Origin: Halapricum desulfuricans
Lineage (GTDB): Archaea > Halobacteriota > Halobacteria > Halobacteriales > Haloarculaceae
DNA length: 64,000 nucleotides
Reading direction: 5' to 3'
NCBI RefSeq assembly: GCF_017094465.1
Contig: NZ_CP064791.1
Coordinates: 806,001-870,000, forward strand
Below are positions 1 to 64,000 of the stretch, piece by piece; position 1 is the first letter of the stretch; each line of letters begins with the position of its first letter. Under the pieces are notes generated by a model that made no database searches, had not been told where the DNA came from, and saw only the letters and a program-made list of their open reading frames with translations. Made by a program: the position numbers and the translations under genes.

Positions 1-571
1 GGGTTCCATCCTCCCGAGGTGCGAGCGGACCGACGCCTCGCAGGTCGAGGATGGCCTTCGCGACCGCCCGGGCCGCGTCGGGATCGTCCCACTGGGGTTC
101 GTCGCTGCCGACTTCGACGAACATCGACGGGACGCCCACCTCGGTCGGACCGTGGTGAGTACACTCCATGCCGACCTCGTAGCCCTCGGGCGCGTGGTGG
201 CTCAGCGCTTCAACGACGCGACTGTGCGCGTTCGGGCAGGCTGCCGCGAACGCGCCCGCCTCGCCGCCGTACTCGGCGGGTCCGAAGTTCCCCGTGTGGT
301 GGGCGGTCAGCAACTGTCCGGTCTCCCCGGAGTGGCGGGAGGCGAAGACCAGCAGGTCGATGTCGCCGAAGGCCTCGGCGACGCGATCCAGTTCGAGATG
401 GAAGGGGTCGAACTCGCGGAGCTCGACGCCGTCGAGTCGGTACACTGTTCCGCCGCCCTCGCCGTCGGGGCGGGACTCGTCGGTCTCTCGCTCCCAGTCG
501 GCGACCGCCCGCAGGTGCTCGCCGATGTGGACCGAGGCGCTGTCGGCCCGCGAGACGACGATCCCCAGCAT
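1..571 (-). CDS. dtdA: D-aminoacyl-tRNA deacylase (DtdA), C-terminus cut by window edge
   Basis: About 190 N-terminal residues are present, starting MLGIVVSRADSAS; the rest lies beyond position 1. The stretch LVFASRHSGETGQLLTAHH followed by GNFGPAEYGG, and later ALSHHAPEGYEVGMECTHHG, matches the archaeal/plant DtdA (GEK1) family. That family removes D-amino acids mischarged onto tRNA and uses zinc bound by conserved histidines. The ATG shares its A with the TGA stop of the upstream exchanger gene (TGATG at 569-573), so the two are probably translationally coupled. A functional link between the neighbours is not obvious. Family assignment is confident; the intactness of the missing part cannot be judged. 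Confidence 0.9.
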   Translation of the reverse strand, partial: MLGIVVSRADSASVHIGEHLRAVADWERETDESRPDGEGGGTVYRLDGVELREFDPFHLELDRVAEAFGDIDLLVFASRHSGETGQLLTAHHTGNFGPAEYGGEAGAFAAACPNAHSRVVEALSHHAPEGYEVGMECTHHGPTEVGVPSMFVEVGSDEPQWDDPDAARAVAKAILDLRGVGPLAPREDGT

Positions 572-1980
572 CAGTCCCCTCCCTCGATGGCGACCGGTTC
601 CTTCCCGACGGCGGTCCGGGCGGCGTTACCGGCTCGGGCGTACACCTCTCCCAGGGCGTGCCGGCGGCGGTAAAACAGCGCGACTCCAAGCAGCAGGTAG
701 ACTGCGGTGTAGACGTGCAACATCGTGAGACTCGCCGCCTCGGGATGGGGAAGCGAGAGTACGCGCAGGATGAGGAACTCGATGGCGACCTGCGAGATGA
801 ACAGCGCGAACAGTGCGACGGCCTCGCGCATCGACATCTCGAAGTTGATCAGGATCGACAGCGCGAAGAACGACTGGGCGGCGGTGATCCAGATCTCCGC
901 GGTCTGTTTGGTGTCGAAGGGAAGCGTTCCGAGCGATCCCAGCCCCAGCGAGTAGATGACTGCGATCGTCCCGATCAGCAGCGTCCACTGGTTGAGTTTC
1001 GAGGAGATCAGGGCGTTGAACCCGGCGGTCGAACGGGCCTTGTTGACGAGCACGGCGACGACGATCAGTTCCGGTGCCTCGCTGGCCAGCGGCGCGATCC
1101 ACTGGATCATGAAGAACTCGGGAACGCCAATAGAGACGCCGATCGCTTCCAGTCCGTGGGCGAACGGCTCGACGGCGATGAAGATCATCAGCCCCGAATA
1201 GACAAACAGCGAGAGGACGATCGGGATCCGCATCGCCCGGCGCTTGGCCTGGAAGTAAGCGGGGACGCCGACCTGTTCTTCGCCGTCCTCGACGTCACCG
1301 CGGACGACGATCCCGATATAGAGGACGTAGAGACTGACCAGCAAGAGCGTATCGAACATGCCGATGCCGCCCGCGAGCGGGACGGCGAAGGCGATGACCG
1401 TCGCGGCCAGCAGAAAGGCGATCTCCGTCGAAAGCCCGCGGTCGATGTGGATGACGTCCGTGAGGAACCCGTCGCGTTTCTCGACGGCGGGATCGCGTGT
1501 CTTGTAGGCCTGCCAGACCGTGTAGAAGGCGATCCCGGCCCAGCCGATGCCGATGAGGATCCGGTTGGCGCCGGTCATGTTCGCGACCGCGAGGTTGGCG
1601 TCGTGACAGGCCTCCCCGAGTTGGGTTCCCATCGACGGCGCCGGGTTACACGCGGCTGTCGTCGCGCCGCCGGCCCCGGCGTTCCAGGCGTACAGCGCGT
1701 CGACGGCGTACTCGGGTGCGACAGCCAGGATCGCGAGCACGGCGATGGCAAAGGCCCGCGGGACGTCCTTTTCGGCCGTCTCGGCCGCCCACGCGAGCAG
1801 GAACGACGCCCCGAGGACGGCCAGTCCCGTAGTAAGGACTTCCAGTCCGGTTTCGAGGTGAATCGGGCTCCCGCCGAAAAGGACCGGTGCAAGGAAGTTG
1901 TACGCGACCGTTCCCGTCCACGGGAGTGTCAGCAAGACGGCCAGACCGACCTGTACGAGGGGATGACGAAGACGGCTCAC
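571..1980 (-). CDS. Sodium/calcium exchanger family (CaCA) membrane protein
   Basis: 469 residues with about ten or eleven hydrophobic segments. Two related repeats carry the acidic ion-binding motifs of the cation/calcium exchangers: LAVAPEYAVDALYAW in the first half and PLASEAPELIVVAVLVNKA in the second. The family exchanges Na+ (or H+) for Ca2+ across the cytoplasmic membrane. The substrate here is inferred from family only. The start is a GTG at 1980; no ATG lies near in frame, and the next residues SRLRHPLVQVGLAVLL run straight into the first membrane segment. It is the first gene of a two-gene unit with dtdA (one-base overlap) and diverges from the ferritin/DtxR unit. Confidence 0.85.
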   Translation of the reverse strand: MSRLRHPLVQVGLAVLLTLPWTGTVAYNFLAPVLFGGSPIHLETGLEVLTTGLAVLGASFLLAWAAETAEKDVPRAFAIAVLAILAVAPEYAVDALYAWNAGAGGATTAACNPAPSMGTQLGEACHDANLAVANMTGANRILIGIGWAGIAFYTVWQAYKTRDPAVEKRDGFLTDVIHIDRGLSTEIAFLLAATVIAFAVPLAGGIGMFDTLLLVSLYVLYIGIVVRGDVEDGEEQVGVPAYFQAKRRAMRIPIVLSLFVYSGLMIFIAVEPFAHGLEAIGVSIGVPEFFMIQWIAPLASEAPELIVVAVLVNKARSTAGFNALISSKLNQWTLLIGTIAVIYSLGLGSLGTLPFDTKQTAEIWITAAQSFFALSILINFEMSMREAVALFALFISQVAIEFLILRVLSLPHPEAASLTMLHVYTAVYLLLGVALFYRRRHALGEVYARAGNAARTAVGKEPVAIEGGD

Positions 1981-2123
1981 GACCGTGAGTGACAGGGCCG
2001 TTCACGGAAAGTCTTGCGAAACGGCCGGTGGACCGATACGCAGATCTGGCGACTGCGATCTCGAAGTCGATCCGGGGCAGTCTCGCGGTTCGCTCCTTGA
2101 GGAAGGGGGCTTAGCGCCTGAAA

Positions 2124-2132
2124 ACAGTTAAG
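2124..2132 (+). promoter_or_regulatory. Likely TATA box for the ferritin-like/DtxR unit
   Basis: ACAGTTAAG is centred about 29 bases upstream of the ATG at 2157, the usual distance for a leaderless haloarchaeal transcript beginning at that ATG. It is too far (about 67 bases) from the ferritin GTG at 2195, so it supports transcription starting at the short leader ORF. Confidence 0.5.
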
Positions 2133-2156
2133 GCCGCGCCACTCTGACCCACGGCT

Positions 2157-2198
2157 ATGCAGACACGCTTCGATCCAGCGGGGGGAACGGACCCGTGA
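2157..2198 (+). CDS. 13-residue leader ORF overlapping the ferritin-like gene
   Basis: ATG at 2157 opens a 13-codon frame (MQTRFDPAGGTDP) ending in TGA at 2196-2198. The stop overlaps the GTG start of the ferritin-like gene as GTGA. A TATA-like box lies 29 bases upstream of this ATG, so the mRNA probably begins here without a leader. Translation of the ferritin gene would then be coupled to reading this peptide. There is no run of repeated codons that would indicate classical attenuation. The peptide itself is not recognised. It could instead be an N-terminal relic or a chance frame; the overlap plus promoter spacing make it worth recording. Confidence 0.45.
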   Translation: MQTRFDPAGGTDP

Positions 2199-2668
2199 GC
2201 GTCGGCATGTCTCTGGCGTCGGACCACCAGCTCGCGCGCCTGCTGCAGATCGGGATCGTCCTCGAAGAAGTCGTCGAAGCGCGCGCATCGAAACACGCTG
2301 AAGCCATCGCCGACGAGACGTCCGTCGCGACGTATATGGCCGAGGCGGCCGAGGAGTCGGCGACCCATCGCGATCAGCTCGAAGGGCTCATCGCGGATCT
2401 GGACGCGGAGACGGTCCCGTTCGAGGAGATCGAGACGCTGGTCGAGGCGACCTACGAGGCCGACAGCGATTTCGACGACGTGCTCTACGATCAGTTGTGC
2501 AACGAGGAGACGACATACAAGTTCTACGACGACTTGATCGAGGCGATCGAGGCGAGTTCGACCGAGTTCAGTGTCGGCCGTGAGCGATTGCTCTCGACGC
2601 TGGAGTCGATCCGCGAGCAGGAGGCAAAGGGCGTCGAAGAAGTCACGGAACTCATGGGGGAACAATGA
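2195..2668 (+). CDS. Ferritin-like domain protein
   Basis: 157 residues, almost all predicted helical and very acidic. E/H pairs typical of ferritin-like diiron bundles appear in LEEVVEARASKH, in AAEESATHRDQLE, and in later helices with glutamates (CNEETTYKFYDDLIEAIE). The likely role is iron binding or oxidation in the cytoplasm, or sensing together with the next gene; the exact activity is unknown. The start is GTG at 2195 (MSVGMSLASDHQ), which overlaps the leader stop; an ATG four codons later is an alternative. It overlaps the DtxR-type regulator by ATGA at 2665-2668, so the two form an operon, suggesting iron or manganese homeostasis. Confidence 0.8.
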   Translation: MSVGMSLASDHQLARLLQIGIVLEEVVEARASKHAEAIADETSVATYMAEAAEESATHRDQLEGLIADLDAETVPFEEIETLVEATYEADSDFDDVLYDQLCNEETTYKFYDDLIEAIEASSTEFSVGRERLLSTLESIREQEAKGVEEVTELMGEQ

Positions 2669-3096
2669 ACACGGCGGATCAGTATCTCAAGGCGATCTAC
2701 CTGATCCAGCAGGTCGAGGACGGGCCGGCATCGACCGGCTCGATCGCCGATCGGCTGGACGTCAGTCCCGCAAGCGCCAACGAGATGGTCGGGAAGCTCG
2801 AAAATCAGGAACTGGTCGAACACGAGAAATACAAAGGCGTCGATCTGACCGACGAGGGGATCCGGCAGGCACGGGACGCGCTGGAGACGTACTGTATCAT
2901 CGAGCGATTCCTCTTGCAGGTGCTGGAAGTCGAGGACTTCCGGGCCGAGGCCCGCACCCTCGAAAGCGTGATCGACGAGACCGTCGCCGAGCGACTCGAT
3001 ACGATCGTCGACCGAAACGGCGACTGCCCGGACTGTTTCGATCCCGAAAACGACGTCTGTGAGTGTCTCGAACCCGAGATCGAAGCGTCCGATTGA
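2665..3096 (+). CDS. DtxR/SirR-family metal-dependent transcriptional regulator
   Basis: 143 residues. The N-terminal 60 residues form a winged helix-turn-helix (YLKAIYLIQQVEDGPA, then SIADRLDVSPASANEMVGKL), the DtxR/IdeR DNA-binding domain. The middle LTDEGIRQARDALETYCIIE and ESVIDETVAERLD match the dimerisation and metal-binding part, although the C-terminal SH3-like domain is absent. Such proteins repress iron or manganese uptake and storage genes when metal-loaded. The last 25 residues carry an unusual four-cysteine patch, CPDC and CEC, that could bind a metal. The gene is translationally coupled to the ferritin-like gene, so it may regulate its own operon. Confidence 0.88.
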   Translation: MNTADQYLKAIYLIQQVEDGPASTGSIADRLDVSPASANEMVGKLENQELVEHEKYKGVDLTDEGIRQARDALETYCIIERFLLQVLEVEDFRAEARTLESVIDETVAERLDTIVDRNGDCPDCFDPENDVCECLEPEIEASD

Positions 3097-3165
3097 GGGT
3101 GATCGGTTCCAGACCAGAAAAGAAAGTATAACTCCCCGAAGGACATACGACCGGATGGACGTTGT

Positions 3166-3238
3166 AGTCCCGTGGTGTAGCGGCCAATCATAGAGGCCTT
3201 TGGAGCCTCTGACGGCGGTTCGAATCCGCCCGGGACTA
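3166..3238 (+). tRNA. tRNA-Gln (anticodon TTG)
   Basis: A full cloverleaf can be drawn. The acceptor AGTCCCG pairs with CGGGACT and the discriminator is A. The anticodon stem GAGGC/GCCTC closes the loop CTTTGGA with anticodon TTG, and the T-loop is GGTTCGAATCC. No CCA is encoded, as is usual in haloarchaea, and no intron is visible. A decayed copy of its 3' end lies about 106 bases downstream. Confidence 0.95.
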
Positions 3239-3316
3239 CTTTTGCGAGCGATAGCGAGCAGTGATCGTCCCAACAGGATTCGAAGCAGAGTGCGGAGCAA
3301 GCGTCCGCGAGTGGGG

Positions 3317-3346
3317 TGACCGCGGTTCGAATCTGCCCAGGACTCC
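3317..3346 (+). repeat. Decayed copy of the tRNA-Gln 3' end
   Basis: The 30 bases here match positions 3211-3240 of tRNA-Gln and its flank at 26 of 30 sites, covering the T-arm and the 3' acceptor strand. There is no matching 5' half. This is what remains when an integrating element inserts into a tRNA 3' end and later decays, or after a partial tRNA duplication. Between the two copies is a 78-base spacer without coding sign, including the word TGCGAGCGATAGCGAGCAGT at 3243-3262. Confidence 0.7.
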
Positions 3347-3391
3347 TCTCGCGAACCGCACGACCAGCCACGGCGACCGTGATCCCTGTTC

Positions 3392-3931
3392 TTAAATTCC
3401 AATAGCGCCGCGCAGGACGCGACGCGTGGCATCCCAGCCCGGCTTCTGGTCCGCGAGCCAGAGCACGATGGCGCCACCGACGAGCAGCAACTCGAACCCG
3501 CTGGTGAGCGTCAACTCGAAGCCGATGAGATGGGCGACGATTCCGGCGGATTCGTCGGCGTATGCGATCGGCGGGACGATCGGCCAGCCGAGAAACCCGA
3601 CGTAGTACCAGTCGCCAGCGAGTGCGGGGTACAGTGCGTCAGTGCCGAGATGGGTGAGGTAGCCGACAGCCAGTGCGAACGCGGCCTGGCGCCGGTGCTG
3701 ATCGACGACCAACGCGATCCCGACGAGCACTGGTACGGCGACGACCAGCGAATGGCCCAGCGATCGCCCGTTGGGGAGTAGCGTGACTGTCCACGCCAGC
3801 GGCTTGTCGATCAGATCCGGAAGCTGTGTGCCGATTGCCAGCGCGAATATCGGTCCGGCATCCAGGGGCCGATCACGAGCGATAGCCCGATAGAGCAGAT
3901 AGCCGACGGCGAGGTGTCCCCACGGCCACAT
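3392..3931 (-). CDS. DUF457 / YdjM-type membrane protein (metal-dependent hydrolase family)
   Basis: 179 residues starting MWPWGHLAVGYLLYRAI. Histidines and aspartates typical of the DUF457 membrane-bound putative metal hydrolases are present: WGHLAVGYL, LPDLIDKPLAW, GRSLGHSLVV and LTHLGTDALYP. About four membrane segments are seen. The biochemical function of the family is not established. The frame stays open 60 codons further upstream, but that extension is basic and unlike haloarchaeal protein, so the ATG at 3931 is preferred. The gene lies between two facing tRNA genes, each with a relic of its 3' end on this side, so it may have arrived with an integrated segment. Confidence 0.8.
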   Translation of the reverse strand: MWPWGHLAVGYLLYRAIARDRPLDAGPIFALAIGTQLPDLIDKPLAWTVTLLPNGRSLGHSLVVAVPVLVGIALVVDQHRRQAAFALAVGYLTHLGTDALYPALAGDWYYVGFLGWPIVPPIAYADESAGIVAHLIGFELTLTSGFELLLVGGAIVLWLADQKPGWDATRRVLRGAIGI

Positions 3932-4016
3932 GGATCGTATTCGGAGCCGTCCACTCTTGACCTCTGCGCTTGACTCCGGGTCAGCGCCACTGACCCATTG
4001 TCGCCTGATACGATAG

Positions 4017-4038
4017 CGGGCGTGGCGGAACTCGAAAT
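4017..4038 (-). repeat. Decayed copy of the tRNA-Arg 3' end
   Basis: On the plus strand CGGGCGTGGCGG (4017-4028) is identical to 4179-4190 within the tRNA-Arg gene, and the next bases (AACTCGAAATC against GATTCGAACCC) still show the T-loop TCGAA. The match covers the 3' acceptor strand and T-arm only. The spacing from the true tRNA end is about 160 bases. Like the tRNA-Gln relic, it points into the segment holding the DUF457 gene. Confidence 0.5.
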
Positions 4039-4178
4039 CAAGCATACGGCGGCCGCAGGCCGCCGTTTCACTCCGCGCGAACAGTGTGAGCGCGGAGGGG
4101 TTTTTCCCCATGTTTTTGCGACCGAGCGGTTCCCGCAGGGCCGAAGGCCCGAGGAAACCCGAGGGAGTAAAAAGTGGA

Positions 4179-4251
4179 CGGGCGTGGCGGGATTCGAACC
4201 CGCGATCGAGAGGTTAGGAACCTCTCGCCCTGTCCGCTAGGCCACACGCCC
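4179..4251 (-). tRNA. tRNA-Arg (anticodon CCT)
   Basis: Read on the minus strand, acceptor GGGCGTG pairs with CACGCCC. The anticodon arm CGAGAGG/CCTCTCG closes the loop TTCCTAA with anticodon CCT, decoding AGG, and the T-loop is GGTTCGAATCC. The discriminator is G and no CCA is encoded. An A/T-rich stretch at 4272-4281 (TGTAAAAAAA on plus) lies about 25 bases upstream of the 5' end and is a plausible TATA box. Downstream (4090-4178) there is a T-run after GGAGGGG that may serve as terminator. Confidence 0.95.
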
Positions 4252-4301
4252 TATAGCAGGGTCGGCTGTGCTGTAAAAAAATGCTTGCGCTCTCCCCCGA
4301 G

Positions 4302-4309
4302 CCTTTATC
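4302..4309 (+). promoter_or_regulatory. Likely TATA box of the HtrA gene
   Basis: CCTTTATC is centred 28 bases upstream of the ATG at 4334, consistent with a leaderless transcript and supporting that start. It sits back-to-back with the tRNA-Arg promoter. Confidence 0.5.
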
Positions 4310-4333
4310 CACATCACGTCCTGAACACGGAAC

Positions 4334-5428
4334 ATGCCCGACGAGGTCACACGACGGGGGTTCCTGGGTGCGGTCGCGACAGGCTCGGCGTTCGCGTTTG
4401 CGGGGTGCGCAACGGCACCGGCGAACGATAGCGGACAAACGACGGACGACACGTCCGTGCCGCCAGGGGACGTCGAGACGTTACAGCCGCTGGCAACGCC
4501 TGATGATCTGGGCGATCCATCCCGTTTTACCGACGTATATCGGAGGGTTCGGGACTCCGTCGCGGAGGTCCGCGTTCGGACACCGACGGGCGTCGGCCGC
4601 GGCACCGGCTGGGTCTACGACGCCGATGGCCACGTCGTGACCAACGAACACGTCGTCAGAGACGCGACGGCAGTGTTCATCCGGCTCCGAACCGGCGAGT
4701 GGCGATCGGCCAGCGTCCACGCGACGGACGTCTATAGCGATCTCGCCGTACTGGTTCCCGAAGGCCTGCCCGACTCGGCCGCTGCCCTCCCGCTGCGAGA
4801 ACAGGACCCGCCGATCGGCGAGGAGGTGCTGGCAATCGGCAACCCCTTCGGATTCTCCGGGTCCGTCTCTTCGGGCATCGTCAGCGGCCTCAACCGATCG
4901 CTTCCCGCCGCGGGCGGCAGCCGGTTTTCGATCCCGGACGCGATACAGACCGACGCGCCGGTCAACCCCGGAAACAGCGGCGGCCCGCTGGTCGACCTGC
5001 GGGGAAACGTCGTCGGCGTCATCAACTCCGGCGGTGGCGACAACATCGGCTTCGCTATCTCCGGTGCGCTCGTATCCCGTGTCGTCCCCGAGTTGATCGA
5101 ACACCGCGACTACGACCACTCGTATATGGGGATCACACTCAGACCAGTCACACCGGACATCGCCAGCAATCTCGGCCTCCGGGAGGCGAGTGGCATCTAC
5201 GTCGGCGAAGCGACCAGCGGCGGCCCCGCAGACGGCGTCCTGCAGGGAGGGGATATCATCAAGCGGATGGGCGGCCAGCCGATCCCGACACAGCAGGCGC
5301 TGTCGACGTTCCTGGCCCTGCAGACGAGCCCCGGCGATGCGATCGAGATTGCGGTCATCCGTGACGGAGACCGGAAAACAGTTACGCTGACACTGGGTGA
5401 ACGGCCGGAGCCGGAGTTACCAGCCTAA
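4334..5428 (+). CDS. HtrA/DegP-type S1C serine protease, Tat-exported lipoprotein
   Basis: 364 residues. The N-terminus has a twin-arginine signal (TRRGFLGAVATGSAFAF) and a lipobox-like AGC, so the mature protein should be lipid-anchored outside the cytoplasmic membrane. The trypsin-like domain carries the triad His106 (VTNEHVV), Asp136 (VYSDLAVL) and Ser215 (NPGNSGGPL). A PDZ domain follows (about 255-360: YMGITLRPVTPD, GGDIIKRMGGQPI). The family degrades or refolds damaged exported proteins. It is convergent with the GINS gene, and the two stops overlap by four bases (CTAA at 5425-5428). Family assignment is secure; the substrate is unknown. Confidence 0.93.
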   Translation: MPDEVTRRGFLGAVATGSAFAFAGCATAPANDSGQTTDDTSVPPGDVETLQPLATPDDLGDPSRFTDVYRRVRDSVAEVRVRTPTGVGRGTGWVYDADGHVVTNEHVVRDATAVFIRLRTGEWRSASVHATDVYSDLAVLVPEGLPDSAAALPLREQDPPIGEEVLAIGNPFGFSGSVSSGIVSGLNRSLPAAGGSRFSIPDAIQTDAPVNPGNSGGPLVDLRGNVVGVINSGGGDNIGFAISGALVSRVVPELIEHRDYDHSYMGITLRPVTPDIASNLGLREASGIYVGEATSGGPADGVLQGGDIIKRMGGQPIPTQQALSTFLALQTSPGDAIEIAVIRDGDRKTVTLTLGERPEPELPA

Positions 5429-6390
5429 TCTAGCTGCTGTGCCGCGTCCTGGTTGAGCAGCGGCTTCGCGTTGGCTTCCGGCAGCGTGACCACGTCGTCC
5501 GCCGAGAGGTCGTACTCGCGCTGATCGACGCCCAGGATCTCGCCGACCTCCTCTGTGATTCGGACCGTTCGACGGTCGACCCCGTCCGCTCGATCCGAAC
5601 TACTGGACGCATCCGTCGGAGGTGGCGACCCTGACCCCGCCTCTGGATCGGCAGGGGCGCCTGCCGTCGCCGGGTCAGCCGCCTGCGTACTGCCGCCATC
5701 GTTCATCACGTCCGCCGCTGGCACCGCTTGCTCACTGTCCGTCGAGTCGTCGTCCGCGTTGATCCCGCCGGGCGGCGCATCCGGCGGCTCTGCCTCGGGA
5801 CGGCTCGATGGGTCGGCGGTCGATTGATCCCTCGGTCCGGGCCCGTCAGGGGTGTTTGCAGTACGTTCGTCGGGCGCTGGTCCCTCGCTGGTTGACGGAT
5901 CCGGTCCAGTGTGTTCGGCCGCGCCCGCCGCGGGACTCGATTCGGCGCTCGCCCCTTCGACTGACGCTGTCTGGGGAGTCTCGGGCGAACTGTCGGCCGG
6001 GAGCTCCCCGGCGATCTTATCGAGGACGTGCTCACGGTTTGCTTCGATGTCGGCCACGAGTTGGTCGAACATCCCCTGCTCTTCGGTCGTCAACCCGCTG
6101 TCGTCGACTGCCGAGCCGTGGGCGGCCAGCGACGCGTTCTTGACGATCTTGGCCACCCGGCGCTTGTGAATCGCCTCGACGGTCTGTTCCGCGGTCTCGA
6201 TCTCGTCGGACAGACGGCCGACCTCGGGATCGTTCCAGGGGTCGTCCGCGAGTTCGGCCGCCTGATCGCGCGCGTCACGCAATTCCTGAAGGTACTCGCT
6301 CGCCTCAGTATAGAAGGAGTCGCGCAGCTGCTGGAGGCTGTCAGTCTGGCGCTCGCGACTCTTGACCGTCTGTAGTTCGTCGAGATCCAT
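5425..6390 (-). CDS. Archaeal GINS replication factor subunit
   Basis: 321 residues. The N-terminal 140 residues form the helical GINS A domain (MDLDELQTVKSRERQT, IHKRRVAKIVKNASL). The last 50 residues (RTVRITEEVGEILGVDQR to DAAQQLD) match the small B domain. Between them is a roughly 120-residue disordered linker rich in P, S, D, E and A, common in haloarchaeal GINS. GINS binds the MCM helicase and GAN nuclease in the archaeal replicative complex. It lies one base after priS on the same strand, so both are one transcription unit; this pairing is conserved in archaea and supports the call. Confidence 0.88.
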   Translation of the reverse strand: MDLDELQTVKSRERQTDSLQQLRDSFYTEASEYLQELRDARDQAAELADDPWNDPEVGRLSDEIETAEQTVEAIHKRRVAKIVKNASLAAHGSAVDDSGLTTEEQGMFDQLVADIEANREHVLDKIAGELPADSSPETPQTASVEGASAESSPAAGAAEHTGPDPSTSEGPAPDERTANTPDGPGPRDQSTADPSSRPEAEPPDAPPGGINADDDSTDSEQAVPAADVMNDGGSTQAADPATAGAPADPEAGSGSPPPTDASSSSDRADGVDRRTVRITEEVGEILGVDQREYDLSADDVVTLPEANAKPLLNQDAAQQLD

Positions 6391-6391
6391 A

Positions 6392-7570
6392 CTATTCCTG
6401 TCCCTTCTCCGCGCGTCCCCGGGTCATGAGGAACACGCCGAGGTACTCCGGGACGGAACGAACTCCCTCCGAGACCGTAAAGCTATCGCCGTAGAGTTCG
6501 ACCTGTACGTCCTCGGTGAGTTCGACGGTGATATCGTGGCCGACGAACGTCTCCGGGACGGCATCGACGAGCGGATCGAACGCCGCCAGCTCGTCCCGAT
6601 CGAGCCGCTGGACTGCTAGCCCGCTCCCGCCGTGGAGGCTGCCCGGCAGCCGGATCAGACGGTTCGTATCCGTCGTGACCGGCTCGTCGATGGGTGCGTT
6701 GTCCTGCTCGACGACGTCCTCGACGAGCGCGTTCGCGACCGAGACAAAGGCCGGATGGATGTCGATGTTCCCCGCCCGAAGCTGATCGGTGTTCTCCCGC
6801 ATGGCCCGAAGTGCGGCCTCGGCTTTGCCGTCGCCGATCCCATCGTATGCGGTGAGTCGGTCGGTCGCCGACGATTCGTCGAGCGCCAGCAGCTCGTCGA
6901 CGGTGTCCATGATGTACTGGTGGGCGCGACCGCTCCAGCCCCCTTCTGTCGCGAGCGTCCGCTTGTGTGCGGGACTGCTCCGGCCGGCCGTTCCGCCGAC
7001 GGCCTCCTCGTCGACCAGTGCGTCGAACTCCAGGCCGATCCCGCGCACGTAATCGACGATCTCCCGCCGCGACTCGCGATCGAGGGTCTGGATCCCCCGA
7101 TCGCGGACGTGGACGTGATACCCCCGACCGCCGGAGAAGACGACGGTCAACTGCTCGAACCCGAAGTCGTCTTCGAGAAAGTCGAGCAGGCGGAGTAACG
7201 CGTCCTTGCACGCCGCAAGCATCTCTGCGTAAGTATCCTCACCGGGCGTGACCGACGGCAGGTGATCAGCGTCGAGATCGAAGACCAGATCCGACGAGCG
7301 CCACCCTTTCTGGCTCATCGACGAGGCGCTCGGGTCGTCGTATCGCCCGGCGGAGAAGTAGACGTGCCGGGGGCGCTCGCGGGCGAGAAAGTCCTCGATA
7401 GCGCCGAGATCGAGCAGCGATCGGTGGCGCACCATCGTCGTGCCAGGCCCGTCGGTCCAGGGGATGTAGCCCCATTCGCGCTCGCTAGCGCCGGGCGGCG
7501 GCGTCAGCTCGGCCCGTCGGTAGTGATCGCCGAACCGACCCCGGAGGTACGCGCGCGTCCGTTCTTCCAT
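6392..7570 (-). CDS. priS: DNA primase small (catalytic) subunit PriS
   Basis: 392 residues, the usual haloarchaeal length. The catalytic metal-binding motif is seen in SSDLVFDLDADHLP, followed by VVFSGGRGYHVHVRD, where the SGGRGYH signature and basic residues bind nucleotide. The later NRLIRLPGSLHGGSGL is the conserved C-terminal core motif. It synthesises RNA/DNA primers together with PriL, which is not in this window. The start ATG at 7570 (MEERTRAYLRGRFGDHYR) fits the family N-terminus. It is the first gene of the priS-GINS unit. Confidence 0.95.
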   Translation of the reverse strand: MEERTRAYLRGRFGDHYRRAELTPPPGASEREWGYIPWTDGPGTTMVRHRSLLDLGAIEDFLARERPRHVYFSAGRYDDPSASSMSQKGWRSSDLVFDLDADHLPSVTPGEDTYAEMLAACKDALLRLLDFLEDDFGFEQLTVVFSGGRGYHVHVRDRGIQTLDRESRREIVDYVRGIGLEFDALVDEEAVGGTAGRSSPAHKRTLATEGGWSGRAHQYIMDTVDELLALDESSATDRLTAYDGIGDGKAEAALRAMRENTDQLRAGNIDIHPAFVSVANALVEDVVEQDNAPIDEPVTTDTNRLIRLPGSLHGGSGLAVQRLDRDELAAFDPLVDAVPETFVGHDITVELTEDVQVELYGDSFTVSEGVRSVPEYLGVFLMTRGRAEKGQE

Positions 7571-7618
7571 CGACTCACTGTTTGCGAACTCGGGGCTAAA
7601 GCGTTTTCGTCACCGCGA

Positions 7619-8104
7619 TCACCGACCGAGTAACTTCGAGAGACGATCGGTGATCGAGCCGTCATCGCCGAGTTTGAGGTAGTACGCATCGCCGCCGTCC
7701 TCGTAGTAGCTGTCGATCCGGCGCTGAATCTCGAAGCCGAGGTGCTGGTAAAACGAGATGGCCCCGTTGTTGGTCGTCCGGGCGTGACAGGTCACGGTAT
7801 CGTAGTCCTCGGCGACCCGCGCGATGAGTCGCTTCCCGAAGCCTTCGTCGCGGTACTGTTCGTCGACGGCCAGAAAGAGAACGTACCCGTCGCGTCGCAC
7901 CGCTGCGAATCCGATCAGTTTCGTCGGCCGCGCCCGGTTGAGATAGACGTACACCTTCGATCGTCGATACGCGTTCTCGAAAAAGCGCCGACGCTGGCGC
8001 AGGACGCCGTCGGAACGCCGGATACGCTCTTTGAGCTTCCAGGCGTCCTCGACGTATTCGTCACTGCCGCGGTCGATAACCCGTGTATCGACGTTGATAC
8101 TCAC
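7619..8104 (-). CDS. GNAT-family N-acetyltransferase
   Basis: 161 residues. The acetyl-CoA binding motif A is YVLFLAVDEQYRDEGFGKRL (Q/R-x-x-G-x-G/A type) and motif B is GAISFYQHLGFEIQRR. This is the GCN5-related acetyltransferase fold, of RimI-like size, acting on a protein terminus or small amine; the substrate is not predictable. The start chosen is GTG at 8104 (SINVDTRVIDRG). A TATA-like AATTATATTT lies about 28 bases upstream, and the eight residues available further upstream are not conserved-looking. It is a single gene with its own promoter. Confidence 0.85.
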   Translation of the reverse strand: MSINVDTRVIDRGSDEYVEDAWKLKERIRRSDGVLRQRRRFFENAYRRSKVYVYLNRARPTKLIGFAAVRRDGYVLFLAVDEQYRDEGFGKRLIARVAEDYDTVTCHARTTNNGAISFYQHLGFEIQRRIDSYYEDGGDAYYLKLGDDGSITDRLSKLLGR

Positions 8105-8155
8105 TAACGGGTAGTAGCAGCGACGCAAATATAATTTTTCCGCCCTGCCGGCCCG

Positions 8156-8632
8156 TTACGCGAGCGTTTCGACGGCCGCGAGCACGTCGTCGTACTCCGG
8201 TTCGACGCCCGGATCGTCGCTGATCCACGCGTACTGGACGGTGCCATCGCTGTCGACGACGAAGACCGACCGTTTTGCGACGTCGTGGACGCCCAGCTCC
8301 GCGAAGTCCATCTGGATATCGTAGGCTTCGGTGATCTCCTTGTCGGCGTCGCTGATCAGGTCGAACTCCAGTCCGAGCTTCTCGCGGAACTCGTTGAGCG
8401 CGAACGGCGAATCGACGCTGACGCCGTACACGGCGGCCCCGGCGGATTCGAAGGCCTCGAGGTCGTCCTGGAAGGCGTTCATCTCGTGTGTGCAGACGCT
8501 CGTGAACGATCCCGGGAAGAACGCCAGCACGAGCGGCGCTTCGTCGAGGCGATCGGAGAGCGTGAACGAGTCGATATCGCCGTTCGCGAGCGGTGCGGTG
8601 AAGTCGGGTGCGGAGTCGCCAGTCGTTACCAT
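8156..8632 (-). CDS. Peroxiredoxin, 1-Cys (AhpC/TSA family)
   Basis: 158 residues. The peroxidatic cysteine is Cys47 in FFPGSFTSVCTHEMNAF, matching the PxxxT/SxxC motif; it is the only cysteine in the protein, so this is a 1-Cys type needing an external thiol. The later VAKRSVFVVDSDGTVQYAW is the conserved C-terminal core. It reduces peroxides in the cytoplasm. The ATG at 8632 is preferred because CTTATGGG lies about 28 bases upstream and the open stretch beyond it is basic, unlike the protein. No reductase partner is adjacent. Confidence 0.9.
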   Translation of the reverse strand: MVTTGDSAPDFTAPLANGDIDSFTLSDRLDEAPLVLAFFPGSFTSVCTHEMNAFQDDLEAFESAGAAVYGVSVDSPFALNEFREKLGLEFDLISDADKEITEAYDIQMDFAELGVHDVAKRSVFVVDSDGTVQYAWISDDPGVEPEYDDVLAAVETLA

Positions 8633-8814
8633 CGACCGGGTGTACGGGGACGGCCCATAAGACGATCCCGTATCCGGAGAATTTCGACGCGATGACGGGA
8701 CTTCCTCACCTCTGTGTTTGAGCGCCGGCGTCTGTGTCGATCTCCGCAGTGGTCGGTTTTCCCGCATTGACCCCGATCAGCGTCGGTTCTCGGGGAGCTG
8801 GGAGGTCCAAAAAG

Positions 8815-8824
8815 ACTATAATAG
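8815..8824 (+). promoter_or_regulatory. Likely TATA box of the tatA gene
   Basis: ACTATAATAG is centred 29 bases upstream of the ATG at 8849 and favours that ATG over the adjacent GTG at 8846. Confidence 0.5.
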
Positions 8825-8848
8825 ACAGGGAGTAACAACCGGATAGTG

Positions 8849-9172
8849 ATGGTAGATACAATCCTGCAATTCGGAATGCTCGGCGGCCCGGAAATGCTGG
8901 GGCTGCTGCTGCTCGCCGTGCTGCTGTTCGGCGCGAACAAGCTGCCCAAACTCGCTCGCTCCTCCGGGCAGGCGATCGGCGAGTTCCAGAAGGGGCGCGA
9001 ACAGGTCGAACAGGAACTCGAGGAGATGAAGGGTGGCGAATCCTCCGAGGCGAGTCAGTCCGAGCCTGCGCCGAGTCAGTCCGAGCCCGAGACGGAGTCG
9101 AAGACCGAACCTCAGGTCGAGCCGGAAACCGAATCGTCGTTCGACGACGACGCCGAGTTCTCGAACCAGTAA
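8849..9172 (+). CDS. tatA: Twin-arginine translocase subunit TatA/TatE
   Basis: 107 residues. A short N-terminal region (MVDTILQFGMLGGPEM) precedes one membrane helix (LGLLLLAVLLFGANKLPKLA) with the conserved FG hinge, then an amphipathic helix (RSSGQAIGEFQKGREQVEQE) and a strongly acidic, Ser/Glu-rich tail. TatA oligomers form the pore for export of folded Tat substrates; haloarchaea send most exported proteins this way, including the HtrA, amylase and ABC-binding proteins in this window. A GTG one codon earlier is possible. TatC is not nearby. Confidence 0.9.
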   Translation: MVDTILQFGMLGGPEMLGLLLLAVLLFGANKLPKLARSSGQAIGEFQKGREQVEQELEEMKGGESSEASQSEPAPSQSEPETESKTEPQVEPETESSFDDDAEFSNQ

Positions 9173-9279
9173 GCCGTTCTCGGATTCGCTGTCGTTTCTG
9201 TTTCCGTCCAGCACCTACACGGTGAGCCTCGGGAATATCCAAACTGTTTTGACCGCGCACCGTGCTACCCCCGAGTACC

Positions 9280-10320
9280 ATGACAACGACCGTCGGCATC
9301 CTCGGCGCAACAGGGGCAGTCGGACAGCGACTCATCCAGCTGCTCGACCCCCACCCACAGTTCGAGATCGCTGCTGTCACCGCAAGCGAGGACAGCGCGG
9401 GCAAATCCTATCGTGAGGCGGCCAAGTGGCGCATCGGCACGCCGATTCCCGAGTCGGTCGCGGATCTGGAGGTTCGCCAGACCGACCCGACCTACGTCCC
9501 GAACGATATCGACCTCCTCTTTTCGTCGCTCCCCTCCAGCGTCGGCGAGGCCGTCGAACCGAAGTTCGCCGAGGCGGGCTACGTCCTCTCCTCGAACTCC
9601 TCGAACTTCCGGACCGATCCGGACGTGCCGCTGACAATCCCGGAGGTCAACCCGGAACACCTCGATCTGATCGAGGTCCAGCGCGACGAGCGCGGCTGGG
9701 ACGGCGCGATCATCAAGAACCCCAACTGCTCGACGATCACGATGGTGCCGCCGCTGGCGGCCCTGGACGACGCGTTCGGGCTCGAACGCATCGACGTCTC
9801 GACGCTGCAGGCCGTCTCCGGCGCGGGCTACAACGGGGTCTCCTCGATGGAGATCATCGACAACGCGATCCCGCACATCGGCGGCGAGGAAAAGAAGATG
9901 GAGACCGAATCCCGCAAGCTGCTGGGCGAGTTCGACGGCGCGGCGGTCCGGTGGAACAGCTTCGACGTCGCCGCCTCGTGTAACCGCATCCCCACCCTGG
10001 ACGGCCACCTGGAGAACGTCTGGGCCGACACCAGCGCGGATGTCACGCCCGAGGAGGTTGTCGAGGCGATGGAATCGTACCCGTCGGCCGACGACCTGTA
10101 CTCCTCACCCGAGCAGCTGATCCGGGTCTTCGAGGAGCCCGACCGCCCACAGCCCCGGCTGGATCGCAACCGCGACAACGGCATGGGCATCGCGGTCGGC
10201 GGTATCCAGGAAACGACCGGCGGCGTCCAGTTCAACTGTCTCGCGCATAACACCCTGCGCGGCGCGGCCGGCGCGTCAATTCTCAACGGCGAACTCCTGC
10301 TCGAGGAAGGCTACATCTAG
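9280..10320 (+). CDS. asd: Aspartate-semialdehyde dehydrogenase
   Basis: 346 residues. The nucleotide-binding GATGAVGQRL opens the N-terminal Rossmann fold. The catalytic cysteine is in IIKNPNCSTITMVPP, and the substrate-site residues are in AVSGAGYNGVSS and IPHIGGEEKKME. It converts aspartyl phosphate to aspartate semialdehyde for lysine, methionine and threonine synthesis, and links to the homoserine kinase gene elsewhere in the window. The ATG at 9280 (MTTTVGILGATG) starts directly at the fold; six additional upstream codons are possible but unneeded. Its stop overlaps the convergent dehydrogenase stop by four bases (CTAG at 10317-10320). Confidence 0.95.
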   Translation: MTTTVGILGATGAVGQRLIQLLDPHPQFEIAAVTASEDSAGKSYREAAKWRIGTPIPESVADLEVRQTDPTYVPNDIDLLFSSLPSSVGEAVEPKFAEAGYVLSSNSSNFRTDPDVPLTIPEVNPEHLDLIEVQRDERGWDGAIIKNPNCSTITMVPPLAALDDAFGLERIDVSTLQAVSGAGYNGVSSMEIIDNAIPHIGGEEKKMETESRKLLGEFDGAAVRWNSFDVAASCNRIPTLDGHLENVWADTSADVTPEEVVEAMESYPSADDLYSSPEQLIRVFEEPDRPQPRLDRNRDNGMGIAVGGIQETTGGVQFNCLAHNTLRGAAGASILNGELLLEEGYI

Positions 10321-11276
10321 GGCACGACCTGGTTGTCGAGGCCGACCCACGATCCGGATTCGACCGCGCGCTCGACGTTTTCGACGACGATGTCGGCCAG
10401 CCGATCGTAGTATTCGGGCGTGTAACCACCGTTGTGTGGGGTGATCAGGACGTTCTCGAAGTCCCACAGCGGGTGCTCGGCTGGCAGCGGCTCGGGGTCG
10501 GTCACGTCGAGCCCTGCTCCCCGAATATGGTTCCAGCGGAGTGCATCCACGAGTGCGTCGGTCTCGATCACGCCACCTCGGGCGACGTTAACGACCACAG
10601 CGTCCGGATCGAGGAGATCGAACTCGTCCCGGCCGAGCAGCCCCTCGGTCGTCTCGGTCAACGGACACGCGAGCACGACGCCCTCGGCACCGGCGAGCGC
10701 GGCTTCGATCTCGTCGTAGCCGAACACCCTATCGACGGGACTCCCTTTCTCGGGCGTGTGGCGGACGCCTCGGAGATCGACGTCGAACGGCTGGAGTCGC
10801 CGGGCGATCGCCGATCCGATCGCACCCAGTCCGACAATAGTGACGGTCCGCCCCGCGAGTTCACCCATCTGGAAGTTGCGCCACTCGTGGTCGCGTTGCT
10901 GGCGGCGCGCCCGGAAGAACCCCCTGGTCAGTGAAAGCAGCGAGCCGACGGCGTGCTCGGCGACGTTGGAGGCGTGGACGCCCCCGGCGTTGGTGACCGT
11001 CACGCCCGCCTCGGCCAGTTCCGACAGCGGGAGGTGATCGGTACCGGCATACGAGCAGGCGAACAGTTCAAGCGAGTCGGCCCGCTCGAGCATGTCGGTC
11101 GAGATGTAGTTCCCGACGGCGACTTCAGCGTCCGGGAACGCTTTGTCGATCGCGTCGTTCGTCCGGGCCAGCGACACCGTCCCATCGTAGCGCTCGCGTA
11201 GCGACGCGACGAGGGATTCGACCGGTATGCCGTGTGGCTTCTGTGGGAGGACGAGAATCTCGGGTCGATCGGACAT
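10317..11276 (-). CDS. D-2-hydroxyacid dehydrogenase (NAD-dependent)
   Basis: 319 residues. The substrate domain lies at both ends and the NAD-binding domain in the middle (VTIVGLGAIGSAIARRL, GxGxxG). The catalytic Arg is in VVVNVARGGVIETDAL, the Glu region is GLDVTDPEPLP, and the His is in NVLITPHNGGYT. The family reduces or oxidises 2-hydroxy acids such as glycerate, lactate or phosphoglycerate. At 319 residues it lacks the ACT domain of SerA, so it is more likely a glyoxylate/hydroxypyruvate- or 2-ketoacid-type enzyme; the substrate is unknown. Confidence 0.9.
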   Translation of the reverse strand: MSDRPEILVLPQKPHGIPVESLVASLRERYDGTVSLARTNDAIDKAFPDAEVAVGNYISTDMLERADSLELFACSYAGTDHLPLSELAEAGVTVTNAGGVHASNVAEHAVGSLLSLTRGFFRARRQQRDHEWRNFQMGELAGRTVTIVGLGAIGSAIARRLQPFDVDLRGVRHTPEKGSPVDRVFGYDEIEAALAGAEGVVLACPLTETTEGLLGRDEFDLLDPDAVVVNVARGGVIETDALVDALRWNHIRGAGLDVTDPEPLPAEHPLWDFENVLITPHNGGYTPEYYDRLADIVVENVERAVESGSWVGLDNQVVP

Positions 11277-11388
11277 AGCTGTTCGAACGGACGGCCGTCG
11301 CGCTTGTTATACTGGTGGCTATACGTTGGCCACTCGAGAACGCGAGCGAGGTCACGACTTTTAACTACCGACGGGTCGGGGTACGCAT

Positions 11389-12753
11389 ATGGAACGAGTT
11401 GACGTTGCGATCGTCGGCGGCGGGCCGGCGGGAATGTCGGCCGCGCGGGCCGCCGCCGAGCGGGATGCGGATGCACTTGTCATCGAGAAGGGGGTGCCGC
11501 GTGCGGACCGCGAGCGGACAGGTCCGGACTCGACCGACGCGGCCGGGATGCTCGATTACTGGATCGACCTCATGGACTACGACCCGGAGGAGATCCCGGA
11601 GGATATCATTCTGCGGGAACTCGACGGCGCGACGTTCGCGGGCCCGTCGGAATCCGTAACGCTCAGAGACACCGGGATCGGCGCGAGCTACGACGGGTTC
11701 GGATTCACTTTCCATCGCGCTCGATTCGACGACTGGCTCCGCGAGGAAGCCGAGGCGGCTGGCGTCTCCTACGAAGTCGGAACGAGCGTCACTGACGTCG
11801 ATTCGACCTTCGACGCCGGATCGTTCACGCACACGCTGACGCTTGCCGACGGCGAGCAACTCGAAGCCGACGCGCTCGTACTTGCTGACGGTCCGCAGCG
11901 GACAGTCACGATCGACGCGCTGGATCAATTCATGCCTGCGGATCGATCGACCGCCTCGCTGCTCGGGCCAGACAAAGCCAACCACATCGCCTACCAGGAG
12001 CACCGCCGGATCCCCGAGGAGTTGTTCGACCCTGAACTGCTCAAGTTCTGGTGGGGTGTCATCCCCGGCCACACGGCGTATCCGTGGATCTTCCCCAACG
12101 ACGGCAACGTCGCCCGCGTCGGGCTGACGATGCCCATCGATATGGACATCGGCACCGTCCAGAACCGGGCGGAATACGCGTTGCTGGAGCCCGACGACGA
12201 GCAGATTCCGCCCGGTCGGGTCTATCTCGAACGCCTGCTAGAACAGCAGTATCCCGGGTACGATCTCGAAGACTTCCCGATCGTCGAGGACCGCGGCAAA
12301 CGCGGCGGGACCGAGGCGTATCCGATCTCCTCGACGCGGCCGATCGAGTCGCCGACGCAGGCTGACATCGCGGTCGTCGGCGGCGCGATGGGTGCCACCT
12401 CCGCGTTCCACGAGGGCGGCGACCACGTCGCCGTCCGAACGGGGAAAATCGCCGGCCGGCTCGCCGCGACGGACGATCTCGGCCGGTACAATCGCGAGTG
12501 GGAGCGCGCTCTCGGCGACGAGGTCTTGCGCAACGTTACGCTCGCCGAGATGGCACGCGACATGGGGCCGTCCGACTGGGACGAGACGTTCGATATCGTC
12601 GACCGGATGCTCTCCGTCAAGGGATCGCGCTACAGACAGGCGCTCGGGGCCGGATTCGGTGGGCTGTCGCTGCTCGCCCGCTACAAGTGGATCCGGCGCG
12701 GCTTCAGTGACGGTGCGTACGTCCAGCTACACGAGTCGGAATACGTCCTCTGA
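11389..12753 (+). CDS. Geranylgeranyl-reductase-like FAD-dependent oxidoreductase
   Basis: 454 residues. The N-terminal FAD-binding motif is VAIVGGGPAGMSAARAAAE, a second conserved region is EADALVLADG, and the FAD-pyrophosphate motif is IAVVGGAMGATSAFHEGGDH. The layout and the YPWIFPNDGNVARVGL block match the GGR/FixC flavoprotein group, whose members saturate isoprenoid chains or pass electrons to quinones. The exact substrate is not shown. The following 59-residue membrane protein gene shares one base with the stop (TGATG at 12751-12755), suggesting a membrane partner. Confidence 0.85.
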   Translation: MERVDVAIVGGGPAGMSAARAAAERDADALVIEKGVPRADRERTGPDSTDAAGMLDYWIDLMDYDPEEIPEDIILRELDGATFAGPSESVTLRDTGIGASYDGFGFTFHRARFDDWLREEAEAAGVSYEVGTSVTDVDSTFDAGSFTHTLTLADGEQLEADALVLADGPQRTVTIDALDQFMPADRSTASLLGPDKANHIAYQEHRRIPEELFDPELLKFWWGVIPGHTAYPWIFPNDGNVARVGLTMPIDMDIGTVQNRAEYALLEPDDEQIPPGRVYLERLLEQQYPGYDLEDFPIVEDRGKRGGTEAYPISSTRPIESPTQADIAVVGGAMGATSAFHEGGDHVAVRTGKIAGRLAATDDLGRYNREWERALGDEVLRNVTLAEMARDMGPSDWDETFDIVDRMLSVKGSRYRQALGAGFGGLSLLARYKWIRRGFSDGAYVQLHESEYVL

Positions 12754-12932
12754 TGAGCCTCCTCCAGCGGAGTCTGCCGCTCGTCGGGACGCTGTACCTC
12801 ATTTATCTCGCTCTACAGCCGCCGCCACTGCGCTGGATCGGTCTCATCTGCCTGGCCGTCGTGACACCGGTCGCCGTCGGCTGGCTGCTGGGCAACCTTT
12901 TCGGGATCGGTCCCTGGGCTCCTGATTCGTAG
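12753..12932 (+). CDS. Small membrane protein, coupled to the upstream flavoprotein gene
   Basis: 59 residues, MSLLQRSLPLVGTLYLIYLA then ending LLGNLFGIGPWAPDS. Two hydrophobic segments (about 8-22 and 28-50) are separated by a proline-rich turn QPPPLRW. The start ATG overlaps the TGA of the flavoprotein by one base, so translation is probably coupled. The family is not recognised. The tight linkage suggests it anchors or serves the flavoprotein at the membrane, but this is inference. The frame has strong G/C at third positions, like its neighbours. Confidence 0.65.
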   Translation: MSLLQRSLPLVGTLYLIYLALQPPPLRWIGLICLAVVTPVAVGWLLGNLFGIGPWAPDS

Positions 12933-13644
12933 CCGCTCGCGAAGGGCTTATGCGCTGTCGTTGGTAACGTCTCAACGCGTACCACAAGTCCCCGCCCGAG
13001 CGTTCCCGTATGGGTGCGATGACGGCACGGAGAACCCAGGTACGGTACATCCCGCTGTGACGGCAACCGCCGTCTCAGCATATGGGGCTCACAGAGCGCC
13101 CCGGCTCGGCGGCTTGCGCCGCCTCGCCATCCGGTGACGCGTAGCGTCACCCGCCCGCCACGAGGGTTTCCCGGCTGACCCGGCACGCCGCCAGGGATGA
13201 TGTCGGTCGTTAGTGTTGCGGGCGTACACTACGACCTTTTGCAGCACTCGCTCCGCTCGCTTGCAAAAGCTCGGCCAAAAGCCTCCTCGCTCCCGTTGGT
13301 CGCTCGTCAGCCTCGCGCTCACATCCGTTCGCGCGAGTGAATCGGCGTCTTTGCGAACGTAGCGAGCAAAGGCTCGGGAGACGACCCCAGGGAAATCTCC
13401 CGGTGACCTACCGGGTCCTTCGGACCACTCGGTTGCCGAACGATTGTTGATGCTACTGTCAACGAGACCACTGACAGTCCGGGACCCGGATGGGCGTCGT
13501 CGAACGAAAATCGTAGTAAGCCCGCAGCTTTCCCGATAACGCCAGCATATCGGGGTCCTGCCCTCCCGGAGTTCGTCGTCCCGCGACGATACGCATCGAA
13601 TAACTAACCACTGGGAGCGATGGGGATCTATATGGAAAAATACG
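12933..13644. other. 712-base gene-poor stretch
   Basis: No convincing coding frame is seen on either strand; open frames here are basic and proline/arginine-rich, unlike haloarchaeal proteins. It contains small inverted repeats (TGACGC-GTA-GCGTCA near 13135-13150, CGGCTTGCGCCG near 13110), recurrent words such as CTCCGCTCGCTTGCAAAAGC, and A/T-richer DNA just before the YihY gene. It could be decayed mobile DNA or a non-coding RNA locus; nothing in it can be named. Confidence 0.5.
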
Positions 13645-14475
13645 ATGAGCAGCGATAGCCAAATCGGCCGGTACGTTCCGGATCCACTGGAGGAGACCAT
13701 ATCGACCATCCGCGCAGTCGTCACCCTCGGGGTCGACCGCAATCTGACGTTCCTGGCGGCCGGCATCGCCTTCTACGCCTTCATCTCGATAATCCCGCTG
13801 ATACTGCTCGCTGTGGCGGTCGCGTCGTTCATCGGTGGCGACGCACTGGTGGGCCGCGTGACGGGCATGCTCAGCCAGCAGCTCTCCTCGGCGGGCCAGG
13901 ACAGTGTGACCCAGTCGCTTACGAACACCACCGGCCGAGGGGCCGCGTCCGTCGTCGGACTTCTCGGGCTCGCGTGGAGCGCCCTGAAGCTCTTTCGCGG
14001 CCTCGATCAGGCGTTCGACGAGCTGTACCTTGACGACGTAGAAACATCGATGATCGAACAGGTCAGGAACGGCTTCGTCGTAGTGGTCGGGATTGCGCTC
14101 GGCTTCGGACTGGTCGTCGCTGTCGGCGTCGCGCTCTCGTTTCTGCCACCCGAAGTCCCCTTCGTCAACGTTTTCGGGTCGCTCCTGCTGATGGCCGTTC
14201 TCGGACTCGTGCTCCTGCCGATCTACTACGTTCTTCCGCCGGTTGACGTGTCGATACGTGAGGTGCTTCCGGGGGCAGCGGTCGCCGCTGGGGGGTGGAT
14301 ACTTCTACAGAGCGGCTTCCGGCTCTACGCGGCAAACGCCTCCCGTTACGGAGCCTACGGGATGATCGGCGCCGTCCTCCTGTTTGTCACGTGGCTGTAC
14401 TTCGCCAGTATCGTCGTCCTGATCGGCGGCGCGGTTAATGCCGTTCTCGATGAGGCCAGGTTGGAAACTGGGTAG
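13645..14475 (+). CDS. YihY/BrkB-family membrane protein
   Basis: 276 residues with six membrane segments. The first, NLTFLAAGIAFYAFISIIPL, carries the conserved AaglAfyaf-S-iPL signature of the YihY (formerly RNase BN, virulence factor BrkB) family. The later GAYGMIGAVLLFVTWLYF is the other family block. The function is unproven; family members are thought to be transporters or envelope proteins. The ATG at 13645 is preferred; a short out-of-frame ATG lies 15 bases upstream. It is a single gene bordered by gene-poor DNA on both sides. Confidence 0.85.
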   Translation: MSSDSQIGRYVPDPLEETISTIRAVVTLGVDRNLTFLAAGIAFYAFISIIPLILLAVAVASFIGGDALVGRVTGMLSQQLSSAGQDSVTQSLTNTTGRGAASVVGLLGLAWSALKLFRGLDQAFDELYLDDVETSMIEQVRNGFVVVVGIALGFGLVVAVGVALSFLPPEVPFVNVFGSLLLMAVLGLVLLPIYYVLPPVDVSIREVLPGAAVAAGGWILLQSGFRLYAANASRYGAYGMIGAVLLFVTWLYFASIVVLIGGAVNAVLDEARLETG

Positions 14476-14552
14476 CTTCCCCGGTAGCGTTCTGAACTAT
14501 ACGATTTCTCAGAAGAACACTAGCGGCTTCTACAGGCGGGGTAGGGCGAGTT

Positions 14553-14573
14553 CCTCGGGGCTTGACCCCGAGG
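14553..14573 (+). repeat. Hairpin, IS1341-end-like, copy 1
   Basis: A perfect 8-bp stem CCTCGGGG/CCCCGAGG with loop CTTGA. It is followed by GTGAAGCCCGTCAG, in the position where a guide segment would lie in an intact element. Confidence 0.7.
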
Positions 14574-14900
14574 GTGAAGCCCGTCAGCCCGAACAGTAAT
14601 CCAAACAGTTAATACAACAGAGGTACTATCTGATTGTAACGGTCAGAAAACAACCCCTAAAGACGGAGTTGAAGACCTCAATTCCGCGCTGGCCGTGTCG
14701 AGGTTTGGAAATGCGACTCCTCTCAAAACCCTGCCGCTATGGTGGGTGAGACGGGAGCTGTCGGGTCGTAGTGGAGCGACCGACTCTCACGGACACACCT
14801 CGTGTGTGTTCGGGTGTTAATTCCAGCCAACCCATCTAGGGAAGGTCGGGAGGAATTAAATTCCCTTGCCGGGTGCGGTGCCGACCCGTAGACAGGGAAG

Positions 14901-14921
14901 CCTCGGGGCTTGCCTCCGAGG
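14901..14921 (+). repeat. Hairpin, IS1341-end-like, copy 2
   Basis: The same 8-bp stem with one wobble position (CCTCGGGG/CTCCGAGG) and loop CTTGC. It is followed by TACTTCACCGACC. Confidence 0.65.
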
Positions 14922-15009
14922 TACTTCACCGACCTGTACAACTGCCGTCGCAGTACGCCCCCAACCCCCTCGGCCCGTTTCGACGCCAAGCCCGGGTATC
15001 CGGGCGGTC

Positions 15010-15219
15010 TCAAACGAGGGTCGCCGGGACCACCGCGGCCACGAAGGCGATATCGAGCAGTGCGAGCAGGATCACCAATATCGCTCCGGGGACTCCCAAG
15101 ATCGCACACACCAGGAGTGTGACGAGCGATATCTGTACGCCTAGGCCGACGGCGTTCGCGATGAACAGGATGATCAGGCCGACGATCGCGTTGACAGCGA
15201 GAGTTCGAAGTGAGACCAT
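15010..15219 (-). CDS. Short BofA-like membrane protein
   Basis: 69 residues, MVSLRTLAVNAIVGLIILFI then two hydrophobic segments. The blocks VNAIVGLIILFIANAVGLGV and LLVCAILGVPGAILVILLAL match the haloarchaeal proteins annotated as pro-sigmaK processing inhibitor BofA family. Archaea have no sigma-K, so the function is unknown. It is shorter than usual homologues (about 85-90 residues as recalled) by roughly one N-terminal membrane segment, so it may be truncated. It sits between insertion-sequence remnants and the broken phosphate permease. Confidence 0.65.
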   Translation of the reverse strand: MVSLRTLAVNAIVGLIILFIANAVGLGVQISLVTLLVCAILGVPGAILVILLALLDIAFVAAVVPATLV

Positions 15220-15530
15220 GACCGATCGTTCCGGCGCCGGGCACTTTGTTAGGAGTGTGTTATCATAGCCCCAGTCTAGCTGTTCGGAGAGTCGTTTCCG
15301 CCCATCACTCAGCGGTACCCAGCCGATGCATTCTCATTGAAATCTATGCACATCCAGCTGAGTGGTGCATACGAATCTGTGCATACATCGCGGCAACTGA
15401 ATACATTCACATCGATTTCGATCATATACGTGACAGAAACGAACGCTATCGACAGAATCATACGTATCTGTTCGGGAGTGTGCCGTGTCGGAGTCCTGCC
15501 CCTGAGTACCAACACCGCCTGAATCCATCT
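15220..15530. other. 311-base intergenic stretch, A/T-richer
   Basis: No coding frame is supported. The right half is clearly richer in A/T than its surroundings and contains repeated TGCATA/TGCACA words, consistent with regulatory DNA ahead of the phosphate permease. Confidence 0.4.
15365..15386 (+). promoter_or_regulatory. Direct repeat GTGCATAC x2, possible operator
   Basis: GTGCATAC occurs at 15365-15372 and 15379-15386, a 14-base period, with related words GATGCATT (about 15325) and TATGCACA (about 15355) just upstream. It lies about 145 bases ahead of the phosphate permease start. Phosphate-regulated binding is only a guess from context. Confidence 0.3.
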
Positions 15531-16746
15531 ATGTCCTCAGTAATCGGGATCGTCGCTGTCGCGCTCGTTGCATCGCTTTTTATGTCGTTCACTGTCGGGG
15601 CAAACAGTAACTCCGCTCCGATCGCACCAGCCGTCGGGGCGAACGCGCTGTCCACCCTGCGAGGAGCGCTGCTGGTCGGGATCGTCGCCGCTCTCGGGGC
15701 TGTCGCACAGGGCGGGAGCATCTCGGGGACGATCGGCCACGGCCTGGTGACCGGCGTGACGATCACCCCGCTGGCCGCTGGCCGCTACTGCGACGCTTCT
15801 CACGGCAGCCACGCTCATCACGATCGGGAACTCACGCGGCTATCCGATCCCCTCAGCGTTCACGGTCACCGGTGCGGCAATCGGTGCGGGTGTCGCTCTG
15901 GGCGGCGGCTTTGCAGTCGTGACGTACGCCAAGATCCTGGGGTTCTGGCTCGCGATTCCGGTCGTCGAGGGCGTCCTCGCGTACGGTCTCGCGTGGCTGT
16001 TACTGGACGAGACGATCCCGGATACGCTGAGTATCCCGCTGCTCGCCGGCGCCGTCGGCTACGCACTCGCCAATATCCAGCTATCGTTTCTCCCGGCTCC
16101 GCAGAGCGAGCAGGGGTCGATTGCGGGCGTCATCTCCCGTCAGTTCGACGTCGCATCGACAGGGGTCGGCGAGGCCGGAATCGCACTCGTTGGAAGCGCG
16201 ATCGCCCTCCTCACCGTCGCAGTCGTCCACTGGCAACTTCGGCGTGACGTCACGACCGGGATCAACCGGATGCTGGTCGCGCTCGCCCTCGTCGTCGTGT
16301 TCACCAGCGGTGGGTCGCAGGTCGGGCTCGCCACCGGTCCGCTGGAATCAGTCTTCGAATCCGCCCTCAGTCTCCCCTCTCTATACCTGCTCGGGCTCGG
16401 TGGTCTCGGAATTCTCCTCGGCGGCTGGTTTCGGTCGCCACGCCTCATCCAGGCCGTGGCCCGCGAGTACGCGTCACTCGGGCCAAAGCGATCGATCGCC
16501 GCGTTCATTCCCGCGTTTCTCGTCGCCCAAGCCGCAATCGCTCTCGGCTATCCCATCTCGTTCAACAAGGTCATGATCTCGAGTATCGTCGGAGCCGGAC
16601 TCGTCGGTGGCTCGTCGGGCTCGGGCGGAGTATCCACCACGAAGACGGGATATACTGTGGGTGCGTGGATCGCCTCGATGGTCGGCGGTGGTGCGATTAG
16701 CTTCGCCCTCTATCACGTGCTCGCTGCACTCCCTGGGCTGGGATGA
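15531..16746 (+). pseudogene. PiT-family inorganic phosphate permease, frame broken by a 7-bp tandem duplication
   Basis: ATG at 15531 opens MSSVIGIVAVALVASLFMSF with the first PiT signature GANSNSAPIAPAVGANAL. At 15771-15784 CTGGCCG is present twice in tandem, and after it the reading frame fails. Removing one copy gives TITPLAATATLLTAATL followed by IGNSRGYPIPSAFTVTGAAI, in frame with the remaining 300-plus residues. These include the second signature SFNKVMISSIVGAGLVGG. The restored protein is 402 residues with about ten membrane segments, a normal PiT size. As written, the first frame runs on out of phase to 16247, so no functional permease is predicted from one frame. It may be a recent mutation, a phase-variable switch, or a sequencing error. 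Confidence 0.88.
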
Positions 16747-17076
16747 TCAGACGTTCTGGAGCGTGACGAGATCTTCTACCGCTGCGCTGTCCTTCATCTC
16801 CGCCCACGTCTCGAAATCGGTTGTCCGAGCCACGAACGCGTCGCGTTCGTCGGTGGGAAGCCCCTGGATGTCCCCAATTGTAGCATCGTCACACGGACTG
16901 GCCGCACAGAATTCGTCCACCGAGCCAAACTGGGTGCGGCGACGGATAAACGACTCCGAGGCGACCCGCTCGTGTGAACTGGACACCAATACCTCCAGTG
17001 AAAGTGCCCGTTTGATTGCTGTTGTGAGACTGGCATGCAACGGATCGCGGGTCTTGACCCCTGAGTCAAGAACCAT
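16747..17076 (-). pseudogene. Unknown; probable gene remnant (possible toxin-antitoxin origin)
   Basis: An open frame of 109 residues from ATG 17076 (open further to a GTG at 17244, but that part is basic and not protein-like). The start MVLDSGVKTRDPLHASL resembles the late part of PIN-domain nucleases (a TRDALHA-type block). The C-terminal part, FGSVDEFCAASP then DERDAFVARTTDFETWAEMK, has the composition of a genuine haloarchaeal protein. No complete catalytic PIN acids are visible. It abuts the phosphate permease stop directly (TGA|TCA at 16744-16749). I cannot assign a function; it may be a fused leftover of two small genes. Confidence 0.35.
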
Positions 17077-17240
17077 ACGTCGTGCCTGTGTCTCAGGCGA
17101 CGTAAGTCCAGTGGCTGGACAGCTCTGATATCTATACAGTCGTCGAAACGTCTTCACAGGCCTGTCCCGGTCGGCTAACCCCTTCAATTCGGCACCTGCG
17201 GTGCAACGCGTACTGCATATGTTTCGAGGGGCGACTGGGT

Positions 17241-17714
17241 TCACTCCTCGCGCTTACCGTACGTTTCCTCGCCCCAGCCGTAGTCAGACACCTCGTCGTT
17301 CCGTTCGAGGTAGTCCTCCAGTACCTCCTGAACCACTCGGCCGAGATCATCCAACTCACCGTCGATCATCGAGGTCGTACTCGAATCGAGCGACTCGGTG
17401 GCGTTTCGCTCCCTCCAGTCGTCCGGAATTGTTGGAGCGTCGAAACGCAGACGGTCTTCGGCTGGGTCCCAGTAGAAGTCGAACGCCTGGAACAGGCCGA
17501 GGTCGCTGATAATTCGAACGTGCTCTTCATCGAGATTCGCGTACTCGGTCCACTCGTTGAATCCCTCCTTCCACGCACCCTCCTGGAGCAGGTCTTCGAT
17601 GTCTTCGCGGTAGAAATCCTCCGATCCGAGGGTCTCCTCTTGCCACTCGAACTCGCGCGGCGTCCCTCGGTTCGAGAGGTCTGGTGGTTCCGGGACCTCG
17701 ATGTCGAGCGCCAT
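17241..17714 (-). CDS. Conserved-looking hypothetical protein, acidic
   Basis: 157 residues from ATG 17714 (MALDIEVPEPPDLSNRG). A TATA-like ACAATAAAGC (plus strand) lies about 27 bases upstream, supporting a leaderless start there rather than at the longer open frame. The protein is soluble, very acidic and tryptophan-rich in the middle (WQEETLGSEDFYRED, WKEGFNEWTEYANLDEEHVR), with a C-terminal helix VVQEVLEDYLERNDEVSDYG. I do not recognise a family. It is divergent from the MscS gene, with the two start regions about 120 bases apart. Confidence 0.65.
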   Translation of the reverse strand: MALDIEVPEPPDLSNRGTPREFEWQEETLGSEDFYREDIEDLLQEGAWKEGFNEWTEYANLDEEHVRIISDLGLFQAFDFYWDPAEDRLRFDAPTIPDDWRERNATESLDSSTTSMIDGELDDLGRVVQEVLEDYLERNDEVSDYGWGEETYGKREE

Positions 17715-17836
17715 ACCGGGTAGTTCCACTGGCAACACAATAAAGCCCATACCGTCTCCAACGAGGTGTCTCGTGAAAGATAACATTGGATCGCCAGCAA
17801 TTGGGATTTTTGTCGGTACGGCTCCCATCCCGGTGT

Positions 17837-18709
17837 ATGAGCGGACAGATTTCGCTACCGGGCTGGGTGACAGACATCTTCTCAGCGTACAGCCAGGTGT
17901 TGTCTGAATTGGTCTGGTTCGCCGTGGGGTTCGGGGTCGTCTATTTCATAGGCCAGGTATTTCTTGTTCCGGTTGCGGCTCGGGCCGTCAGAGTGCGGAA
18001 TCGCAACAACCCCACCATCGAGACGGCAACGAAGACGTATCTTCGAGTAGTTCTGATCGGGTTTGCGGCTCTTACGGGTGTCATTGCTGCTGGCTACGGA
18101 CGGGTGCTCACCGAGTCGGCAGTCATCATCGCAGCCATCACGTTCGCCCTCGGTATCGCCGGCCAGCAAGTGTTTGGGTCACTTATCAGTGGGATGTTCC
18201 TCATCGCCGATCCGGACTTCAACGTCGGTGACTGGATAGAGTGGTCGGGTGGGGAGGGTATCATCGAAGACGTCGATTTTCGCGTCACTCGGGTCCGGAC
18301 ACCGGACAACGAAACGATCTCGGTACCGAACACTGTACTCACGAACAACGAGATCGTCCGGCCCTACGGTCGGGACAAGTATCGGATCACAGAACAGATG
18401 TACGTCGCCTATTACGAGGAGACCGAGCGGGCTCTGATGGAGTTACAACAGATTGCCGCGAACCACGAATCGATTCTCGATGATCCAGCACCGAACGCAC
18501 GTATCCTCGAACTCGGGGAGAATGCAGTCACGGTCCAAGCCGAGTTCTGGATCGACGATCCCATGGATAGAGACGTTCTGACGATCCACTCTGACTTCCG
18601 CCGATCAGTGATACGTCGGTTCGACGAGGAAAACATCACGCTCGCTCCCCCGTCCGCACAGTTGCTCTCGGGCGAAGTCACCGTGGCAGAGACCGAGTCA
18701 CAGCAGTAA
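17837..18709 (+). CDS. Small-conductance mechanosensitive channel (MscS family)
   Basis: 290 residues with three N-terminal membrane segments; the third, pore-lining one is SAVIIAAITFALGIAGQQVF. The signature that follows (LISGMFLIADPDFNVGDWIE, then GIIEDVDFRVTRVRTPDNE and VPNTVLTNNEI) is the MscS beta domain, and the remaining 110 residues are the cytoplasmic vestibule. It opens on hypo-osmotic shock to release solutes, important in a halophile diluted by rain. The ATG at 17837 has GATTTTT about 28 bases upstream, so the longer open frame is not used. Confidence 0.92.
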   Translation: MSGQISLPGWVTDIFSAYSQVLSELVWFAVGFGVVYFIGQVFLVPVAARAVRVRNRNNPTIETATKTYLRVVLIGFAALTGVIAAGYGRVLTESAVIIAAITFALGIAGQQVFGSLISGMFLIADPDFNVGDWIEWSGGEGIIEDVDFRVTRVRTPDNETISVPNTVLTNNEIVRPYGRDKYRITEQMYVAYYEETERALMELQQIAANHESILDDPAPNARILELGENAVTVQAEFWIDDPMDRDVLTIHSDFRRSVIRRFDEENITLAPPSAQLLSGEVTVAETESQQ

Positions 18710-18816
18710 CAGCGCGGAAGCCCACCCGTTCAGGATGGGAGCAAGCGCGTGAGCAATATCACACAATTCACTGCCTCGCGAACACTATTATGGTAATCCA
18801 TACCGAACAGCCGAAT

Positions 18817-19602
18817 ATGGATCTGCAACTCGATGGGAACGCGGCACTCTGTACGGCAGCGACCAGTGGGCTCGGACTCGCCAGCGCCGAGGCACTGGCT
18901 CGCGAGGGGTGTGATGTCGCTGTCTGTGGCACGACTGAAGAACACGTCGAAGCGGCACGCGAGCACTTGCAGTCTGTCGGTGACGGCGATGTGTTGGCCG
19001 TCCGAACCGACATCACCGATCCCGATGCGGTCGAGGCGTTCGTCGAAGCGACCGTCGAGGAGTTCGGCCGGCTGGATCACGTCGTCACGAGCGCGGGCGG
19101 CCCACCGAGCGGTTCGTTCGCCGAGATGGACGAACGAGACTGGTACCAGGCCTACGATCTGCTGGTAATGAGCTACGTCTGGACCACCCGTGCGGCACTG
19201 CCACACCTCCGCGAGGACGGCGGCGGGTCGATCGTCGCGATCACCTCGCGGTCGGTCCGGGAGGTGATCGACGACCTCGTGCTGTCGAACTCGGTTCGGC
19301 GCGCTGTGATCGGCCTCGTCAAGACCCAGTCCCGGGAGTTCGCCCCGGATGTCCGGGTCAACGCCGTCCTGCCGGGTGCACACGAAACCAGCCGGATCGA
19401 AGAACTCGTCGAAGCCGCGGTCGAGCGTGGCGATTACGAGGACTACGAAGCCGGCCTGGACGACTGGGCCGAAGGCGTCCCCCTCGAACGCATCGGCGAT
19501 CCATCGGAACTTGGAGATGTCGTCGCCTTTCTCGCCAGCGACCGCGCGAGCTACGTCACTGGCTCCGAGATTCCGATCGACGGGGGCGCACTACGAAGCT
19601 GA
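18817..19602 (+). CDS. Atypical short-chain dehydrogenase/reductase lacking the Tyr-x-x-x-Lys pair
   Basis: 261 residues, Rossmann fold with a variant cofactor loop AATSGLGLASAEALAREG, the conserved VTSAGGPP in place of NNAG, and C-terminal ASYVTGSEIPIDGGA. The expected catalytic YxxxK after the Ser is replaced by LSNSVRRAVIGLVKT, so both Tyr and Lys appear to be missing. This variant occurs in a recognised subgroup of FabG-like SDRs, whose activity is unclear. The ATG at 18817 has CTATTATGG about 28 bases upstream; an earlier in-frame ATG at 18790 is overlapped by that box. The substrate is unknown. Confidence 0.85.
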   Translation: MDLQLDGNAALCTAATSGLGLASAEALAREGCDVAVCGTTEEHVEAAREHLQSVGDGDVLAVRTDITDPDAVEAFVEATVEEFGRLDHVVTSAGGPPSGSFAEMDERDWYQAYDLLVMSYVWTTRAALPHLREDGGGSIVAITSRSVREVIDDLVLSNSVRRAVIGLVKTQSREFAPDVRVNAVLPGAHETSRIEELVEAAVERGDYEDYEAGLDDWAEGVPLERIGDPSELGDVVAFLASDRASYVTGSEIPIDGGALRS

Positions 19603-19646
19603 CTGTCGGACGACGAATCAGCCGTCCTCCCTGGCTGGTCAACCGG

Positions 19647-20411
19647 CTACGCTCGCTTCAACTTCTCGATGCGCGTCGCGAGCGCCAGGAACGTCGCCAG
19701 GATCGTCAGCAGTACCGCCCACGCGGCCGCGAAGTCGTGCGCCGGGACCGAGTGGTCCGGGACTGTTCCCGCGGCCGTCGTGACGAACGGTTCGGCCCGC
19801 AGCCAGGTGTGATGTGGTCCCTCGAGTATCGGCCAGAAGTAATCGACCACGTCGTTGAACGCGTACCACGCGACCGCGACCGCGACTGACGGAACGGCAA
19901 AGCGAGCGTACCGGTGGATGAGAAACGCCTCCAGGGCCATCGCGAGATGACTCACGATCAGGAAGAGATACAGCCACAGTGCGATCTCTCCCGGTCCGTT
20001 CAGTGCGAGCTGTACGTATGGCGTCCAGAGCCCGAGCTTGATACAGCCGAAAAATGCCAGCGCGTGCAACCAGTCGGCCTCGAAATCGAGCCGCCAGGCC
20101 GCAAGCGAGAGGCCGATGAACATCGTCGCCACCGGACTGTCGGGGATCAGCGGCCAGGCCGCGACCGTCGCTTCGCCGAGTTGCCCGCCGACGGCGAGTT
20201 CGGTCGGCCGGCCGGCGTAGTACCAGAAGCCAAAGAGCGTCCCGACGAGGTTGACCAGCACGATCGGCCAGGCCAGCCGCAGGCCCACGTCTTCGAGCCA
20301 CTCCGGCAACGGCGCGACGTATCGCGGGACTCCCTCCGTGTCCGGGATCGTCCCGTCGAAGTAGCGCGCGACCAACTTCTCGATGCGACGACCGACGCCG
20401 GCGGTTGCCAT
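19647..20411 (-). CDS. DUF1405 integral membrane protein
   Basis: 254 residues with about six membrane segments: LAWPIVLVNLVGTLFGFWYY, ATMFIGLSLAAWRL, ALAFFGCIKLGLWTPYVQ, LWLYLFLIVSHLAMALEAF, FAVPSVAVAVAWYAFNDVVD and a C-terminal one. The conserved FGFWYY, the SHLAMALEAFL block and WYAFNDVVDYFWP match DUF1405. No biochemical function is known. The start at ATG 20411 (MATAGVGRRIEKLVARYF) follows the typical N-terminus; seven more codons are open upstream. It is convergent with the SDR gene. Confidence 0.8.
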   Translation of the reverse strand: MATAGVGRRIEKLVARYFDGTIPDTEGVPRYVAPLPEWLEDVGLRLAWPIVLVNLVGTLFGFWYYAGRPTELAVGGQLGEATVAAWPLIPDSPVATMFIGLSLAAWRLDFEADWLHALAFFGCIKLGLWTPYVQLALNGPGEIALWLYLFLIVSHLAMALEAFLIHRYARFAVPSVAVAVAWYAFNDVVDYFWPILEGPHHTWLRAEPFVTTAAGTVPDHSVPAHDFAAAWAVLLTILATFLALATRIEKLKRA

Positions 20412-20552
20412 GTCGTCGCCTCGGGACGGCACCGACTAAACGGTAGTGGATCGCCGAGTCGTGTTCGCCATCTTTCACAGTAGAAGAATGTAACTATCTT
20501 CACCGCCAACCCATCGTATGGACGACGTGGGAACACAACCAGGGGTCCGGCA

Positions 20553-21401
20553 ATGAACACGATCGACCGTATCGAGCGAGCGGTTCGGGAGACGTCACAC
20601 TACTTGAAACGTAATCTCGGAACACACGCGGGCAAGCGGGGCCAGACGAACCCGAGCGACGAGGTCCAGACGGGGGCTGACGTCTGGTCGGACGACCTGT
20701 TTTTCGACGCCCTCGCTCCACTCGACGGTGTAGGAAATTATACCAGCGAGGAGCGTGAGGCGACCGTCGACTGCGGTGACGGCTACGCCATCGCGATCGA
20801 TCCGCTGGACGGATCGGGCAACCTCGCGTCGAACAACTCCGTCGGGACGATCGTCGGCGTCTACGAGAGCGAACTGCCCGCGAACGGTCGCGATCTCGTG
20901 GCGGCGATGATGGTGTTACACGGCCCGTACACGACGATGACCGTCGCCCGGGCCGACAGCGACGTCGTCCAGGAGTACCTGCTTCGGGACGGCCACAGCG
21001 AGCGACGGGGCGTCTTCGAACTGCCCGAGGATTACACCGTCGTCGGCCTGGCGGGCAAGCCGATCGATCGATCGGAGGCTGTCAACGAACTCGCAAAGGA
21101 ACTGGAGCGTGATCTCAAACTCCGGTACGGTGGCGCGACAGTCGCTGATCTCGCACAGGTGCTGGAGTACGGCGGTCTGTTCGGCTACCCTGAGTCGAAT
21201 GTCTATCCCGAAGGCAAACTTCGGGTCCACTTCGAGGCCGCGCCGCTGGCGTATCTCGTCGAAGCGGCGGGCGGTGCCTCCAGCGATGGAGGGAAGTCGC
21301 TGCTGGATGTCGAACCGGACGGCCTCCACGCGCGGACGCCGACGTTCCTCGGCAACCGGGAACTGATCGACCGGGTTGAGGCGGTCCTCGGCAGCGACTA
21401 G
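20553..21401 (+). CDS. fbp: Class I fructose-1,6-bisphosphatase
   Basis: 282 residues. The metal and substrate signature is [21 protein letters not shown] (positions about 80-100), with Asp/Glu metal ligands ahead of it (YTSEEREA). Later [19 protein letters not shown] and [16 protein letters not shown] are the substrate-binding blocks of the FBPase/inositol-phosphatase fold. It hydrolyses fructose-1,6-bisphosphate to fructose-6-phosphate in gluconeogenesis. It is shorter than bacterial class I enzymes, as archaeal homologues often are. A broader inositol monophosphatase activity cannot be excluded. Confidence 0.88.
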
Positions 21402-21472
21402 GCGACGACAGCTCGCTTTCTCCGGCAAGCCGATCCGCGGTTGCTATACGTACCGGTAGTGTAGCCGATTGT

Positions 21473-22435
21473 ATGGTCGGGAAACTCGACCCCGAAGTGC
21501 TCGATGCACACGTCCTCTCGCGGACCGGCGCACCCGACGAGCGCGTGACTCTCGGTCCGTCCCCGGGCGAGGACGCCGCCGCGATCGATCTCGGCCCGGA
21601 TTCGCTTGTCGTTAGCTCCGATCCGATCTCGCTGGCTGCCGAAGCCATTGGCACGCTCGGCGTCCCGATCGCGACCAACGACGTCGCCGCGACCGGCGCA
21701 GATCCAGCCTGGCTCACGAGTACGATCTTCCTGCCAAGCGACGACGCGACGCAACTGGAAACTGTGACGACGCAACTCGATCGGGCCGCCCGCGAACTCG
21801 ACGTGGCCATTATCGGCGGACACGCCGAAGTACTGGAGGACCTCTCGCGACCGCTACTCTCGCTGACGGCGATGGGCCGCACCGACGATCCCATCCCGAC
21901 CGGCGGGGCACAGCCGGGCGAGGAACTCCTGTTGACTGCCGGGGCCGGGATCGAGGGGACGGCCATCCTCGCGACCGACTTCCGGGACGAACTCGATTCA
22001 GTTTCCGAAGCGACGCTCGATCGCGCGGCCGGATTCTTCGAGGAGATCAGCGTCCTCGACGCGGCGCGGTCGCTGTGGCCGACCGCAACGGGATTGCACG
22101 ATCCGACTGAAGGCGGGGTCCTGGCGGGCGTCTACGAGATCGCCCAGGCCGCTGGCGCGACCGTCGAACTCGACCGGGAAGCGGTTCCGATCCGTCCGGA
22201 GACGCGGACGATCTGTGCGGCGATGGGTGTCGACCCGCTGCGGATCTTCGGATCGGGCGCGTTACTGGCGACCGTCAACCCGGACGACCGCGAGCAGGCC
22301 CTTGGTGCGCTCGCTAACGCGGGGATCGAGGCGGCGGTAGTGGGCCGACTCGTGGACGGCGAGCCGGCCGTCGAAACGGGTAACGAGCGACTGCTCGGCC
22401 CGCCCAGAGACGACTGCTACGCCCTCTGGGAATGA
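21473..22435 (+). CDS. AIR synthase / HypE-like ATP-binding protein
   Basis: 320 residues. The N-terminal half holds GPSPGEDAAAIDLGPDSLVV and GVPIATNDVAATGADPAWLT, the ATP-binding motifs of the PurM/HypE/SelD superfamily. The C-terminal half has GLHDPTEGGVLAGVYEIAQA and GSGALLATVNPDDR, matching HypE-like members. No hydrogenase maturation genes are near, so it is more likely an orphan AIR-synthase-related protein than true HypE. Its substrate is unknown. It precedes pdxS on the same strand, but pdxS has its own promoter. Confidence 0.8.
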   Translation: MVGKLDPEVLDAHVLSRTGAPDERVTLGPSPGEDAAAIDLGPDSLVVSSDPISLAAEAIGTLGVPIATNDVAATGADPAWLTSTIFLPSDDATQLETVTTQLDRAARELDVAIIGGHAEVLEDLSRPLLSLTAMGRTDDPIPTGGAQPGEELLLTAGAGIEGTAILATDFRDELDSVSEATLDRAAGFFEEISVLDAARSLWPTATGLHDPTEGGVLAGVYEIAQAAGATVELDREAVPIRPETRTICAAMGVDPLRIFGSGALLATVNPDDREQALGALANAGIEAAVVGRLVDGEPAVETGNERLLGPPRDDCYALWE

Positions 22436-22471
22436 CACGCGGGCAAGTGCCGACGGAGTGACAACCGTCAG

Positions 22472-22477
22472 TATAAG
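22472..22477 (+). promoter_or_regulatory. Likely TATA box of pdxS
   Basis: TATAAG lies 25-30 bases upstream of ATG 22502 and supports that start over a GTG six bases earlier. Confidence 0.55.
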
Positions 22478-22501
22478 TGGGCCCAATACAAAATAGTGAG
22501 C

Positions 22502-23404
22502 ATGCCAGAAGATCTCGAAGATCTCAAGCGCGGGACCGAACTGGTCAAGCGCGGCTTCGCGAAGATGCAGAAGGGCGGCGTCATCATGGACGTCGTCGAC
22601 CGAGAACAGGCTCGCATCGCCGAGGACGTCGGCGCGGTCGCGGTTATGTCTCTGGAGGCCGTCCCGGCGGACATCCGCAAGCGCGGCGGCGTCGCCCGGA
22701 TGGCCGACCCCGCGGACGTCGAGGAGATCATCGACGAGGTATCGATCCCGGTGATGGGCAAGTCCCGGATCGGCCACACCAAGGAAGCCGAGATCCTCGA
22801 AGCCACCGGCGTCGACATGATCGACGAGTCGGAGGTCCTGACGCCCGCCGACGACCGCTATCACATCGACAAGCGCGATTTTACCTCGCCGTTCGTCTGT
22901 GGTGCACGCAACCTCGGCGAGGCGCTGCGCCGCATCGACGAGGGCGCGGCGATGATCCGCACGAAAGGCGAGGCCGGCACTGGCGACGTCAACCAGGCAG
23001 TCCACCACCAGCGCAACATCAAGGGATCGATCCGCAAGCTCGAGGGGATGACCCACGAGGAACGCGAGAAGTGGGCCCGCGAACACGAGGCGCCCGCCGA
23101 TCTGGTCCACGAGACCGCCGAGATGGGCCGGCTCCCCGTGGTCAACTTCGCCGCCGGCGGGATCGCCACGCCCGCCGACGCTGCGCTGATGATGCACCAC
23201 GGCTGTGACGGCATCTTCGTCGGCAGCGGTATCTTCGGGGCCGAGGACCCCGAAGCGATGGGGACGGCCATCGTCGAGGCCGTCAACAACTGGGACGACC
23301 CCGAGAAACTCGCCGAAATCTCCTCGAACATCGGCTCGGGCATGAAAGGCGACGCAAACGCCGACTTGCCCGAGGAAGAGAAACTGCAGGGTCGAGGTGT
23401 CTAG
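22502..23404 (+). CDS. pdxS: Pyridoxal 5'-phosphate synthase lyase subunit PdxS
   Basis: 300 residues, a (beta/alpha)8 barrel. [20 protein letters not shown] opens the barrel, [12 protein letters not shown] contains the Schiff-base lysine that binds ribose 5-phosphate, and [16 protein letters not shown] the phosphate loop. [20 protein letters not shown] closes it with the second phosphate site. With the glutaminase PdxT (not in this window) it makes vitamin B6 from ribose 5-phosphate, glyceraldehyde 3-phosphate and glutamine. The stop shares four bases with the convergent CNNM stop (CTAG at 23401-23404). Confidence 0.96.
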
Positions 23405-24480
23405 AGCTCTCGATCCATCGGATCCTCGAGTTCACCTAGCACTTCCTCGAACGCGTCGGTCGCGGTGACGAGTCCGACAACCTCGCCGCCGTCGAGCACT
23501 AGCGCGAGTTCCTGATTCTCGGCCTGGAACTGGTCGATGAGATCGCTGACGGCCGTATCGGCAGCGACCGTCATCGGCGACGTAGCCAGCTCCCGCAGCG
23601 TCGTCTCGCCGGCCCGCAGTTCGTCGATGTTGTGCAACACCGTCGGTGCGTAGACGACGCCGACGAACGCTTCGAAATCGTCTTCGACTAGTGGGAATCG
23701 GACGTGTGGCGTCCCGTCCATCCGGTCGAGATTGGCGTCCAGATCCTCTTCCGTGGATAGCGCGACGATCGACTCTCGGTCGACCATGATATCGCTGACT
23801 GCCGTCTCACCGATATCGAGGGCGCCGATGACCTCCTCGACGCGTTCGGTTGACATTCCCATCTGGCTCATACGCTCGCCCATCTGACTGCGAAGCTCGG
23901 CCCGTGACGTGGGTTCGGTGCCCTCTTCGACCTCCTCTTCGGCCCACGAGCGAGAGATCTCGACGCCGAACAGCCCCAGTAACGCCTTCGCGACCCAGTC
24001 CGCAGTTAGGATAACCGGCGACATGAGCTTCGACCACCAGTACAGTGGGCCCGAGCCGTACTCGGCGACGAATTTCGCGCGCTCGATGCCGAGATAGGTT
24101 GGGGCCTGCTCGCCGACGATGACGTGCAACATGTTGATCAAGGAGAATGCAAGCAGGACCGACAGGGCCGTGTGTCCGCCACTGGTGATCCCAACCGCAC
24201 CGAGCACGGGGCCCATCACGGCCGCGACGGCGGGTTCGGCGACGACGCCCAGGCCGATACTGCTGATGGTGATGCCGACCTGACAGCCCGACAGAAAGAT
24301 CTCGAGCCGCTCCGTCATGTTCCAGGCGCGTTCGAGCCCGCGACTCTGTCCGACGAACTCCGATTCGTCGAACTGCCGGACCCGGGTCAGCGCGAACTCG
24401 GTCGTGACGAAAAACCCGTTACTGAGCAGGAGACCGACGCCACCGATCAGCCGTAGCCACGTCTCCACCGTGATAGCCAT
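23401..24480 (-). CDS. CNNM/CorC (DUF21-CBS) membrane protein
   Basis: 359 residues. The N-terminal DUF21/CNNM domain (about 1-180) has several hydrophobic segments, with [14 protein letters not shown] and [20 protein letters not shown] the family signature. Two CBS motifs follow ([15 protein letters not shown] around 220, and [20 protein letters not shown] around 300). Family members handle Mg2+ or Co2+ efflux or sensing; the C-terminal CorC_HlyC domain of many relatives is absent. The promoter GGTTTATCTTCG lies about 30 bases ahead of ATG 24480. Confidence 0.88.
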
Positions 24481-24597
24481 ACGTCCGGTAACTTGGTCGA
24501 AGATAAACCTAAAAGCAGCGTTTCACAGAACTTGTTAGAAATCGATCCCGTGCTGAGCGCTCGACGCCGGGCGGTCGCAACCGATAGCTGCGGACGA

Positions 24598-25473
24598 TCA
24601 GTGAATCGTCGCACCCTCACCGATCCGGGTCTGGTAAGCGCGGGCCTCGACACCGGCGTCATCGAAGGCGTCGAGCATCGCCGAGGCGACCCGTGACTGG
24701 TCGTCCTCGCGACAGGCCGCGAGTACCCCCGGACCGGCACCGCTGATCGTCACGCCCGTACTACCGGCTTCCAGGGCGGCCCGTCGGACCTCGCTGTAGC
24801 CGTCGATGAGTTTCGCGCGGGCCGGCGTGACGACCGAGTCCTCCATTCCCCGGCCGATCAACTCGGGGTCGTCCCGATGCATCCCCGTCGTCAGCGTCGC
24901 GGCGTTACCGACCGTCTCGATCAGCTGGTCGACGCTCGTCCGCTCGGGGACGACTTTCCGGGCGTCCCGGGTGGAGACGACGATCTCGGGCAGGCAGGCC
25001 ACCAGCGGCACGTCGGCGTCGACCTGGGTGACGCCCTCGGGGGTCGCGATCGTGAACCCGCCGAGGATCGCGGGCGCGACGTTGTCGTCGTGAGCGTCAC
25101 CGGAGACGACGGCCTCGCCCTTGGCGGCGATCGGCACCAGTTCTTTGCGGGTCTTGCCCCGATCGTACAGTTCGTTGAGCCCGACAGCGGCCGCGGCGGC
25201 GCTGGCAGCCGAAGATCCCAGCCCCGAGGCCGGGCGGATCCCCTTGTCGATCTTGATATGTGCGGGCGCATCGAGCGCCTCCGCGACCGCACCGACCGTG
25301 TTCTTGTCGGGATCCTCGGGAATGAACTCGCTTCCCGCCCCCGTCACGTCGATTGTCGTCCGGTCGGCACGCTCGACGCGGACTACGTCCGCCGGGTGGG
25401 AGAGCGCCACGCCGAAGACGTCGAAGCCACTCCCCAGGTTGGCACTCGTCGCCGGCGCCCGCACTGTCAGCAT
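24598..25473 (-). CDS. thrB: Homoserine kinase
   Basis: 291 residues of the GHMP kinase fold. MLTVRAPATSANLGSGFDVF is the ThrB N-terminus, PASGLGSSAASAAAAAVGL the ATP-binding motif 2, and GVTISGAGPGVLAA motif 3. It phosphorylates homoserine on the way to threonine, downstream of the aspartate-semialdehyde dehydrogenase in this window. The ATG at 25473 is chosen because the family begins with this sequence; nine more codons are open upstream. It appears monocistronic. Confidence 0.94.
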   Translation of the reverse strand: MLTVRAPATSANLGSGFDVFGVALSHPADVVRVERADRTTIDVTGAGSEFIPEDPDKNTVGAVAEALDAPAHIKIDKGIRPASGLGSSAASAAAAAVGLNELYDRGKTRKELVPIAAKGEAVVSGDAHDDNVAPAILGGFTIATPEGVTQVDADVPLVACLPEIVVSTRDARKVVPERTSVDQLIETVGNAATLTTGMHRDDPELIGRGMEDSVVTPARAKLIDGYSEVRRAALEAGSTGVTISGAGPGVLAACREDDQSRVASAMLDAFDDAGVEARAYQTRIGEGATIH

Positions 25474-25534
25474 ACCCTGCCGTAGCCAGAGTACCCGCAA
25501 AAAGGTAGCGGACTACCGTGCCGTCACTTTCCGA

Positions 25535-27451
25535 TCATGCCTGGGGATGTGCTACCCGCTCCCCATCAGTCTCGAATCGTGCGAGCAGGTCCTGTAACTG
25601 CTCTGCGCGGTCGGTCAGCGACCCGACGCTGTCCGAAACCTCGGACACAGTGGCCGTCTGCTGCTGTGCGGCCGCCGAGGCGTCCTGTGCTTTCCCGGCG
25701 GTCGCATCGCTGATGTCGGACACCTCCTCGACCATCGAGACCGTCTCCTCGGCGGTCGCCGCCTGCTCGTCCGTCGCGTCGCTGATCTCCTGAATACCAC
25801 TGTCGGTCCGTTCGGCGTTCTCGGCGACCCGTTCGAACCGCTCGACGACAGCCTCGACGGACGCAACGCCGTCGTCCATCTGGTCGCTGGCTTCCCGAGC
25901 CTCTTCGACCGCTGTCTCGGTCTGCGTCTGGGTCTCTTCGATCAGTGACTGGATCTCGGCGGCCGATGTCCGCGTTTCCTCTGCGAGTTGCTTCACTTCG
26001 TTGGCGACGACTGCGAAGCCGTCGCCGCCGGCTGTTCCTCCGGACTCGGCACGAGCGGCTTCGATGTTGGCGTTGAGCGCCAGCATGTTCGTCTGCTCCG
26101 CGATGTCGCCGATCAGCTCGACGATCTCGCCGATCTCGTCCATTCGATCGTCCAGCGTCTCGACGCCGTCGACGGTCGAGGCGAGCGATGCCTGTACCGT
26201 TCGGATGTCTTCGATAGCGTTCTGTGCCTCCGCTTCGCCTGCCTCGGCGATCTCCGCTGTCTCCTGTGAGGTCGTCGCGACCGATGCCGCGGACGAGGCG
26301 ACCTCCTCGACCGTCGCCGAGAGATCGCTCATCTCGCCCGAGACGTTCCCGAGCATCTCTCGCTGTTCGTCGGCCCCGCGGGCGATCTCTTGGACGGACG
26401 CACTCACCTCTCCGCTCGCACGCTCTATTTCCGCTGCCCCGTCGGCCGCGTCCGCACTCGCCTTGCTGACTGTGCCGGCGAACGTCTGGATCTCCTCGAC
26501 TGTCCCTTCCATCTCGGAGATCATCTCGTTGAACGCCGTCGCGATCTGTGCCATTGCGTCGCTGTCGGTTTCCGTATCGAGTCTGACGCGCAGGTCCCCG
26601 TCGGCAGCCCGTGCCATCGCATCGCTGTAGGTGTCGGCCGCCCCCTCCAGCCGCTCGTTCATCTCAGCGAGCTCTGCCTGCTGCCGTTCGGCCTCGGCCC
26701 TGGCTTCCTCGGCTTCCTCGCGGGCAGCCTCGATAGCTTCGTTTTTCTCCGCCAGGGACTCTACTTCGGCGGTCTTTTCTTCCGCCTCTCGGAGCCGCTG
26801 TTCGGCCTGTTCGCGCGAGCGCATGATCGAGTACCAGTTGATCATCAGCGCCAGCGACAGACACAGCACGAAGGCGGCGTGGATAAGCGCCCACGACAGC
26901 GGGTTCGCTATCGCCGCAGGGTGGTTGTACACCGCGGCTCCGCCGACGATTCCGAAGACGGCGTGCTGTGCGGCGACGTAGCCGACGCCGATCCCGAAGG
27001 GGAGCCAGTCTTCGTAGACTGCTACGATCCCCAGGACGACGAAGAAATGGAAGTGCGCCTCGATGAACCCGCCGGAGAAGTGGACTAGGATCGCCGAAGC
27101 TGACACCAGCCCGGTTGCCGCGAGCCCCGTCCGCGCCCGCTGGGGCAGCCGCGACCACGCGGAAAGCAGCGTCAGTCCAAGTAGAACGCTCAACTCCACT
27201 ACAATATACGTTAGCGGGATTTCGGGGATCGTTGCCCCCGAGAACAGCGATTCGGTCCCCTCGAACAGCCCGAGCGCGAGTAGCAGCGGGACGTGTACAA
27301 ACAGGAGATACACGATGCTGCGGTGCCGACTGCGCCAGCTCCCGTCCGGGATTGTCTGCCCGTTCGGGACGTACTCGACGAACTCGCGGAGGCGCTCCGC
27401 GAGGCCCTGTGCGGCAAATGTATCCGATATATCCGCGGTCGATTCGCTCAT
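25535..27451 (-). CDS. Methyl-accepting chemotaxis protein with six-helix membrane sensor
   Basis: 638 residues. About six membrane helices (50-220) hold a histidine-bearing loop, [15 protein letters not shown], found in a group of haloarchaeal transducers; this intramembrane module replaces an extracellular domain. A charged coiled coil (225-290) and a HAMP-like segment ([20 protein letters not shown]) follow. The cytoplasmic signalling domain has the conserved hairpin tip ([20 protein letters not shown]). It would signal to CheA/CheW and the archaellum. The start is ATG 27451 with AGGAG just upstream; a GTG six codons earlier is possible. The ligand is unknown. Confidence 0.9.
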
Positions 27452-27600
27452 ATCTCCTGAAACAGACACGACCGCAAAAGAGTTCGCTGCCCGCTATCAA
27501 ACGCTGTAATCGGTGGATTGAGCCCCCTCCTTGATCGACCGCGGTTGTCGCACCGTCCCTGTATGAAAAAGCCTATTCGCGCCACCGCAGAACTCGGGAT

Positions 27601-28902
27601 ATGATCGGTGTCGTCGGCGGTGGGATCGCCGGCCTCGCGGCCGCCTATCGCCTCCAGCAGCGCGGCCACGAGGTCCGGGTCTTCGAGGCGAGCGAGCAGC
27701 TGGGCGGGCTCGCGGCCACCTACGAGACCGCGGGCGATCCCATCGAGAAGTACTATCATCATCTCTCGAAATCCGAGGGGACGATCCTCGAACTCGCCGC
27801 GGAGCTCGGCGTCGAGATCGAGTGGCGCTACAAGTCCGACGCCTTCTACGTCGAGGGGCAGGTCCACCCGATGGACAAACCCTGGGAGATCCTCGCCTAC
27901 CCGCATCTGAGCTTTTACGACAAGTTCCGGCTGGGGATGCTCGTCAGCGAGATCGACGTCCGCGGCTGGAAACCGCGGACGGATACCTACGAGAACCTCG
28001 AAGACTTCGAGGACGTCCCCATCAAGGAGTTCCTGCTCGAACACACCACCCGCGGAGTCTACGAGTACTTCTGGGAACCGCTGCTCGACGCCAAATTCGG
28101 CTCCCGGAAGGAGGACGTTTCGGCGGCCTGGCTGCTGGGGCGGGTCAAGTTCCGCGGGGAGCGTGACCTCCTGCGTGGCGAGCAACTGGGCTACGTCGAG
28201 GGGAGTTTTGGCCGCCTGCTTGACGCACTGGTCGAGGCCGTCGGCCGCGAGAACATCACGACCGGCGCACGCGTCACCGATCTGGCGACCAGCGACGGCA
28301 CCGTTGACTCGCTGACCATCGAAACTGACGACGGCACGGCCACCCACGTGGTTGACGCGGCCGTCGTCGCCGCGATGCCGAACGTCCTCGAAGACTTGAC
28401 GGGCTATCCCTGCGAGATCGACTTCCAGGGCACCGTCTGTGGGGTCCTCTCGCTCGAGGAGTCGCTGACCGACACCTACTGGCTGAATCTCATCGACGAC
28501 GCTCCCTTCGGCGTCCTCATCGAGCACACGAACTTCATTCCCGAGGAGCGCTACGGCGGCGAGCACCTCTACTACCTGGCGAGTTACGTCCAGGACTACG
28601 ACGAGCAGCTGTGGCAGGCAAGCGACGACGAGGTCGAACAGCTGTGGCTCGACGGCGTCGCCGGCCTGTTCCCGCAGTTTGACCGGGAGTCGGTCAACTG
28701 GCTGGAGATCGCTCGCAATCCTCGGACGGCCCCCGTCTACGAGCGCGGCTATCTCGATATGGTCGTGCCCTACGATCTGGGCGAGGAAATCGCCGAGGGC
28801 GTCTACTACGCCGGGATGGCCTCGCGGGCGCAGTACCCCGAACGCTCGCTCGACGGCGCGATCGAGGCCGGCTACGCGTGTGCGGACCTGATTGAGGAGT
28901 AA
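27601..28902 (+). CDS. NAD(P)/FAD-dependent amine-oxidase-type oxidoreductase
   Basis: 433 residues. The dinucleotide motif IGVVGGGIAGLAAAYRLQQR is followed by FEASEQLGGLAATYE, the flavin-containing amine oxidase / protoporphyrinogen oxidase / phytoene desaturase signature. Near the C-terminus GVYYAGMASRAQYPERSLDG gives the FAD-binding end with the usual glycine-rich block. Similar genes are often annotated as protoporphyrinogen oxidase-like, and some sit with glycosylation genes; no such neighbours are seen here. A TATA-like CCTATTCGC lies about 30 bases ahead of ATG 27601. The substrate is undetermined. Confidence 0.85.
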   Translation: MIGVVGGGIAGLAAAYRLQQRGHEVRVFEASEQLGGLAATYETAGDPIEKYYHHLSKSEGTILELAAELGVEIEWRYKSDAFYVEGQVHPMDKPWEILAYPHLSFYDKFRLGMLVSEIDVRGWKPRTDTYENLEDFEDVPIKEFLLEHTTRGVYEYFWEPLLDAKFGSRKEDVSAAWLLGRVKFRGERDLLRGEQLGYVEGSFGRLLDALVEAVGRENITTGARVTDLATSDGTVDSLTIETDDGTATHVVDAAVVAAMPNVLEDLTGYPCEIDFQGTVCGVLSLEESLTDTYWLNLIDDAPFGVLIEHTNFIPEERYGGEHLYYLASYVQDYDEQLWQASDDEVEQLWLDGVAGLFPQFDRESVNWLEIARNPRTAPVYERGYLDMVVPYDLGEEIAEGVYYAGMASRAQYPERSLDGAIEAGYACADLIEE

Positions 28903-28903
28903 C

Positions 28904-29497
28904 TCATCCTTCGATCTTTTCCTCGTCTACACCCGGCGCGGCCTCGACGTCGACCTCGTCGGGTTCCTCGCCGCCCCCGACCACGAGTTCGCCGTCGCCG
29001 GTCTCGACGTAGACGTCGTCGGCGAACCCGCCCTCGGCGTAGGGGTGCTCGGGTTCCTCGAGTCGCTCGGGCGTCGACGGGGCGCTCGGGAGCCCGTCCT
29101 CGGGTGTGAATTCCCCGAGCGGATCCTCGATCGCGATGTCGTGAGATTCGAAGAACTCGGCGTAGCGATCGTAATGCACGTCGAGTTCGTCGCTGGGGAA
29201 CTCCATCATCTCGGTCCAGCCGTGGTTGTAGAAGGCGAAGTTGGCCTGGATGTGGGTGATCTCGCGGGCCTCGGCTTCGGGATAGCTGTCCTCTAGGGCG
29301 GCGACGTAGGTGTCCATCGTCGCCTCGAAGAAGGCGTCGAGGTACTCGCGGCGGTCGTCCCTGTGGTCTTCGGCGGCCCGATCCAGGAAGACAGACGTGT
29401 GGATGTCGACGAGTTTGTCGATGGCGTACTCGCCGACGACGGGCATGGTCAGCGCCTGTTTGGCGGCCCAGTGGCGGACGTTCTGCTGGATCTTCAT
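28904..29497 (-). CDS. DUF6149-type haloarchaeal protein
   Basis: 197 residues, acidic and soluble. It starts MKIQQNVRHWAAKQALTMPV and has a conserved helical region with IHTSVFLDRAAEDHRDDRRE and ITHIQANFAFYNHGWTEMME. The C-terminal 70 residues are low-complexity Pro/Glu/Gly. The family is recalled as a haloarchaea-restricted domain of unknown function. Its stop lies one base from the convergent flavoprotein stop. It shares orientation with the following small membrane protein (29547-29774), with a 49-base gap. Confidence 0.65.
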   Translation of the reverse strand: MKIQQNVRHWAAKQALTMPVVGEYAIDKLVDIHTSVFLDRAAEDHRDDRREYLDAFFEATMDTYVAALEDSYPEAEAREITHIQANFAFYNHGWTEMMEFPSDELDVHYDRYAEFFESHDIAIEDPLGEFTPEDGLPSAPSTPERLEEPEHPYAEGGFADDVYVETGDGELVVGGGEEPDEVDVEAAPGVDEEKIEG

Positions 29498-29546
29498 CGA
29501 CGCCGGATACGGACTGTATCCCCTTGAACGCGGCGTCTCCGGCAGG

Positions 29547-29774
29547 TCAGGCGCGCTGATTCGGTCCGGCCCCGACGCCCGGCGAGAAGCCGATCGCCGC
29601 GAGCAGTGTCCCGACGACGACGTACAGCAGCAGCGACAATCCGGTTACGAGCTCGCCACTGAACACCAGCCAGCCGGCGAGGGCGAGACTGCCGACGACG
29701 AGTGTCATGCCGAGCGCGATCAGCCGTCGGCTGAATCGGTCCAACCCGCTCATCTGTTTGATCGTGTCGCGCAT
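29547..29774 (-). CDS. Small two-helix membrane protein
   Basis: 75 residues. After MRDTIKQMSGLDRFSRR come two hydrophobic segments, LIALGMTLVVGSLALAGWL and GLSLLLYVVVGTLLAAIGFS. Codon usage is haloarchaeal, so it is probably real. The family is not recognised and no function is suggested; it may share a transcript with the DUF6149-type gene downstream of it. Confidence 0.6.
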   Translation of the reverse strand: MRDTIKQMSGLDRFSRRLIALGMTLVVGSLALAGWLVFSGELVTGLSLLLYVVVGTLLAAIGFSPGVGAGPNQRA

Positions 29775-29936
29775 GCCTTCCGATACGAGCGCGAGACTGA
29801 AGAACGTTTGTACACGCAGTATCTTCCTGTATTTATCATGCTATAGCTCTCTTTCGGTCGACACCGGATCTGACCACAGCGACGGTGACGAAGGGTTCTC
29901 CGGCCTGCCAGGTATGGGATCTGGGAGATAACAACC

Positions 29937-29946
29937 CACATTAATG
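29937..29946 (+). promoter_or_regulatory. Likely TATA box of the pyridine-nucleotide flavoprotein gene
   Basis: CACATTAATG is centred about 26 bases upstream of ATG 29967, consistent with a leaderless transcript. Confidence 0.45.
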
Positions 29947-29966
29947 CTCGACCCGAACGAGAGTGC

Positions 29967-31208
29967 ATGACCACGTCGCACGTGATCCTCGGCGACGGCA
30001 TCGCGGGGAGTTCGGCGGCCGAGACGATCCGAGAGACGGATCCGGACGCCGACGTCACCGTCATCACCGAAGAGGGTGAGGCGCTGTACAACCGGATCCT
30101 GATCAAGGAGTTCGCCAAGGGCAAGTTGCCCGAAGCACCGGTGTCGATCCACGAGCCCGGCTGGTACGACGACCGGGATATCGACCTCGAACTGAACACG
30201 CACGTCACCGGCGTCGATACCGCGGACAAGGTCGTCCATACCTACGACAGCGGCACGTATGGCTACGACAAGCTGCTGATCGCCACGGGGGGGACGCCGA
30301 TTCAGCTGCCCGTCGAGAACGCTGACGCCGAGGGGATCCATCACTTCTGGACGTTCCAGGACGCACGCGAGATCCGGGAACACGCTGCCGAGGCCGAGAC
30401 GGGTATCGTCATCGGGGCGGGGCTGCTCGGGATCGATCTGGCGGCAATCTGTGGGGCACAGGGCGTCGACGCCAAGTACCTCATGCGTGGCAACCGCTGG
30501 TGGCGGTATGCGCTGAGTTCCGACGGTGCGGAGATCATCCACGACGCCCTCGAGAATATCGGTGTCGAGCCGGTCTTCGAGAGCGGTCTCGATTACTTCG
30601 AAGTCGACGACAGCGGCCACGTCAGCGGCGTCGTCGACACGAACGGCGTCACCCACGAAACGGACTTCGTCGGAATCGCTGTCGGGCTCGACTACAACAC
30701 CGAGTTCCTCGAGGGGACGCCGATCGACGTCGAGGACGGCGTCCTGGTCGATCAACACATGCAGACGAACGTCGAGGACATCTATGCCGCCGGCGACATC
30801 ACGGAATACTACGACGTGATCCTCGAAGACCGCACGCAGAACGGTGCGTGGGGCTCGGCGAAAGAGCAGGGCGTCGTCGCCGGGACGAATATGGCCACCG
30901 ACGACACGACCAAGGAGTTCCGGTACGTCCCCTCCTACTCGATCACGCACTTCGACTTCCCGTTTCTCTCGTTCGGTCATCCGACGATCGGCGACTCGGA
31001 CGCCGAACGCAAGTACTCCGAAAGCGAGTGGCGCCGGCTCACGTTCAAGAACGGCAAGCTCGTCGGCGGCGTGCTGATCGGGGACCTTTCCCAGCAGAGC
31101 ACGTTCAAGAAGATCATCCGCCAGGAGCGACCCGTCGCCGATCAGAAAGAGAAACTACTTGAGAAAGACGTCGACCTGGACGCGCTGGCGCCATCGGCGA
31201 TCGAGTAG
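29967..31208 (+). CDS. Pyridine nucleotide-disulphide-type FAD oxidoreductase (NirB/NADH-oxidase-like)
   Basis: 413 residues. The FAD-binding N-terminus HVILGDGIAGSSAAETIRET, the NAD-binding GIVIGAGLLGIDLAAICGAQ, and the C-terminal FAD motif TNVEDIYAAGDITEYYDVIL define the family. YNRILIKEFAKGKL resembles the N-terminal module of assimilatory nitrite reductase and ferredoxin/rubredoxin reductases. There is no [4Fe-4S]-siroheme part, so it is not a nitrite reductase itself. The electron acceptor is unknown; there is no catalytic CxxxxC disulphide. The gene stands alone. Confidence 0.85.
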   Translation: MTTSHVILGDGIAGSSAAETIRETDPDADVTVITEEGEALYNRILIKEFAKGKLPEAPVSIHEPGWYDDRDIDLELNTHVTGVDTADKVVHTYDSGTYGYDKLLIATGGTPIQLPVENADAEGIHHFWTFQDAREIREHAAEAETGIVIGAGLLGIDLAAICGAQGVDAKYLMRGNRWWRYALSSDGAEIIHDALENIGVEPVFESGLDYFEVDDSGHVSGVVDTNGVTHETDFVGIAVGLDYNTEFLEGTPIDVEDGVLVDQHMQTNVEDIYAAGDITEYYDVILEDRTQNGAWGSAKEQGVVAGTNMATDDTTKEFRYVPSYSITHFDFPFLSFGHPTIGDSDAERKYSESEWRRLTFKNGKLVGGVLIGDLSQQSTFKKIIRQERPVADQKEKLLEKDVDLDALAPSAIE

Positions 31209-31294
31209 CCCATTTGACGCTGCTGGCGGTGGGCCGTTTGATCACCGACTGACGTCCGGACGTTTTTATCCGATACCGTCCCAACTGCTAGGCG

Positions 31295-32740
31295 ATGGGA
31301 CCGGTTCCGGAACTCGACGCGCGTGCGCAGGCCTGTGCCGATCGATTACTGACGGCCGAGGAGGTCCTGCTGGCCTCGCATATCGACGCGGACGGATTGA
31401 CGAGCGCAGCGATCGCTTCGACGGCGCTCGAACGTGCCGGACTGGCACACGAGGTGGTCTTCAAGAAACAGCTCGACGCCGAGGAGATTGCCTCAATCGC
31501 GGCGATGGAGTACGAGACGGTCCTGTTCACCGACTTCGGGAGCGGCCAGTTGGACGTGATCAGCCAGCACGTCGACGACGGTGACTTCGAGGCCGTGATC
31601 GCCGATCACCACCAGCCGTCGGACGCGGGCGACTGCGCCCCCGGATTCGAGGACACCGACGGGTACGGGGACTTCGCGTGGCACCTCAACCCGCTGCTCG
31701 AAGGTATCGACGGCGCCTCGGAGTTGTCGGGCGCGGGCGCCAGCTACGTGCTCGCACGTGCGCTAGGTGGCGACCGGAACCGCGATCTCGCCGCCCTGGC
31801 TGTCGTCGGTGCCGTCGGAGATATGCAAGCGACGGGCGGGGAGCTACGCGGCGCGAACGAGCGGGTCGTCGCCGACGGCGTCGATGCCGGTGTCGTCACC
31901 GAGGCTCGCGATCTGTCGCTATACGGCAAACAGACGCGGCCGCTACCGAAACTGCTTGAATATGCCAGCGACGTACACATCCCCGGCATATCCAACGACG
32001 AGTCCGGCGCGATCGCGTTTCTGGAGGATCTCGGACTCGATCTTCGTTCTGACGGCGACTGGCGACGGTGGGTCGATCTCTCCGACGGGGAACGCCAGAC
32101 CCTTGCAAGTGCGCTCGTCCAGCGAGCGGTCTCCCGTGGCGTCCCTGCCGAGAAGATCGACCGGCTGGTCGCGACGACCTACACATTCCCGAACGAGCCG
32201 GAGGGGACTGAACTCAGGGACGCAAGCGAGTTCTCGACGCTGTTGAACGCGACGGCGCGCTACGAGCGGGCCGATGTCGGCCTCGCGGTCTGTCTGGGCG
32301 AGCGTGGCGAGCCGCTCGAACGCGCCCGACGACTCCTTGCGAACCACCGACGCAATCTCTCGGAGGGGATCGACTGGGTGACCCAGCAGGGTGTCGAGCA
32401 GCGCGAACACGTCCAATATTTCAACGCGGACGATCGGATCCGGGAGACGATCGTCGGCATCGTCGCGGGTATGGCGCTCGGCAACGAGGGCGTCTCGCGG
32501 TCGAAGCCGATCGTCGCGTTCGCCCGGAAAAGTGACGGCGAGTTGAAGGTGTCCGCCCGCGGCACGGGCGTGCTCGTCGGGCAGGGACTGGATCTATCGG
32601 TCGTCATGCGCGAAGCGTCCCGGGCCGTCGACGGCGACGGCGGCGGGCACGACGTCGCTGCCGGCGCGACGATCCCGGACGGACACGAGGAAGCGTTTCT
32701 CGATGCTGCCGACCGGATCGTCGGTGACCAACTCGACTAA
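31295..32740 (+). CDS. DHH-family phosphoesterase, RecJ/GAN-like single-strand nuclease
   Basis: 481 residues. N-terminal DHH domain: LLASHIDADGLTSAAI (motif I), LFTDFGSGQ (motif II), VIADHHQPSD (DHH motif III) and VGAVGDM (motif IV). C-terminal DHHA1: GGGHDVAAGATIPDG. Archaeal RecJ-like proteins of this size include the GINS-associated nuclease GAN, a 5' exonuclease in replication and repair; which paralogue this is cannot be told from sequence alone. It is far from the GINS gene. A TATA-like TTTTTATCC is 25-33 bases ahead of ATG 31295. Confidence 0.88.
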   Translation: MGPVPELDARAQACADRLLTAEEVLLASHIDADGLTSAAIASTALERAGLAHEVVFKKQLDAEEIASIAAMEYETVLFTDFGSGQLDVISQHVDDGDFEAVIADHHQPSDAGDCAPGFEDTDGYGDFAWHLNPLLEGIDGASELSGAGASYVLARALGGDRNRDLAALAVVGAVGDMQATGGELRGANERVVADGVDAGVVTEARDLSLYGKQTRPLPKLLEYASDVHIPGISNDESGAIAFLEDLGLDLRSDGDWRRWVDLSDGERQTLASALVQRAVSRGVPAEKIDRLVATTYTFPNEPEGTELRDASEFSTLLNATARYERADVGLAVCLGERGEPLERARRLLANHRRNLSEGIDWVTQQGVEQREHVQYFNADDRIRETIVGIVAGMALGNEGVSRSKPIVAFARKSDGELKVSARGTGVLVGQGLDLSVVMREASRAVDGDGGGHDVAAGATIPDGHEEAFLDAADRIVGDQLD

Positions 32741-32779
32741 CGCAGCGACAGGAAAAAATATCGGGCGGCGACGCGTCGC

Positions 32780-35700
32780 TTATTCCTCGTCTTCGACGTC
32801 CTCGACAGCGACGTCTTCAGGCTGTGCGGGGTCGTCGTCACCGAGCAGCGATTTGGCGGCGTAGGCGACACCACCGGCGGTGCCCAGCGCACCGCTGACG
32901 ACGCCGAAGCCGGGGCCGAATCCGTCGCCGGACTCGGTCGTCGTACCACTGCCGCCGTCGGCGGGCGAGATAGTGACGTTGACAGTGTCGGTCGCCGTCT
33001 TGCCCTGGCCGTCGTCGACGGTGAGTTCGAAGGTCAGCGTCGTCTCACTGTCGACGTCCGGCGCGTTGAAGGCTGCGCCGGAACTGTCCGCACCGACCAG
33101 GTCGACTTCGGGAGTACCGCCTGTCTGCTCCCAGTGGTAGGAGAGCGTCCCACCGTTGGGGTCCTCGGAGTCGACCGACTGCAGCGAGACGGTGTTACCC
33201 GGTTTCGTGTTCTTGTCATCGCCGGCGTCGGCGATCGGCGCGTCGTTTGCCGACTGCGGGAGAACTGTCGCCGTCGTCGTTCCCGTCGCTTCGTTGTCGT
33301 CCGGATCGGACACTGTGACCGTGAATTCCAGTGTCGTCTCCTCTTCGACATCGGGAGCGATGAACGTCGGCTGTGCCGTGTCCGTACTGTTGAATTCCTG
33401 GACGTCGGGGCCGGCCGTCTGCTCCCACTGGAATGTCAGTTCCTGACCGTCCGGATCCTTGGATTTCGAGGCGTCGAGAGAAGCCTCGACACCGCCGAAG
33501 ACCGTCGGACCGGGCGCGGCGATGGCTTGCAGGCCACCACCCGGGGGCTGGCCGGAAACCAGCGTCTGGATAGTGTACAGCGGGATGAGCGGCGGCGATC
33601 CTTCGCTGTAGGAGAGCGAACTCTCCTGATCGACCACGTTGTCGGGCCCGACCAGATCGATCACGCGGGGTGCGCTCTCAAGCGCTCCTTCTTTTCCACC
33701 GCCGAAGTTCCAATCACCGGCCTCGCCGGGGTTGATGCCCTGGCGGATGCCGTTCTCACCGAAGCCGTCCTGGCTGAACACCATCATCGCGGTTTTCAGC
33801 TGCGTGATGTCCTCGGTGTTGATCGGCGATTTCGGAATGCCGAACGTGATCGTGTTGTTCTCGGTATCTCCCGAGGCCGGGATTTCCTCGACGATAGCGT
33901 TCCCGTTGGCGTCTTCGAGGCGAGCACTGCCGGCCTGGATATGGGCAACGTAGTGATACGGCTCCTGGAACTGTGAGACGGTGCCAGCAGTTCCTTCCGT
34001 GCTTGTCGGCGCGTCTTCCGGCGCGTTCGGATCCTGGATGTACACCTGGATGACCTGAGAACTGAAGCCGGCGTCGTTGCCGAATTGGTTCTTCTGGACG
34101 CCCATCGTGGCGGTGAACGTCCATTCTTGTGCCTTGCTCTCAATGTTGACGTTCGTGACGTCGAACTGCCCCTTCTCGAGGTTCGCCGGGTAGGTGTAGG
34201 AACCCGGACCGAAGTCGTCGCCTTCCGGATCGGAGATCGAACCGATCCCCTGCTGGATCTTGTAGACGCCGTCCCAGCTTGCGAGCGGGATCTGTGCCTT
34301 CGCATCCGCGGTGTAGGCCAGCGCCTGCGCCTGGATCGTACCGGCGGGCGTGACCATGTCCATGACGTGCGGCGCGGTCTCGGTCGGCTCGCCGCTGGTA
34401 CCGATCGTGTACTCGCCGGGCTGGCTGGCGAAGCTCTGGCGGACGCCGCCGGTCCCGAAGCCGTCGTACGGTGCGACCAGCGCGGCGATATCCATCCCTC
34501 GCGGGGAGCCGCCGATGGCGTCCATCGGGAAGTCAAAGCGGATGTCCGTCCCGTCGACTGCGAGGTTCACGTCGGAGCTGACGACCTCGCCGTTGGCGTT
34601 CTCGACCTGTGCGGTCCCCTCACCGTGGACGACCACGCGGTAGTGATACGGTTCGGCGAAGTTGACGTTCATCCCGTTGCGCCCTTCCGTGGACGTGGGC
34701 TGGTCGTCGCCGGCCTCGGGATCGCGGAGGTACACCTGTGGGAACTGCTGGGAGATCCCGTTGAGGCTCCAGACGTTCTGCATCTCCGTTGCCATGGTGT
34801 ACTCGAAGCGTGCGCGGGACCGGCTCTCATAGATATTGACGTTCGTGATATCCCACATACCCTCGTAGAAATCACCTTCCGGCGCGTCCGGATACTGGAA
34901 GTTGCCGGGACCGTTGTCGTCGCCGGTCTCGTCGTTTGCGCGTCCGGCAATCTCGAACTCCGACGCCAGCGACGTGTACGGCAGCGTTGCCTTCGCGTCG
35001 GACGAATATGCCAGCGCGTCGGACTGTGTACTGGTCTCGGGCACGACCATATCGATGACTCGCGGGGCCTGCCCCGGCGTCTCGGCGCCGCCGAAGGCGT
35101 TCGAGCCTGCCTCGGCCTGCACGGGCATGACGTTGCCCTCGCCGTCGGGGTGGTACCCGAGCATCAGCGGCGCGACGTAGTACGAGCGGATCCCGCCCTC
35201 AATGGCGGTCTTGGGTATCTCGACGACGATCTCGTCGGCGACCCCGTTGGCCATGACCGACCCTTCGGCCACGACGTTGCCCTCGTGATCCTCGACGCGG
35301 GCACCGTTCTCGCCGTCGGCGACCAGCCGGTACTGATAGGGTGCCTCGAAGGTAACGTTCGTTCCGGCCCGACCCTCGGTCGCTCCGTTCTCGGCTTCGG
35401 GGTTCTGCAGGTAGATCTGCAGGTGCTGTGCCGTGATGCCGCCGGCGTACCCTTCGGGGTTCGTCAGATCGCCGGCGATCGGCGCCCGGAACTGGACGCT
35501 GTCGGCCGTCGTGTGGATCGTGAACCCGGACATGTCGAACGCGCCCTCGCCGTAGGCGTCGCCTGTCGGGTACGTGTACGATCCGGGTCCGTTGTCGTCG
35601 CCGGTGCCCTCGTCGAACTGGGCGATTCGGTCGCCAACGCTGAACAGCGTGTCCGTCTCGACGACGGCCAGCGTGTCGAACTCGACGGTGACGCCCTCGG

Positions 35701-38161
35701 TGTCGTTGTCGACGCCGATGTTCTCGCCGGCCGGATCGCCGGCGAAGCGGTTCGTCGTCGAGGTGCCCGGCAGCAGATCGACCTGCGCCGTGCCCGGGTC
35801 GAAGTGGACCATCACGACGACGTTCTCAGTGCCCTCGTCGGTCTCCATCGACCGACCGAACACGAGCACACTGTCGTCGGACTGGAACCACGTCTTCTGC
35901 ATGTCGGCGTCGGGCTTGAGGATATCCTCGTCTTTGTACAGCTGGGTGACGTCCTTGTAGAACTGGAGGTGCTCGGCTGGCACGTCGTCGCCGTTCTCCT
36001 CCCAGTTCATGAACGCACGCTTGTAGTTCTCCGGACCGACGTCACCGGCACGCGGATCGTTGCCTTCGCCGTTGTAGTCGTAGCGCTGGTGGCCGTTCTC
36101 GGTGATCAGCCGTTCCTGGCCGTAGTAGATAAACGGTATCCCAGGGAGAGCGACTCCGGCCGCCCAGACCGCACGCTGGGCCTTGGCGGGGTCGTCGCGG
36201 GCCCCGTCACGAGCGATCTTGTAGAGCCGCTGCTCGTCGTGGTTCTCCGTCGAGTTGGCCAACAGCGTGTGGTCGGGCCACCCCTCGTTTTTGCGGTTCG
36301 CAACGATGTCGTACAGATCCATCGGGTCGCCGCCGTTGACGACTCCCTGGCCGCCGCTCTTCATGAAGCCCGACGTGTCGAAGTGCATGTCGAACTCGTT
36401 TTCGGCGAAGCTGGGATCGTTCGGGATGGTCTCGTCGAGCATCATAAACTCGCTGTTGTGCTCGCGTACCGCTTCCCGAACTTCCTTCCAGAAGCTGTGT
36501 GGTACGCCGTAGGCGATGTCACACCGGAAGGCGTCGACGCCCATCTCCGCCCAGTGCTCGGCCGCCGCGAGGATGTGCTCGCGCAGCGCGACGTTGCCGT
36601 AGTTCCACTGGGGCATCACGCGCAGCCCCGCGAAGCCGGTCATCGCCGGCGCGGGATCGACGATATCCCCGTCGGCGGTCGTGTTCGGGGCGTCCTTGCG
36701 GGCGAACCAGTCGAAGTACTTCGAACTGCTGTCGTTCTCGGCGATGCCCCTGTAGGTCCATCCGGACGGTCGCGTCTCGCTCAGGCTGGCGATCGTGTCC
36801 TGGAAGAACGGATGGTGGCGACCGCCGTGGTTGATGACGAAGTCGATGCAGACGTTGATGTCCTTCTGATGGGCGGCCTCCAGGAACTCCTGGAACTCGG
36901 CCATCGCGCTCTCGCGAGCGGCCTGGCGGGCGTTGTTCTCGGGGTCGTAGCCGTCTTCCCAGGGCCACGGTTCGTCGACGTAGTCGCTGAAGGTGTACTC
37001 GGAGGTGAGGTCCTCGGCCTTCTGGAAGTACGACAGCGCGTCGTAGCCGTGCGGACCGCCGCCGACGTACTTGAACCGGTTGCCCTCTCCGGACCACTCG
37101 TCGAAGTTCTGGCGCTTCCAGTTACCACTCTCGGAGGGCACCGTCGGCGTGAACCAGATCACGTCGACGTTCAGTTCTTCGAGGTAATCCAGCTTCTCCT
37201 GGAAGCTGCTGAAGTTCGCGTTGGAGTTATGGGTCGGCCACTCGCCGTCCTCCGGCGGGCCCATGAACGATCGCGGGAAGATCTCGTACATGATCCCGTC
37301 GTGGATCCACTCCGGCGGCCGGTTGGGATACTCGATGGCCTCGTTCTGCGGGTCGAGGACGACGGTGTCGGTGTAGCCGTGCGCGTTCGTATCCCAGGGT
37401 GCCGCGTGGACGCGAGCGGTCTCGCCGCCGAGCGCGCTCTTGGGAATCCGCGCCGTCCAGGAATCCGTCCCGTCGCCAACTGCGATGTCTTCCGTCGAGA
37501 GGGCGTCACGGCCGTCGGCGAGCCATTCGACGACCAGGTCGGCGGTCGCCATCGTGCTGTTGGGCGCGAGTTCCGGGTTCGATTCGAGGACGAACTCGCT
37601 GTTGTCGCTGTCGTAGTGGCCCTCGATCGCGACCCGCGGCGGGCCGCCCTGATCGCCGTTCTCCGGGAAGATGTGCAGCAGCTGCTCGTAGGTGTTGCCG
37701 TCCGGACCCGTGAGTTCGAGGACGTACCGGCCGGGCACGTCCGGCGCGAACTCGACGACGTTCTGATCGCCCGTATCGTACTGCTCGAACGTCTCCCCGT
37801 CGGATTCGTCCGACGGAGCGTATTCGAGCGCCGCGGAGCTGTCCTCCGGACTCTCCGTCAGTGACCACGAGAAGTTCTCGGCGTCGTAATTCTCCGGATC
37901 CTGCTGCGGTTCGCCGACGATCCGTGGCGCGAAGTTGTCACGGTCCTTCCCGCCGGCGTGGAAGTTCGTGAACGTCGTGAACATCGCGTCGTAGAACTTC
38001 TGTCCGACCTGTCCGAACCGCGGTGGCCCCGGGTGATACGTGTCGTCCCCGACCGCGCTGGCGAGGCTCAGCCGACGAACGTCCGACTGAGCGTTTGTCT
38101 GTCCAACCGCCGAAAGTGCTCCGACCCCTGCAAGTCCTGTGAGATATTCTCTTCGTTTCAT
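32780..38161 (-). CDS. Secreted GH13 alpha-amylase-type enzyme with three glucodextranase-type modules and PKD-like domains
   Basis: 1793 residues. A twin-arginine signal (MKRREYLTGLAGVGALSAVG) is followed by Ig-like regions (about 40-300) and a GH13 barrel (about 310-800). Catalytic residues are Asp548 (DAFRCDIAYG), Glu577 (FMMLDETIP) and Asp642 (STENHDEQRLY). Three related modules of about 225 residues follow, each opening GDDNGPGSYTYP or a variant (near 854, 1079 and 1315), matching the C-terminal domain of glucodextranase. Two PKD-like domains (about 1545-1740) follow, then a Ser/Thr/Gly stretch and DGFGPGFGVVSGALGTAGG with an acidic tail. Role: extracellular digestion of starch-like or branched glucans. 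The upstream in-frame extension from a GTG at 38293 would bury the signal and is rejected. Confidence 0.92.
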   Translation of the reverse strand: MKRREYLTGLAGVGALSAVGQTNAQSDVRRLSLASAVGDDTYHPGPPRFGQVGQKFYDAMFTTFTNFHAGGKDRDNFAPRIVGEPQQDPENYDAENFSWSLTESPEDSSAALEYAPSDESDGETFEQYDTGDQNVVEFAPDVPGRYVLELTGPDGNTYEQLLHIFPENGDQGGPPRVAIEGHYDSDNSEFVLESNPELAPNSTMATADLVVEWLADGRDALSTEDIAVGDGTDSWTARIPKSALGGETARVHAAPWDTNAHGYTDTVVLDPQNEAIEYPNRPPEWIHDGIMYEIFPRSFMGPPEDGEWPTHNSNANFSSFQEKLDYLEELNVDVIWFTPTVPSESGNWKRQNFDEWSGEGNRFKYVGGGPHGYDALSYFQKAEDLTSEYTFSDYVDEPWPWEDGYDPENNARQAARESAMAEFQEFLEAAHQKDINVCIDFVINHGGRHHPFFQDTIASLSETRPSGWTYRGIAENDSSSKYFDWFARKDAPNTTADGDIVDPAPAMTGFAGLRVMPQWNYGNVALREHILAAAEHWAEMGVDAFRCDIAYGVPHSFWKEVREAVREHNSEFMMLDETIPNDPSFAENEFDMHFDTSGFMKSGGQGVVNGGDPMDLYDIVANRKNEGWPDHTLLANSTENHDEQRLYKIARDGARDDPAKAQRAVWAAGVALPGIPFIYYGQERLITENGHQRYDYNGEGNDPRAGDVGPENYKRAFMNWEENGDDVPAEHLQFYKDVTQLYKDEDILKPDADMQKTWFQSDDSVLVFGRSMETDEGTENVVVMVHFDPGTAQVDLLPGTSTTNRFAGDPAGENIGVDNDTEGVTVEFDTLAVVETDTLFSVGDRIAQFDEGTGDDNGPGSYTYPTGDAYGEGAFDMSGFTIHTTADSVQFRAPIAGDLTNPEGYAGGITAQHLQIYLQNPEAENGATEGRAGTNVTFEAPYQYRLVADGENGARVEDHEGNVVAEGSVMANGVADEIVVEIPKTAIEGGIRSYYVAPLMLGYHPDGEGNVMPVQAEAGSNAFGGAETPGQAPRVIDMVVPETSTQSDALAYSSDAKATLPYTSLASEFEIAGRANDETGDDNGPGNFQYPDAPEGDFYEGMWDITNVNIYESRSRARFEYTMATEMQNVWSLNGISQQFPQVYLRDPEAGDDQPTSTEGRNGMNVNFAEPYHYRVVVHGEGTAQVENANGEVVSSDVNLAVDGTDIRFDFPMDAIGGSPRGMDIAALVAPYDGFGTGGVRQSFASQPGEYTIGTSGEPTETAPHVMDMVTPAGTIQAQALAYTADAKAQIPLASWDGVYKIQQGIGSISDPEGDDFGPGSYTYPANLEKGQFDVTNVNIESKAQEWTFTATMGVQKNQFGNDAGFSSQVIQVYIQDPNAPEDAPTSTEGTAGTVSQFQEPYHYVAHIQAGSARLEDANGNAIVEEIPASGDTENNTITFGIPKSPINTEDITQLKTAMMVFSQDGFGENGIRQGINPGEAGDWNFGGGKEGALESAPRVIDLVGPDNVVDQESSLSYSEGSPPLIPLYTIQTLVSGQPPGGGLQAIAAPGPTVFGGVEASLDASKSKDPDGQELTFQWEQTAGPDVQEFNSTDTAQPTFIAPDVEEETTLEFTVTVSDPDDNEATGTTTATVLPQSANDAPIADAGDDKNTKPGNTVSLQSVDSEDPNGGTLSYHWEQTGGTPEVDLVGADSSGAAFNAPDVDSETTLTFELTVDDGQGKTATDTVNVTISPADGGSGTTTESGDGFGPGFGVVSGALGTAGGVAYAAKSLLGDDDPAQPEDVAVEDVEDEE

Positions 38162-38552
38162 GATTGAGTAACCACGATGGACGATCCCAGCGCGACCCGG
38201 CCGCCGTTGCGGAACTCGCCTGCATGTTCGGTCCCCGACTGCCTCTCCGCACTGCCCTGCCGGCCCGGAACTGAGATATCCATACGTACGCACACAACGT
38301 CTGGCGTCACATCTAAAAAGATTATGTTCTTCTTCATCACGGATGCAGGCGCAACAAGAAAAGTCACCCTAAAGCAGGGGCTTGTCTCGATCCCGACGCG
38401 GTCGCGGGGTCCGGTTCCGTGCCAGCGCTTGGCAACCGTCGATAGTGAACGTTTCGCTATGAGATCACACGTTCATATCACTGCACGGCCACTATTCTCG
38501 CCTGTACCTGCCGTAAACGAGTCCGCGGGCGTGCGGGAAGTCGTGCACGCCC
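38162..38552. other. 391-base intergenic region ahead of the amylase gene
   Basis: No protein gene is supported. On the minus strand an A/T-rich CTTTTTAGATG (about 38309-38320) is the only clear TATA-like element for the amylase. It would place the transcript start about 120 bases before the ATG, leaving an unusually long leader for a haloarchaeon. Confidence 0.4.
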
Positions 38553-41500
38553 TCAATCGTCAGACGCAGCCGTGATATCCTCCGATCGGCTTCCAGTCTC
38601 CGTGGTCGCCGGCGCGGGCAGGTCGGTCCGGACGTCGTCGTCCGGCCGCGACTCGATGGCTTTGGCGTATGCCTCGGGGAGGACACGCACGAACGCGTCC
38701 AGCGCTGACTCCCAGTCTTCGAGCAACTCCTTCGCGCGCGCCGAGTCCGTGTACTCGGCGTGGTTCTCGACGAGCCGCCGGAGCAGCCGCCGGTCGGCGC
38801 GCTTGAGCTGTCCGGAGAGCGATGTCATCTCAGTGTTCGCCCGCTCCGGGAACTCGTCGTCCGGGTCGTAGACGTATGCGATCCCGCCGGACATACCCGC
38901 GGCGAAGTTCTTGCCGGTCTCACCGAGCACGGCGATCGCGCCGCCGGTCATGTACTCACAGCCGTGGTCACCGACGCCTTCGACGACGCCTGTTACGCCG
39001 GAGTTGCGAACCGCGAATCGCTCGCCGGCCATCCCGTTGACGTAGGCCTCGCCACCAGTCGCGCCGTACAACCCGACGTTGCCGACGACGACGTTTTCGG
39101 CCGGATCGTAGGACGCACTATCCGGCGTCTCGACGATCAGTTTTCCGCCAGACAGGCCCTTGCCGACGTAGTCGTTCCCGGTCCCGGTCAGCGACATCGT
39201 GACTCCACTCGCGAGGAAGGCGCCGAAGCTCTGCCCGGCAGTCCCGCCGAAATCGAGCTGAATCGTATCGTCGGGCAACCCCTCGGGGCCGTGCGCTCGC
39301 GAGACGCGGTTCGAGATCGTCGCCCCGACCGCCCGATCGACGTTGTCGACCGTGCCGTCGAGCGCGACCGGCCGCCCCGTCTCGACGGCGTCACCGATCG
39401 CCTCGAGGACGTCCCAGTCGAGCTGGTCGTCGACGTCGTGGGTCTGCTCGCGGGTCTTGATCCGGTCGTCCGTCCCGGCGGGCGGGTCGGTGATCGCCGA
39501 GAGGTCCAGGTGCTGTGCCTTGGGGTGATCGACGTCGTCACGCTGGGCGAGCAGCTCGGCGCGGCCGATCATCTCGTCCAGTTCGGCGAACCCGAGTTCG
39601 GCCATGATCTCCCGCAGCTCCCGGGCGATGAACGTCATGTAGTTGATGACGTGATCGGGCTGGCCGGGGAACCGCTCGCGCAGCTCCTCCTTCTGGGTCG
39701 CCACGCCGACCGGACAGGTGTTCTCGTGACACTGGCGGGCCATCACACAGCCCTCCGTGACGAGCGGCGCGGTACCGAAGACGTACCCTTCCGCGCCGAG
39801 TAACGCGGCAACGGCCACGTCCCGGCCGGTCTTCAGCCCGCCGTCGGTCGTGACCGTGATCCGCGAGCGCAGCCCAGTTGCCCGGAGCATCCGGTTGGCC
39901 TCGGCGAGCCCCAGTTCCCAGGGGAGGCCCGCGTTCTTGATCGACGTCTTGGGCGAGGCGCCGGTCCCGCCCGAGCGACCCGAGATGTGAACCACGTCGG
40001 CGTTGGCCTTCGCGACGCCGGCCGCGATCGTCCCGATGCCGTCTTCGGCGACGAGTTTGACGTTGACGTCCGCCTCGGGGTTGCCCGCCTTGAGGTCGTG
40101 GATCAACTGCTTGAGGTCCTCGATGGAGTAGATGTCGTGCTGGGGCGGCGGCGAGATGAGCCCGACGCCGGGCGTCGCGTGGCGGATGTCGGCGATCATC
40201 TCGTTGACCTTCTTGCCGGGAAGGTGGCCGCCCTCGCCGGGTTTCGATCCCTGTGCCATCTTGATCTGCAGTTCCTCGGCCGCCGAGAGGTACGCCGAGG
40301 TGACGCCGAACCGCCCCGACGCGACCTGCTTGGTCTTCGAGCCCGTCTCGGTGTCGAATCGCTCGGGCGGCTCGCCGCCCTCGCCCGTATTCGAGTGTGC
40401 ACCGATACGGTTCATCGCCTTCGCGAGGTTCTCGTGGGCTTCCGGGGAGATCGAGCCCAGCGACATGGCCGCCGTCTCGAAGCGCTCGACGATGTCCTCG
40501 ACGGGCTCGACGTCCTCGATCGGGATCGACGCGCGGGCGTCGGTGTCGAACGCCAGGAGTCCGCGCAGCGTCTGGAGCGTCTCGTCTTGCTCGTTGATCG
40601 TCGCGGCGAACTCCTCGTAGGTCTCGTAATCGCCCGTCCGGACGGCCTGCTGGAGCGTGCCCGTCGTCTCGGGGTTCCACTGGTGGTGGATCCCGCCCGA
40701 GCGGAACTCGAACTCGCCCTGGCGTTCCATGTCGGCCCCGTCTTCGAACGCGACCGCGAACCGTTCGCGCAGATCGGCCTCCAGTTCGTCGATCCCGATC
40801 CCCTCCGTGCGGGTCGCCGTCCCCTCGAAGTACTCCGCGACGAAGTCCGAGGCGAGCCCGACGGCCTCGAAGATCTGGGCCCCCTGGTAGCTCTCGAGCG
40901 TCGAGATGCCCATCTTGGCCATCGTCTTCAACAGGCCGTCCTCCAGGGCCGTGACGTACGCCTCGATCGCATCCCGCCGGTCGGCGCCCTCGGGCCCCGC
41001 GACCAGGTCCTCGATCGTCCGGTAGGCCAGGTACGGGTTGATCGCGTCCGCACCGTAGCCCACGAGCGCCGCGTGGTGGTGGACCGTCCGGGGGGCCGCA
41101 GACTCGACGACCAGTCCGACCCGGTTGCGAAGCCCGTTGCGCACGAGGTGGTGGTGGACGCCGCCGACCGCGAGCAGGCTCGGGATGGGGAGTCGGTCGG
41201 CTCCGGCGGCCGTATCCGAGAGCACGAGCACGTCCGTTCCGTCCCGCGCCGCCTCGGTCGCGGCGTCCCGGAGGTCTTCGACTGCAGTCTCCAGATCCCT
41301 ATCGGAACCGAAGGTGGCATCGAGCACGCGCGCCGACAGCCCGTTCGCGTCGAGCGATTTGATCGCGGCCGTCTCGGTGTCGGTCAGGATCGGCGAGTCG
41401 GCGACCAGTTGGCGGGCGTGGGCGGGCGTCTCCGCGAGCAGGTTGCGCTGGTTGCCGAGACGGGTCTCCAGGGACGTGACGACTTCCTCGCGGATGTTGT

Positions 41501-43121
41501 CGAGCGGCGGGTTCGTCACCTGTGCGAACAGCTGCTTGAAGTAGCTGCTGAGCGGTCGATTGTGCTGGGCGAGCACCGACAGCGGCGTGTCGTCGCCCAT
41601 CGAGCCGACGGGGTCCGTGCCGGTCTCGGCCATCGGCTCGATCAGGTGGTCGACCTCGTCGTAGGTGTAGCCGAACAGCGCCTGCTGGTTTCGCAACCGG
41701 TCGATCTCGTGGCGCGTCTCGTACTCGCGGGTGGCGACCGCCGAGAGCTGGACCTGTTCGTCGTCGACCCACTCGCCGTATCTGTCCTCGACCAGTCCCT
41801 CGAAGACCTCCTCGTCGGGGATGACGCGTCCCTCTTCCGGATCGGCCAGGAAACACTGTCCGGGCTGGAGCCGACCCCGCTCGCGGATCGCCTCCGGTTC
41901 GTACTCGAGCGCGCCGGCTTCGCTGGCCATCACCAGCGTGTCGTCCTCGAGGATGTCGTACCGCGCGGGTCGAAGCCCGTTGCGGTCCAGCACGGCCCCG
42001 ACGCGCTTGCCGTCGGTCGCGGCCACAAGCGCCGGGCCGTCCCAGGGTTCGACCAGCGAGGCGTGGTAGTCGTAGAACTCCCGGCGCGTTCCGGTGAGAT
42101 CGTTGTCCTCGTGGCGCCAGGCCTCGGGGATCAACATTCGGAGAGCGTGAGGCAGGTCCCGCCCCGCCTGAAGCAGCAACTCCAAGGCGTTGTCGACGCT
42201 CGCGGTGTCGGACTGTTCGGGGTCGTCGATAATCGGCGTGATCTTCTCGATGGCCGACCCTTCTCCGGGCGTCACGTCCACAAACGCGTCGGTCGCGAGA
42301 TCGGTCTCGCGGGCCCGCATCCAGTTGATGTTGCCCTGAATGGTGTTGAACTCGCCGTTGTGGACGATCCGCCGGTAGGGATGTGCGAGATGCCAGGCCC
42401 CGAGCGTGTTCGTCGAGAACCGGGCGTGAACCATCGCGAACGTCGACCCCACGCGTTCGTCGGTGAGATCCGGATAGTACTCGGGCAACTGCCCGGCCTT
42501 CAGCAGGCCCTTGTAGTCGACGGTCTCGTGATCGAGTGAGACGACGTAAAAGCGGTCGCTACCCGGGAGATCAGATTCCTCGACGTGACTTTCCAGCACG
42601 CGACGGGCGACGTACAGCTGTCGGCCGAACGCGTCGTCAGCCCGTTCCGTCGCGGATTCGACGAAGACCTGCCAGACGTCCGGCTCGCTTTCCAGCGCCG
42701 TCGCGCCGAGCCCGTCGTTGTTCGTCGGGACCGACCGCCAGGCGAGCACGTCGAGTCCCTCGCCGGCGAGTTGCTCCTCGACGACAGCCTTGAGTCGCTC
42801 TCGTTGCTCGTCGGCCTCGGGAAAGAAGATCGTCCCGACGGCGTAGGCCCCCGGATCCGGCAGTTCCGCGTCCACCTCCTCGCTGAAGAACGCGTGTGGA
42901 ATCTGTATCTTGATTCCCGCTCCGTCGCCGGTGTTCTCCTCCGCGCCGGTCGTCCCTCGGTGCTCGAGGTTCGCGAGCAACTCCAGTGCGTCCCCTACGA
43001 CCCACGGGCCCCCGCCGTCGTCGAGGTCCATGACAACCCCGACGCCGCAGTTCGAGCGCGCATCAGTGACCGGCGCACGGCTGTGATCTCCGTCCACGCC
43101 GGGTGTGCTATTTCGGCTCAT
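38553..43121 (-). CDS. gltB: Glutamate synthase large subunit (GltB-type)
   Basis: 1522 residues, full family length. The glutaminase domain begins after a 24-residue prosequence at Cys25 (RSNCGVGVVMD). The FMN-binding synthase barrel carries GGTGASPKTSIKNAGLPWEL and the iron-sulphur motif GCVMARQCHENTCPVGVATQ. The C-terminal beta-helix has SGVTMSLTGTGNDYVGKGLS. It makes two glutamates from glutamine and 2-oxoglutarate, the main ammonia-assimilation route with glutamine synthetase. No small subunit (GltD) is adjacent, so electrons probably come from ferredoxin. A TTATTCG box lies about 26 bases upstream of ATG 43121 on the minus strand. Confidence 0.96.
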   Translation of the reverse strand: MSRNSTPGVDGDHSRAPVTDARSNCGVGVVMDLDDGGGPWVVGDALELLANLEHRGTTGAEENTGDGAGIKIQIPHAFFSEEVDAELPDPGAYAVGTIFFPEADEQRERLKAVVEEQLAGEGLDVLAWRSVPTNNDGLGATALESEPDVWQVFVESATERADDAFGRQLYVARRVLESHVEESDLPGSDRFYVVSLDHETVDYKGLLKAGQLPEYYPDLTDERVGSTFAMVHARFSTNTLGAWHLAHPYRRIVHNGEFNTIQGNINWMRARETDLATDAFVDVTPGEGSAIEKITPIIDDPEQSDTASVDNALELLLQAGRDLPHALRMLIPEAWRHEDNDLTGTRREFYDYHASLVEPWDGPALVAATDGKRVGAVLDRNGLRPARYDILEDDTLVMASEAGALEYEPEAIRERGRLQPGQCFLADPEEGRVIPDEEVFEGLVEDRYGEWVDDEQVQLSAVATREYETRHEIDRLRNQQALFGYTYDEVDHLIEPMAETGTDPVGSMGDDTPLSVLAQHNRPLSSYFKQLFAQVTNPPLDNIREEVVTSLETRLGNQRNLLAETPAHARQLVADSPILTDTETAAIKSLDANGLSARVLDATFGSDRDLETAVEDLRDAATEAARDGTDVLVLSDTAAGADRLPIPSLLAVGGVHHHLVRNGLRNRVGLVVESAAPRTVHHHAALVGYGADAINPYLAYRTIEDLVAGPEGADRRDAIEAYVTALEDGLLKTMAKMGISTLESYQGAQIFEAVGLASDFVAEYFEGTATRTEGIGIDELEADLRERFAVAFEDGADMERQGEFEFRSGGIHHQWNPETTGTLQQAVRTGDYETYEEFAATINEQDETLQTLRGLLAFDTDARASIPIEDVEPVEDIVERFETAAMSLGSISPEAHENLAKAMNRIGAHSNTGEGGEPPERFDTETGSKTKQVASGRFGVTSAYLSAAEELQIKMAQGSKPGEGGHLPGKKVNEMIADIRHATPGVGLISPPPQHDIYSIEDLKQLIHDLKAGNPEADVNVKLVAEDGIGTIAAGVAKANADVVHISGRSGGTGASPKTSIKNAGLPWELGLAEANRMLRATGLRSRITVTTDGGLKTGRDVAVAALLGAEGYVFGTAPLVTEGCVMARQCHENTCPVGVATQKEELRERFPGQPDHVINYMTFIARELREIMAELGFAELDEMIGRAELLAQRDDVDHPKAQHLDLSAITDPPAGTDDRIKTREQTHDVDDQLDWDVLEAIGDAVETGRPVALDGTVDNVDRAVGATISNRVSRAHGPEGLPDDTIQLDFGGTAGQSFGAFLASGVTMSLTGTGNDYVGKGLSGGKLIVETPDSASYDPAENVVVGNVGLYGATGGEAYVNGMAGERFAVRNSGVTGVVEGVGDHGCEYMTGGAIAVLGETGKNFAAGMSGGIAYVYDPDDEFPERANTEMTSLSGQLKRADRRLLRRLVENHAEYTDSARAKELLEDWESALDAFVRVLPEAYAKAIESRPDDDVRTDLPAPATTETGSRSEDITAASDD

Positions 43122-43297
43122 GTGCTATACTGTGTCGACCGAACGAATAAGAGGCTGACCTACAAGGGGGAAGGGACTATTAAATCCAAATAAGGCACCT
43201 AATACAATTCGACCGGTAGAACGAGCGTTACGCCAGCGCCACAGTTTTCAGATGTTGAAAACGGGGCGATACACCTATTGGCTGACTTTGGGTTGCT

Positions 43298-45004
43298 GTG
43301 GATATGAAGGCGGCATTCGTCGAGCGGTATACGGCTGTACTCTGGTGGATGATGGACCAGATCGGCGTCACCGAGTCTGTCGAACGGAAGGTCCTCGCTG
43401 CCGTCGTGATCCAGTTTTCGATTTCGGTATCACTGGTCGTCGTCTCGCTGTTCACCAGCGGGCTCGTGCAGATCGGGCTGGTGCTCGTCCTGTTGGGTGT
43501 TGCCGTCGTGGCGTTCGTCAATACGATCATCATCACGCGCTGGGACATGATCGAGCCGATCGAGCGCCTCGAAACGCATGCGAGTGCGATCGCCGAGGGT
43601 GACTTCTCGACGGACGTCCAGCGACTCGACCAGGACGACGAACTCGGCGATCTCACCGACGAGTTCGTGGAGATGCAGGCGTACCTGGACGTCGTTGCCA
43701 GACAGGCCGACGCGCTCGCTCGTCAGGAGTTCGACGCCGAGGTACTCGATCGGGACGTGCCCGGTGATTTCGGCGCGTCGCTCCGGGAGATGAACGACAG
43801 TCTCACCGAGTACACGACGGAGCTCCAGGAGATGACCGAGCGACTGGAGCGTCGCTCAGATGGACTCGACGAGCTCGTTTCGGCGTTCGGCGACGCTGCC
43901 GAGCGTGCCCGCGACGGCGATCTGACCGCGACGATCGACGAAGCCCACCTCCAGCTCGACGACGACGCCTACCGGGATGTCATCGACAACTACAACGCGC
44001 TGGTCACGACGCTCGCGGAGACGCTCGGTGACGTCGTCGCGTTCGCGGAGCGCGTCGATACTGCCAGCGACGAGGTCGACGAAAGCGTCGCGGAGATCAG
44101 CGACGCCAGCGACGAGGTGGCCCGCTCCGTCCAGGAGATCAGCGACGGGGCCGCTGATCAAACCGACCAGCTGCGTACCGTCTCGGAGGCCATGAACGAC
44201 CTCTCGGCGACCGTCGAGGAGATCGCCGCCTCCGCCGACGAGGTCGCCGGAACCGCGAGTACGGCCGCCGAGCGCGGTCAGTCCGGTCAGGACGCCGCCA
44301 GCGAGGCCATCGAGGAGTTGCGCGTCCTCGAAACGCGGATCGACGAGACGGCCAGCGCCGTCGAGCAGTTGGCCGAGGAGATCCGCGAGATCGACGAGAT
44401 CGTCGCCTTCATCGACGAGATCGCCGCCGAGACGAATATGCTCGCGCTCAACGCCTCGATTGAGGCCGCACGCGCTGGCGAGGCCGGGGAGGGATTCGGC
44501 GTCGTCGCCGAGGAGATCAAGGGTCTCGCCGGGGAGACGGCCGACGCGGCGGGCGATATCTCCGATCGGATCGAGACAGTCCAGGCGACCTCCGAATCGA
44601 CGGTCGACGACGTCGAAGACATGACCGAGCAGGTCGACACGACGGCTCGCTCTGTCGAGGACGCTGTCGGGGACTTCGAGGACATCGTCTCGCTCGTCGA
44701 GGAGATCGACGGCGGTCTCCAGGAGATCAGCGCGGCGACGGACGATCAGGCCGAGACGGCGACCGAAGTCGTCGATCTGGTCGACGAGGTCGCTTCTATC
44801 AGCGAGCAGACAGCCGCCGAAGCCGAGGACGGCGCGGCGGCGGCCCAACAGCAGACGGCGACCATTCAGACGGTCACCGGCGCCGTCGAGGACCTGTCGA
44901 CCGACGCCGCGACGCTCGCCGAGCGCCTCGAATCGTTCACCGTCGATTCGGACCCTGGTCGCCGCGGGGCACCGACGCGGTCTGTGGCGAGTACTGACGA
45001 CTGA
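43298..45004 (+). CDS. Methyl-accepting chemotaxis protein without extracellular domain
   Basis: 568 residues (GTG at 43298; an ATG two codons later at 43304 is equally likely). Two adjacent membrane helices, VLAAVVIQFSISVSLVVVSL and GLVLVLLGVAVVAFVNTIII, leave almost no external loop. HAMP domains follow (PIERLETHASAIAEGDFSTD and again near 190-240), then the methylation helices and the tip [20 protein letters not shown]. HtrI-type transducers, which signal for a sensory rhodopsin through the membrane, have this layout. No rhodopsin gene is adjacent, so it may sense through another membrane protein or an intracellular cue. It ends with a PGRRGAPTRSVASTDD tail. Confidence 0.9.
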   Translation: MDMKAAFVERYTAVLWWMMDQIGVTESVERKVLAAVVIQFSISVSLVVVSLFTSGLVQIGLVLVLLGVAVVAFVNTIIITRWDMIEPIERLETHASAIAEGDFSTDVQRLDQDDELGDLTDEFVEMQAYLDVVARQADALARQEFDAEVLDRDVPGDFGASLREMNDSLTEYTTELQEMTERLERRSDGLDELVSAFGDAAERARDGDLTATIDEAHLQLDDDAYRDVIDNYNALVTTLAETLGDVVAFAERVDTASDEVDESVAEISDASDEVARSVQEISDGAADQTDQLRTVSEAMNDLSATVEEIAASADEVAGTASTAAERGQSGQDAASEAIEELRVLETRIDETASAVEQLAEEIREIDEIVAFIDEIAAETNMLALNASIEAARAGEAGEGFGVVAEEIKGLAGETADAAGDISDRIETVQATSESTVDDVEDMTEQVDTTARSVEDAVGDFEDIVSLVEEIDGGLQEISAATDDQAETATEVVDLVDEVASISEQTAAEAEDGAAAAQQQTATIQTVTGAVEDLSTDAATLAERLESFTVDSDPGRRGAPTRSVASTDD

Positions 45005-45029
45005 TTCGTTCGCGATCACGCCCCGGAGG

Positions 45030-46097
45030 TCAACTCACGGGGCCGACACGCCCGGACGACTCCTCGAACAGCAGCAGATCCGTCCTGTCGATTGTACAGC
45101 GAGCCCGCTCACCCGGAACCAGTTGCACGCGCTGGGTTTCGACCGTCAGCTCACCGCCGGCATCCAGCGTGAGGACGACCTCGTAACGCGTGCCGAGGTC
45201 GGTGACGCGATCGACGACGCCGGCCAGTGTGCATTCGGTTTCCGTCCGCTCGCTGTCGAGGAGCGTGAGATCGCTCGGACGGGCGAGACAGATGAGACCC
45301 GTGTCGGCTGGCGTGCCGCCGTCGCCGGCCAGCGCTCGGCTCTCGAGGGTGAGCCCCGGGTCGCCGGGCGGCGTGACCGGAAGCCGCGTCGACCGGCCGA
45401 GAAACGAGGCCACAAACGGCGTCGGCGGTGACTCGTACAGCTCCCGTGGTTCGCCGATGCCGGCGACCTGTCCGTCGCTCATCACGACGAGTCGGTCGGA
45501 TAGCGCCATCGCCGTTTCCTGATCGTGGGTGACGTACAGCGTCGTGACGCCAGTCTCGCGCTGGATCCGTGCGATCTCCTCGCGCAACCGGTCGCGAAGC
45601 CCGCGATCGAGCGCGGACAGTGGCTCGTCGAGCAACAGGACGTCCGGCTGGGGGGCCAGCGCCCGCGCGAGTTCCGCTCGCCGGCGCTGGCCCCCGGACA
45701 GCGCTGCCGGCATCGCCTCGCGCTGTTCGGACAGCGAGACGAGTTCGAGGTAGCGATCGACGGTCGCCGCCCGCTCGTCTGGGCCGACCCCGGCCGGCAG
45801 AAGCCCGTAGGCGACGTTTTCGGCGACGGTCATATGGGGAAACAGCGTCGGCTCCTGGAAGACGACGCCGACGTCTCTTCGCTCGGGCGGGTCGGCCGTG
45901 ATGTCCTCTCCCCGGAGGTGTATCCCCCCGGCAGTCGAGTTCACGTGGCCGGCGATGGTCTGGACGGTCGTCGTCTTGCCACAGCCACTTGGGCCGAGCA
46001 GCCCGACAATCTCGCCGGCATCGACCTCGAAAGAGACGTCTTCGAGGGCGAGTTCGTCCCCGTATCGGTGCGTGAGACCGGCCACTTCGAGCGTCAT
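45030..46097 (-). CDS. Molybdate/tungstate-type ABC transporter ATP-binding protein
   Basis: 355 residues. Walker A GLLGPSGCGKTTTVQTIAG, signature LSGGQRRRAELARAL, Walker B VLLLDEPLSALDR and switch His in LYVTHDQETAMAL are all intact. The C-terminal 110 residues form a TOBE-like regulatory domain (RTETECTLAGVVDRVTDLG). The start ATG 46097 overlaps the permease stop by four bases (ATGA). With the permease and binding protein it forms an importer; the divergent ModE-like regulator points to molybdate or tungstate, though the ATPase alone would also fit sulphate or thiamine systems. Confidence 0.88.
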   Translation of the reverse strand: MTLEVAGLTHRYGDELALEDVSFEVDAGEIVGLLGPSGCGKTTTVQTIAGHVNSTAGGIHLRGEDITADPPERRDVGVVFQEPTLFPHMTVAENVAYGLLPAGVGPDERAATVDRYLELVSLSEQREAMPAALSGGQRRRAELARALAPQPDVLLLDEPLSALDRGLRDRLREEIARIQRETGVTTLYVTHDQETAMALSDRLVVMSDGQVAGIGEPRELYESPPTPFVASFLGRSTRLPVTPPGDPGLTLESRALAGDGGTPADTGLICLARPSDLTLLDSERTETECTLAGVVDRVTDLGTRYEVVLTLDAGGELTVETQRVQLVPGERARCTIDRTDLLLFEESSGRVGPVS

Positions 46098-46903
46098 CGA
46101 TCGATCACCGTCGGAACCCGTCCGACTCGCTGAACGACGGCCAAGACCGCCAGCGTCACGGCCAGCAGTGCCAGCCCGACCGGGACGACGGCGTCGATCC
46201 CGCCGTTGATGAAGTCGACCCAGATGCGCGTCGGCATCGTCCGGGGGTTCGACGCGACCATGTACGTCGCGCCGAACTCGCCCATCGCACGGGCGAACGT
46301 GAGCGTGATCCCCGCGAGGATCGCCCCGCGGGCCAGCGGGAGCGCGACGTGTCTGAACGTGCCGAGCGCCGTGTACCCCAGCGAGCGCGAGGCGCGTTCG
46401 AGCCGCTCGTCGATCGCGCCGAACCCGGCCCTGGCGGTGACGACGACGAAGGGGGCGGCGACGAACGTCTGTGCCAGGACGATACCGATGAAGCTGCCAG
46501 TCAGTTCGATCCCGACCGCGTAGGCTGTCGCGCCAATCGGTGTGAACCGGCCAAACGCCGTCAGGATCATCGCGCCGGCGACCACCGGGGGCAACACCAG
46601 CGGCAGGATGATCAGTCCCTCGAGCAGTCGTTTCCCGGGGAACGATCTGCGGGCGAGGACGTACGCCAGCGGGACGCCCAGTACCGTTGCCACTATCGTC
46701 GAGGTCGTCGCCGTCAGGAGTGAGTTTCGGACCGCTACTTGTGCCTGTGGCTCGGCCAATCTGGCGAGGACGTCCGCCGTTCCGGTCCGAGCGAGAAACG
46801 CCACGAACGGCACAGCCACGTAGACCAGCAACAACCCGCCCAGAAGCGCCGGCACGAGTAGTGTCGAGCGCGCTGTCCACGTTGTTCGCGTGTGCGTGCT
46901 CAT
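46094..46903 (-). CDS. Molybdate/tungstate-type ABC transporter permease
   Basis: 269 residues with six membrane segments. The permease EAA-type loop is ASRSLGYTALGTFRHVALPL, followed by ARGAILAGITLTFARAMGEF. SLLTATTSTIVATVLGVPLA and LPLVLPPVVAGAMIL are typical of the ModB/CysU/WtpB permeases. It moves the oxyanion delivered by the lipoprotein encoded just upstream, using the ATPase encoded next. It overlaps the ATPase gene by four bases and follows the binding-protein gene after 40 bases, so all three are one operon. Confidence 0.9.
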   Translation of the reverse strand: MSTHTRTTWTARSTLLVPALLGGLLLVYVAVPFVAFLARTGTADVLARLAEPQAQVAVRNSLLTATTSTIVATVLGVPLAYVLARRSFPGKRLLEGLIILPLVLPPVVAGAMILTAFGRFTPIGATAYAVGIELTGSFIGIVLAQTFVAAPFVVVTARAGFGAIDERLERASRSLGYTALGTFRHVALPLARGAILAGITLTFARAMGEFGATYMVASNPRTMPTRIWVDFINGGIDAVVPVGLALLAVTLAVLAVVQRVGRVPTVIDR

Positions 46904-46943
46904 AGTTCTTGGCCGTCGGGCATTGTTATCCGTCGGATCGGTC

Positions 46944-47879
46944 TCATATTGTCAGTCCATCCGGGAGAGTTCCGTGAGCGCGGGGGAGGCTATCTGCCGT
47001 CGCGAGTCCCGCCTCCCCGAGCACGTCGTCGGGGTTGTTTGCGAGAAATTCGACCAGTCTGCGGCCGTTCTCGGGCGCGTCCGCCCGGTCGAGTACTGTC
47101 GCGTTGTACAGTATCGGTCGCCCTTCGACGGTGGTTCCGTCTTCGAACGTGTACTCTGCGGTCGCGTAGTGGTCCGCGAGCGACGGGTCAGCAAAGTTGT
47201 ACGCCGCCGGGAACGGCTCGAAGGGAATGTCGTGATCGCGGGCCATATTCCCGTAGACGACTGCACCTGCTCTGGAGCCCCCCTCGACACCGCCGAGCAC
47301 CTGTGGTTCTTCGGCCACCTGTTCGACGAGGTCCCACACCTCCGATCGGAACCCCTCGATGCCGTGCTCGCGTTCGGCGAGACCGAACGCCTGCCAGGCG
47401 CGATATCCCAGCGGGTCCTGTTCGGGGTTGCTGATGGCAACGTCCCCCTGTTCGGTTTCACGAATGAGATCGTACCAATCTTCTTCGCCTGCGGCCATTC
47501 GCGACCCGAACGCCGTGTCGGCGTTGTAGCCGATACCGAGGACGTTCGTCGCGAACTCGACGTCCCAGTCGGTCTGCGTCCCGACGAGGCGATCCCGCAG
47601 CAGCGTCGCGTCCGCGCTGACGACCACGTCGGGGTGTTTCGTCCCGTCTTCGACCATCCGCATGACGGCGTTCGAGCCGAAATACTCGCCCTGAACGGTG
47701 ATCTCGGTCTCGGACTTGAAGGCCGGCCCCACGTGATCCTCGAACGTCGCCGCGAGACTACCCGCGGAGAGAACACTGACTGACGATTCGGACCCCAGAC
47801 AGCCCGCGAGGCCGACCGCTGCACCCCCCGTTATCGATTTGAGCACAGCCCGCCGCGACCGTTGTTTCGGCATAGACAT
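46944..47879 (-). CDS. Oxyanion-binding lipoprotein, molybdate/tungstate (WtpA/ModA-like)
   Basis: 311 residues. Twin-arginine signal RRAVLKSITGGAAVGLAGCL ends in a lipobox cysteine, so it is a Tat lipoprotein on the outer face of the membrane. SVLSAGSLAATFEDHVGPAF begins the binding fold, GEYFGSNAVMRMVEDGTKHP holds the second anion-binding Ser, and GDVAISNPEQDPLGYRAWQA the next; all resemble the archaeal WtpA/ModA group. The ATG at 47879 is chosen (another lies two codons later); an ATAAC half of a palindrome is about 27 bases upstream. Substrate preference between molybdate and tungstate cannot be read directly. Confidence 0.85.
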   Translation of the reverse strand: MSMPKQRSRRAVLKSITGGAAVGLAGCLGSESSVSVLSAGSLAATFEDHVGPAFKSETEITVQGEYFGSNAVMRMVEDGTKHPDVVVSADATLLRDRLVGTQTDWDVEFATNVLGIGYNADTAFGSRMAAGEEDWYDLIRETEQGDVAISNPEQDPLGYRAWQAFGLAEREHGIEGFRSEVWDLVEQVAEEPQVLGGVEGGSRAGAVVYGNMARDHDIPFEPFPAAYNFADPSLADHYATAEYTFEDGTTVEGRPILYNATVLDRADAPENGRRLVEFLANNPDDVLGEAGLATADSLPRAHGTLPDGLTI

Positions 47880-47902
47880 ATCGAGATTTCGCTGACCCGG
47901 AC

Positions 47903-47913
47903 ATAACCGTTAT
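47903..47913. promoter_or_regulatory. Palindromic shared promoter/operator between the importer and its regulator
   Basis: ATAACCGTTAT is a perfect palindrome around C47908. It sits 29 bases from the start of the binding-protein gene (47879) and 30 bases from the start of the ModE-like gene (47938). The single element therefore falls in the TATA position of both divergent genes and could serve as a common TATA box and as a repressor site. Confidence 0.5.
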
Positions 47914-47937
47914 GGGGCCGCCGGCGAACCCCTAGCC

Positions 47938-48639
47938 ATGAGTCGTTACGGCGACGGGCCCCCGAGCGCCGATTTCGAGGCGCGACTGCACGCCGAGGGA
48001 GTGGGATTCGACGGCGACGACGCGGCGTTGCTCCGGGCGGTCGCCGAGCACGGATCGCTGAACGCCGCCGCCGACGCGCTGGGCCGCTCGTACTCGCGGG
48101 CGCACAAGCGTCTCACCACGTTAGAGGCGGCGTTCGGCCCGTTAGTCGATCGACAGCGGGGCGGCCGCGACGGCGGCGGCAGTCAGTTGACCGAGCTGGC
48201 GGAGACGCTTTTGGCACGCTTCGATCGATTGCGGGCGGAGTACTCCGGCGTCGCCGAAGTCGCGGATACCGTGCTCGAAGGACGCGTGATCGAACGCACG
48301 GGGGAACTCGGCGTCGTCGAGACTGCAGCGGGCGAGCTCCGTGCGCTGGTCGACGCCGACACCGAGAGTGTCCAGGTGTCGATCAGGGCCGATGCGGTGA
48401 CCTTGCAGGCCCCGGACGCGGCACCGATGGCCGCCGAGACCAGTGCACGCAACCGACTCGAAGGGACCGTGACCGCCATCGAGTCGGGCGAAGCCATCGC
48501 GACCGTCAGCGTCGATGTCGGCGCCGAACAGCCCCTGCTCGCGCTCGTCACCGAGCGAAGCGTCGAGTTGCTCGATCTGGCGGTCGGCGATCCGGTCGTC
48601 GCATCGCTCAAGACGGTCACTATCCGGGCGATTCCGTAG
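47938..48639 (+). CDS. ModE-like molybdate-responsive regulator (HTH plus two TOBE domains)
   Basis: 233 residues. The N-terminal 90 residues are the ModE/LysR-type winged helix (LLRAVAEHGSLNAAADALGR, SYSRAHKRLTTLEAAFGPLV). Two C-terminal TOBE-type regions follow (DTVLEGRVIERTGELGVVET and ARNRLEGTVTAIESGEAIAT), which in ModE bind molybdate or tungstate. It should regulate the divergent importer operon; the 58-base shared intergenic region supports this. Whether it represses or activates is not visible. Confidence 0.87.
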   Translation: MSRYGDGPPSADFEARLHAEGVGFDGDDAALLRAVAEHGSLNAAADALGRSYSRAHKRLTTLEAAFGPLVDRQRGGRDGGGSQLTELAETLLARFDRLRAEYSGVAEVADTVLEGRVIERTGELGVVETAAGELRALVDADTESVQVSIRADAVTLQAPDAAPMAAETSARNRLEGTVTAIESGEAIATVSVDVGAEQPLLALVTERSVELLDLAVGDPVVASLKTVTIRAIP

Positions 48640-48746
48640 GCGGTGCTGTCGTCGTCTGCGGGCAGCTCGCTGTCAGTGCGTCGCTCCGCACTCACGTCGC
48701 GTGTCGGATCGACACCGGCAAACCCGCCGAGTACGGGAACTCACTC

Positions 48747-49334
48747 ATGCGCCAGTTCGTCATCGTCGGCCACGACGCGCCCGCCAGTTCGGAGTTCCCG
48801 CTGGACGCCCTCGCCAGCGAGGCGGGTCGGATGGATCTGCTCGCCCGCTCGGTCAACGCCGCGCTGCTCGCCAGTCACGGTATCCGTGAACACGCCCGCG
48901 TGCACCTCGTGCTCGATGGCTTTACCGTCAGTATCGACGGAGCGACCGTACGCAACCTCCACCCGGACGAGCGGTCGATCGCCGCCCTGATCCGCTCGGC
49001 ACTGGCGGATCGGGCGGACGCGATCGGTCACCAGCCTGCCGAGCCCTCTCCCGGGGTAGCCGTCTACCGGATGGGACTGGCCACGACACTCGATCGACTC
49101 GACGGGACAGTCGTCCAGCTACACGAGGACGGCGACCCCGCCATCGAGGCCTCGATTCCGTCCGATCCGGTGTTCGTGCTCTCCGATCACAACGATTTCA
49201 CGGACGAAGAAGTCGACGTGCTTGCCGAGCGGGCCGACAGTCGAGTTCGGCTCGGCCCGACTGCGCTGCACGCTGATCACGCTATCTCGGTGGCGCACAA
49301 CTGGCTCGACACAGATGGCTACACCCGATATTAG
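48747..49334 (+). CDS. trmY: tRNA (pseudouridine(54)-N1)-methyltransferase TrmY
   Basis: 195 residues of the SPOUT fold. MRQFVIVGHDAPASSEFPLD and RMDLLARSVNAALLASHGIR are the TrmY N-terminus. The C-terminal knot region has VFVLSDHNDFTDEEVDVLAE and RLGPTALHADHAISVAHNWL, where the SAM-binding loop lies. It methylates pseudouridine 54 in the T-loop of archaeal tRNA. Its TAG stop overlaps the convergent isomerase TAA by four bases (TTAG at 49331-49334). Confidence 0.93.
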   Translation: MRQFVIVGHDAPASSEFPLDALASEAGRMDLLARSVNAALLASHGIREHARVHLVLDGFTVSIDGATVRNLHPDERSIAALIRSALADRADAIGHQPAEPSPGVAVYRMGLATTLDRLDGTVVQLHEDGDPAIEASIPSDPVFVLSDHNDFTDEEVDVLAERADSRVRLGPTALHADHAISVAHNWLDTDGYTRY

Positions 49335-50110
49335 GGTTCCTCAAGGCCATCTACCGTTCGTCGGAGCGTGTTCGCGCTCAGCCCGACGTACTCGTAGCTC
49401 GGCGTAAAGACCTCCACCGAGAGCGTCGCGTCATCCAGGGGCTCGAGGATCCGTCCGAAGTCCAGCACCCCGGAACCGACCGGAACGTGTTCGTCGGCCT
49501 GTTTTCTGGTGTCGTTGACGTGGACGTGCGTGACGCGGTCGCTGTGTTCCTCGAGGAATTCGCGCTGATCGGCCGCGTCATAGCCCTCGATGTAGGCGTG
49601 GCCGGTGTCGAACGTCATCGACGCGTCGGTTTCGTCGAAGACGCGGTCGAAGTCATCGAGGCCGAACCACTCGTCTGGGACGTTCTCGACGCAGAGTTCG
49701 ACGTCGACCTCCTCTGCGACGACCTGGAGTTCCCCCAGGGAATCGAGGATGGCGTCCGCGATGGTCTCGCGGTCCCAGGCCGGCCGCCAGGCGTCGCTGC
49801 TGGCGTGGACGACCGCCTTTTCCGCGTCGAATGCAGCCGCCGTTTCGAGTGCATCGGACAGTTCGCGGATCGCACCTTCGCGGACGTGCTCGTAGGGGGC
49901 GCCGATGTCGAGCGCGAAGGGTAGATGGACAGCGAGATCGATTCCAGCCTCCCTGGCGGCCGATCGGACGGCATCGGTGTCGAGTCGGTCGCGTTCGTGG
50001 TGACCGTCGGCGAGGAGTTCGACGTAGTCCAGTTCCATCGCGGCCGCGGCCGGGAACGCGTCGGTGTAGTGCATCGGCGTCTGTGTCACGAAGCCCAGAT
50101 CCAGGCCCAT
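49331..50110 (-). CDS. Sugar phosphate isomerase/epimerase (TIM barrel, AP-endonuclease 2 family)
   Basis: 259 residues. A xylose-isomerase-like barrel with metal-ligand motifs at the strand ends: DLAVHLPFALDIG, AVVHASSD, ELCVENVPDEW, ASMTFDTGHAYI and VTHVHVNDTRKQADEHVPVG. The glutamate and histidine ligands are present (VENVP, THVHVND, LSVEVFTPS). The family includes hydroxypyruvate isomerase, myo-inosose dehydratase and endonuclease IV; the substrate cannot be assigned. It is preceded by tRNA-Pro on the other strand. Confidence 0.85.
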   Translation of the reverse strand: MGLDLGFVTQTPMHYTDAFPAAAAMELDYVELLADGHHERDRLDTDAVRSAAREAGIDLAVHLPFALDIGAPYEHVREGAIRELSDALETAAAFDAEKAVVHASSDAWRPAWDRETIADAILDSLGELQVVAEEVDVELCVENVPDEWFGLDDFDRVFDETDASMTFDTGHAYIEGYDAADQREFLEEHSDRVTHVHVNDTRKQADEHVPVGSGVLDFGRILEPLDDATLSVEVFTPSYEYVGLSANTLRRTVDGLEEP

Positions 50111-50183
50111 AGGCTGTCAAATCACCCCAGGGAGGACTGTCTTTCGGAAGCGTTAAGGGTCCGAGTCGGAAACTGTGATTCGC

Positions 50184-50256
50184 GGGCCGGTGGGGTAGCT
50201 TGGTATCCTTCGGCCTTCGGGTGGCCGTAACCGCAGTTCGAATCTGCGCCGGCCCA
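50184..50256 (+). tRNA. tRNA-Pro (anticodon CGG)
   Basis: The acceptor GGGCCGG pairs with CCGGCCC and the discriminator is A. The anticodon stem CGGCC/GGCCG closes loop TTCGGGT with anticodon CGG, and the T-loop is AGTTCGAATCT. No CCA is encoded and no intron is visible. Downstream, TGCGAGCGTAGCGAGCAGT (50280-50298) repeats a word found after tRNA-Gln, but no copy of the tRNA end is seen here. Confidence 0.95.
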
Positions 50257-50357
50257 TTCCTGCCCGCGTTTCACAAGTCTGCGAGCGTAGCGAGCAGTCC
50301 GAAACACGAGTCTGAGTGAGGACCGTGTCTTATGTTATCCCGGGTGAACCAACGCAT

Positions 50358-50795
50358 ATGGTCACAGTTAGTCGATCAATCCACATCGATGCCCCCGTCG
50401 AGGACGTATTCGCGTATCTGGATGACCCTCGAAACCACGCGGAGGTGACACCGAGCCTGGCGGAAGTCCGCAACGTCGAGGCGCTCGGCAACGGCGGCAA
50501 GCGGGTCGAACACACCTACAAGATGGCGGGTGTGGAACTCGATGGCGAACTCGTCGAACGGACTCACGAGGAAAACGAACGGATGGTCTTCGAGATGCGC
50601 GGCGGTCTCGAAGGTGAGATCGAGATCGAAACTGTCGAAGACGACGGCGGGACAGAGCTGCGCTACAGCGCCGAATACGAACTCCCGGGCAGAGTCCTCT
50701 CGACGGTAGCGACACCGTTCGTCCGGCGGTACAACGAACGAGAACTCCGGACGACCCTCGAAAACACCAGGACTCGGATCGAAGCCGGCGAGTGA
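50358..50795 (+). CDS. SRPBCC (START-like) family protein
   Basis: 145 residues starting MVTVSRSIHIDAPVEDVFAY, the standard opening of polyketide-cyclase/START-like proteins, with LDDPRNHAEVTPSLAEVRNV next. The middle beta strands (EHTYKMAGVELDGELVERTH, FEMRGGLEGEIEIETVEDD) and the long C-terminal helix (YNERELRTTLENTRTRIE) complete a helix-grip fold that binds a hydrophobic ligand. The function is unknown. ATG 50358 has CTTATGTTAT about 28 bases upstream, so the 14 extra upstream codons are not used. Confidence 0.85.
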   Translation: MVTVSRSIHIDAPVEDVFAYLDDPRNHAEVTPSLAEVRNVEALGNGGKRVEHTYKMAGVELDGELVERTHEENERMVFEMRGGLEGEIEIETVEDDGGTELRYSAEYELPGRVLSTVATPFVRRYNERELRTTLENTRTRIEAGE

Positions 50796-50889
50796 GCGCT
50801 CGGAGGAGGCGACGAAACGACTTGGAGCGGACAACGGGGGTTGCAGCAGGGTCGTCGTGCTCGATGTCCCGAAGCCGTCGTCGCCTCGG

Positions 50890-51600
50890 CTACAGCCGGA
50901 ACGTCTCGTCGCCGTCGAGCACGTGCACCTCGGCGAGGCTGCCGGTCGCCTTGACTTCACGGACGAACTCGTCAGTATCGATCTCGATGGGCGGGAACGA
51001 GTCGTAGTGCATCGGGAAAGCGTGATCGACGTCCAGCCAGTCGACGGCGATGGCGGCCTGCATCGGCCCCATCGTGAAGTGGTCACCGACGGGCACAGCA
51101 GCGGCGTCGGGTTCGAGATACGGCGCGATCACCTCGCGCATCTCAGTCATCAGGCCTGTGTCGCCGGCGTGGTAGAACGTCGTCGAGTCGGCCTCGCTCA
51201 CCTGCGTTGGCTTCGTATCCGAGACGACGAAGCCGGCAGGCATTCCGCCGGTCGAGCCGTAATCAGTGTCCATGCCGTTGGTGTGGTCCGCGCGATGCAT
51301 CGTCACGAACGCGTCGCCCAACTCGATGGTGCCGCCGAGGTTGAACCCGATCGTCTCCGCGACGCCGTAGTTGTCCTCGACGTAACCCGCGACTTCGGGC
51401 GTCGCCGCGACCGGCGTCGCCTGGAAGTGATCCACGTCGCCGATATGGTCGGCGTGGCCGTGCGTGAGCAGGACGTAATCCGGGTCGAGCGTCGTCGGAT
51501 CGACGTCTGTCTTCGGGTTTCCGAAGAACGGATCGATCAGCAGATCCGTTGAGCCGACCGATACGTACCACGTCGAATGGCCGTGCCAGGTGAGTTCCAT
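50890..51600 (-). CDS. UPF0173-type metal-dependent hydrolase (MBL fold)
   Basis: 236 residues. [20 protein letters not shown] is the family opening, [16 protein letters not shown] the HxHxDH zinc motif, and [11 protein letters not shown] the second aspartate; the final histidine is in [13 protein letters not shown]. This is the UPF0173 group of metallo-beta-lactamase-fold hydrolases, with two zinc sites but unproven substrate. ATG 51600 diverges from the ligase-like gene; the two starts are 78 bases apart. Confidence 0.92.
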
Positions 51601-51677
51601 AGTTCAGTTACGTCTACACGACCCGAACACTTAGAATCACCTCTCTTTTAGGTGAGTGCGCCCCCTCGATCCACTCG

Positions 51678-52463
51678 ATGGACCCCTTTCCGACGTGCGT
51701 CGATATGGCCGAGGACCCGACGACAGGAACAGGTCACCACTGGCTCCTCGAGTACGTCGAAGGGGAGCCGCTCAGATTCACGCTCCAGACGGACGGACAG
51801 CTGCAATTCGGCGGCGCACAGCGATACGAGGACGGCTCGGAACCCCCGGCTATCGGGCCCGCAATCGAGACGGTTCGGTCGGCGTTTCGACGGGACGCCT
51901 TCCGCGAGGCGGTCGCGGAGCCGGCGTCGGTCACCTTCTACGGGGTCGCGACGTGCCAGCATCGCATCGATTACGACTGGGATCGGCTACCTTCGTTTCT
52001 GGGCTACGACGTTCGCGTCCCCGCCCGGGGCGGGCTACTCGCGCCCGAGAACGCCAACGCGAGCTTCGACCGACTCGGCCTGACGCCGGCACCGCCCCTC
52101 GATCGGGAACGCAGAGCCGACGCGATCGACTCCGGTCGCGAGACGTTTCCTGACAGCGACTGGGCCGACCGGGCGGTCGCCGGGATCGTCCACGCCGACA
52201 AGCACGGCTGGCGCGGTCGACTGCTCGATCCCGATCGGCCGTCGAAACCAACGGCGTCGTTCGAATCGCCCGAGTCGACGGCCGAAGCGCTCGTTACCGA
52301 CGAACTCGCGACCACGGCCGGCGTCGAGGCGGCCCTGCGCCGGATCGCCCGCCGCCACCGTGCTACGCTGGCTGCTGCCGGTGTCGACCCCGCCTCGCCG
52401 GCGTTTCGACGCGCGGTCGCCGAGGTCCTGCAACGACGCGGTGACAGACGCACGTCTGACTGA
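51678..52463 (+). CDS. RNA-ligase-like nucleotidyltransferase-fold protein, catalytic lysine apparently lost
   Basis: 261 residues. TFYGVATCQHRIDYDWDRLP followed by SFLGYDVRV resembles the conserved core of T4-type RNA-ligase-domain proteins, where the enzyme contacts the adenylate. The segment in the position of motif I (K-x-D-G) reads LQTDGQLQFGG, with Gln instead of the nucleotidyl-accepting Lys. The C-terminal third is helical with LRRIARRHRATLAAAGVDPA. TATA-like TCTTTTA is about 28 bases ahead of ATG 51678, so the start is supported. The fold call is from remembered motifs and is tentative; if right, the protein is probably non-adenylating. Confidence 0.5.
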   Translation: MDPFPTCVDMAEDPTTGTGHHWLLEYVEGEPLRFTLQTDGQLQFGGAQRYEDGSEPPAIGPAIETVRSAFRRDAFREAVAEPASVTFYGVATCQHRIDYDWDRLPSFLGYDVRVPARGGLLAPENANASFDRLGLTPAPPLDRERRADAIDSGRETFPDSDWADRAVAGIVHADKHGWRGRLLDPDRPSKPTASFESPESTAEALVTDELATTAGVEAALRRIARRHRATLAAAGVDPASPAFRRAVAEVLQRRGDRRTSD

Positions 52464-52495
52464 CCTTTAGGGAGTGTGGGACACACGCCCAAGCA

Positions 52496-52666
52496 ATGGC
52501 ACGGCTCACTATCGAGATGCCGACCGAACTCGCCGTTCGGGGGCGATCACGGCCGGTAGAACGGGACACTCCGTGTTCGAGCGTCGGTGCGGACGAACAG
52601 CCGGTTTCACCGGACGTTCGGCAGTTTCTGTCGTGGTTCGCCTGCTGGTCGCCAATCAATCGCTGA
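52496..52666 (+). CDS. Possible 56-residue ORF convergent with the actin-like gene
   Basis: ATG at 52496 gives MARLTIEMPTELAVRGRSRP, ending SWFACWSPINR before TGA at 52664-52666. CCTTTAGG (about 52464-52471) is 28 bases upstream, the correct TATA spacing. The end overlaps the 3' end of the actin-like gene by 11 bases on the opposite strand. Third-position GC is about 67%, lower than in nearby genes, and the product is basic, so it may be spurious. No family is recognised. Confidence 0.3.
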   Translation: MARLTIEMPTELAVRGRSRPVERDTPCSSVGADEQPVSPDVRQFLSWFACWSPINR

Positions 52667-53720
52667 GTCGCTCGGCGATCCGCTGGGCGCCAAGCGTCGC
52701 GGCGAGCGCCGGTTCCTCGGGCGCGACCGCCTCGATATCGCGGTTGAGTTCGTCGCTGGCCCGCTCGGCAAATTCGTCGACAATGCCCGGGATACAGGCC
52801 ATCCCGCCCGTGAGCACGACCGGTTTCTCGAGCGCGAGGTTGTACACCTTCATGTGTTCGTTGGCCAATTCGGGCAGGAAGGTGTTAGCGAACTCGTCGA
52901 CCACGTCGTCGACGTACTCGTCGACGGCGTCCATGACGCTGCGCTCGATGGTGAACTCGTGGGACCCGCCGCCGGGCTGCTGGATGATGTCGGTAAAGGG
53001 CTCGTAGTCCTCGAAGTCCGCGTGCTCTTCTTTGTACTCGCGGGCGGTCTGGACATCGATGTTGACCCGCCCCTGTGTCTCTTCTTCGACGTAGTTGGCG
53101 ATCACCCGGTCGACTTCGTTGCCGGTGACGGCCCCGGTGGTGAACGGCGCGAGTTGCTCGCCGCGGCGGTAGGCCGATGCCTCCAGGTTCGTCGATCCCA
53201 GATTGGCCGCCAGCAGGATCTCGTTGATCGCTTCCAAATCGTCCCCGAACGCCGGGATCGTCCCGCACAGCGACTCGGGGTAGCTCTCGACGAGTGCCTC
53301 GCCGATCGAACTGTTCTCGATAACCTCGTTGAGGTTCTCCAGTCCGGCCTCGTTGTCGATCGTCGGAATCGCGTAGACGACGGTGCTGTCTTCGGGGATG
53401 TCGTTGGCCTCGATGACCTCCTCGAAGAACGTGCTCGTCAGCTCCGCGCGCTCGTCGTCCTCGGGCAACCCGGACCGGAGCATGAACTCCACGCGGTCGG
53501 GATACTCCCGGGCAGCCTCCTCTCCGTAGAGAACCTGCTCTTCGCCGGTGAGTGCGTCCTCGTAGGTCGCCATGCAGGTGAGCGTGTTCACGATTTCGAG
53601 ATCCCCGTCGCCGTCGGGGTAGGCGATCACGGTCCTGGTACTGCCGAGTTTGACCCCGACCGGAACAGGTCCGTCCGTCGAACTATCGACCGCGTCGTCA
53701 GTCTCGTCGTCCTCACTCAT
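52656..53720 (-). CDS. Actin-like ATPase-fold protein, salactin-like
   Basis: 354 residues, very acidic. The actin/HSP70 core is seen in VPVGVKLGSTRTVIAY (phosphate 1 region), ILLAANLGSTNLEASAYRRG (phosphate 2) and PVVLTGGMACIPGIVDEFAE (adenosine motif). The usual Asp in phosphate 1 (DxG) is Lys and in phosphate 2 is Asn, so the nucleotide site is unusual. Halobacterium salinarum has a polymerising actin homologue, salactin; this may be its relative, but orthology is inferred, not shown. TATATAA (53747-53753) gives it its own promoter. A FlaD/E-domain gene lies immediately upstream on the same strand. Confidence 0.75.
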   Translation of the reverse strand: MSEDDETDDAVDSSTDGPVPVGVKLGSTRTVIAYPDGDGDLEIVNTLTCMATYEDALTGEEQVLYGEEAAREYPDRVEFMLRSGLPEDDERAELTSTFFEEVIEANDIPEDSTVVYAIPTIDNEAGLENLNEVIENSSIGEALVESYPESLCGTIPAFGDDLEAINEILLAANLGSTNLEASAYRRGEQLAPFTTGAVTGNEVDRVIANYVEEETQGRVNIDVQTAREYKEEHADFEDYEPFTDIIQQPGGGSHEFTIERSVMDAVDEYVDDVVDEFANTFLPELANEHMKVYNLALEKPVVLTGGMACIPGIVDEFAERASDELNRDIEAVAPEEPALAATLGAQRIAERLSD

Positions 53721-53746
53721 ACGCCTGCGTGATGGGACCCCCGAAG

Positions 53747-53753
53747 TATATAA
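53747..53753 (-). promoter_or_regulatory. TATA box of the actin-like gene
   Basis: TTATATA on the minus strand is centred 30 bases from ATG 53720, in the 67-base gap after the FlaD/E-like gene, so the actin-like gene can be transcribed separately. Confidence 0.6.
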
Positions 53754-53787
53754 CCGCCCGGAAAAAGTAAGCGACCGAACAGTTCGA

Positions 53788-54282
53788 TCAGTGCATCGCG
53801 GCCAGTTTCGCGATGTAGACGAGGCTCAACAGGTGGTCGTCGACGTCCAGCTGCGAGCCCTCGCTGGCCCCGGTTTCCTCGATGCCGAGCAGGTAGTCGT
53901 TCAAATCCGACTCGACGCCGTCGGTGATCCAGTCGATCGACTCGTAGTAGTTGAGCGCGTCCTGAGCGCCGCGGTACCCGCCGTGCAGCAGCAGGAACTC
54001 GAGCCACTCGAACAGCATGAACTCCGCAGCTTGGGTCTCCGGGAGCGTGGCCAGGTACGGCTTGGACGCGTCGTCGCTACCCGCCATCAGCGGCATCAGT
54101 TCGCGATAGAGTCGTGCCCGAAACCCCTCGTCGGTCACTGCACCCTCGCCGTCGACCTCGCCCCACTCCAGGTTCGGATCCGAGTCGGGCACCCGCTCCT
54201 CGTCCGGGACTGCGCCCGGTTCGCGGTCGCGTGCCATCTTCCGTAGCTCTTCGAGGTCGTAATCCCGGGGGTTGATCGTCAT
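53788..54282 (-). CDS. Stand-alone archaellum FlaD/FlaE-domain protein
   Basis: 164 residues. The C-terminal 100 residues match the Arch_fla_DE domain: KPYLATLPETQAAEFMLFEW, then LEFLLLHGGYRGAQDALNYY, ESIDWITDGVESDLNDYLLG and LLSLVYIAKLAAMH. In archaella FlaD/E (ArlD/E) link the motor to the chemotaxis machinery. Here no archaellum genes (flagellins, FlaHIJ) are near; instead the neighbour is an actin-like gene. The N-terminal 60 residues are charged and may be flexible. ATG 54282 is chosen (MTINPRDYDLEELRKMARD) with GATTTAAC about 32 bases upstream; a longer frame upstream is less acidic. Confidence 0.78.
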   Translation of the reverse strand: MTINPRDYDLEELRKMARDREPGAVPDEERVPDSDPNLEWGEVDGEGAVTDEGFRARLYRELMPLMAGSDDASKPYLATLPETQAAEFMLFEWLEFLLLHGGYRGAQDALNYYESIDWITDGVESDLNDYLLGIEETGASEGSQLDVDDHLLSLVYIAKLAAMH

Positions 54283-54418
54283 ATCTGTTGATCCAATGTT
54301 AGCCCTGATACGTGTTAAATCTTCCACACTGTCAGACAATGTTCGTATAGTTGTCCTGTCTACTGAGATACCAAATACGCTCACGGGCGGAGAGCGGTCT
54401 GTCCGTGATCGCGAGTCA

Positions 54419-56218
54419 CTAGATCCGTCGCTTGAGCTCGCCGACGAACAGCTTCCCGGCCAGCCGCGCCAGGGTCGGCACGCTCCTGAGGCCGTCGTTT
54501 CGCCACCAGAGCTCGTCCTCGCCGGCGATGCTGTACTCGCCGAAATCCGGCACCTCCTCGGCGATCGCCCGCAGCTTCGCTTCCCGCTGTCCCTCGGGTG
54601 TCGACTCGTAGATCTCGTCGACGCGGTCGACGACCCACCTCGAGGTATCGAGTCGATCAGTGACCGTCCGGAACGTCTCTTTGTCGAGCAGCCCGTGCTC
54701 GTACTTCAGTCGGTTCATCCGCTCGGCCGCCTCGTAGGTCGCTTCGACGATGTCGTCCCGGGAGAGTTCGTCCGTCTCGTAGCTCAACATCCGCTTCCAG
54801 CTGGGTTCGAGCAGCAGCTGTCGGTGGTCCTCGAGCGTCTCGGCGAGCGGCTCGTACCCGTACGCCTGTGGGTTCTCGAAGGCCGGGCTACCCGGATCCA
54901 GAAACGGTGCCAGCGGCGCGACGAAAGGGACAATTCGATCGTCGTCGATGTCCGTCAGGAGGTGCTCGGCGTACTCGACCGCACCGACGGCGTCCGCGTA
55001 GCTCTGGTCGGGAAGCCCGATCATGAAGAACACGTCGATGTTCCGACAGCCGTTGTCCAGCGCCGCCCGAAGCGTGTCCTCGATGGCTTCGTTCGAGACG
55101 GCGAACTTGCCCATCTTCTCGCGAATCTCGGGCTTGTGTGATTCGGGGCTGAGTTCGAGGCTGTAGCGTTCGACGGCGTCGTCGATCAGTTCGAAGTACT
55201 CCGCCGGCGCCGGGCCGAACAACTCGAAGACGAACTCGTTCCCGATGTCCTCCTCGGCCAGCAACGCAAAGAACTCTGTGGCGTAATCCCAGCCGCCCTG
55301 CCGGAGATCGTGAACGATGAAAATCGGGCCCTCCGAGAACGCGGTGATCGTCCGAACGTCCTCGATGAGGCGTTCCGGGGACCGGAACGCGGGCCCCGGA
55401 CGATCGTGGACGTCCGCGTAGGAGTCGGCACCGCCGCAGAACGAACACGCGTGGCGACAGCCCCGTGATGTCAACAACATGGTGATCGGCTTGTCGAGCC
55501 ATCCCTTGTGCGGCAGCACCTTCCGCAAGCTCCCGTACTTGAGCACGGATTTGATGGTGTAGGTGTACGACGGTACCGAGATATCGTCGAGATCGGCGGG
55601 CCGGTACGTCAGTGGGTTCACCGTCGTCTCGCCGTCCGTCCGATAGGTCAGGTTCGGCACGTCCGAGACGTCACCGTCGGTCGTCAGCGCGTCGACGAGT
55701 TCTTCCATCGGCCCTTCCGTCGAATCTCCCCGGAGGACGTAATCGACCGACGGGTATTCGACCAGTTCCTCGTGGTAGTACGTCGCACTCAGACCGCCGA
55801 AGATGACCGGTGCGTCGGGGTGGTGTTGCTTGACGAGTCGGGCGACTTCGATCGCACCGTGTGCGTGGGGCAGCCAGTGGAGGTCAATCGCGTAGATGCT
55901 TGCCGTACAGGCTGCGATCTCCGTCCCCGGATCGTATCCCGGATCGGTCAACATCTCGCGTGCGAGGTTGATGATCCGGGCGTTGTATCCCCCGCGTTCG
56001 AGGCGGTCGGCCAGGCTCGTCAGCCCGATCGGGTACATCTCGAAGACCGGTGAAGCGGGGATGACGTCGCTGATCGGGCCGAGCACCTCCGGCCGCTCCC
56101 GGAAGTCGAAGATGCTCGGCGGGTGGAGGAACGCGACGTCGGGTTCGGAAAACAGGAGACGCCGGGCCGTCCCGGACCCGTATGACCCGTGGTTGCGGCC
56201 GGGCCTCAGGAACTCCAT
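54419..56218 (-). CDS. B12-binding domain / radical SAM enzyme
   Basis: 599 residues. The N-terminal part (about 30-200) is a cobalamin-binding-like domain with FEMYPIGLTSLADRLERGGY and PVIFGGLSATYYHEEL. The radical SAM motif is TSRGCRHACSFCGGADSY (C-x3-C-x2-C). The last 200 residues are helical (LLEPSWKRMLSYETDELSRD). The family includes methyltransferases and tRNA- or lipid-modifying enzymes; substrate unknown, but the length and layout match the haloarchaeal B12-binding/radical SAM group. ATG 56218 (MEFLRPGRNHGSYGSG) is preferred over a start nine codons earlier. Confidence 0.85.
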   Translation of the reverse strand: MEFLRPGRNHGSYGSGTARRLLFSEPDVAFLHPPSIFDFRERPEVLGPISDVIPASPVFEMYPIGLTSLADRLERGGYNARIINLAREMLTDPGYDPGTEIAACTASIYAIDLHWLPHAHGAIEVARLVKQHHPDAPVIFGGLSATYYHEELVEYPSVDYVLRGDSTEGPMEELVDALTTDGDVSDVPNLTYRTDGETTVNPLTYRPADLDDISVPSYTYTIKSVLKYGSLRKVLPHKGWLDKPITMLLTSRGCRHACSFCGGADSYADVHDRPGPAFRSPERLIEDVRTITAFSEGPIFIVHDLRQGGWDYATEFFALLAEEDIGNEFVFELFGPAPAEYFELIDDAVERYSLELSPESHKPEIREKMGKFAVSNEAIEDTLRAALDNGCRNIDVFFMIGLPDQSYADAVGAVEYAEHLLTDIDDDRIVPFVAPLAPFLDPGSPAFENPQAYGYEPLAETLEDHRQLLLEPSWKRMLSYETDELSRDDIVEATYEAAERMNRLKYEHGLLDKETFRTVTDRLDTSRWVVDRVDEIYESTPEGQREAKLRAIAEEVPDFGEYSIAGEDELWWRNDGLRSVPTLARLAGKLFVGELKRRI

Positions 56219-56341
56219 GCCCCTACATACTGGCCGAAATGCCAAGAAGACACGGGGTCGCCACCACCGTGTTCGGATATCGGGCCGCGTCCGACACAGC
56301 GACGGTCTCTCGACGTTCGGATCTTCAGGATTTCCCCCACA

Positions 56342-56629
56342 TTATCCCGACGGCTCGGGATCCATCTCGATCGCCGACTCGTCGTCCGTGCTTGGCTCCG
56401 CCGACGCCCCCTCGAGCAGGAAACCGGCGAGGCCGGCCGCTGCCATCCCGACACCGGCGGCACGCATCGCAGTCGCGAACCAGTCTTTTGGCTCGACGTC
56501 CCCGGTGTTCTCGAACCCCGTCAACCACGTTCGGGCCGCGAGCCTGAGCGACAGTCGCGGCGCAAGAGCATGCAGGACGCCGCTGAGTGCGAGCGATGCG
56601 TAGCCAGCCCTGCGAACCTTTCGATGCAT
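56342..56629 (-). CDS. Small haloarchaeal membrane protein
   Basis: 95 residues, MHRKVRRAGYASLALSGVLH with one hydrophobic segment at the start and another at AAGVGMAAAGLAGFLLEG, then an acidic tail ending EMDPEPSG. GATTAAC about 27 bases upstream supports ATG 56629; the longer open frame upstream runs through sdhB and is rejected. The function is unknown. It follows sdhB on the same strand but has its own promoter-like box, so it is probably not part of the sdh unit. Confidence 0.6.
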   Translation of the reverse strand: MHRKVRRAGYASLALSGVLHALAPRLSLRLAARTWLTGFENTGDVEPKDWFATAMRAAGVGMAAAGLAGFLLEGASAEPSTDDESAIEMDPEPSG

Positions 56630-56724
56630 ATCCGGAACTACGACTTCCAGCGTAGTTAATCCACCCCACTTGCCTGCGCATGCTAAATCCTCAGAAAGAT
56701 GTTGAAATGACCGGTTGCGACGAT

Positions 56725-57648
56725 TCACCAGAATTTGAGGTTGTTCTTGACGGCCTCGCGTTTGAGCGCCTGGATGTGCTCGGTCAGCGGGATGTCTTTC
56801 GGACAGACCTCCGTGCAGGAGAACTGGGTCTGACACCGCCAGACACCGTGCTCCTGTTCGACGATCTCCATCCGCTCTTGCTTGCGGTCTTGCCCCTCGC
56901 GTTCGTCCATCGCGAACCGGTAGGCCTTGTTGATCGCCGCCGGTCCGAGGTACTGGTTGTCGCCCGCGGCGATGTTACACGAGGACATGCACGCGCCACA
57001 CCAGATACACCGCGTGGACATCTTGATCGTCTCGCGGTTCTCTCTGCTCTGGCGCTGCTCTTCGAGTTCGCCCTCTGGCAGGTCGTCGGGATCGAAGTAC
57101 GGCTCGACGGCTTCCATCTGGTCGTAGAAGTGCTCCATGTCGACGACCAGGTCCTTGACGACCTCCTGGTGGGGGAGCGGCTCGACCCGGATCGGATCGT
57201 CCAGATCGGCGAGCTGGGTCTTACAGCCCAGTCGCTGGGAGCCGTTGATGAACAGCGCGTCAGAGCCACAGATCGCCTGCTGGCAGGAGTGACGGAAGGT
57301 CAACGAGGAGTCGTACTGATCCCGGGCGTAGATGAGCGCGTCCAGCACGGTCATCCCCGTATGGAACGGCACTTCGAAGGTGTCGAACCGCGGTTCGTCC
57401 TTGCCTTCGATCTCCGGATCGTACCTGAATACCTTCAACTCGACCGTCTCCTCGTCAGCGAGTGATTCCTCGGCGGCCTGCTCGGCGGCCGCCCGATCAG
57501 CACGCCGCGCTTCCTTCTCCTCGAGGCGTCGTGTCCGGTGGACGCTCACGTCCGGCTGCGGCGCGGCATCGACGCCCGTCTCACCTGTGTCCGCTTCCGC
57601 GTCCGCGTCGGCCTCGACATCCGTTTCCGTGTCAGTGTCCGTGCTCAT
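56725..57648 (-). CDS. sdhB: Succinate dehydrogenase iron-sulphur subunit
   Basis: 307 residues. After an acidic N-terminal extension of about 65 residues, the [2Fe-2S] domain has RHSCQQAICGSDALFING and RLGCKTQLADL. The C-terminal domain has the [4Fe-4S] ligands TRCIWCGACMSSCNIAAG and the [3Fe-4S]/[4Fe-4S] cluster end WRCQTQFSCTEVCPKDIPL. It passes electrons from SdhA to the membrane subunits. It directly follows sdhD. The N-terminal extension, rich in D, E, T and A, is typical of halophiles. The SdhA flavoprotein gene does not follow it. Confidence 0.95.
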   Translation of the reverse strand: MSTDTDTETDVEADADAEADTGETGVDAAPQPDVSVHRTRRLEEKEARRADRAAAEQAAEESLADEETVELKVFRYDPEIEGKDEPRFDTFEVPFHTGMTVLDALIYARDQYDSSLTFRHSCQQAICGSDALFINGSQRLGCKTQLADLDDPIRVEPLPHQEVVKDLVVDMEHFYDQMEAVEPYFDPDDLPEGELEEQRQSRENRETIKMSTRCIWCGACMSSCNIAAGDNQYLGPAAINKAYRFAMDEREGQDRKQERMEIVEQEHGVWRCQTQFSCTEVCPKDIPLTEHIQALKREAVKNNLKFW

Positions 57649-57649
57649 G

Positions 57650-58015
57650 TTAGATCACTCCCGCCATCGCGAAGGCGACGCGGAACCCCTGGACGATCAA
57701 CAGTACGCCCGCAAGGACCAGCACGCCGCCGACAACGCGCTTCTGGGTCCCCTCGAGACCCATATTGACCAGTGCGTTGTACACGCCGTTGACGCCGTGG
57801 AACGTCGCCGCCACGAGGAACAGTACCATCAGCGAGAAGTACCCAACCTCGCTCATCCGGGCCTGCGTGCCGGCGAATCTGATCTCGGCGGCGTGGTTGA
57901 CGAAGTGCAACAGGAAGAAATGGAAGGCCAGCGTCCCGATCAGGAAGACGGCCGTCAGCCGCTGTAGCAGCCAGCGTCGCCCGCTCCGATCGAAGGACGT
58001 GTAGTGTTCGGCCAT
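57650..58015 (-). CDS. sdhD: Succinate dehydrogenase membrane subunit SdhD-type
   Basis: 121 residues with three membrane helices: LTAVFLIGTLAFHFFLLHFV, EVGYFSLMVLFLVAATFHGV and VVGGVLVLAGVLLIVQGFRV. AFHFFLLHFVNH and FHGVNGVYNALV carry the histidines that in this family hold haem b or quinone. It is the hydrophobic anchor next to sdhC. ATG 58015 (MAEHYTSFDRSGRRWLL) starts two bases after the sdhC stop, and its TAA ends one base before the sdhB start, a tight operon. The longer open frame upstream reads through sdhC out of frame and is rejected. Confidence 0.88.
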   Translation of the reverse strand: MAEHYTSFDRSGRRWLLQRLTAVFLIGTLAFHFFLLHFVNHAAEIRFAGTQARMSEVGYFSLMVLFLVAATFHGVNGVYNALVNMGLEGTQKRVVGGVLVLAGVLLIVQGFRVAFAMAGVI

Positions 58016-58017
58016 GG

Positions 58018-58413
58018 TCAGAACGCCCCCGCGAGGAACGTCGGCACGCTTGCGACGGCGATCGCCCCGGTCAGGACCAGCGACGCGTAGAAGCTCTTGT
58101 CCTGGGCCTCCAGCCCGATCCCCAGGTCGACCAACAACAGCCGGATTCCGTTGAGGATGTGGAAGACCGCAACGGCGAGCAGCCCGACTTCGAGGATCCG
58201 GACGACCAGCAGACTCTCCAGGCCGCTGAGCGTCTGGTTGTAGACTGTCGGATCCGAGGCGGTCGCCGTGCTCAACACGGCGATGTGGGTGAACAGGTAG
58301 CCCACGAGCACCCAGCCGGTGAACTTGTGGAAGATCCAGGCCCACATGCCGGCCGAGAACTCCGTCCAGCGGCCGACGTCCTCGACCGTCCCGCGGTTGT
58401 ATGTCTCACTCAT
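58018..58413 (-). CDS. sdhC: Succinate dehydrogenase cytochrome b556-type subunit SdhC
   Basis: 131 residues from ATG 58413 ([16 protein letters not shown]). [20 protein letters not shown] and [11 protein letters not shown] hold the conserved His of the Sdh_cyt family, with [18 protein letters not shown] as the signature H-x-x-x-G-x-R block. Three membrane helices are seen. It is the first gene of the sdhC-sdhD-sdhB unit; a GCTAAACC box is about 25 bases upstream on the minus strand. The extra upstream open frame lies in the intergenic region and is not expected to be translated. Confidence 0.88.
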
Positions 58414-58530
58414 ACGCGGTTCCAAGAGTGGCTTCGGTTTAGCTCCTGTGGTGGTCGATACGGATCTCCGATAGTGCTCTGGGCGAGACGGAGTGACGCG
58501 TGCGAATGGCATCTCGACCGTATCAACAGG

Positions 58531-58537
58531 TATAATT
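58531..58537 (+). promoter_or_regulatory. TATA box of the alpha-glucosidase gene
   Basis: TATAATT is centred about 35 bases before ATG 58569, which would give a very short leader of roughly eight bases rather than none. Confidence 0.5.
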
Positions 58538-58568
58538 GCCGGCCATTGCAAGCCAAAAAGAGACCACC

Positions 58569-60326
58569 ATGGACGCAGACACGCAGCCCGAGGCCGATTT
58601 CGACCGCGAGTGGTGGAAGGAAGCGGTCGTCTATCAGATCTATCCACGGAGTTTCAACGACAGCGACGGCGACGGGGTCGGCGATATCCCCGGAATTATC
58701 GAGAAAGTGCCGTATCTCGACGACCTGGGCGTCGACGTGGTCTGGCTCTGTCCGGTCTACGACTCGCCGAACGCCGACAACGGCTACGACATCCGTGATT
58801 ATCACGCCATCATGGACGAGATGGGGACGATGGACGACTGGGAGGACCTCCTCGAAACCGTCCACGATCACGACATGCGGCTGATCATGGACATGGTGCT
58901 CAACCACACCTCCGACGAGCACGAGTGGTTCGTCGAATCCAAAGATCGCGATAGCGAGTATTCCGACTACTACTACTGGCGCGACGGCGAAGACGGCGAA
59001 CTGCCGAACAACTGGACCTCGATATTCGGCGGTGACGCCTGGAAGTACGACGAGGAGCGCGAGCAGTACTACCTGCACATCTTCGACGAGAAACAGCCCG
59101 ACCTGAACTGGCGAAACGGGGATGTCCGCGAGGACGTCTTCGAGATGCTCCACTGGTGGCTACAGAAGGGCATCGACGGGTTCCGACTGGACGTGATCAA
59201 CCTGATCTCCAAGCGGGAGGGGCTGCCGGACGGCGAGGATAACCCCGGCTGGGTCGGCTGGGAACACGTCATCAACGGGCCGCGCGTCCACGAGTACATC
59301 TCGGAGATGCACGACGAGGTGTTCGCCGACTATGACATCATGACGGTCGCTGAGATGCCCGGCTGTGGGGTCGAAGACGCCAAACAGTACTGTGGCGAGG
59401 ACGGCGACGGCCTGAACATGATCGTCCACTTCGAGCACGCGGATATCCCTTACAAACCCGGCGGGAAGTGGGATCTACAGGACGTCGACGTCGATCTCGA
59501 CGAACTCGACGACCTCGACGACCCGGACACACACTTCAACAACTGGGATCTGAACGAACTCCGGGACGTGCTGACGCGCTGGCAGATCGGCCTCGAGGGC
59601 GACGGCTGGAACGCCAACTACCTCGGCAACCACGACCACCCGCGGACGGTCTCGCGGTTCGGTGACAGCGGTTTCTTCCGGGTCGCCTCGGCGAAGCTAC
59701 TGGCAACCCTGCAGTTCACCCTCCAGGGGACGCCGTTCATCTATCAGGGCGAAGAGATCGGCATGACCAACGTCGAGTGGGAGAGCTTCGACGAACTCAG
59801 AGACGTCGAGGCGATCCAGCAGACCGAGGAGCTGATGGAACGCCACGACGCCGACTTCGAGGACGTCAGACACGTCGTCAAACACCGTTCGCGGGACAAC
59901 GCCCGGACACCAGTCCAGTGGTCCGACGAAGAGAACGCCGGCTTCACCGACGGCGAGCCCTGGATCAAGGTCAACCCCAACCACGAACGGATCAACGTCG
60001 AGGCCGCCCGCGAGGATGAGGACTCGATCTGGCAGTACTACCGCGAGCTGGTCGACCTGCGCGAGGACAACGACACGCTCGTCTACGGTGATTTCCACCT
60101 TCTCTACGAGGATCATCCCAGTGTCTTCGCGTACCTCCGCACCCTCGGCGACAGCGGCGTGCTCGTCGTACTCAACTGTTTCGCACGGAACGAGACGTTC
60201 ACCCTCCCACCGAATCTCGACGCGGACGATCCGGAACTGTTGATCGGCAACTACGACGACGCCGGCGACGATCCAACGGAATTCGAGCTTCGACCCTACG
60301 AGGCCCGCGTCTACCGAATCAGTTAG
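58569..60326 (+). CDS. Alpha-glucosidase, GH13 (oligo-1,6-glucosidase/maltase type)
   Basis: 585 residues, no signal peptide, so cytoplasmic. [20 protein letters not shown] opens the GH13 barrel with the subfamily-31-like [11 protein letters not shown]. Catalytic residues are Asp208 ([11 protein letters not shown]), Glu262 (MTVAEMPG) and Asp356 (LGNHDHPR). [15 protein letters not shown] follows, then a C-terminal beta domain ending [11 protein letters not shown]. It releases glucose from the non-reducing ends of short alpha-glucans; 1,4 versus 1,6 preference is not certain. It probably acts on oligosaccharides made outside by the large amylase. An in-frame ATG 33 bases earlier overlaps the promoter and is rejected. 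Confidence 0.92.
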
Positions 60327-60341
60327 CCGACGCGACTCCCC

Positions 60342-61109
60342 CTACTCCGGACCGCCGGCGGGTTCGGCGTCGGCGTCCCACTCCCGTTCGACAGGCGTCT
60401 CGCTGGCGTCGATCGCCTCGAGTAACCAGTCTGTTGCCGCTTGCAGTGTTGCTTCGTCGGCCCCGGTCAACTTGAGACGGTTGTGTCTGGCCTCCCGATC
60501 GGGATAACAGCCCACGCGGACGCCGAATCGCTCGCGGACGGTGCGCAACTCGGGGACGATGTTCGCCTCCGGCTCGACGGTGTACAGCAATCGCGAGTCG
60601 AGATCGCCGTCGAACGCTTCGGCGATCGTCTCGAACATCGCCTTCATCTCGCCTGGAATCCCCGGCAGGACGTAGACGTTCTCGATCCGACAGCCGGGGG
60701 CCAGCCCCTCGGGATTGACGAGCGGCTCGGCTCCGCTCGGGATCGACGCTTCGGTCTCGATGTCGAGATCCAGATCGGGGACGGCTTCGCCCATCTCCGA
60801 GAGGCGCTGTTCGATGCGTACCCGTGCCTGATCGCTGACGACGAGTTCGCGCCCGAACGCGTCGGCGACGGCCTCGATCGTCACGTCGTCCGGCGTGCCA
60901 CCGATCCCGCCGGTGACGATCACGGCGTCGAAGGCGTCGCTGTGGCGGGCCACCCGATCGGCGATCGTCTCGCGGTCGTCCGCCAGTGCGAGGATCTCCC
61001 GGACGTCGACCCCGCGGTCGGTCAACTCGCGAGCGAGCCACGTGCCGTTGGTGTTCGTCGTCTCTCCGGAGAGGAGCTCGTCGCCGATCGTCAGCAGTGA
61101 GACCTCCAT
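60342..61109 (-). CDS. CinA/MoCF-type molybdopterin-binding domain protein
   Basis: 255 residues. MEVSLLTIGDELLSGETTNT, then REILALADDRETIADRVARH and AVIVTGGIGGTPDDVTIEAV, are the MoaB/MogA-type molybdopterin-binding fold as found at the N-terminus of CinA. ENVYVLPGIPGEMKAMFETI is the CinA-specific extension. The C-terminal nicotinamide-mononucleotide deamidase domain of full-length CinA is absent. The role is uncertain: pyrophosphatase or cofactor-related. ATG 61109 is chosen because the fold begins there; 30 more codons are open upstream. It is divergent from the HAD gene. Confidence 0.82.
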   Translation of the reverse strand: MEVSLLTIGDELLSGETTNTNGTWLARELTDRGVDVREILALADDRETIADRVARHSDAFDAVIVTGGIGGTPDDVTIEAVADAFGRELVVSDQARVRIEQRLSEMGEAVPDLDLDIETEASIPSGAEPLVNPEGLAPGCRIENVYVLPGIPGEMKAMFETIAEAFDGDLDSRLLYTVEPEANIVPELRTVRERFGVRVGCYPDREARHNRLKLTGADEATLQAATDWLLEAIDASETPVEREWDADAEPAGGPE

Positions 61110-61192
61110 CACCTGTCGTGAGGACTCGACGCCCCTCAGGGTTTCGCCCCGGCACAAGGCTCTTACTCCGAGACCGCCTATCCACGGATTCG

Positions 61193-61876
61193 ATGGCAAG
61201 CGCAGCCTACGACGCCTGGTTGTTCGATCTCGACGGGACGCTGATAGACGTCGATCCCGCCCATCCGCGTCGCGTGTTCGACGAGATCGGCGACCGACTC
61301 AGTCGCGAGTTCACCGACGAGGAAGTGACGACGCTCTGGCACGGACTCGGCGGTTCGCGGAACGCGCAACTGCGCCGGTGGGGTGTCGATCCCGAACCGT
61401 TCTGGGACGCCTTCCACGAGATCGAGGATCCGATCCGTCGGGCCGAGGCGACGTATCTCTACGACGACGCCGAGCGGCTGGTCGCCGATCTCGACGGCCC
61501 GATCGGTGTCGTCACCCACAGCCAGCCACATCTGACCGAGGCCGCGCTCGATCATCTCGACATCGCCGAGTGGTTCGACACCGTCGTCTGCTGTGGGGAC
61601 GATATCGGCTGGAAACCGGATCCCGGCCCCGTCTATCGTGCCCTGTCCGATCTCGGTGTCGCTGCCGAACGGAGTGCGATCTTCGTCGGCGACAGTCCCT
61701 CGGACGTGGGCGCGGCCTGGAACGCCGGTCTGACGGCCGCACACGTCGAACGGTTCGATCCACGCGAGCGTGGCCACTGCGTCCTGGCGGATCACCGCGT
61801 CGACCGTCTCGACGGACTGCAGGACCTGGCCGGACAGGCCCGGGCGGCCGACGGCGGACGGACAGATCGGCAGTGA
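61193..61876 (+). CDS. HAD-superfamily hydrolase (phosphoglycolate-phosphatase-like)
   Basis: 227 residues. Motif I is AWLFDLDGTLIDVD with the nucleophile Asp and acid Asp, motif II is GVVTHSQP, the motif III lysine is in DDIGWKPDPGP, and motif IV is AIFVGDSPSDVGAAWNAG. A helical cap domain lies between (about 15-95). It dephosphorylates a small phosphate ester; substrate not known. ATG 61193 (MASAAYDAWLFD) begins right at the domain; the longer frame reads through the CinA-like gene on the opposite strand and is rejected. The C-terminus is disordered. Confidence 0.88.
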   Translation: MASAAYDAWLFDLDGTLIDVDPAHPRRVFDEIGDRLSREFTDEEVTTLWHGLGGSRNAQLRRWGVDPEPFWDAFHEIEDPIRRAEATYLYDDAERLVADLDGPIGVVTHSQPHLTEAALDHLDIAEWFDTVVCCGDDIGWKPDPGPVYRALSDLGVAAERSAIFVGDSPSDVGAAWNAGLTAAHVERFDPRERGHCVLADHRVDRLDGLQDLAGQARAADGGRTDRQ

Positions 61877-62060
61877 CTCGCTGGGTGGATCGGTAGTGAC
61901 CCGGGTCGTCCACGACAGCTAGCTATCGGATCGCTCGCACCCCCAGCGGCCCGAATACGTCGCTATTTTCGAGTGCATCAGCGAGCTGTTGGCCACCAGT
62001 CTTGTCCACCAGATCGGGTTTGCGACGACTCGGACAGTTTCGTGACCGAGCGAGACGAAC

Positions 62061-62120
62061 CTGAGACCGAGATACGCAGTCCGAGACCGAGACACGCAGT
62101 CTGAGACCGAGACACGCAGT
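62061..62120 (+). repeat. Tandem repeat, three 20-bp units
   Basis: The three units are CTGAGACCGAGATACGCAGT, CCGAGACCGAGACACGCAGT and CTGAGACCGAGACACGCAGT. Units one and three differ at one site and unit two differs from three at one. A partial fourth unit CT(G/C)AG starts at 62121. The unit contains GAGACCGAGA, so internal near-repeats also exist. Confidence 0.95.
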
Positions 62121-62121
62121 C

Positions 62122-62350
62122 TCAGTTCCGCGTCCGCGTCGCCGCGGGCGGCATCCAAGCGGGGCTCTCGTGGGTCCGGGCCGTCCGCTCGTAGCCGGTG
62201 ATCGCCCGGCCCCGCTCCCCTCGGCTGGTTTCCCGTTCGGTTGCGAGTTCTTCAAGGACGTCGTCGAAGGTCGTCCGTAGCCTGTCGTCTCGCCGGCCGA
62301 GATCCCATCTCGGGACTCGAGCACGACGACCAACTCGTCCGCCAGCGCGA
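62122..62350 (-). pseudogene. Frameshifted small protein, unidentified (possible antitoxin-like)
   Basis: On the minus strand one frame reads VALADELVVVLESRDGISAG then ETTGYG, and a neighbouring frame continues TTFDDVLEELATERETSRGE then RGRAITGYERTARTHESPAW to a TGA at 62124-62122. A one-base insertion at the TACGG/ACGACC junction (about 62276) would join them into a coherent acidic protein of about 75 residues. The composition suits a small VapB/AbrB-like or other DNA-binding protein, but no family is established. The start codon is unclear; the frame opens inside or next to the end of torD. Confidence 0.35.
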
Positions 62351-62353
62351 CGG

Positions 62354-63040
62354 TCAGTTACTGCCGACCCGCGTGACCATCCGATCGATGTCCTCCGCAG
62401 TCGGATCCGGGATATCCAGACGGTCCCGGAGGGCGACGAACAGTTCGTCGATCAGCACGGCAAGCCAGCGGTAGACGGGCGCGCTCGCGGCTGCCATGTC
62501 CGTCGCGCGCCTGAGTGCCGGTACCCACTCGAAGTGCGTGCGGACGAACGATCGATAGGCCTCACGCTCGTCGGCTTCGAGCAGCAGGCTCCCGTACTCC
62601 AGCAGCAGTGCGATGTGATCCGGCGAGTACGCGTCGGGGACGGACACATCGAGCGCACGGTAGCGCTGGCGCATCTCGGTGGCCGACGGTCCGTCCATCA
62701 GGCCACCCTCGTCTCTGTCGTACCAGGCTCGATACGGAGACTCTACCGGAGGGGCGTAGGGCTGTCGACCGCCTTCGAAGAGATCGATGTACGCCGTCGT
62801 AAGCCCGTCACTCTGCTCGACCGGTGGCACGAGCGAAATCGCGAGACTGATATCGAGAGCCGACGCGAGCGACCGCAGTTCCGCTTCGAACTCGCCGGTC
62901 TCAAGGGCTGCTCCAAACTGCTCGTCAGGGTGGCGAAGCCCGGTTGCCAGGAGGATATGCAGGTCCCGCCAGGCCGTCGACTGCTCGAAGACGGACGCAG
63001 CCGGGGAGCCGGGATCGTCGGGGGAAGACATCGACGCCAC
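62354..63040 (-). CDS. TorD/DmsD-type molybdoenzyme chaperone
   Basis: 228 residues (GTG at 63040; an ATG three codons later at 63031 is possible). The all-helical TorD fold is recognisable from LTTAYIDLFEGGRQPYAPPV, then ESPYRAWYDRDEGGLMDGPS and VPDAYSPDHIALLLEYGSLL, ending with FEWVPALRRATDMAAASAPV. It binds the Tat signal and the apo-form of a DMSO-reductase-family enzyme during cofactor insertion. It begins one base after the stop of the NrfD-type gene, so both are one operon, and the catalytic subunit is expected upstream outside the window. Confidence 0.85.
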   Translation of the reverse strand: MASMSSPDDPGSPAASVFEQSTAWRDLHILLATGLRHPDEQFGAALETGEFEAELRSLASALDISLAISLVPPVEQSDGLTTAYIDLFEGGRQPYAPPVESPYRAWYDRDEGGLMDGPSATEMRQRYRALDVSVPDAYSPDHIALLLEYGSLLLEADEREAYRSFVRTHFEWVPALRRATDMAAASAPVYRWLAVLIDELFVALRDRLDIPDPTAEDIDRMVTRVGSN

Positions 63041-63041
63041 G

Positions 63042-63998
63042 TCACGGCACCCCCAGCGGCTGTTTGACCGCGCCGAAGAGGAGAGCGTACCGGAGCAGGA
63101 ACCCGCCGGCGAGCACGAGGACGTACTTCAGGGCGAATCCGCCGGTGAACGCGGAACCCCACCGGTGTTCGACGTCAGTGAACCGGACCAGCCCGGTCAT
63201 CGTCATCGAGAGCCCGAACGGGACGACGAGTCCGAGCGCGAGGACGCCGACGGCGAAGTGCGGGAAGTACGCCCCGCTCATCAGGAGTTCGTAGCTCTGC
63301 TCGGCCGCCGGACCGCCCGACGAGAGGGCGACCAACAGTCCGACCAGCGTCACCGTCTCGACGGCGATGAGGGCGTCGTCGGCCAGACAGAACAGGTGAT
63401 TCGTCCGGCTGAGGCCGCCGCCGCTGGCGACGGTCCCGAGCAGCGCCGCCGAGATGCCCGTCGAAGGACCGCTCATGAGGAAGACGATCGGCAGGTACTG
63501 TCGGTCCCACAGCGGAACCACCGAGACGTCAGTCAGCAGCAGCGCGGTGTAGACGATGACGCCGACAGCGGCGACGCTACCGACGGCGTGAACGACGCGT
63601 CGAGCGCGTTCGGTCGGTCGGAGGCGGTCCGCGAGCCAGTCGAGCGCGGCGACGATGCTCCAGTCCTCCGGAAGCGGGAGCACGTCGTCGATCCAGGCGA
63701 CGATCCAGCGCGGGACGTAGCTCAGGCCCTCGGAGCCGGCGTGTTCCTCGCCGAACAGCAACCAGAAGGCCTCGATCGTGACGAACAGTGCGAACAGCAC
63801 GATAAACCACGTCCCGATGACCAGCCACGAGCCGAAGTTGGTGAACAGGATCGGGAACGTGAGCGCGCGCAGCGGCGCGCCGAGGTGCGACAGCAGCGCT
63901 ACGCCGCCGACGGCGATGGCGAGGAGTCCGACGATAGCACCCCATCGTGAGGTCTCCTCGCAGGCGAAAATCTCGTCGGGGCCCTGGGCACGCGGCCG
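63042..63998 (-). CDS. NrfD/PsrC-type membrane subunit of a molybdenum oxidoreductase, N-terminus cut by window edge
   Basis: About 318 residues are visible, ending at TGA 63042. At least seven membrane segments occur, for example WGAIVGLLAIAVGGVALLSH, VVIFTNFGSWLVIGT-like segments, LPIVFLMSGPSTGISAALLG and ALIAVETVTLVGLLVAL. The blocks GAPLRALTFPILFTNFGSW and VLPLPEDWSIVAALDWLADR fit the NrfD/PsrC polysulphide-reductase family, which links quinols to a molybdopterin enzyme. The true start lies beyond position 64000. The GTG that opens a shorter frame at 63800 is internal. With TorD it points to an anaerobic respiratory operon. Confidence 0.85.
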   Translation of the reverse strand, partial: RPRAQGPDEIFACEETSRWGAIVGLLAIAVGGVALLSHLGAPLRALTFPILFTNFGSWLVIGTWFIVLFALFVTIEAFWLLFGEEHAGSEGLSYVPRWIVAWIDDVLPLPEDWSIVAALDWLADRLRPTERARRVVHAVGSVAAVGVIVYTALLLTDVSVVPLWDRQYLPIVFLMSGPSTGISAALLGTVASGGGLSRTNHLFCLADDALIAVETVTLVGLLVALSSGGPAAEQSYELLMSGAYFPHFAVGVLALGLVVPFGLSMTMTGLVRFTDVEHRWGSAFTGGFALKYVLVLAGGFLLRYALLFGAVKQPLGVP

Positions 63999-64000
63999 GA

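Follow-up and report, generated by a model that had tools for sequence, protein, structure and literature searches.

The actin homologue salactin and the archaellum adaptor ArlD are encoded by a conserved gene pair in haloarchaea

Background

Actin-like filaments can work with a dedicated adaptor, as MamK, which positions magnetosomes, does with MamJ and ParM does with ParR. Among the actin homologues of haloarchaea, the one nearest to the protein considered here is salactin of Halobacterium salinarum (VNG0153C, PF25229). Purified salactin hydrolyses ATP and polymerises with both ATP and AMP-PNP, and its dynamically unstable filaments extend from foci at the cell pole and then retract (PMC10746226). 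Deletion of the gene left motility unchanged and caused a DNA-partition defect at low phosphate, and synteny around the gene was described as poor on the basis of Halobacterium and its closest relatives (PMC10746226). The polar, dynamically unstable filaments and the ATPase activity have been shown for H. salinarum only (PMC10746226). Volactin (HVO_2015) is likewise a haloarchaeal actin homologue that forms dynamic filaments, the tips of which meet the membrane (PMC10869688), and has been described as the only actin homologue identified in Haloferax (PMC7617734). It constitutes a separate Pfam family (PF25216), however, and no link to ArlD has been reported for it.

ArlD, a protein with a FlaD/E domain, works with ArlCE, ArlH and CheF and is needed for archaellation in Haloferax volcanii (PMC8978795, PMC6509185). 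In that species ArlD/FlaD-GFP forms polar foci (PMC6509185, PMC11588486), and small FlaD foci move about before they become fixed at a pole (PMC6509185).

Here we analyse a window of 64,000 nucleotides from the genome of Halapricum desulfuricans, in which a gene for an actin-like protein lies next to one for a FlaD/E-domain protein. The protein families are known, but the conserved partnership of salactin and ArlD appears to be new. We found no such link in the open-access literature searched, a negative result that falls short of proof.

Results and discussion

The gene pair in Halapricum desulfuricans

A preliminary description of the window had placed the two genes on one strand, each with its own TATA box and with no archaellum genes nearby. 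Both genes are indeed on the minus strand with the FlaD/E gene upstream (Table 1), and the pair, at 0.858-0.860 Mb of the genome, lies 1.27 Mb from the archaellum operon at 2.126-2.14 Mb. Salactin, present as a single copy in this genome, has a clear box (TTATATA on the minus strand, plus-strand positions 53747-53753) about 30 bp upstream of its ATG, and an equivalent box occupies the same place in Haloarcula, Halomicrobium, Halorhabdus, Halorientalis and Haloplanus, but arlD is preceded only by a weaker, AT-rich candidate. The gene adjoining arlD (54419-56245, minus strand) encodes a B12-binding radical SAM protein (TIGR04190), which showed no conserved association with the pair.

Table 1. 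Positions of the arlD-salactin pair and its parts within the window
Feature	Position	Strand	Details and evidence
salactin, actin-like ATPase	52656..53720	-	354 aa; PF25229 E=1.1e-184, NF053533 603 bits
arlD, FlaD/E-domain protein	53788..54282	-	164 aa, directly upstream of salactin; PF04659 E=2.3e-27
FlaD/E domain of ArlD, residues 73-161	53800..54066	-	Pfam match; well-predicted helical region of the AF2 model
N-terminal motif of ArlD, (N/D)PxxYDxxELRxxA, residues 3-18	54229..54276	-	Alignment of ArlD-type proteins; short predicted helix 10-18
arlD-salactin intergenic region, 67 bp, with salactin TATA box	53721..53787	-	Sequence
Possible TATA-like box upstream of arlD	54315..54320	-	Sequence only; weaker than the salactin box
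Lys24 codon, phosphate-1 loop KLGSTRT, Asp in related actins	53649..53651	-	Invariant in 62 salactins
Asn173 codon, phosphate-2 loop NLGSTNLE, aligned with Asp of MamK DIGAGTTD	53202..53204	-	Invariant in 62 salactins; MamK alignment

The actin-like protein is clearly salactin. It matches PF25229 (613.5 bits, cut-off 27.1) and NF053533 (603.4 bits, cut-off 400) over its whole length, which settles a relationship that had previously been offered as inference, and the window protein thus belongs to the same family as the H. salinarum protein. Its AF2 model (pLDDT 90.7) has the actin fold, and a Foldseek search with this model returned MreB and MamK as the nearest solved structures (E 1e-17 to 1e-21). 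Against the MamK family model NF040964 the protein scored 32.6 bits, far below the cut-off of 400, and the volactin family PF25216 was not among its Pfam matches at E<=1.

At the nucleotide-binding site, positions held by Asp in related actins are changed to Lys24 and Asn173. These substitutions had been taken as a hint that the ATP use of the window protein may be unusual. They are real but not peculiar to it, being invariant in all 62 aligned salactins, including those from the Halobacteriaceae and those of non-haloarchaeal genomes that we take to fall into a Methanocella-like and an Archaeoglobi-like group. The unusual site is therefore a trait of the family, and because published salactin is an ATPase (PMC10746226), we reject the idea that Lys24 and Asn173 mark a loss of ATP use peculiar to this protein.

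The FlaD/E-domain partner is ArlD

The upstream gene encodes ArlD, the archaellum switch-complex adaptor, from a position outside the archaellum operon. Its product matches PF04659 with 95.2 bits against a cut-off of 21, and Pfam finds no other domain in it. Only two FlaD/E proteins exist in the window genome, this one and a 576-aa ArlCE, and the archaellum cluster near 2.13 Mb (cheY-cheC-cheD-arlCE-arlF-arlG-arlH-arlI) is without arlD. In the Halobacteriaceae, by contrast, a FlaD/E protein of 156-159 aa, ArlD, is encoded directly upstream of arlCE in the archaellum operon. A tree of 108 FlaD/E domains separates ArlCE-type from ArlD-type proteins with branch support of 98/95, and the ArlD-type clade contains 51 of the 52 domains from salactin-adjacent genes, that of the window included; deeper branches inside this clade are poorly supported. 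The window protein thus shares with ArlD of H. volcanii and of the Halobacteriaceae its FlaD/E domain, its clade, an N-terminal PxxYDxxELR motif and its status as the FlaD/E protein that is not ArlCE. Most of the 29 genomes compared (mostly salactin-positive) have just ArlCE and the salactin neighbour as their FlaD/E set. Since gene location does not define a protein, the assignment stands despite the distance from the arl operon. The earlier view of a stand-alone adaptor is thus corrected: the protein is the ArlD of its genome rather than a generic FlaD/E protein.

Haloferax and Haloplanus have an extra ArlD-type copy, and these copies, together with the weak deep branches, mean that one-to-one orthology of ArlD is not proven in those two genera. 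The Haloplanus loci (L224-L226) hold a third, stand-alone ArlD-type protein encoded away from both salactin and ArlCE.

In the AF2 model of ArlD the FlaD/E domain is helical and well predicted, and a short helix is predicted at the N-terminus. A search of the PDB gave no convincing sequence or fold match. The N-terminal motif is conserved among ArlD-type proteins; its reading as a salactin-specific peptide is not supported, since some lineages lacking salactin keep the motif.

Conservation of the pair

We surveyed 292 haloarchaeal genomes, 142 of which match the salactin profile (140 above its cut-off), and read the neighbourhoods of 123 salactin genes, scoring gene order from stop codons. At 92 of the 123 loci (93 counting one with an assembly gap), and in 25 of the 28 genera, the gene immediately preceding salactin, in the same orientation, encodes a FlaD/E protein. 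In a second, named set of 80 loci, which overlaps the first in species, the two genes are adjacent at 67 of the 78 loci that could be scored. Adjacency of arlD and salactin far exceeds chance. A lack of conserved adjacency had been named beforehand as an outcome that would refute the proposed link, and the survey shows the opposite. An apparent 691-aa salactin of Haloferax massiliensis was dismissed as an assembly gap of N.

All other non-spurious neighbour families of salactin occur in at most 8 of the 28 genera each, which indicates that the pair stays together while its surroundings change. Such scrambling between genera, and the variety of settings in which the pair is found (in a chemotaxis cluster, isolated, or with overlapping genes), make it very improbable that the arrangement is an ancestral leftover devoid of functional meaning, a reading already disfavoured, even though both genes are old in haloarchaea and an ancestor may have had them in a che or arl cluster.

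The linkage is not obligatory, for the genes are apart in the Halobacteriaceae, in some Halapricum and in some Halorhabdus. Two Halosimplex-type genomes have the FlaD/E gene 5 kb from salactin, and in Halovenus-type genomes it is downstream. Poor synteny as a general rule was rejected: it is true of the Halobacteriaceae but not of most genera in the two other large families sampled, and the impression came from Halobacterium and its close relatives, which keep arlD in the archaellum operon. In the window and in most other genera, unlike the Halobacteriaceae, salactin is beside arlD. Haloferax mucosum has a second salactin on contig 4 (L095); this copy is less divergent, and the short FlaD/E gene that accompanies it lies downstream, not upstream.

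Salactins outside haloarchaea differ in this respect. None of the Methanocella-like or Archaeoglobi-like loci has a FlaD/E gene within 6 kb of salactin, and some of these genomes have none anywhere, so a FlaD/E partner for the salactin family as a whole was rejected. At most Archaeoglobi-like loci (L159-L167, L169 and L170) salactin is followed by genes for a coiled-coil protein and a MinD/ParA ATPase, making a salactin-MinD positioning operon possible, and some of these loci have genes for a pilus- or archaellum-like platform and ATPase alongside. The partner of salactin thus varies by lineage, but genes for a positioning ATPase and for type IV filaments appear repeatedly. At L159, L162 and L166 an ArlJ-like T2SSF protein is encoded after the coiled-coil and MinD/ParA genes, and at L164 the genes found upstream encode an archaellum-like ATPase and a T2SSF protein.

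Association with chemotaxis and archaellum genes

The pair is part of a chemotaxis cluster, with the order cheY-cheC-cheD-(MCP)-arlD-salactin, in Haloferax, Halobellus, Halogeometricum and one more genus; the Haloferax salactin of this cluster is divergent. In Halovenus carboxidivorans salactin genes are found within the arl operon itself (cheY-cheC-cheD-arlCE-arlF-arlG-salactin-arlCE-arlH-salactin-arlCE-arlH-arlI), and archaeon SHR40 has salactin copies within its archaellum operon in a similar order. At both of these loci (L077 and L092) each of the two salactin copies is followed by an arlCE copy, and arlH is also duplicated at L077. At Haloferax loci (L134-L145, L086 and L087) a further, short FlaD/E gene follows 2.3-3.9 kb downstream, beyond another gene, which at L134 is a convergent one for a HisKA_7TM histidine kinase. 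Two Halobellus loci from genomes without salactin (L185 and L186) retain cheY-cheC-cheD-arlD, indicating that ArlD outlives salactin where the archaellum stays.

Judged by gene order only, HVO_1202 is probably the salactin of H. volcanii. In a 2026 paper ArlD/HVO_1202 is handled as a single transcription unit, whose expression goes up in a csmR mutant along with that of arl and che genes (PMC13286277). This result, and the overlap or near overlap of arlD and salactin in some genera, would fit a pair kept only for co-expression or for a shared growth-phase programme, its proteins never touching. We consider this unlikely, because a separate TATA box precedes salactin in Halapricum, Haloarcula and other genera, so that co-transcription is not the common factor, and because retention of ArlD tracks salactin in genomes without an archaellum.

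Co-occurrence of ArlD, the archaellum and salactin

In all 292 haloarchaeal genomes the presence of a FlaD/E protein coincides exactly with that of ArlH or salactin. Three genomes have salactin but neither ArlH nor ArlI, one of Haloplanus (G289) and two of a single genus (G276 and G182). Each of them has one FlaD/E protein, encoded next to salactin, and no ArlCE, whereas FlaD/E proteins are absent from all 62 remaining archaellum-less genomes. The association is significant by Fisher's test (p=2.3e-5), although this value ignores relatedness and the three genomes amount to about two independent cases. That these genomes retain the pair without an archaellum argues for a role of ArlD with salactin in addition to its role at the motor. 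CheW-domain proteins are present in these three genomes, so a chemosensory role for ArlD is also possible there. Conversely, archaellate lineages without salactin keep ArlD, which must therefore have salactin-independent work; in such genomes a distance of 5-7 kb usually separates the two FlaD/E genes.

The dependence might also run the other way, with salactin filaments positioning ArlD-containing archaellum motors or sharing them out at division, and DNA partition being secondary. Salactin is nearly confined to archaellate haloarchaea (ArlH is present in 137 of 140 salactin genomes versus 90 of 152 others, uncorrected for phylogeny), and five genera have its genes within che or arl clusters. 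MamK is among its closest solved structures, FlaD foci in H. volcanii move before they settle at the pole (PMC6509185), and Archaeoglobi-like salactins accompany a coiled-coil protein and a MinD/ParA ATPase, some also pilus-type genes. Nevertheless, the pair is kept in the three archaellum-less genomes, many archaellate haloarchaea lack salactin, and loss of salactin leaves swimming normal in H. salinarum (PMC10746226), so we regard this reading as rather unlikely.

Proposed function

The arlD-salactin pair is a conserved haloarchaeal module. That ArlD couples salactin filaments to the cell pole is the most likely reading and has, in our judgement, about an even chance of being correct, given the pairing and joint retention of the genes and the published polar localisation. 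ArlD, with or without ArlCE, would hold the filament ends at the pole, and such tethering would link the filament system to the polar site of motility and chemotaxis; in lineages that have lost the archaellum, ArlD would still serve salactin. A cytoskeletal module tied to the pole had already been suggested from the window, and conserved pairing and the published polar positions of salactin and of ArlD agree with it, while the contact between the two proteins is something we infer. The same applies to anchoring or nucleation of the filaments and to any influence on where archaella are placed or on DNA partition, all of which should be read as predictions. Normal swimming of the H. salinarum mutant and the separate genes there argue that Halobacterium, at least, can swim without such coupling.

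The proposed arrangement resembles MamK/MamJ and ParM/ParR in joining an actin filament to a dedicated adaptor, and MamK is among the solved structures nearest to salactin, but the adaptor in the window is an archaellum protein of the FlaD/E type, and nothing suggests that it is related to MamJ or ParR. Dynamic instability and the DNA-partition defect of the H. salinarum mutant (PMC10746226) could suggest plasmid-type segregation, with salactin as a ParM-like filament and its neighbour as a ParR-like DNA-binding adaptor. This is highly improbable, since the partner has by Pfam a FlaD/E domain only, groups with archaellum ArlD and matches no solved fold; no gene for a ParMRC-type DNA-binding adaptor was found beside salactin.

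A broader version of polar coupling is offered tentatively, as possible but less probable than not. In it, ArlD-type adaptors would nucleate or tether salactin at the pole, the filaments would place the motility machine, and perhaps chromosomes too, or distribute them when the cell divides, and H. volcanii would have a second actin, probably HVO_1202.

Conclusions

The positioning of the archaellum and the chemotaxis system is explained only in part by MinD proteins, and the pairing described here ties an archaeal actin to both. A polar and genetically conserved partner is a concrete candidate for the anchor of salactin. If the proposal is true, haloarchaea would have an actin cytoskeleton built on the polar base of the archaellum. 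The pairing also points to a second actin homologue in Haloferax, and H. volcanii would then have such an actin beside arlD in its chemotaxis cluster.
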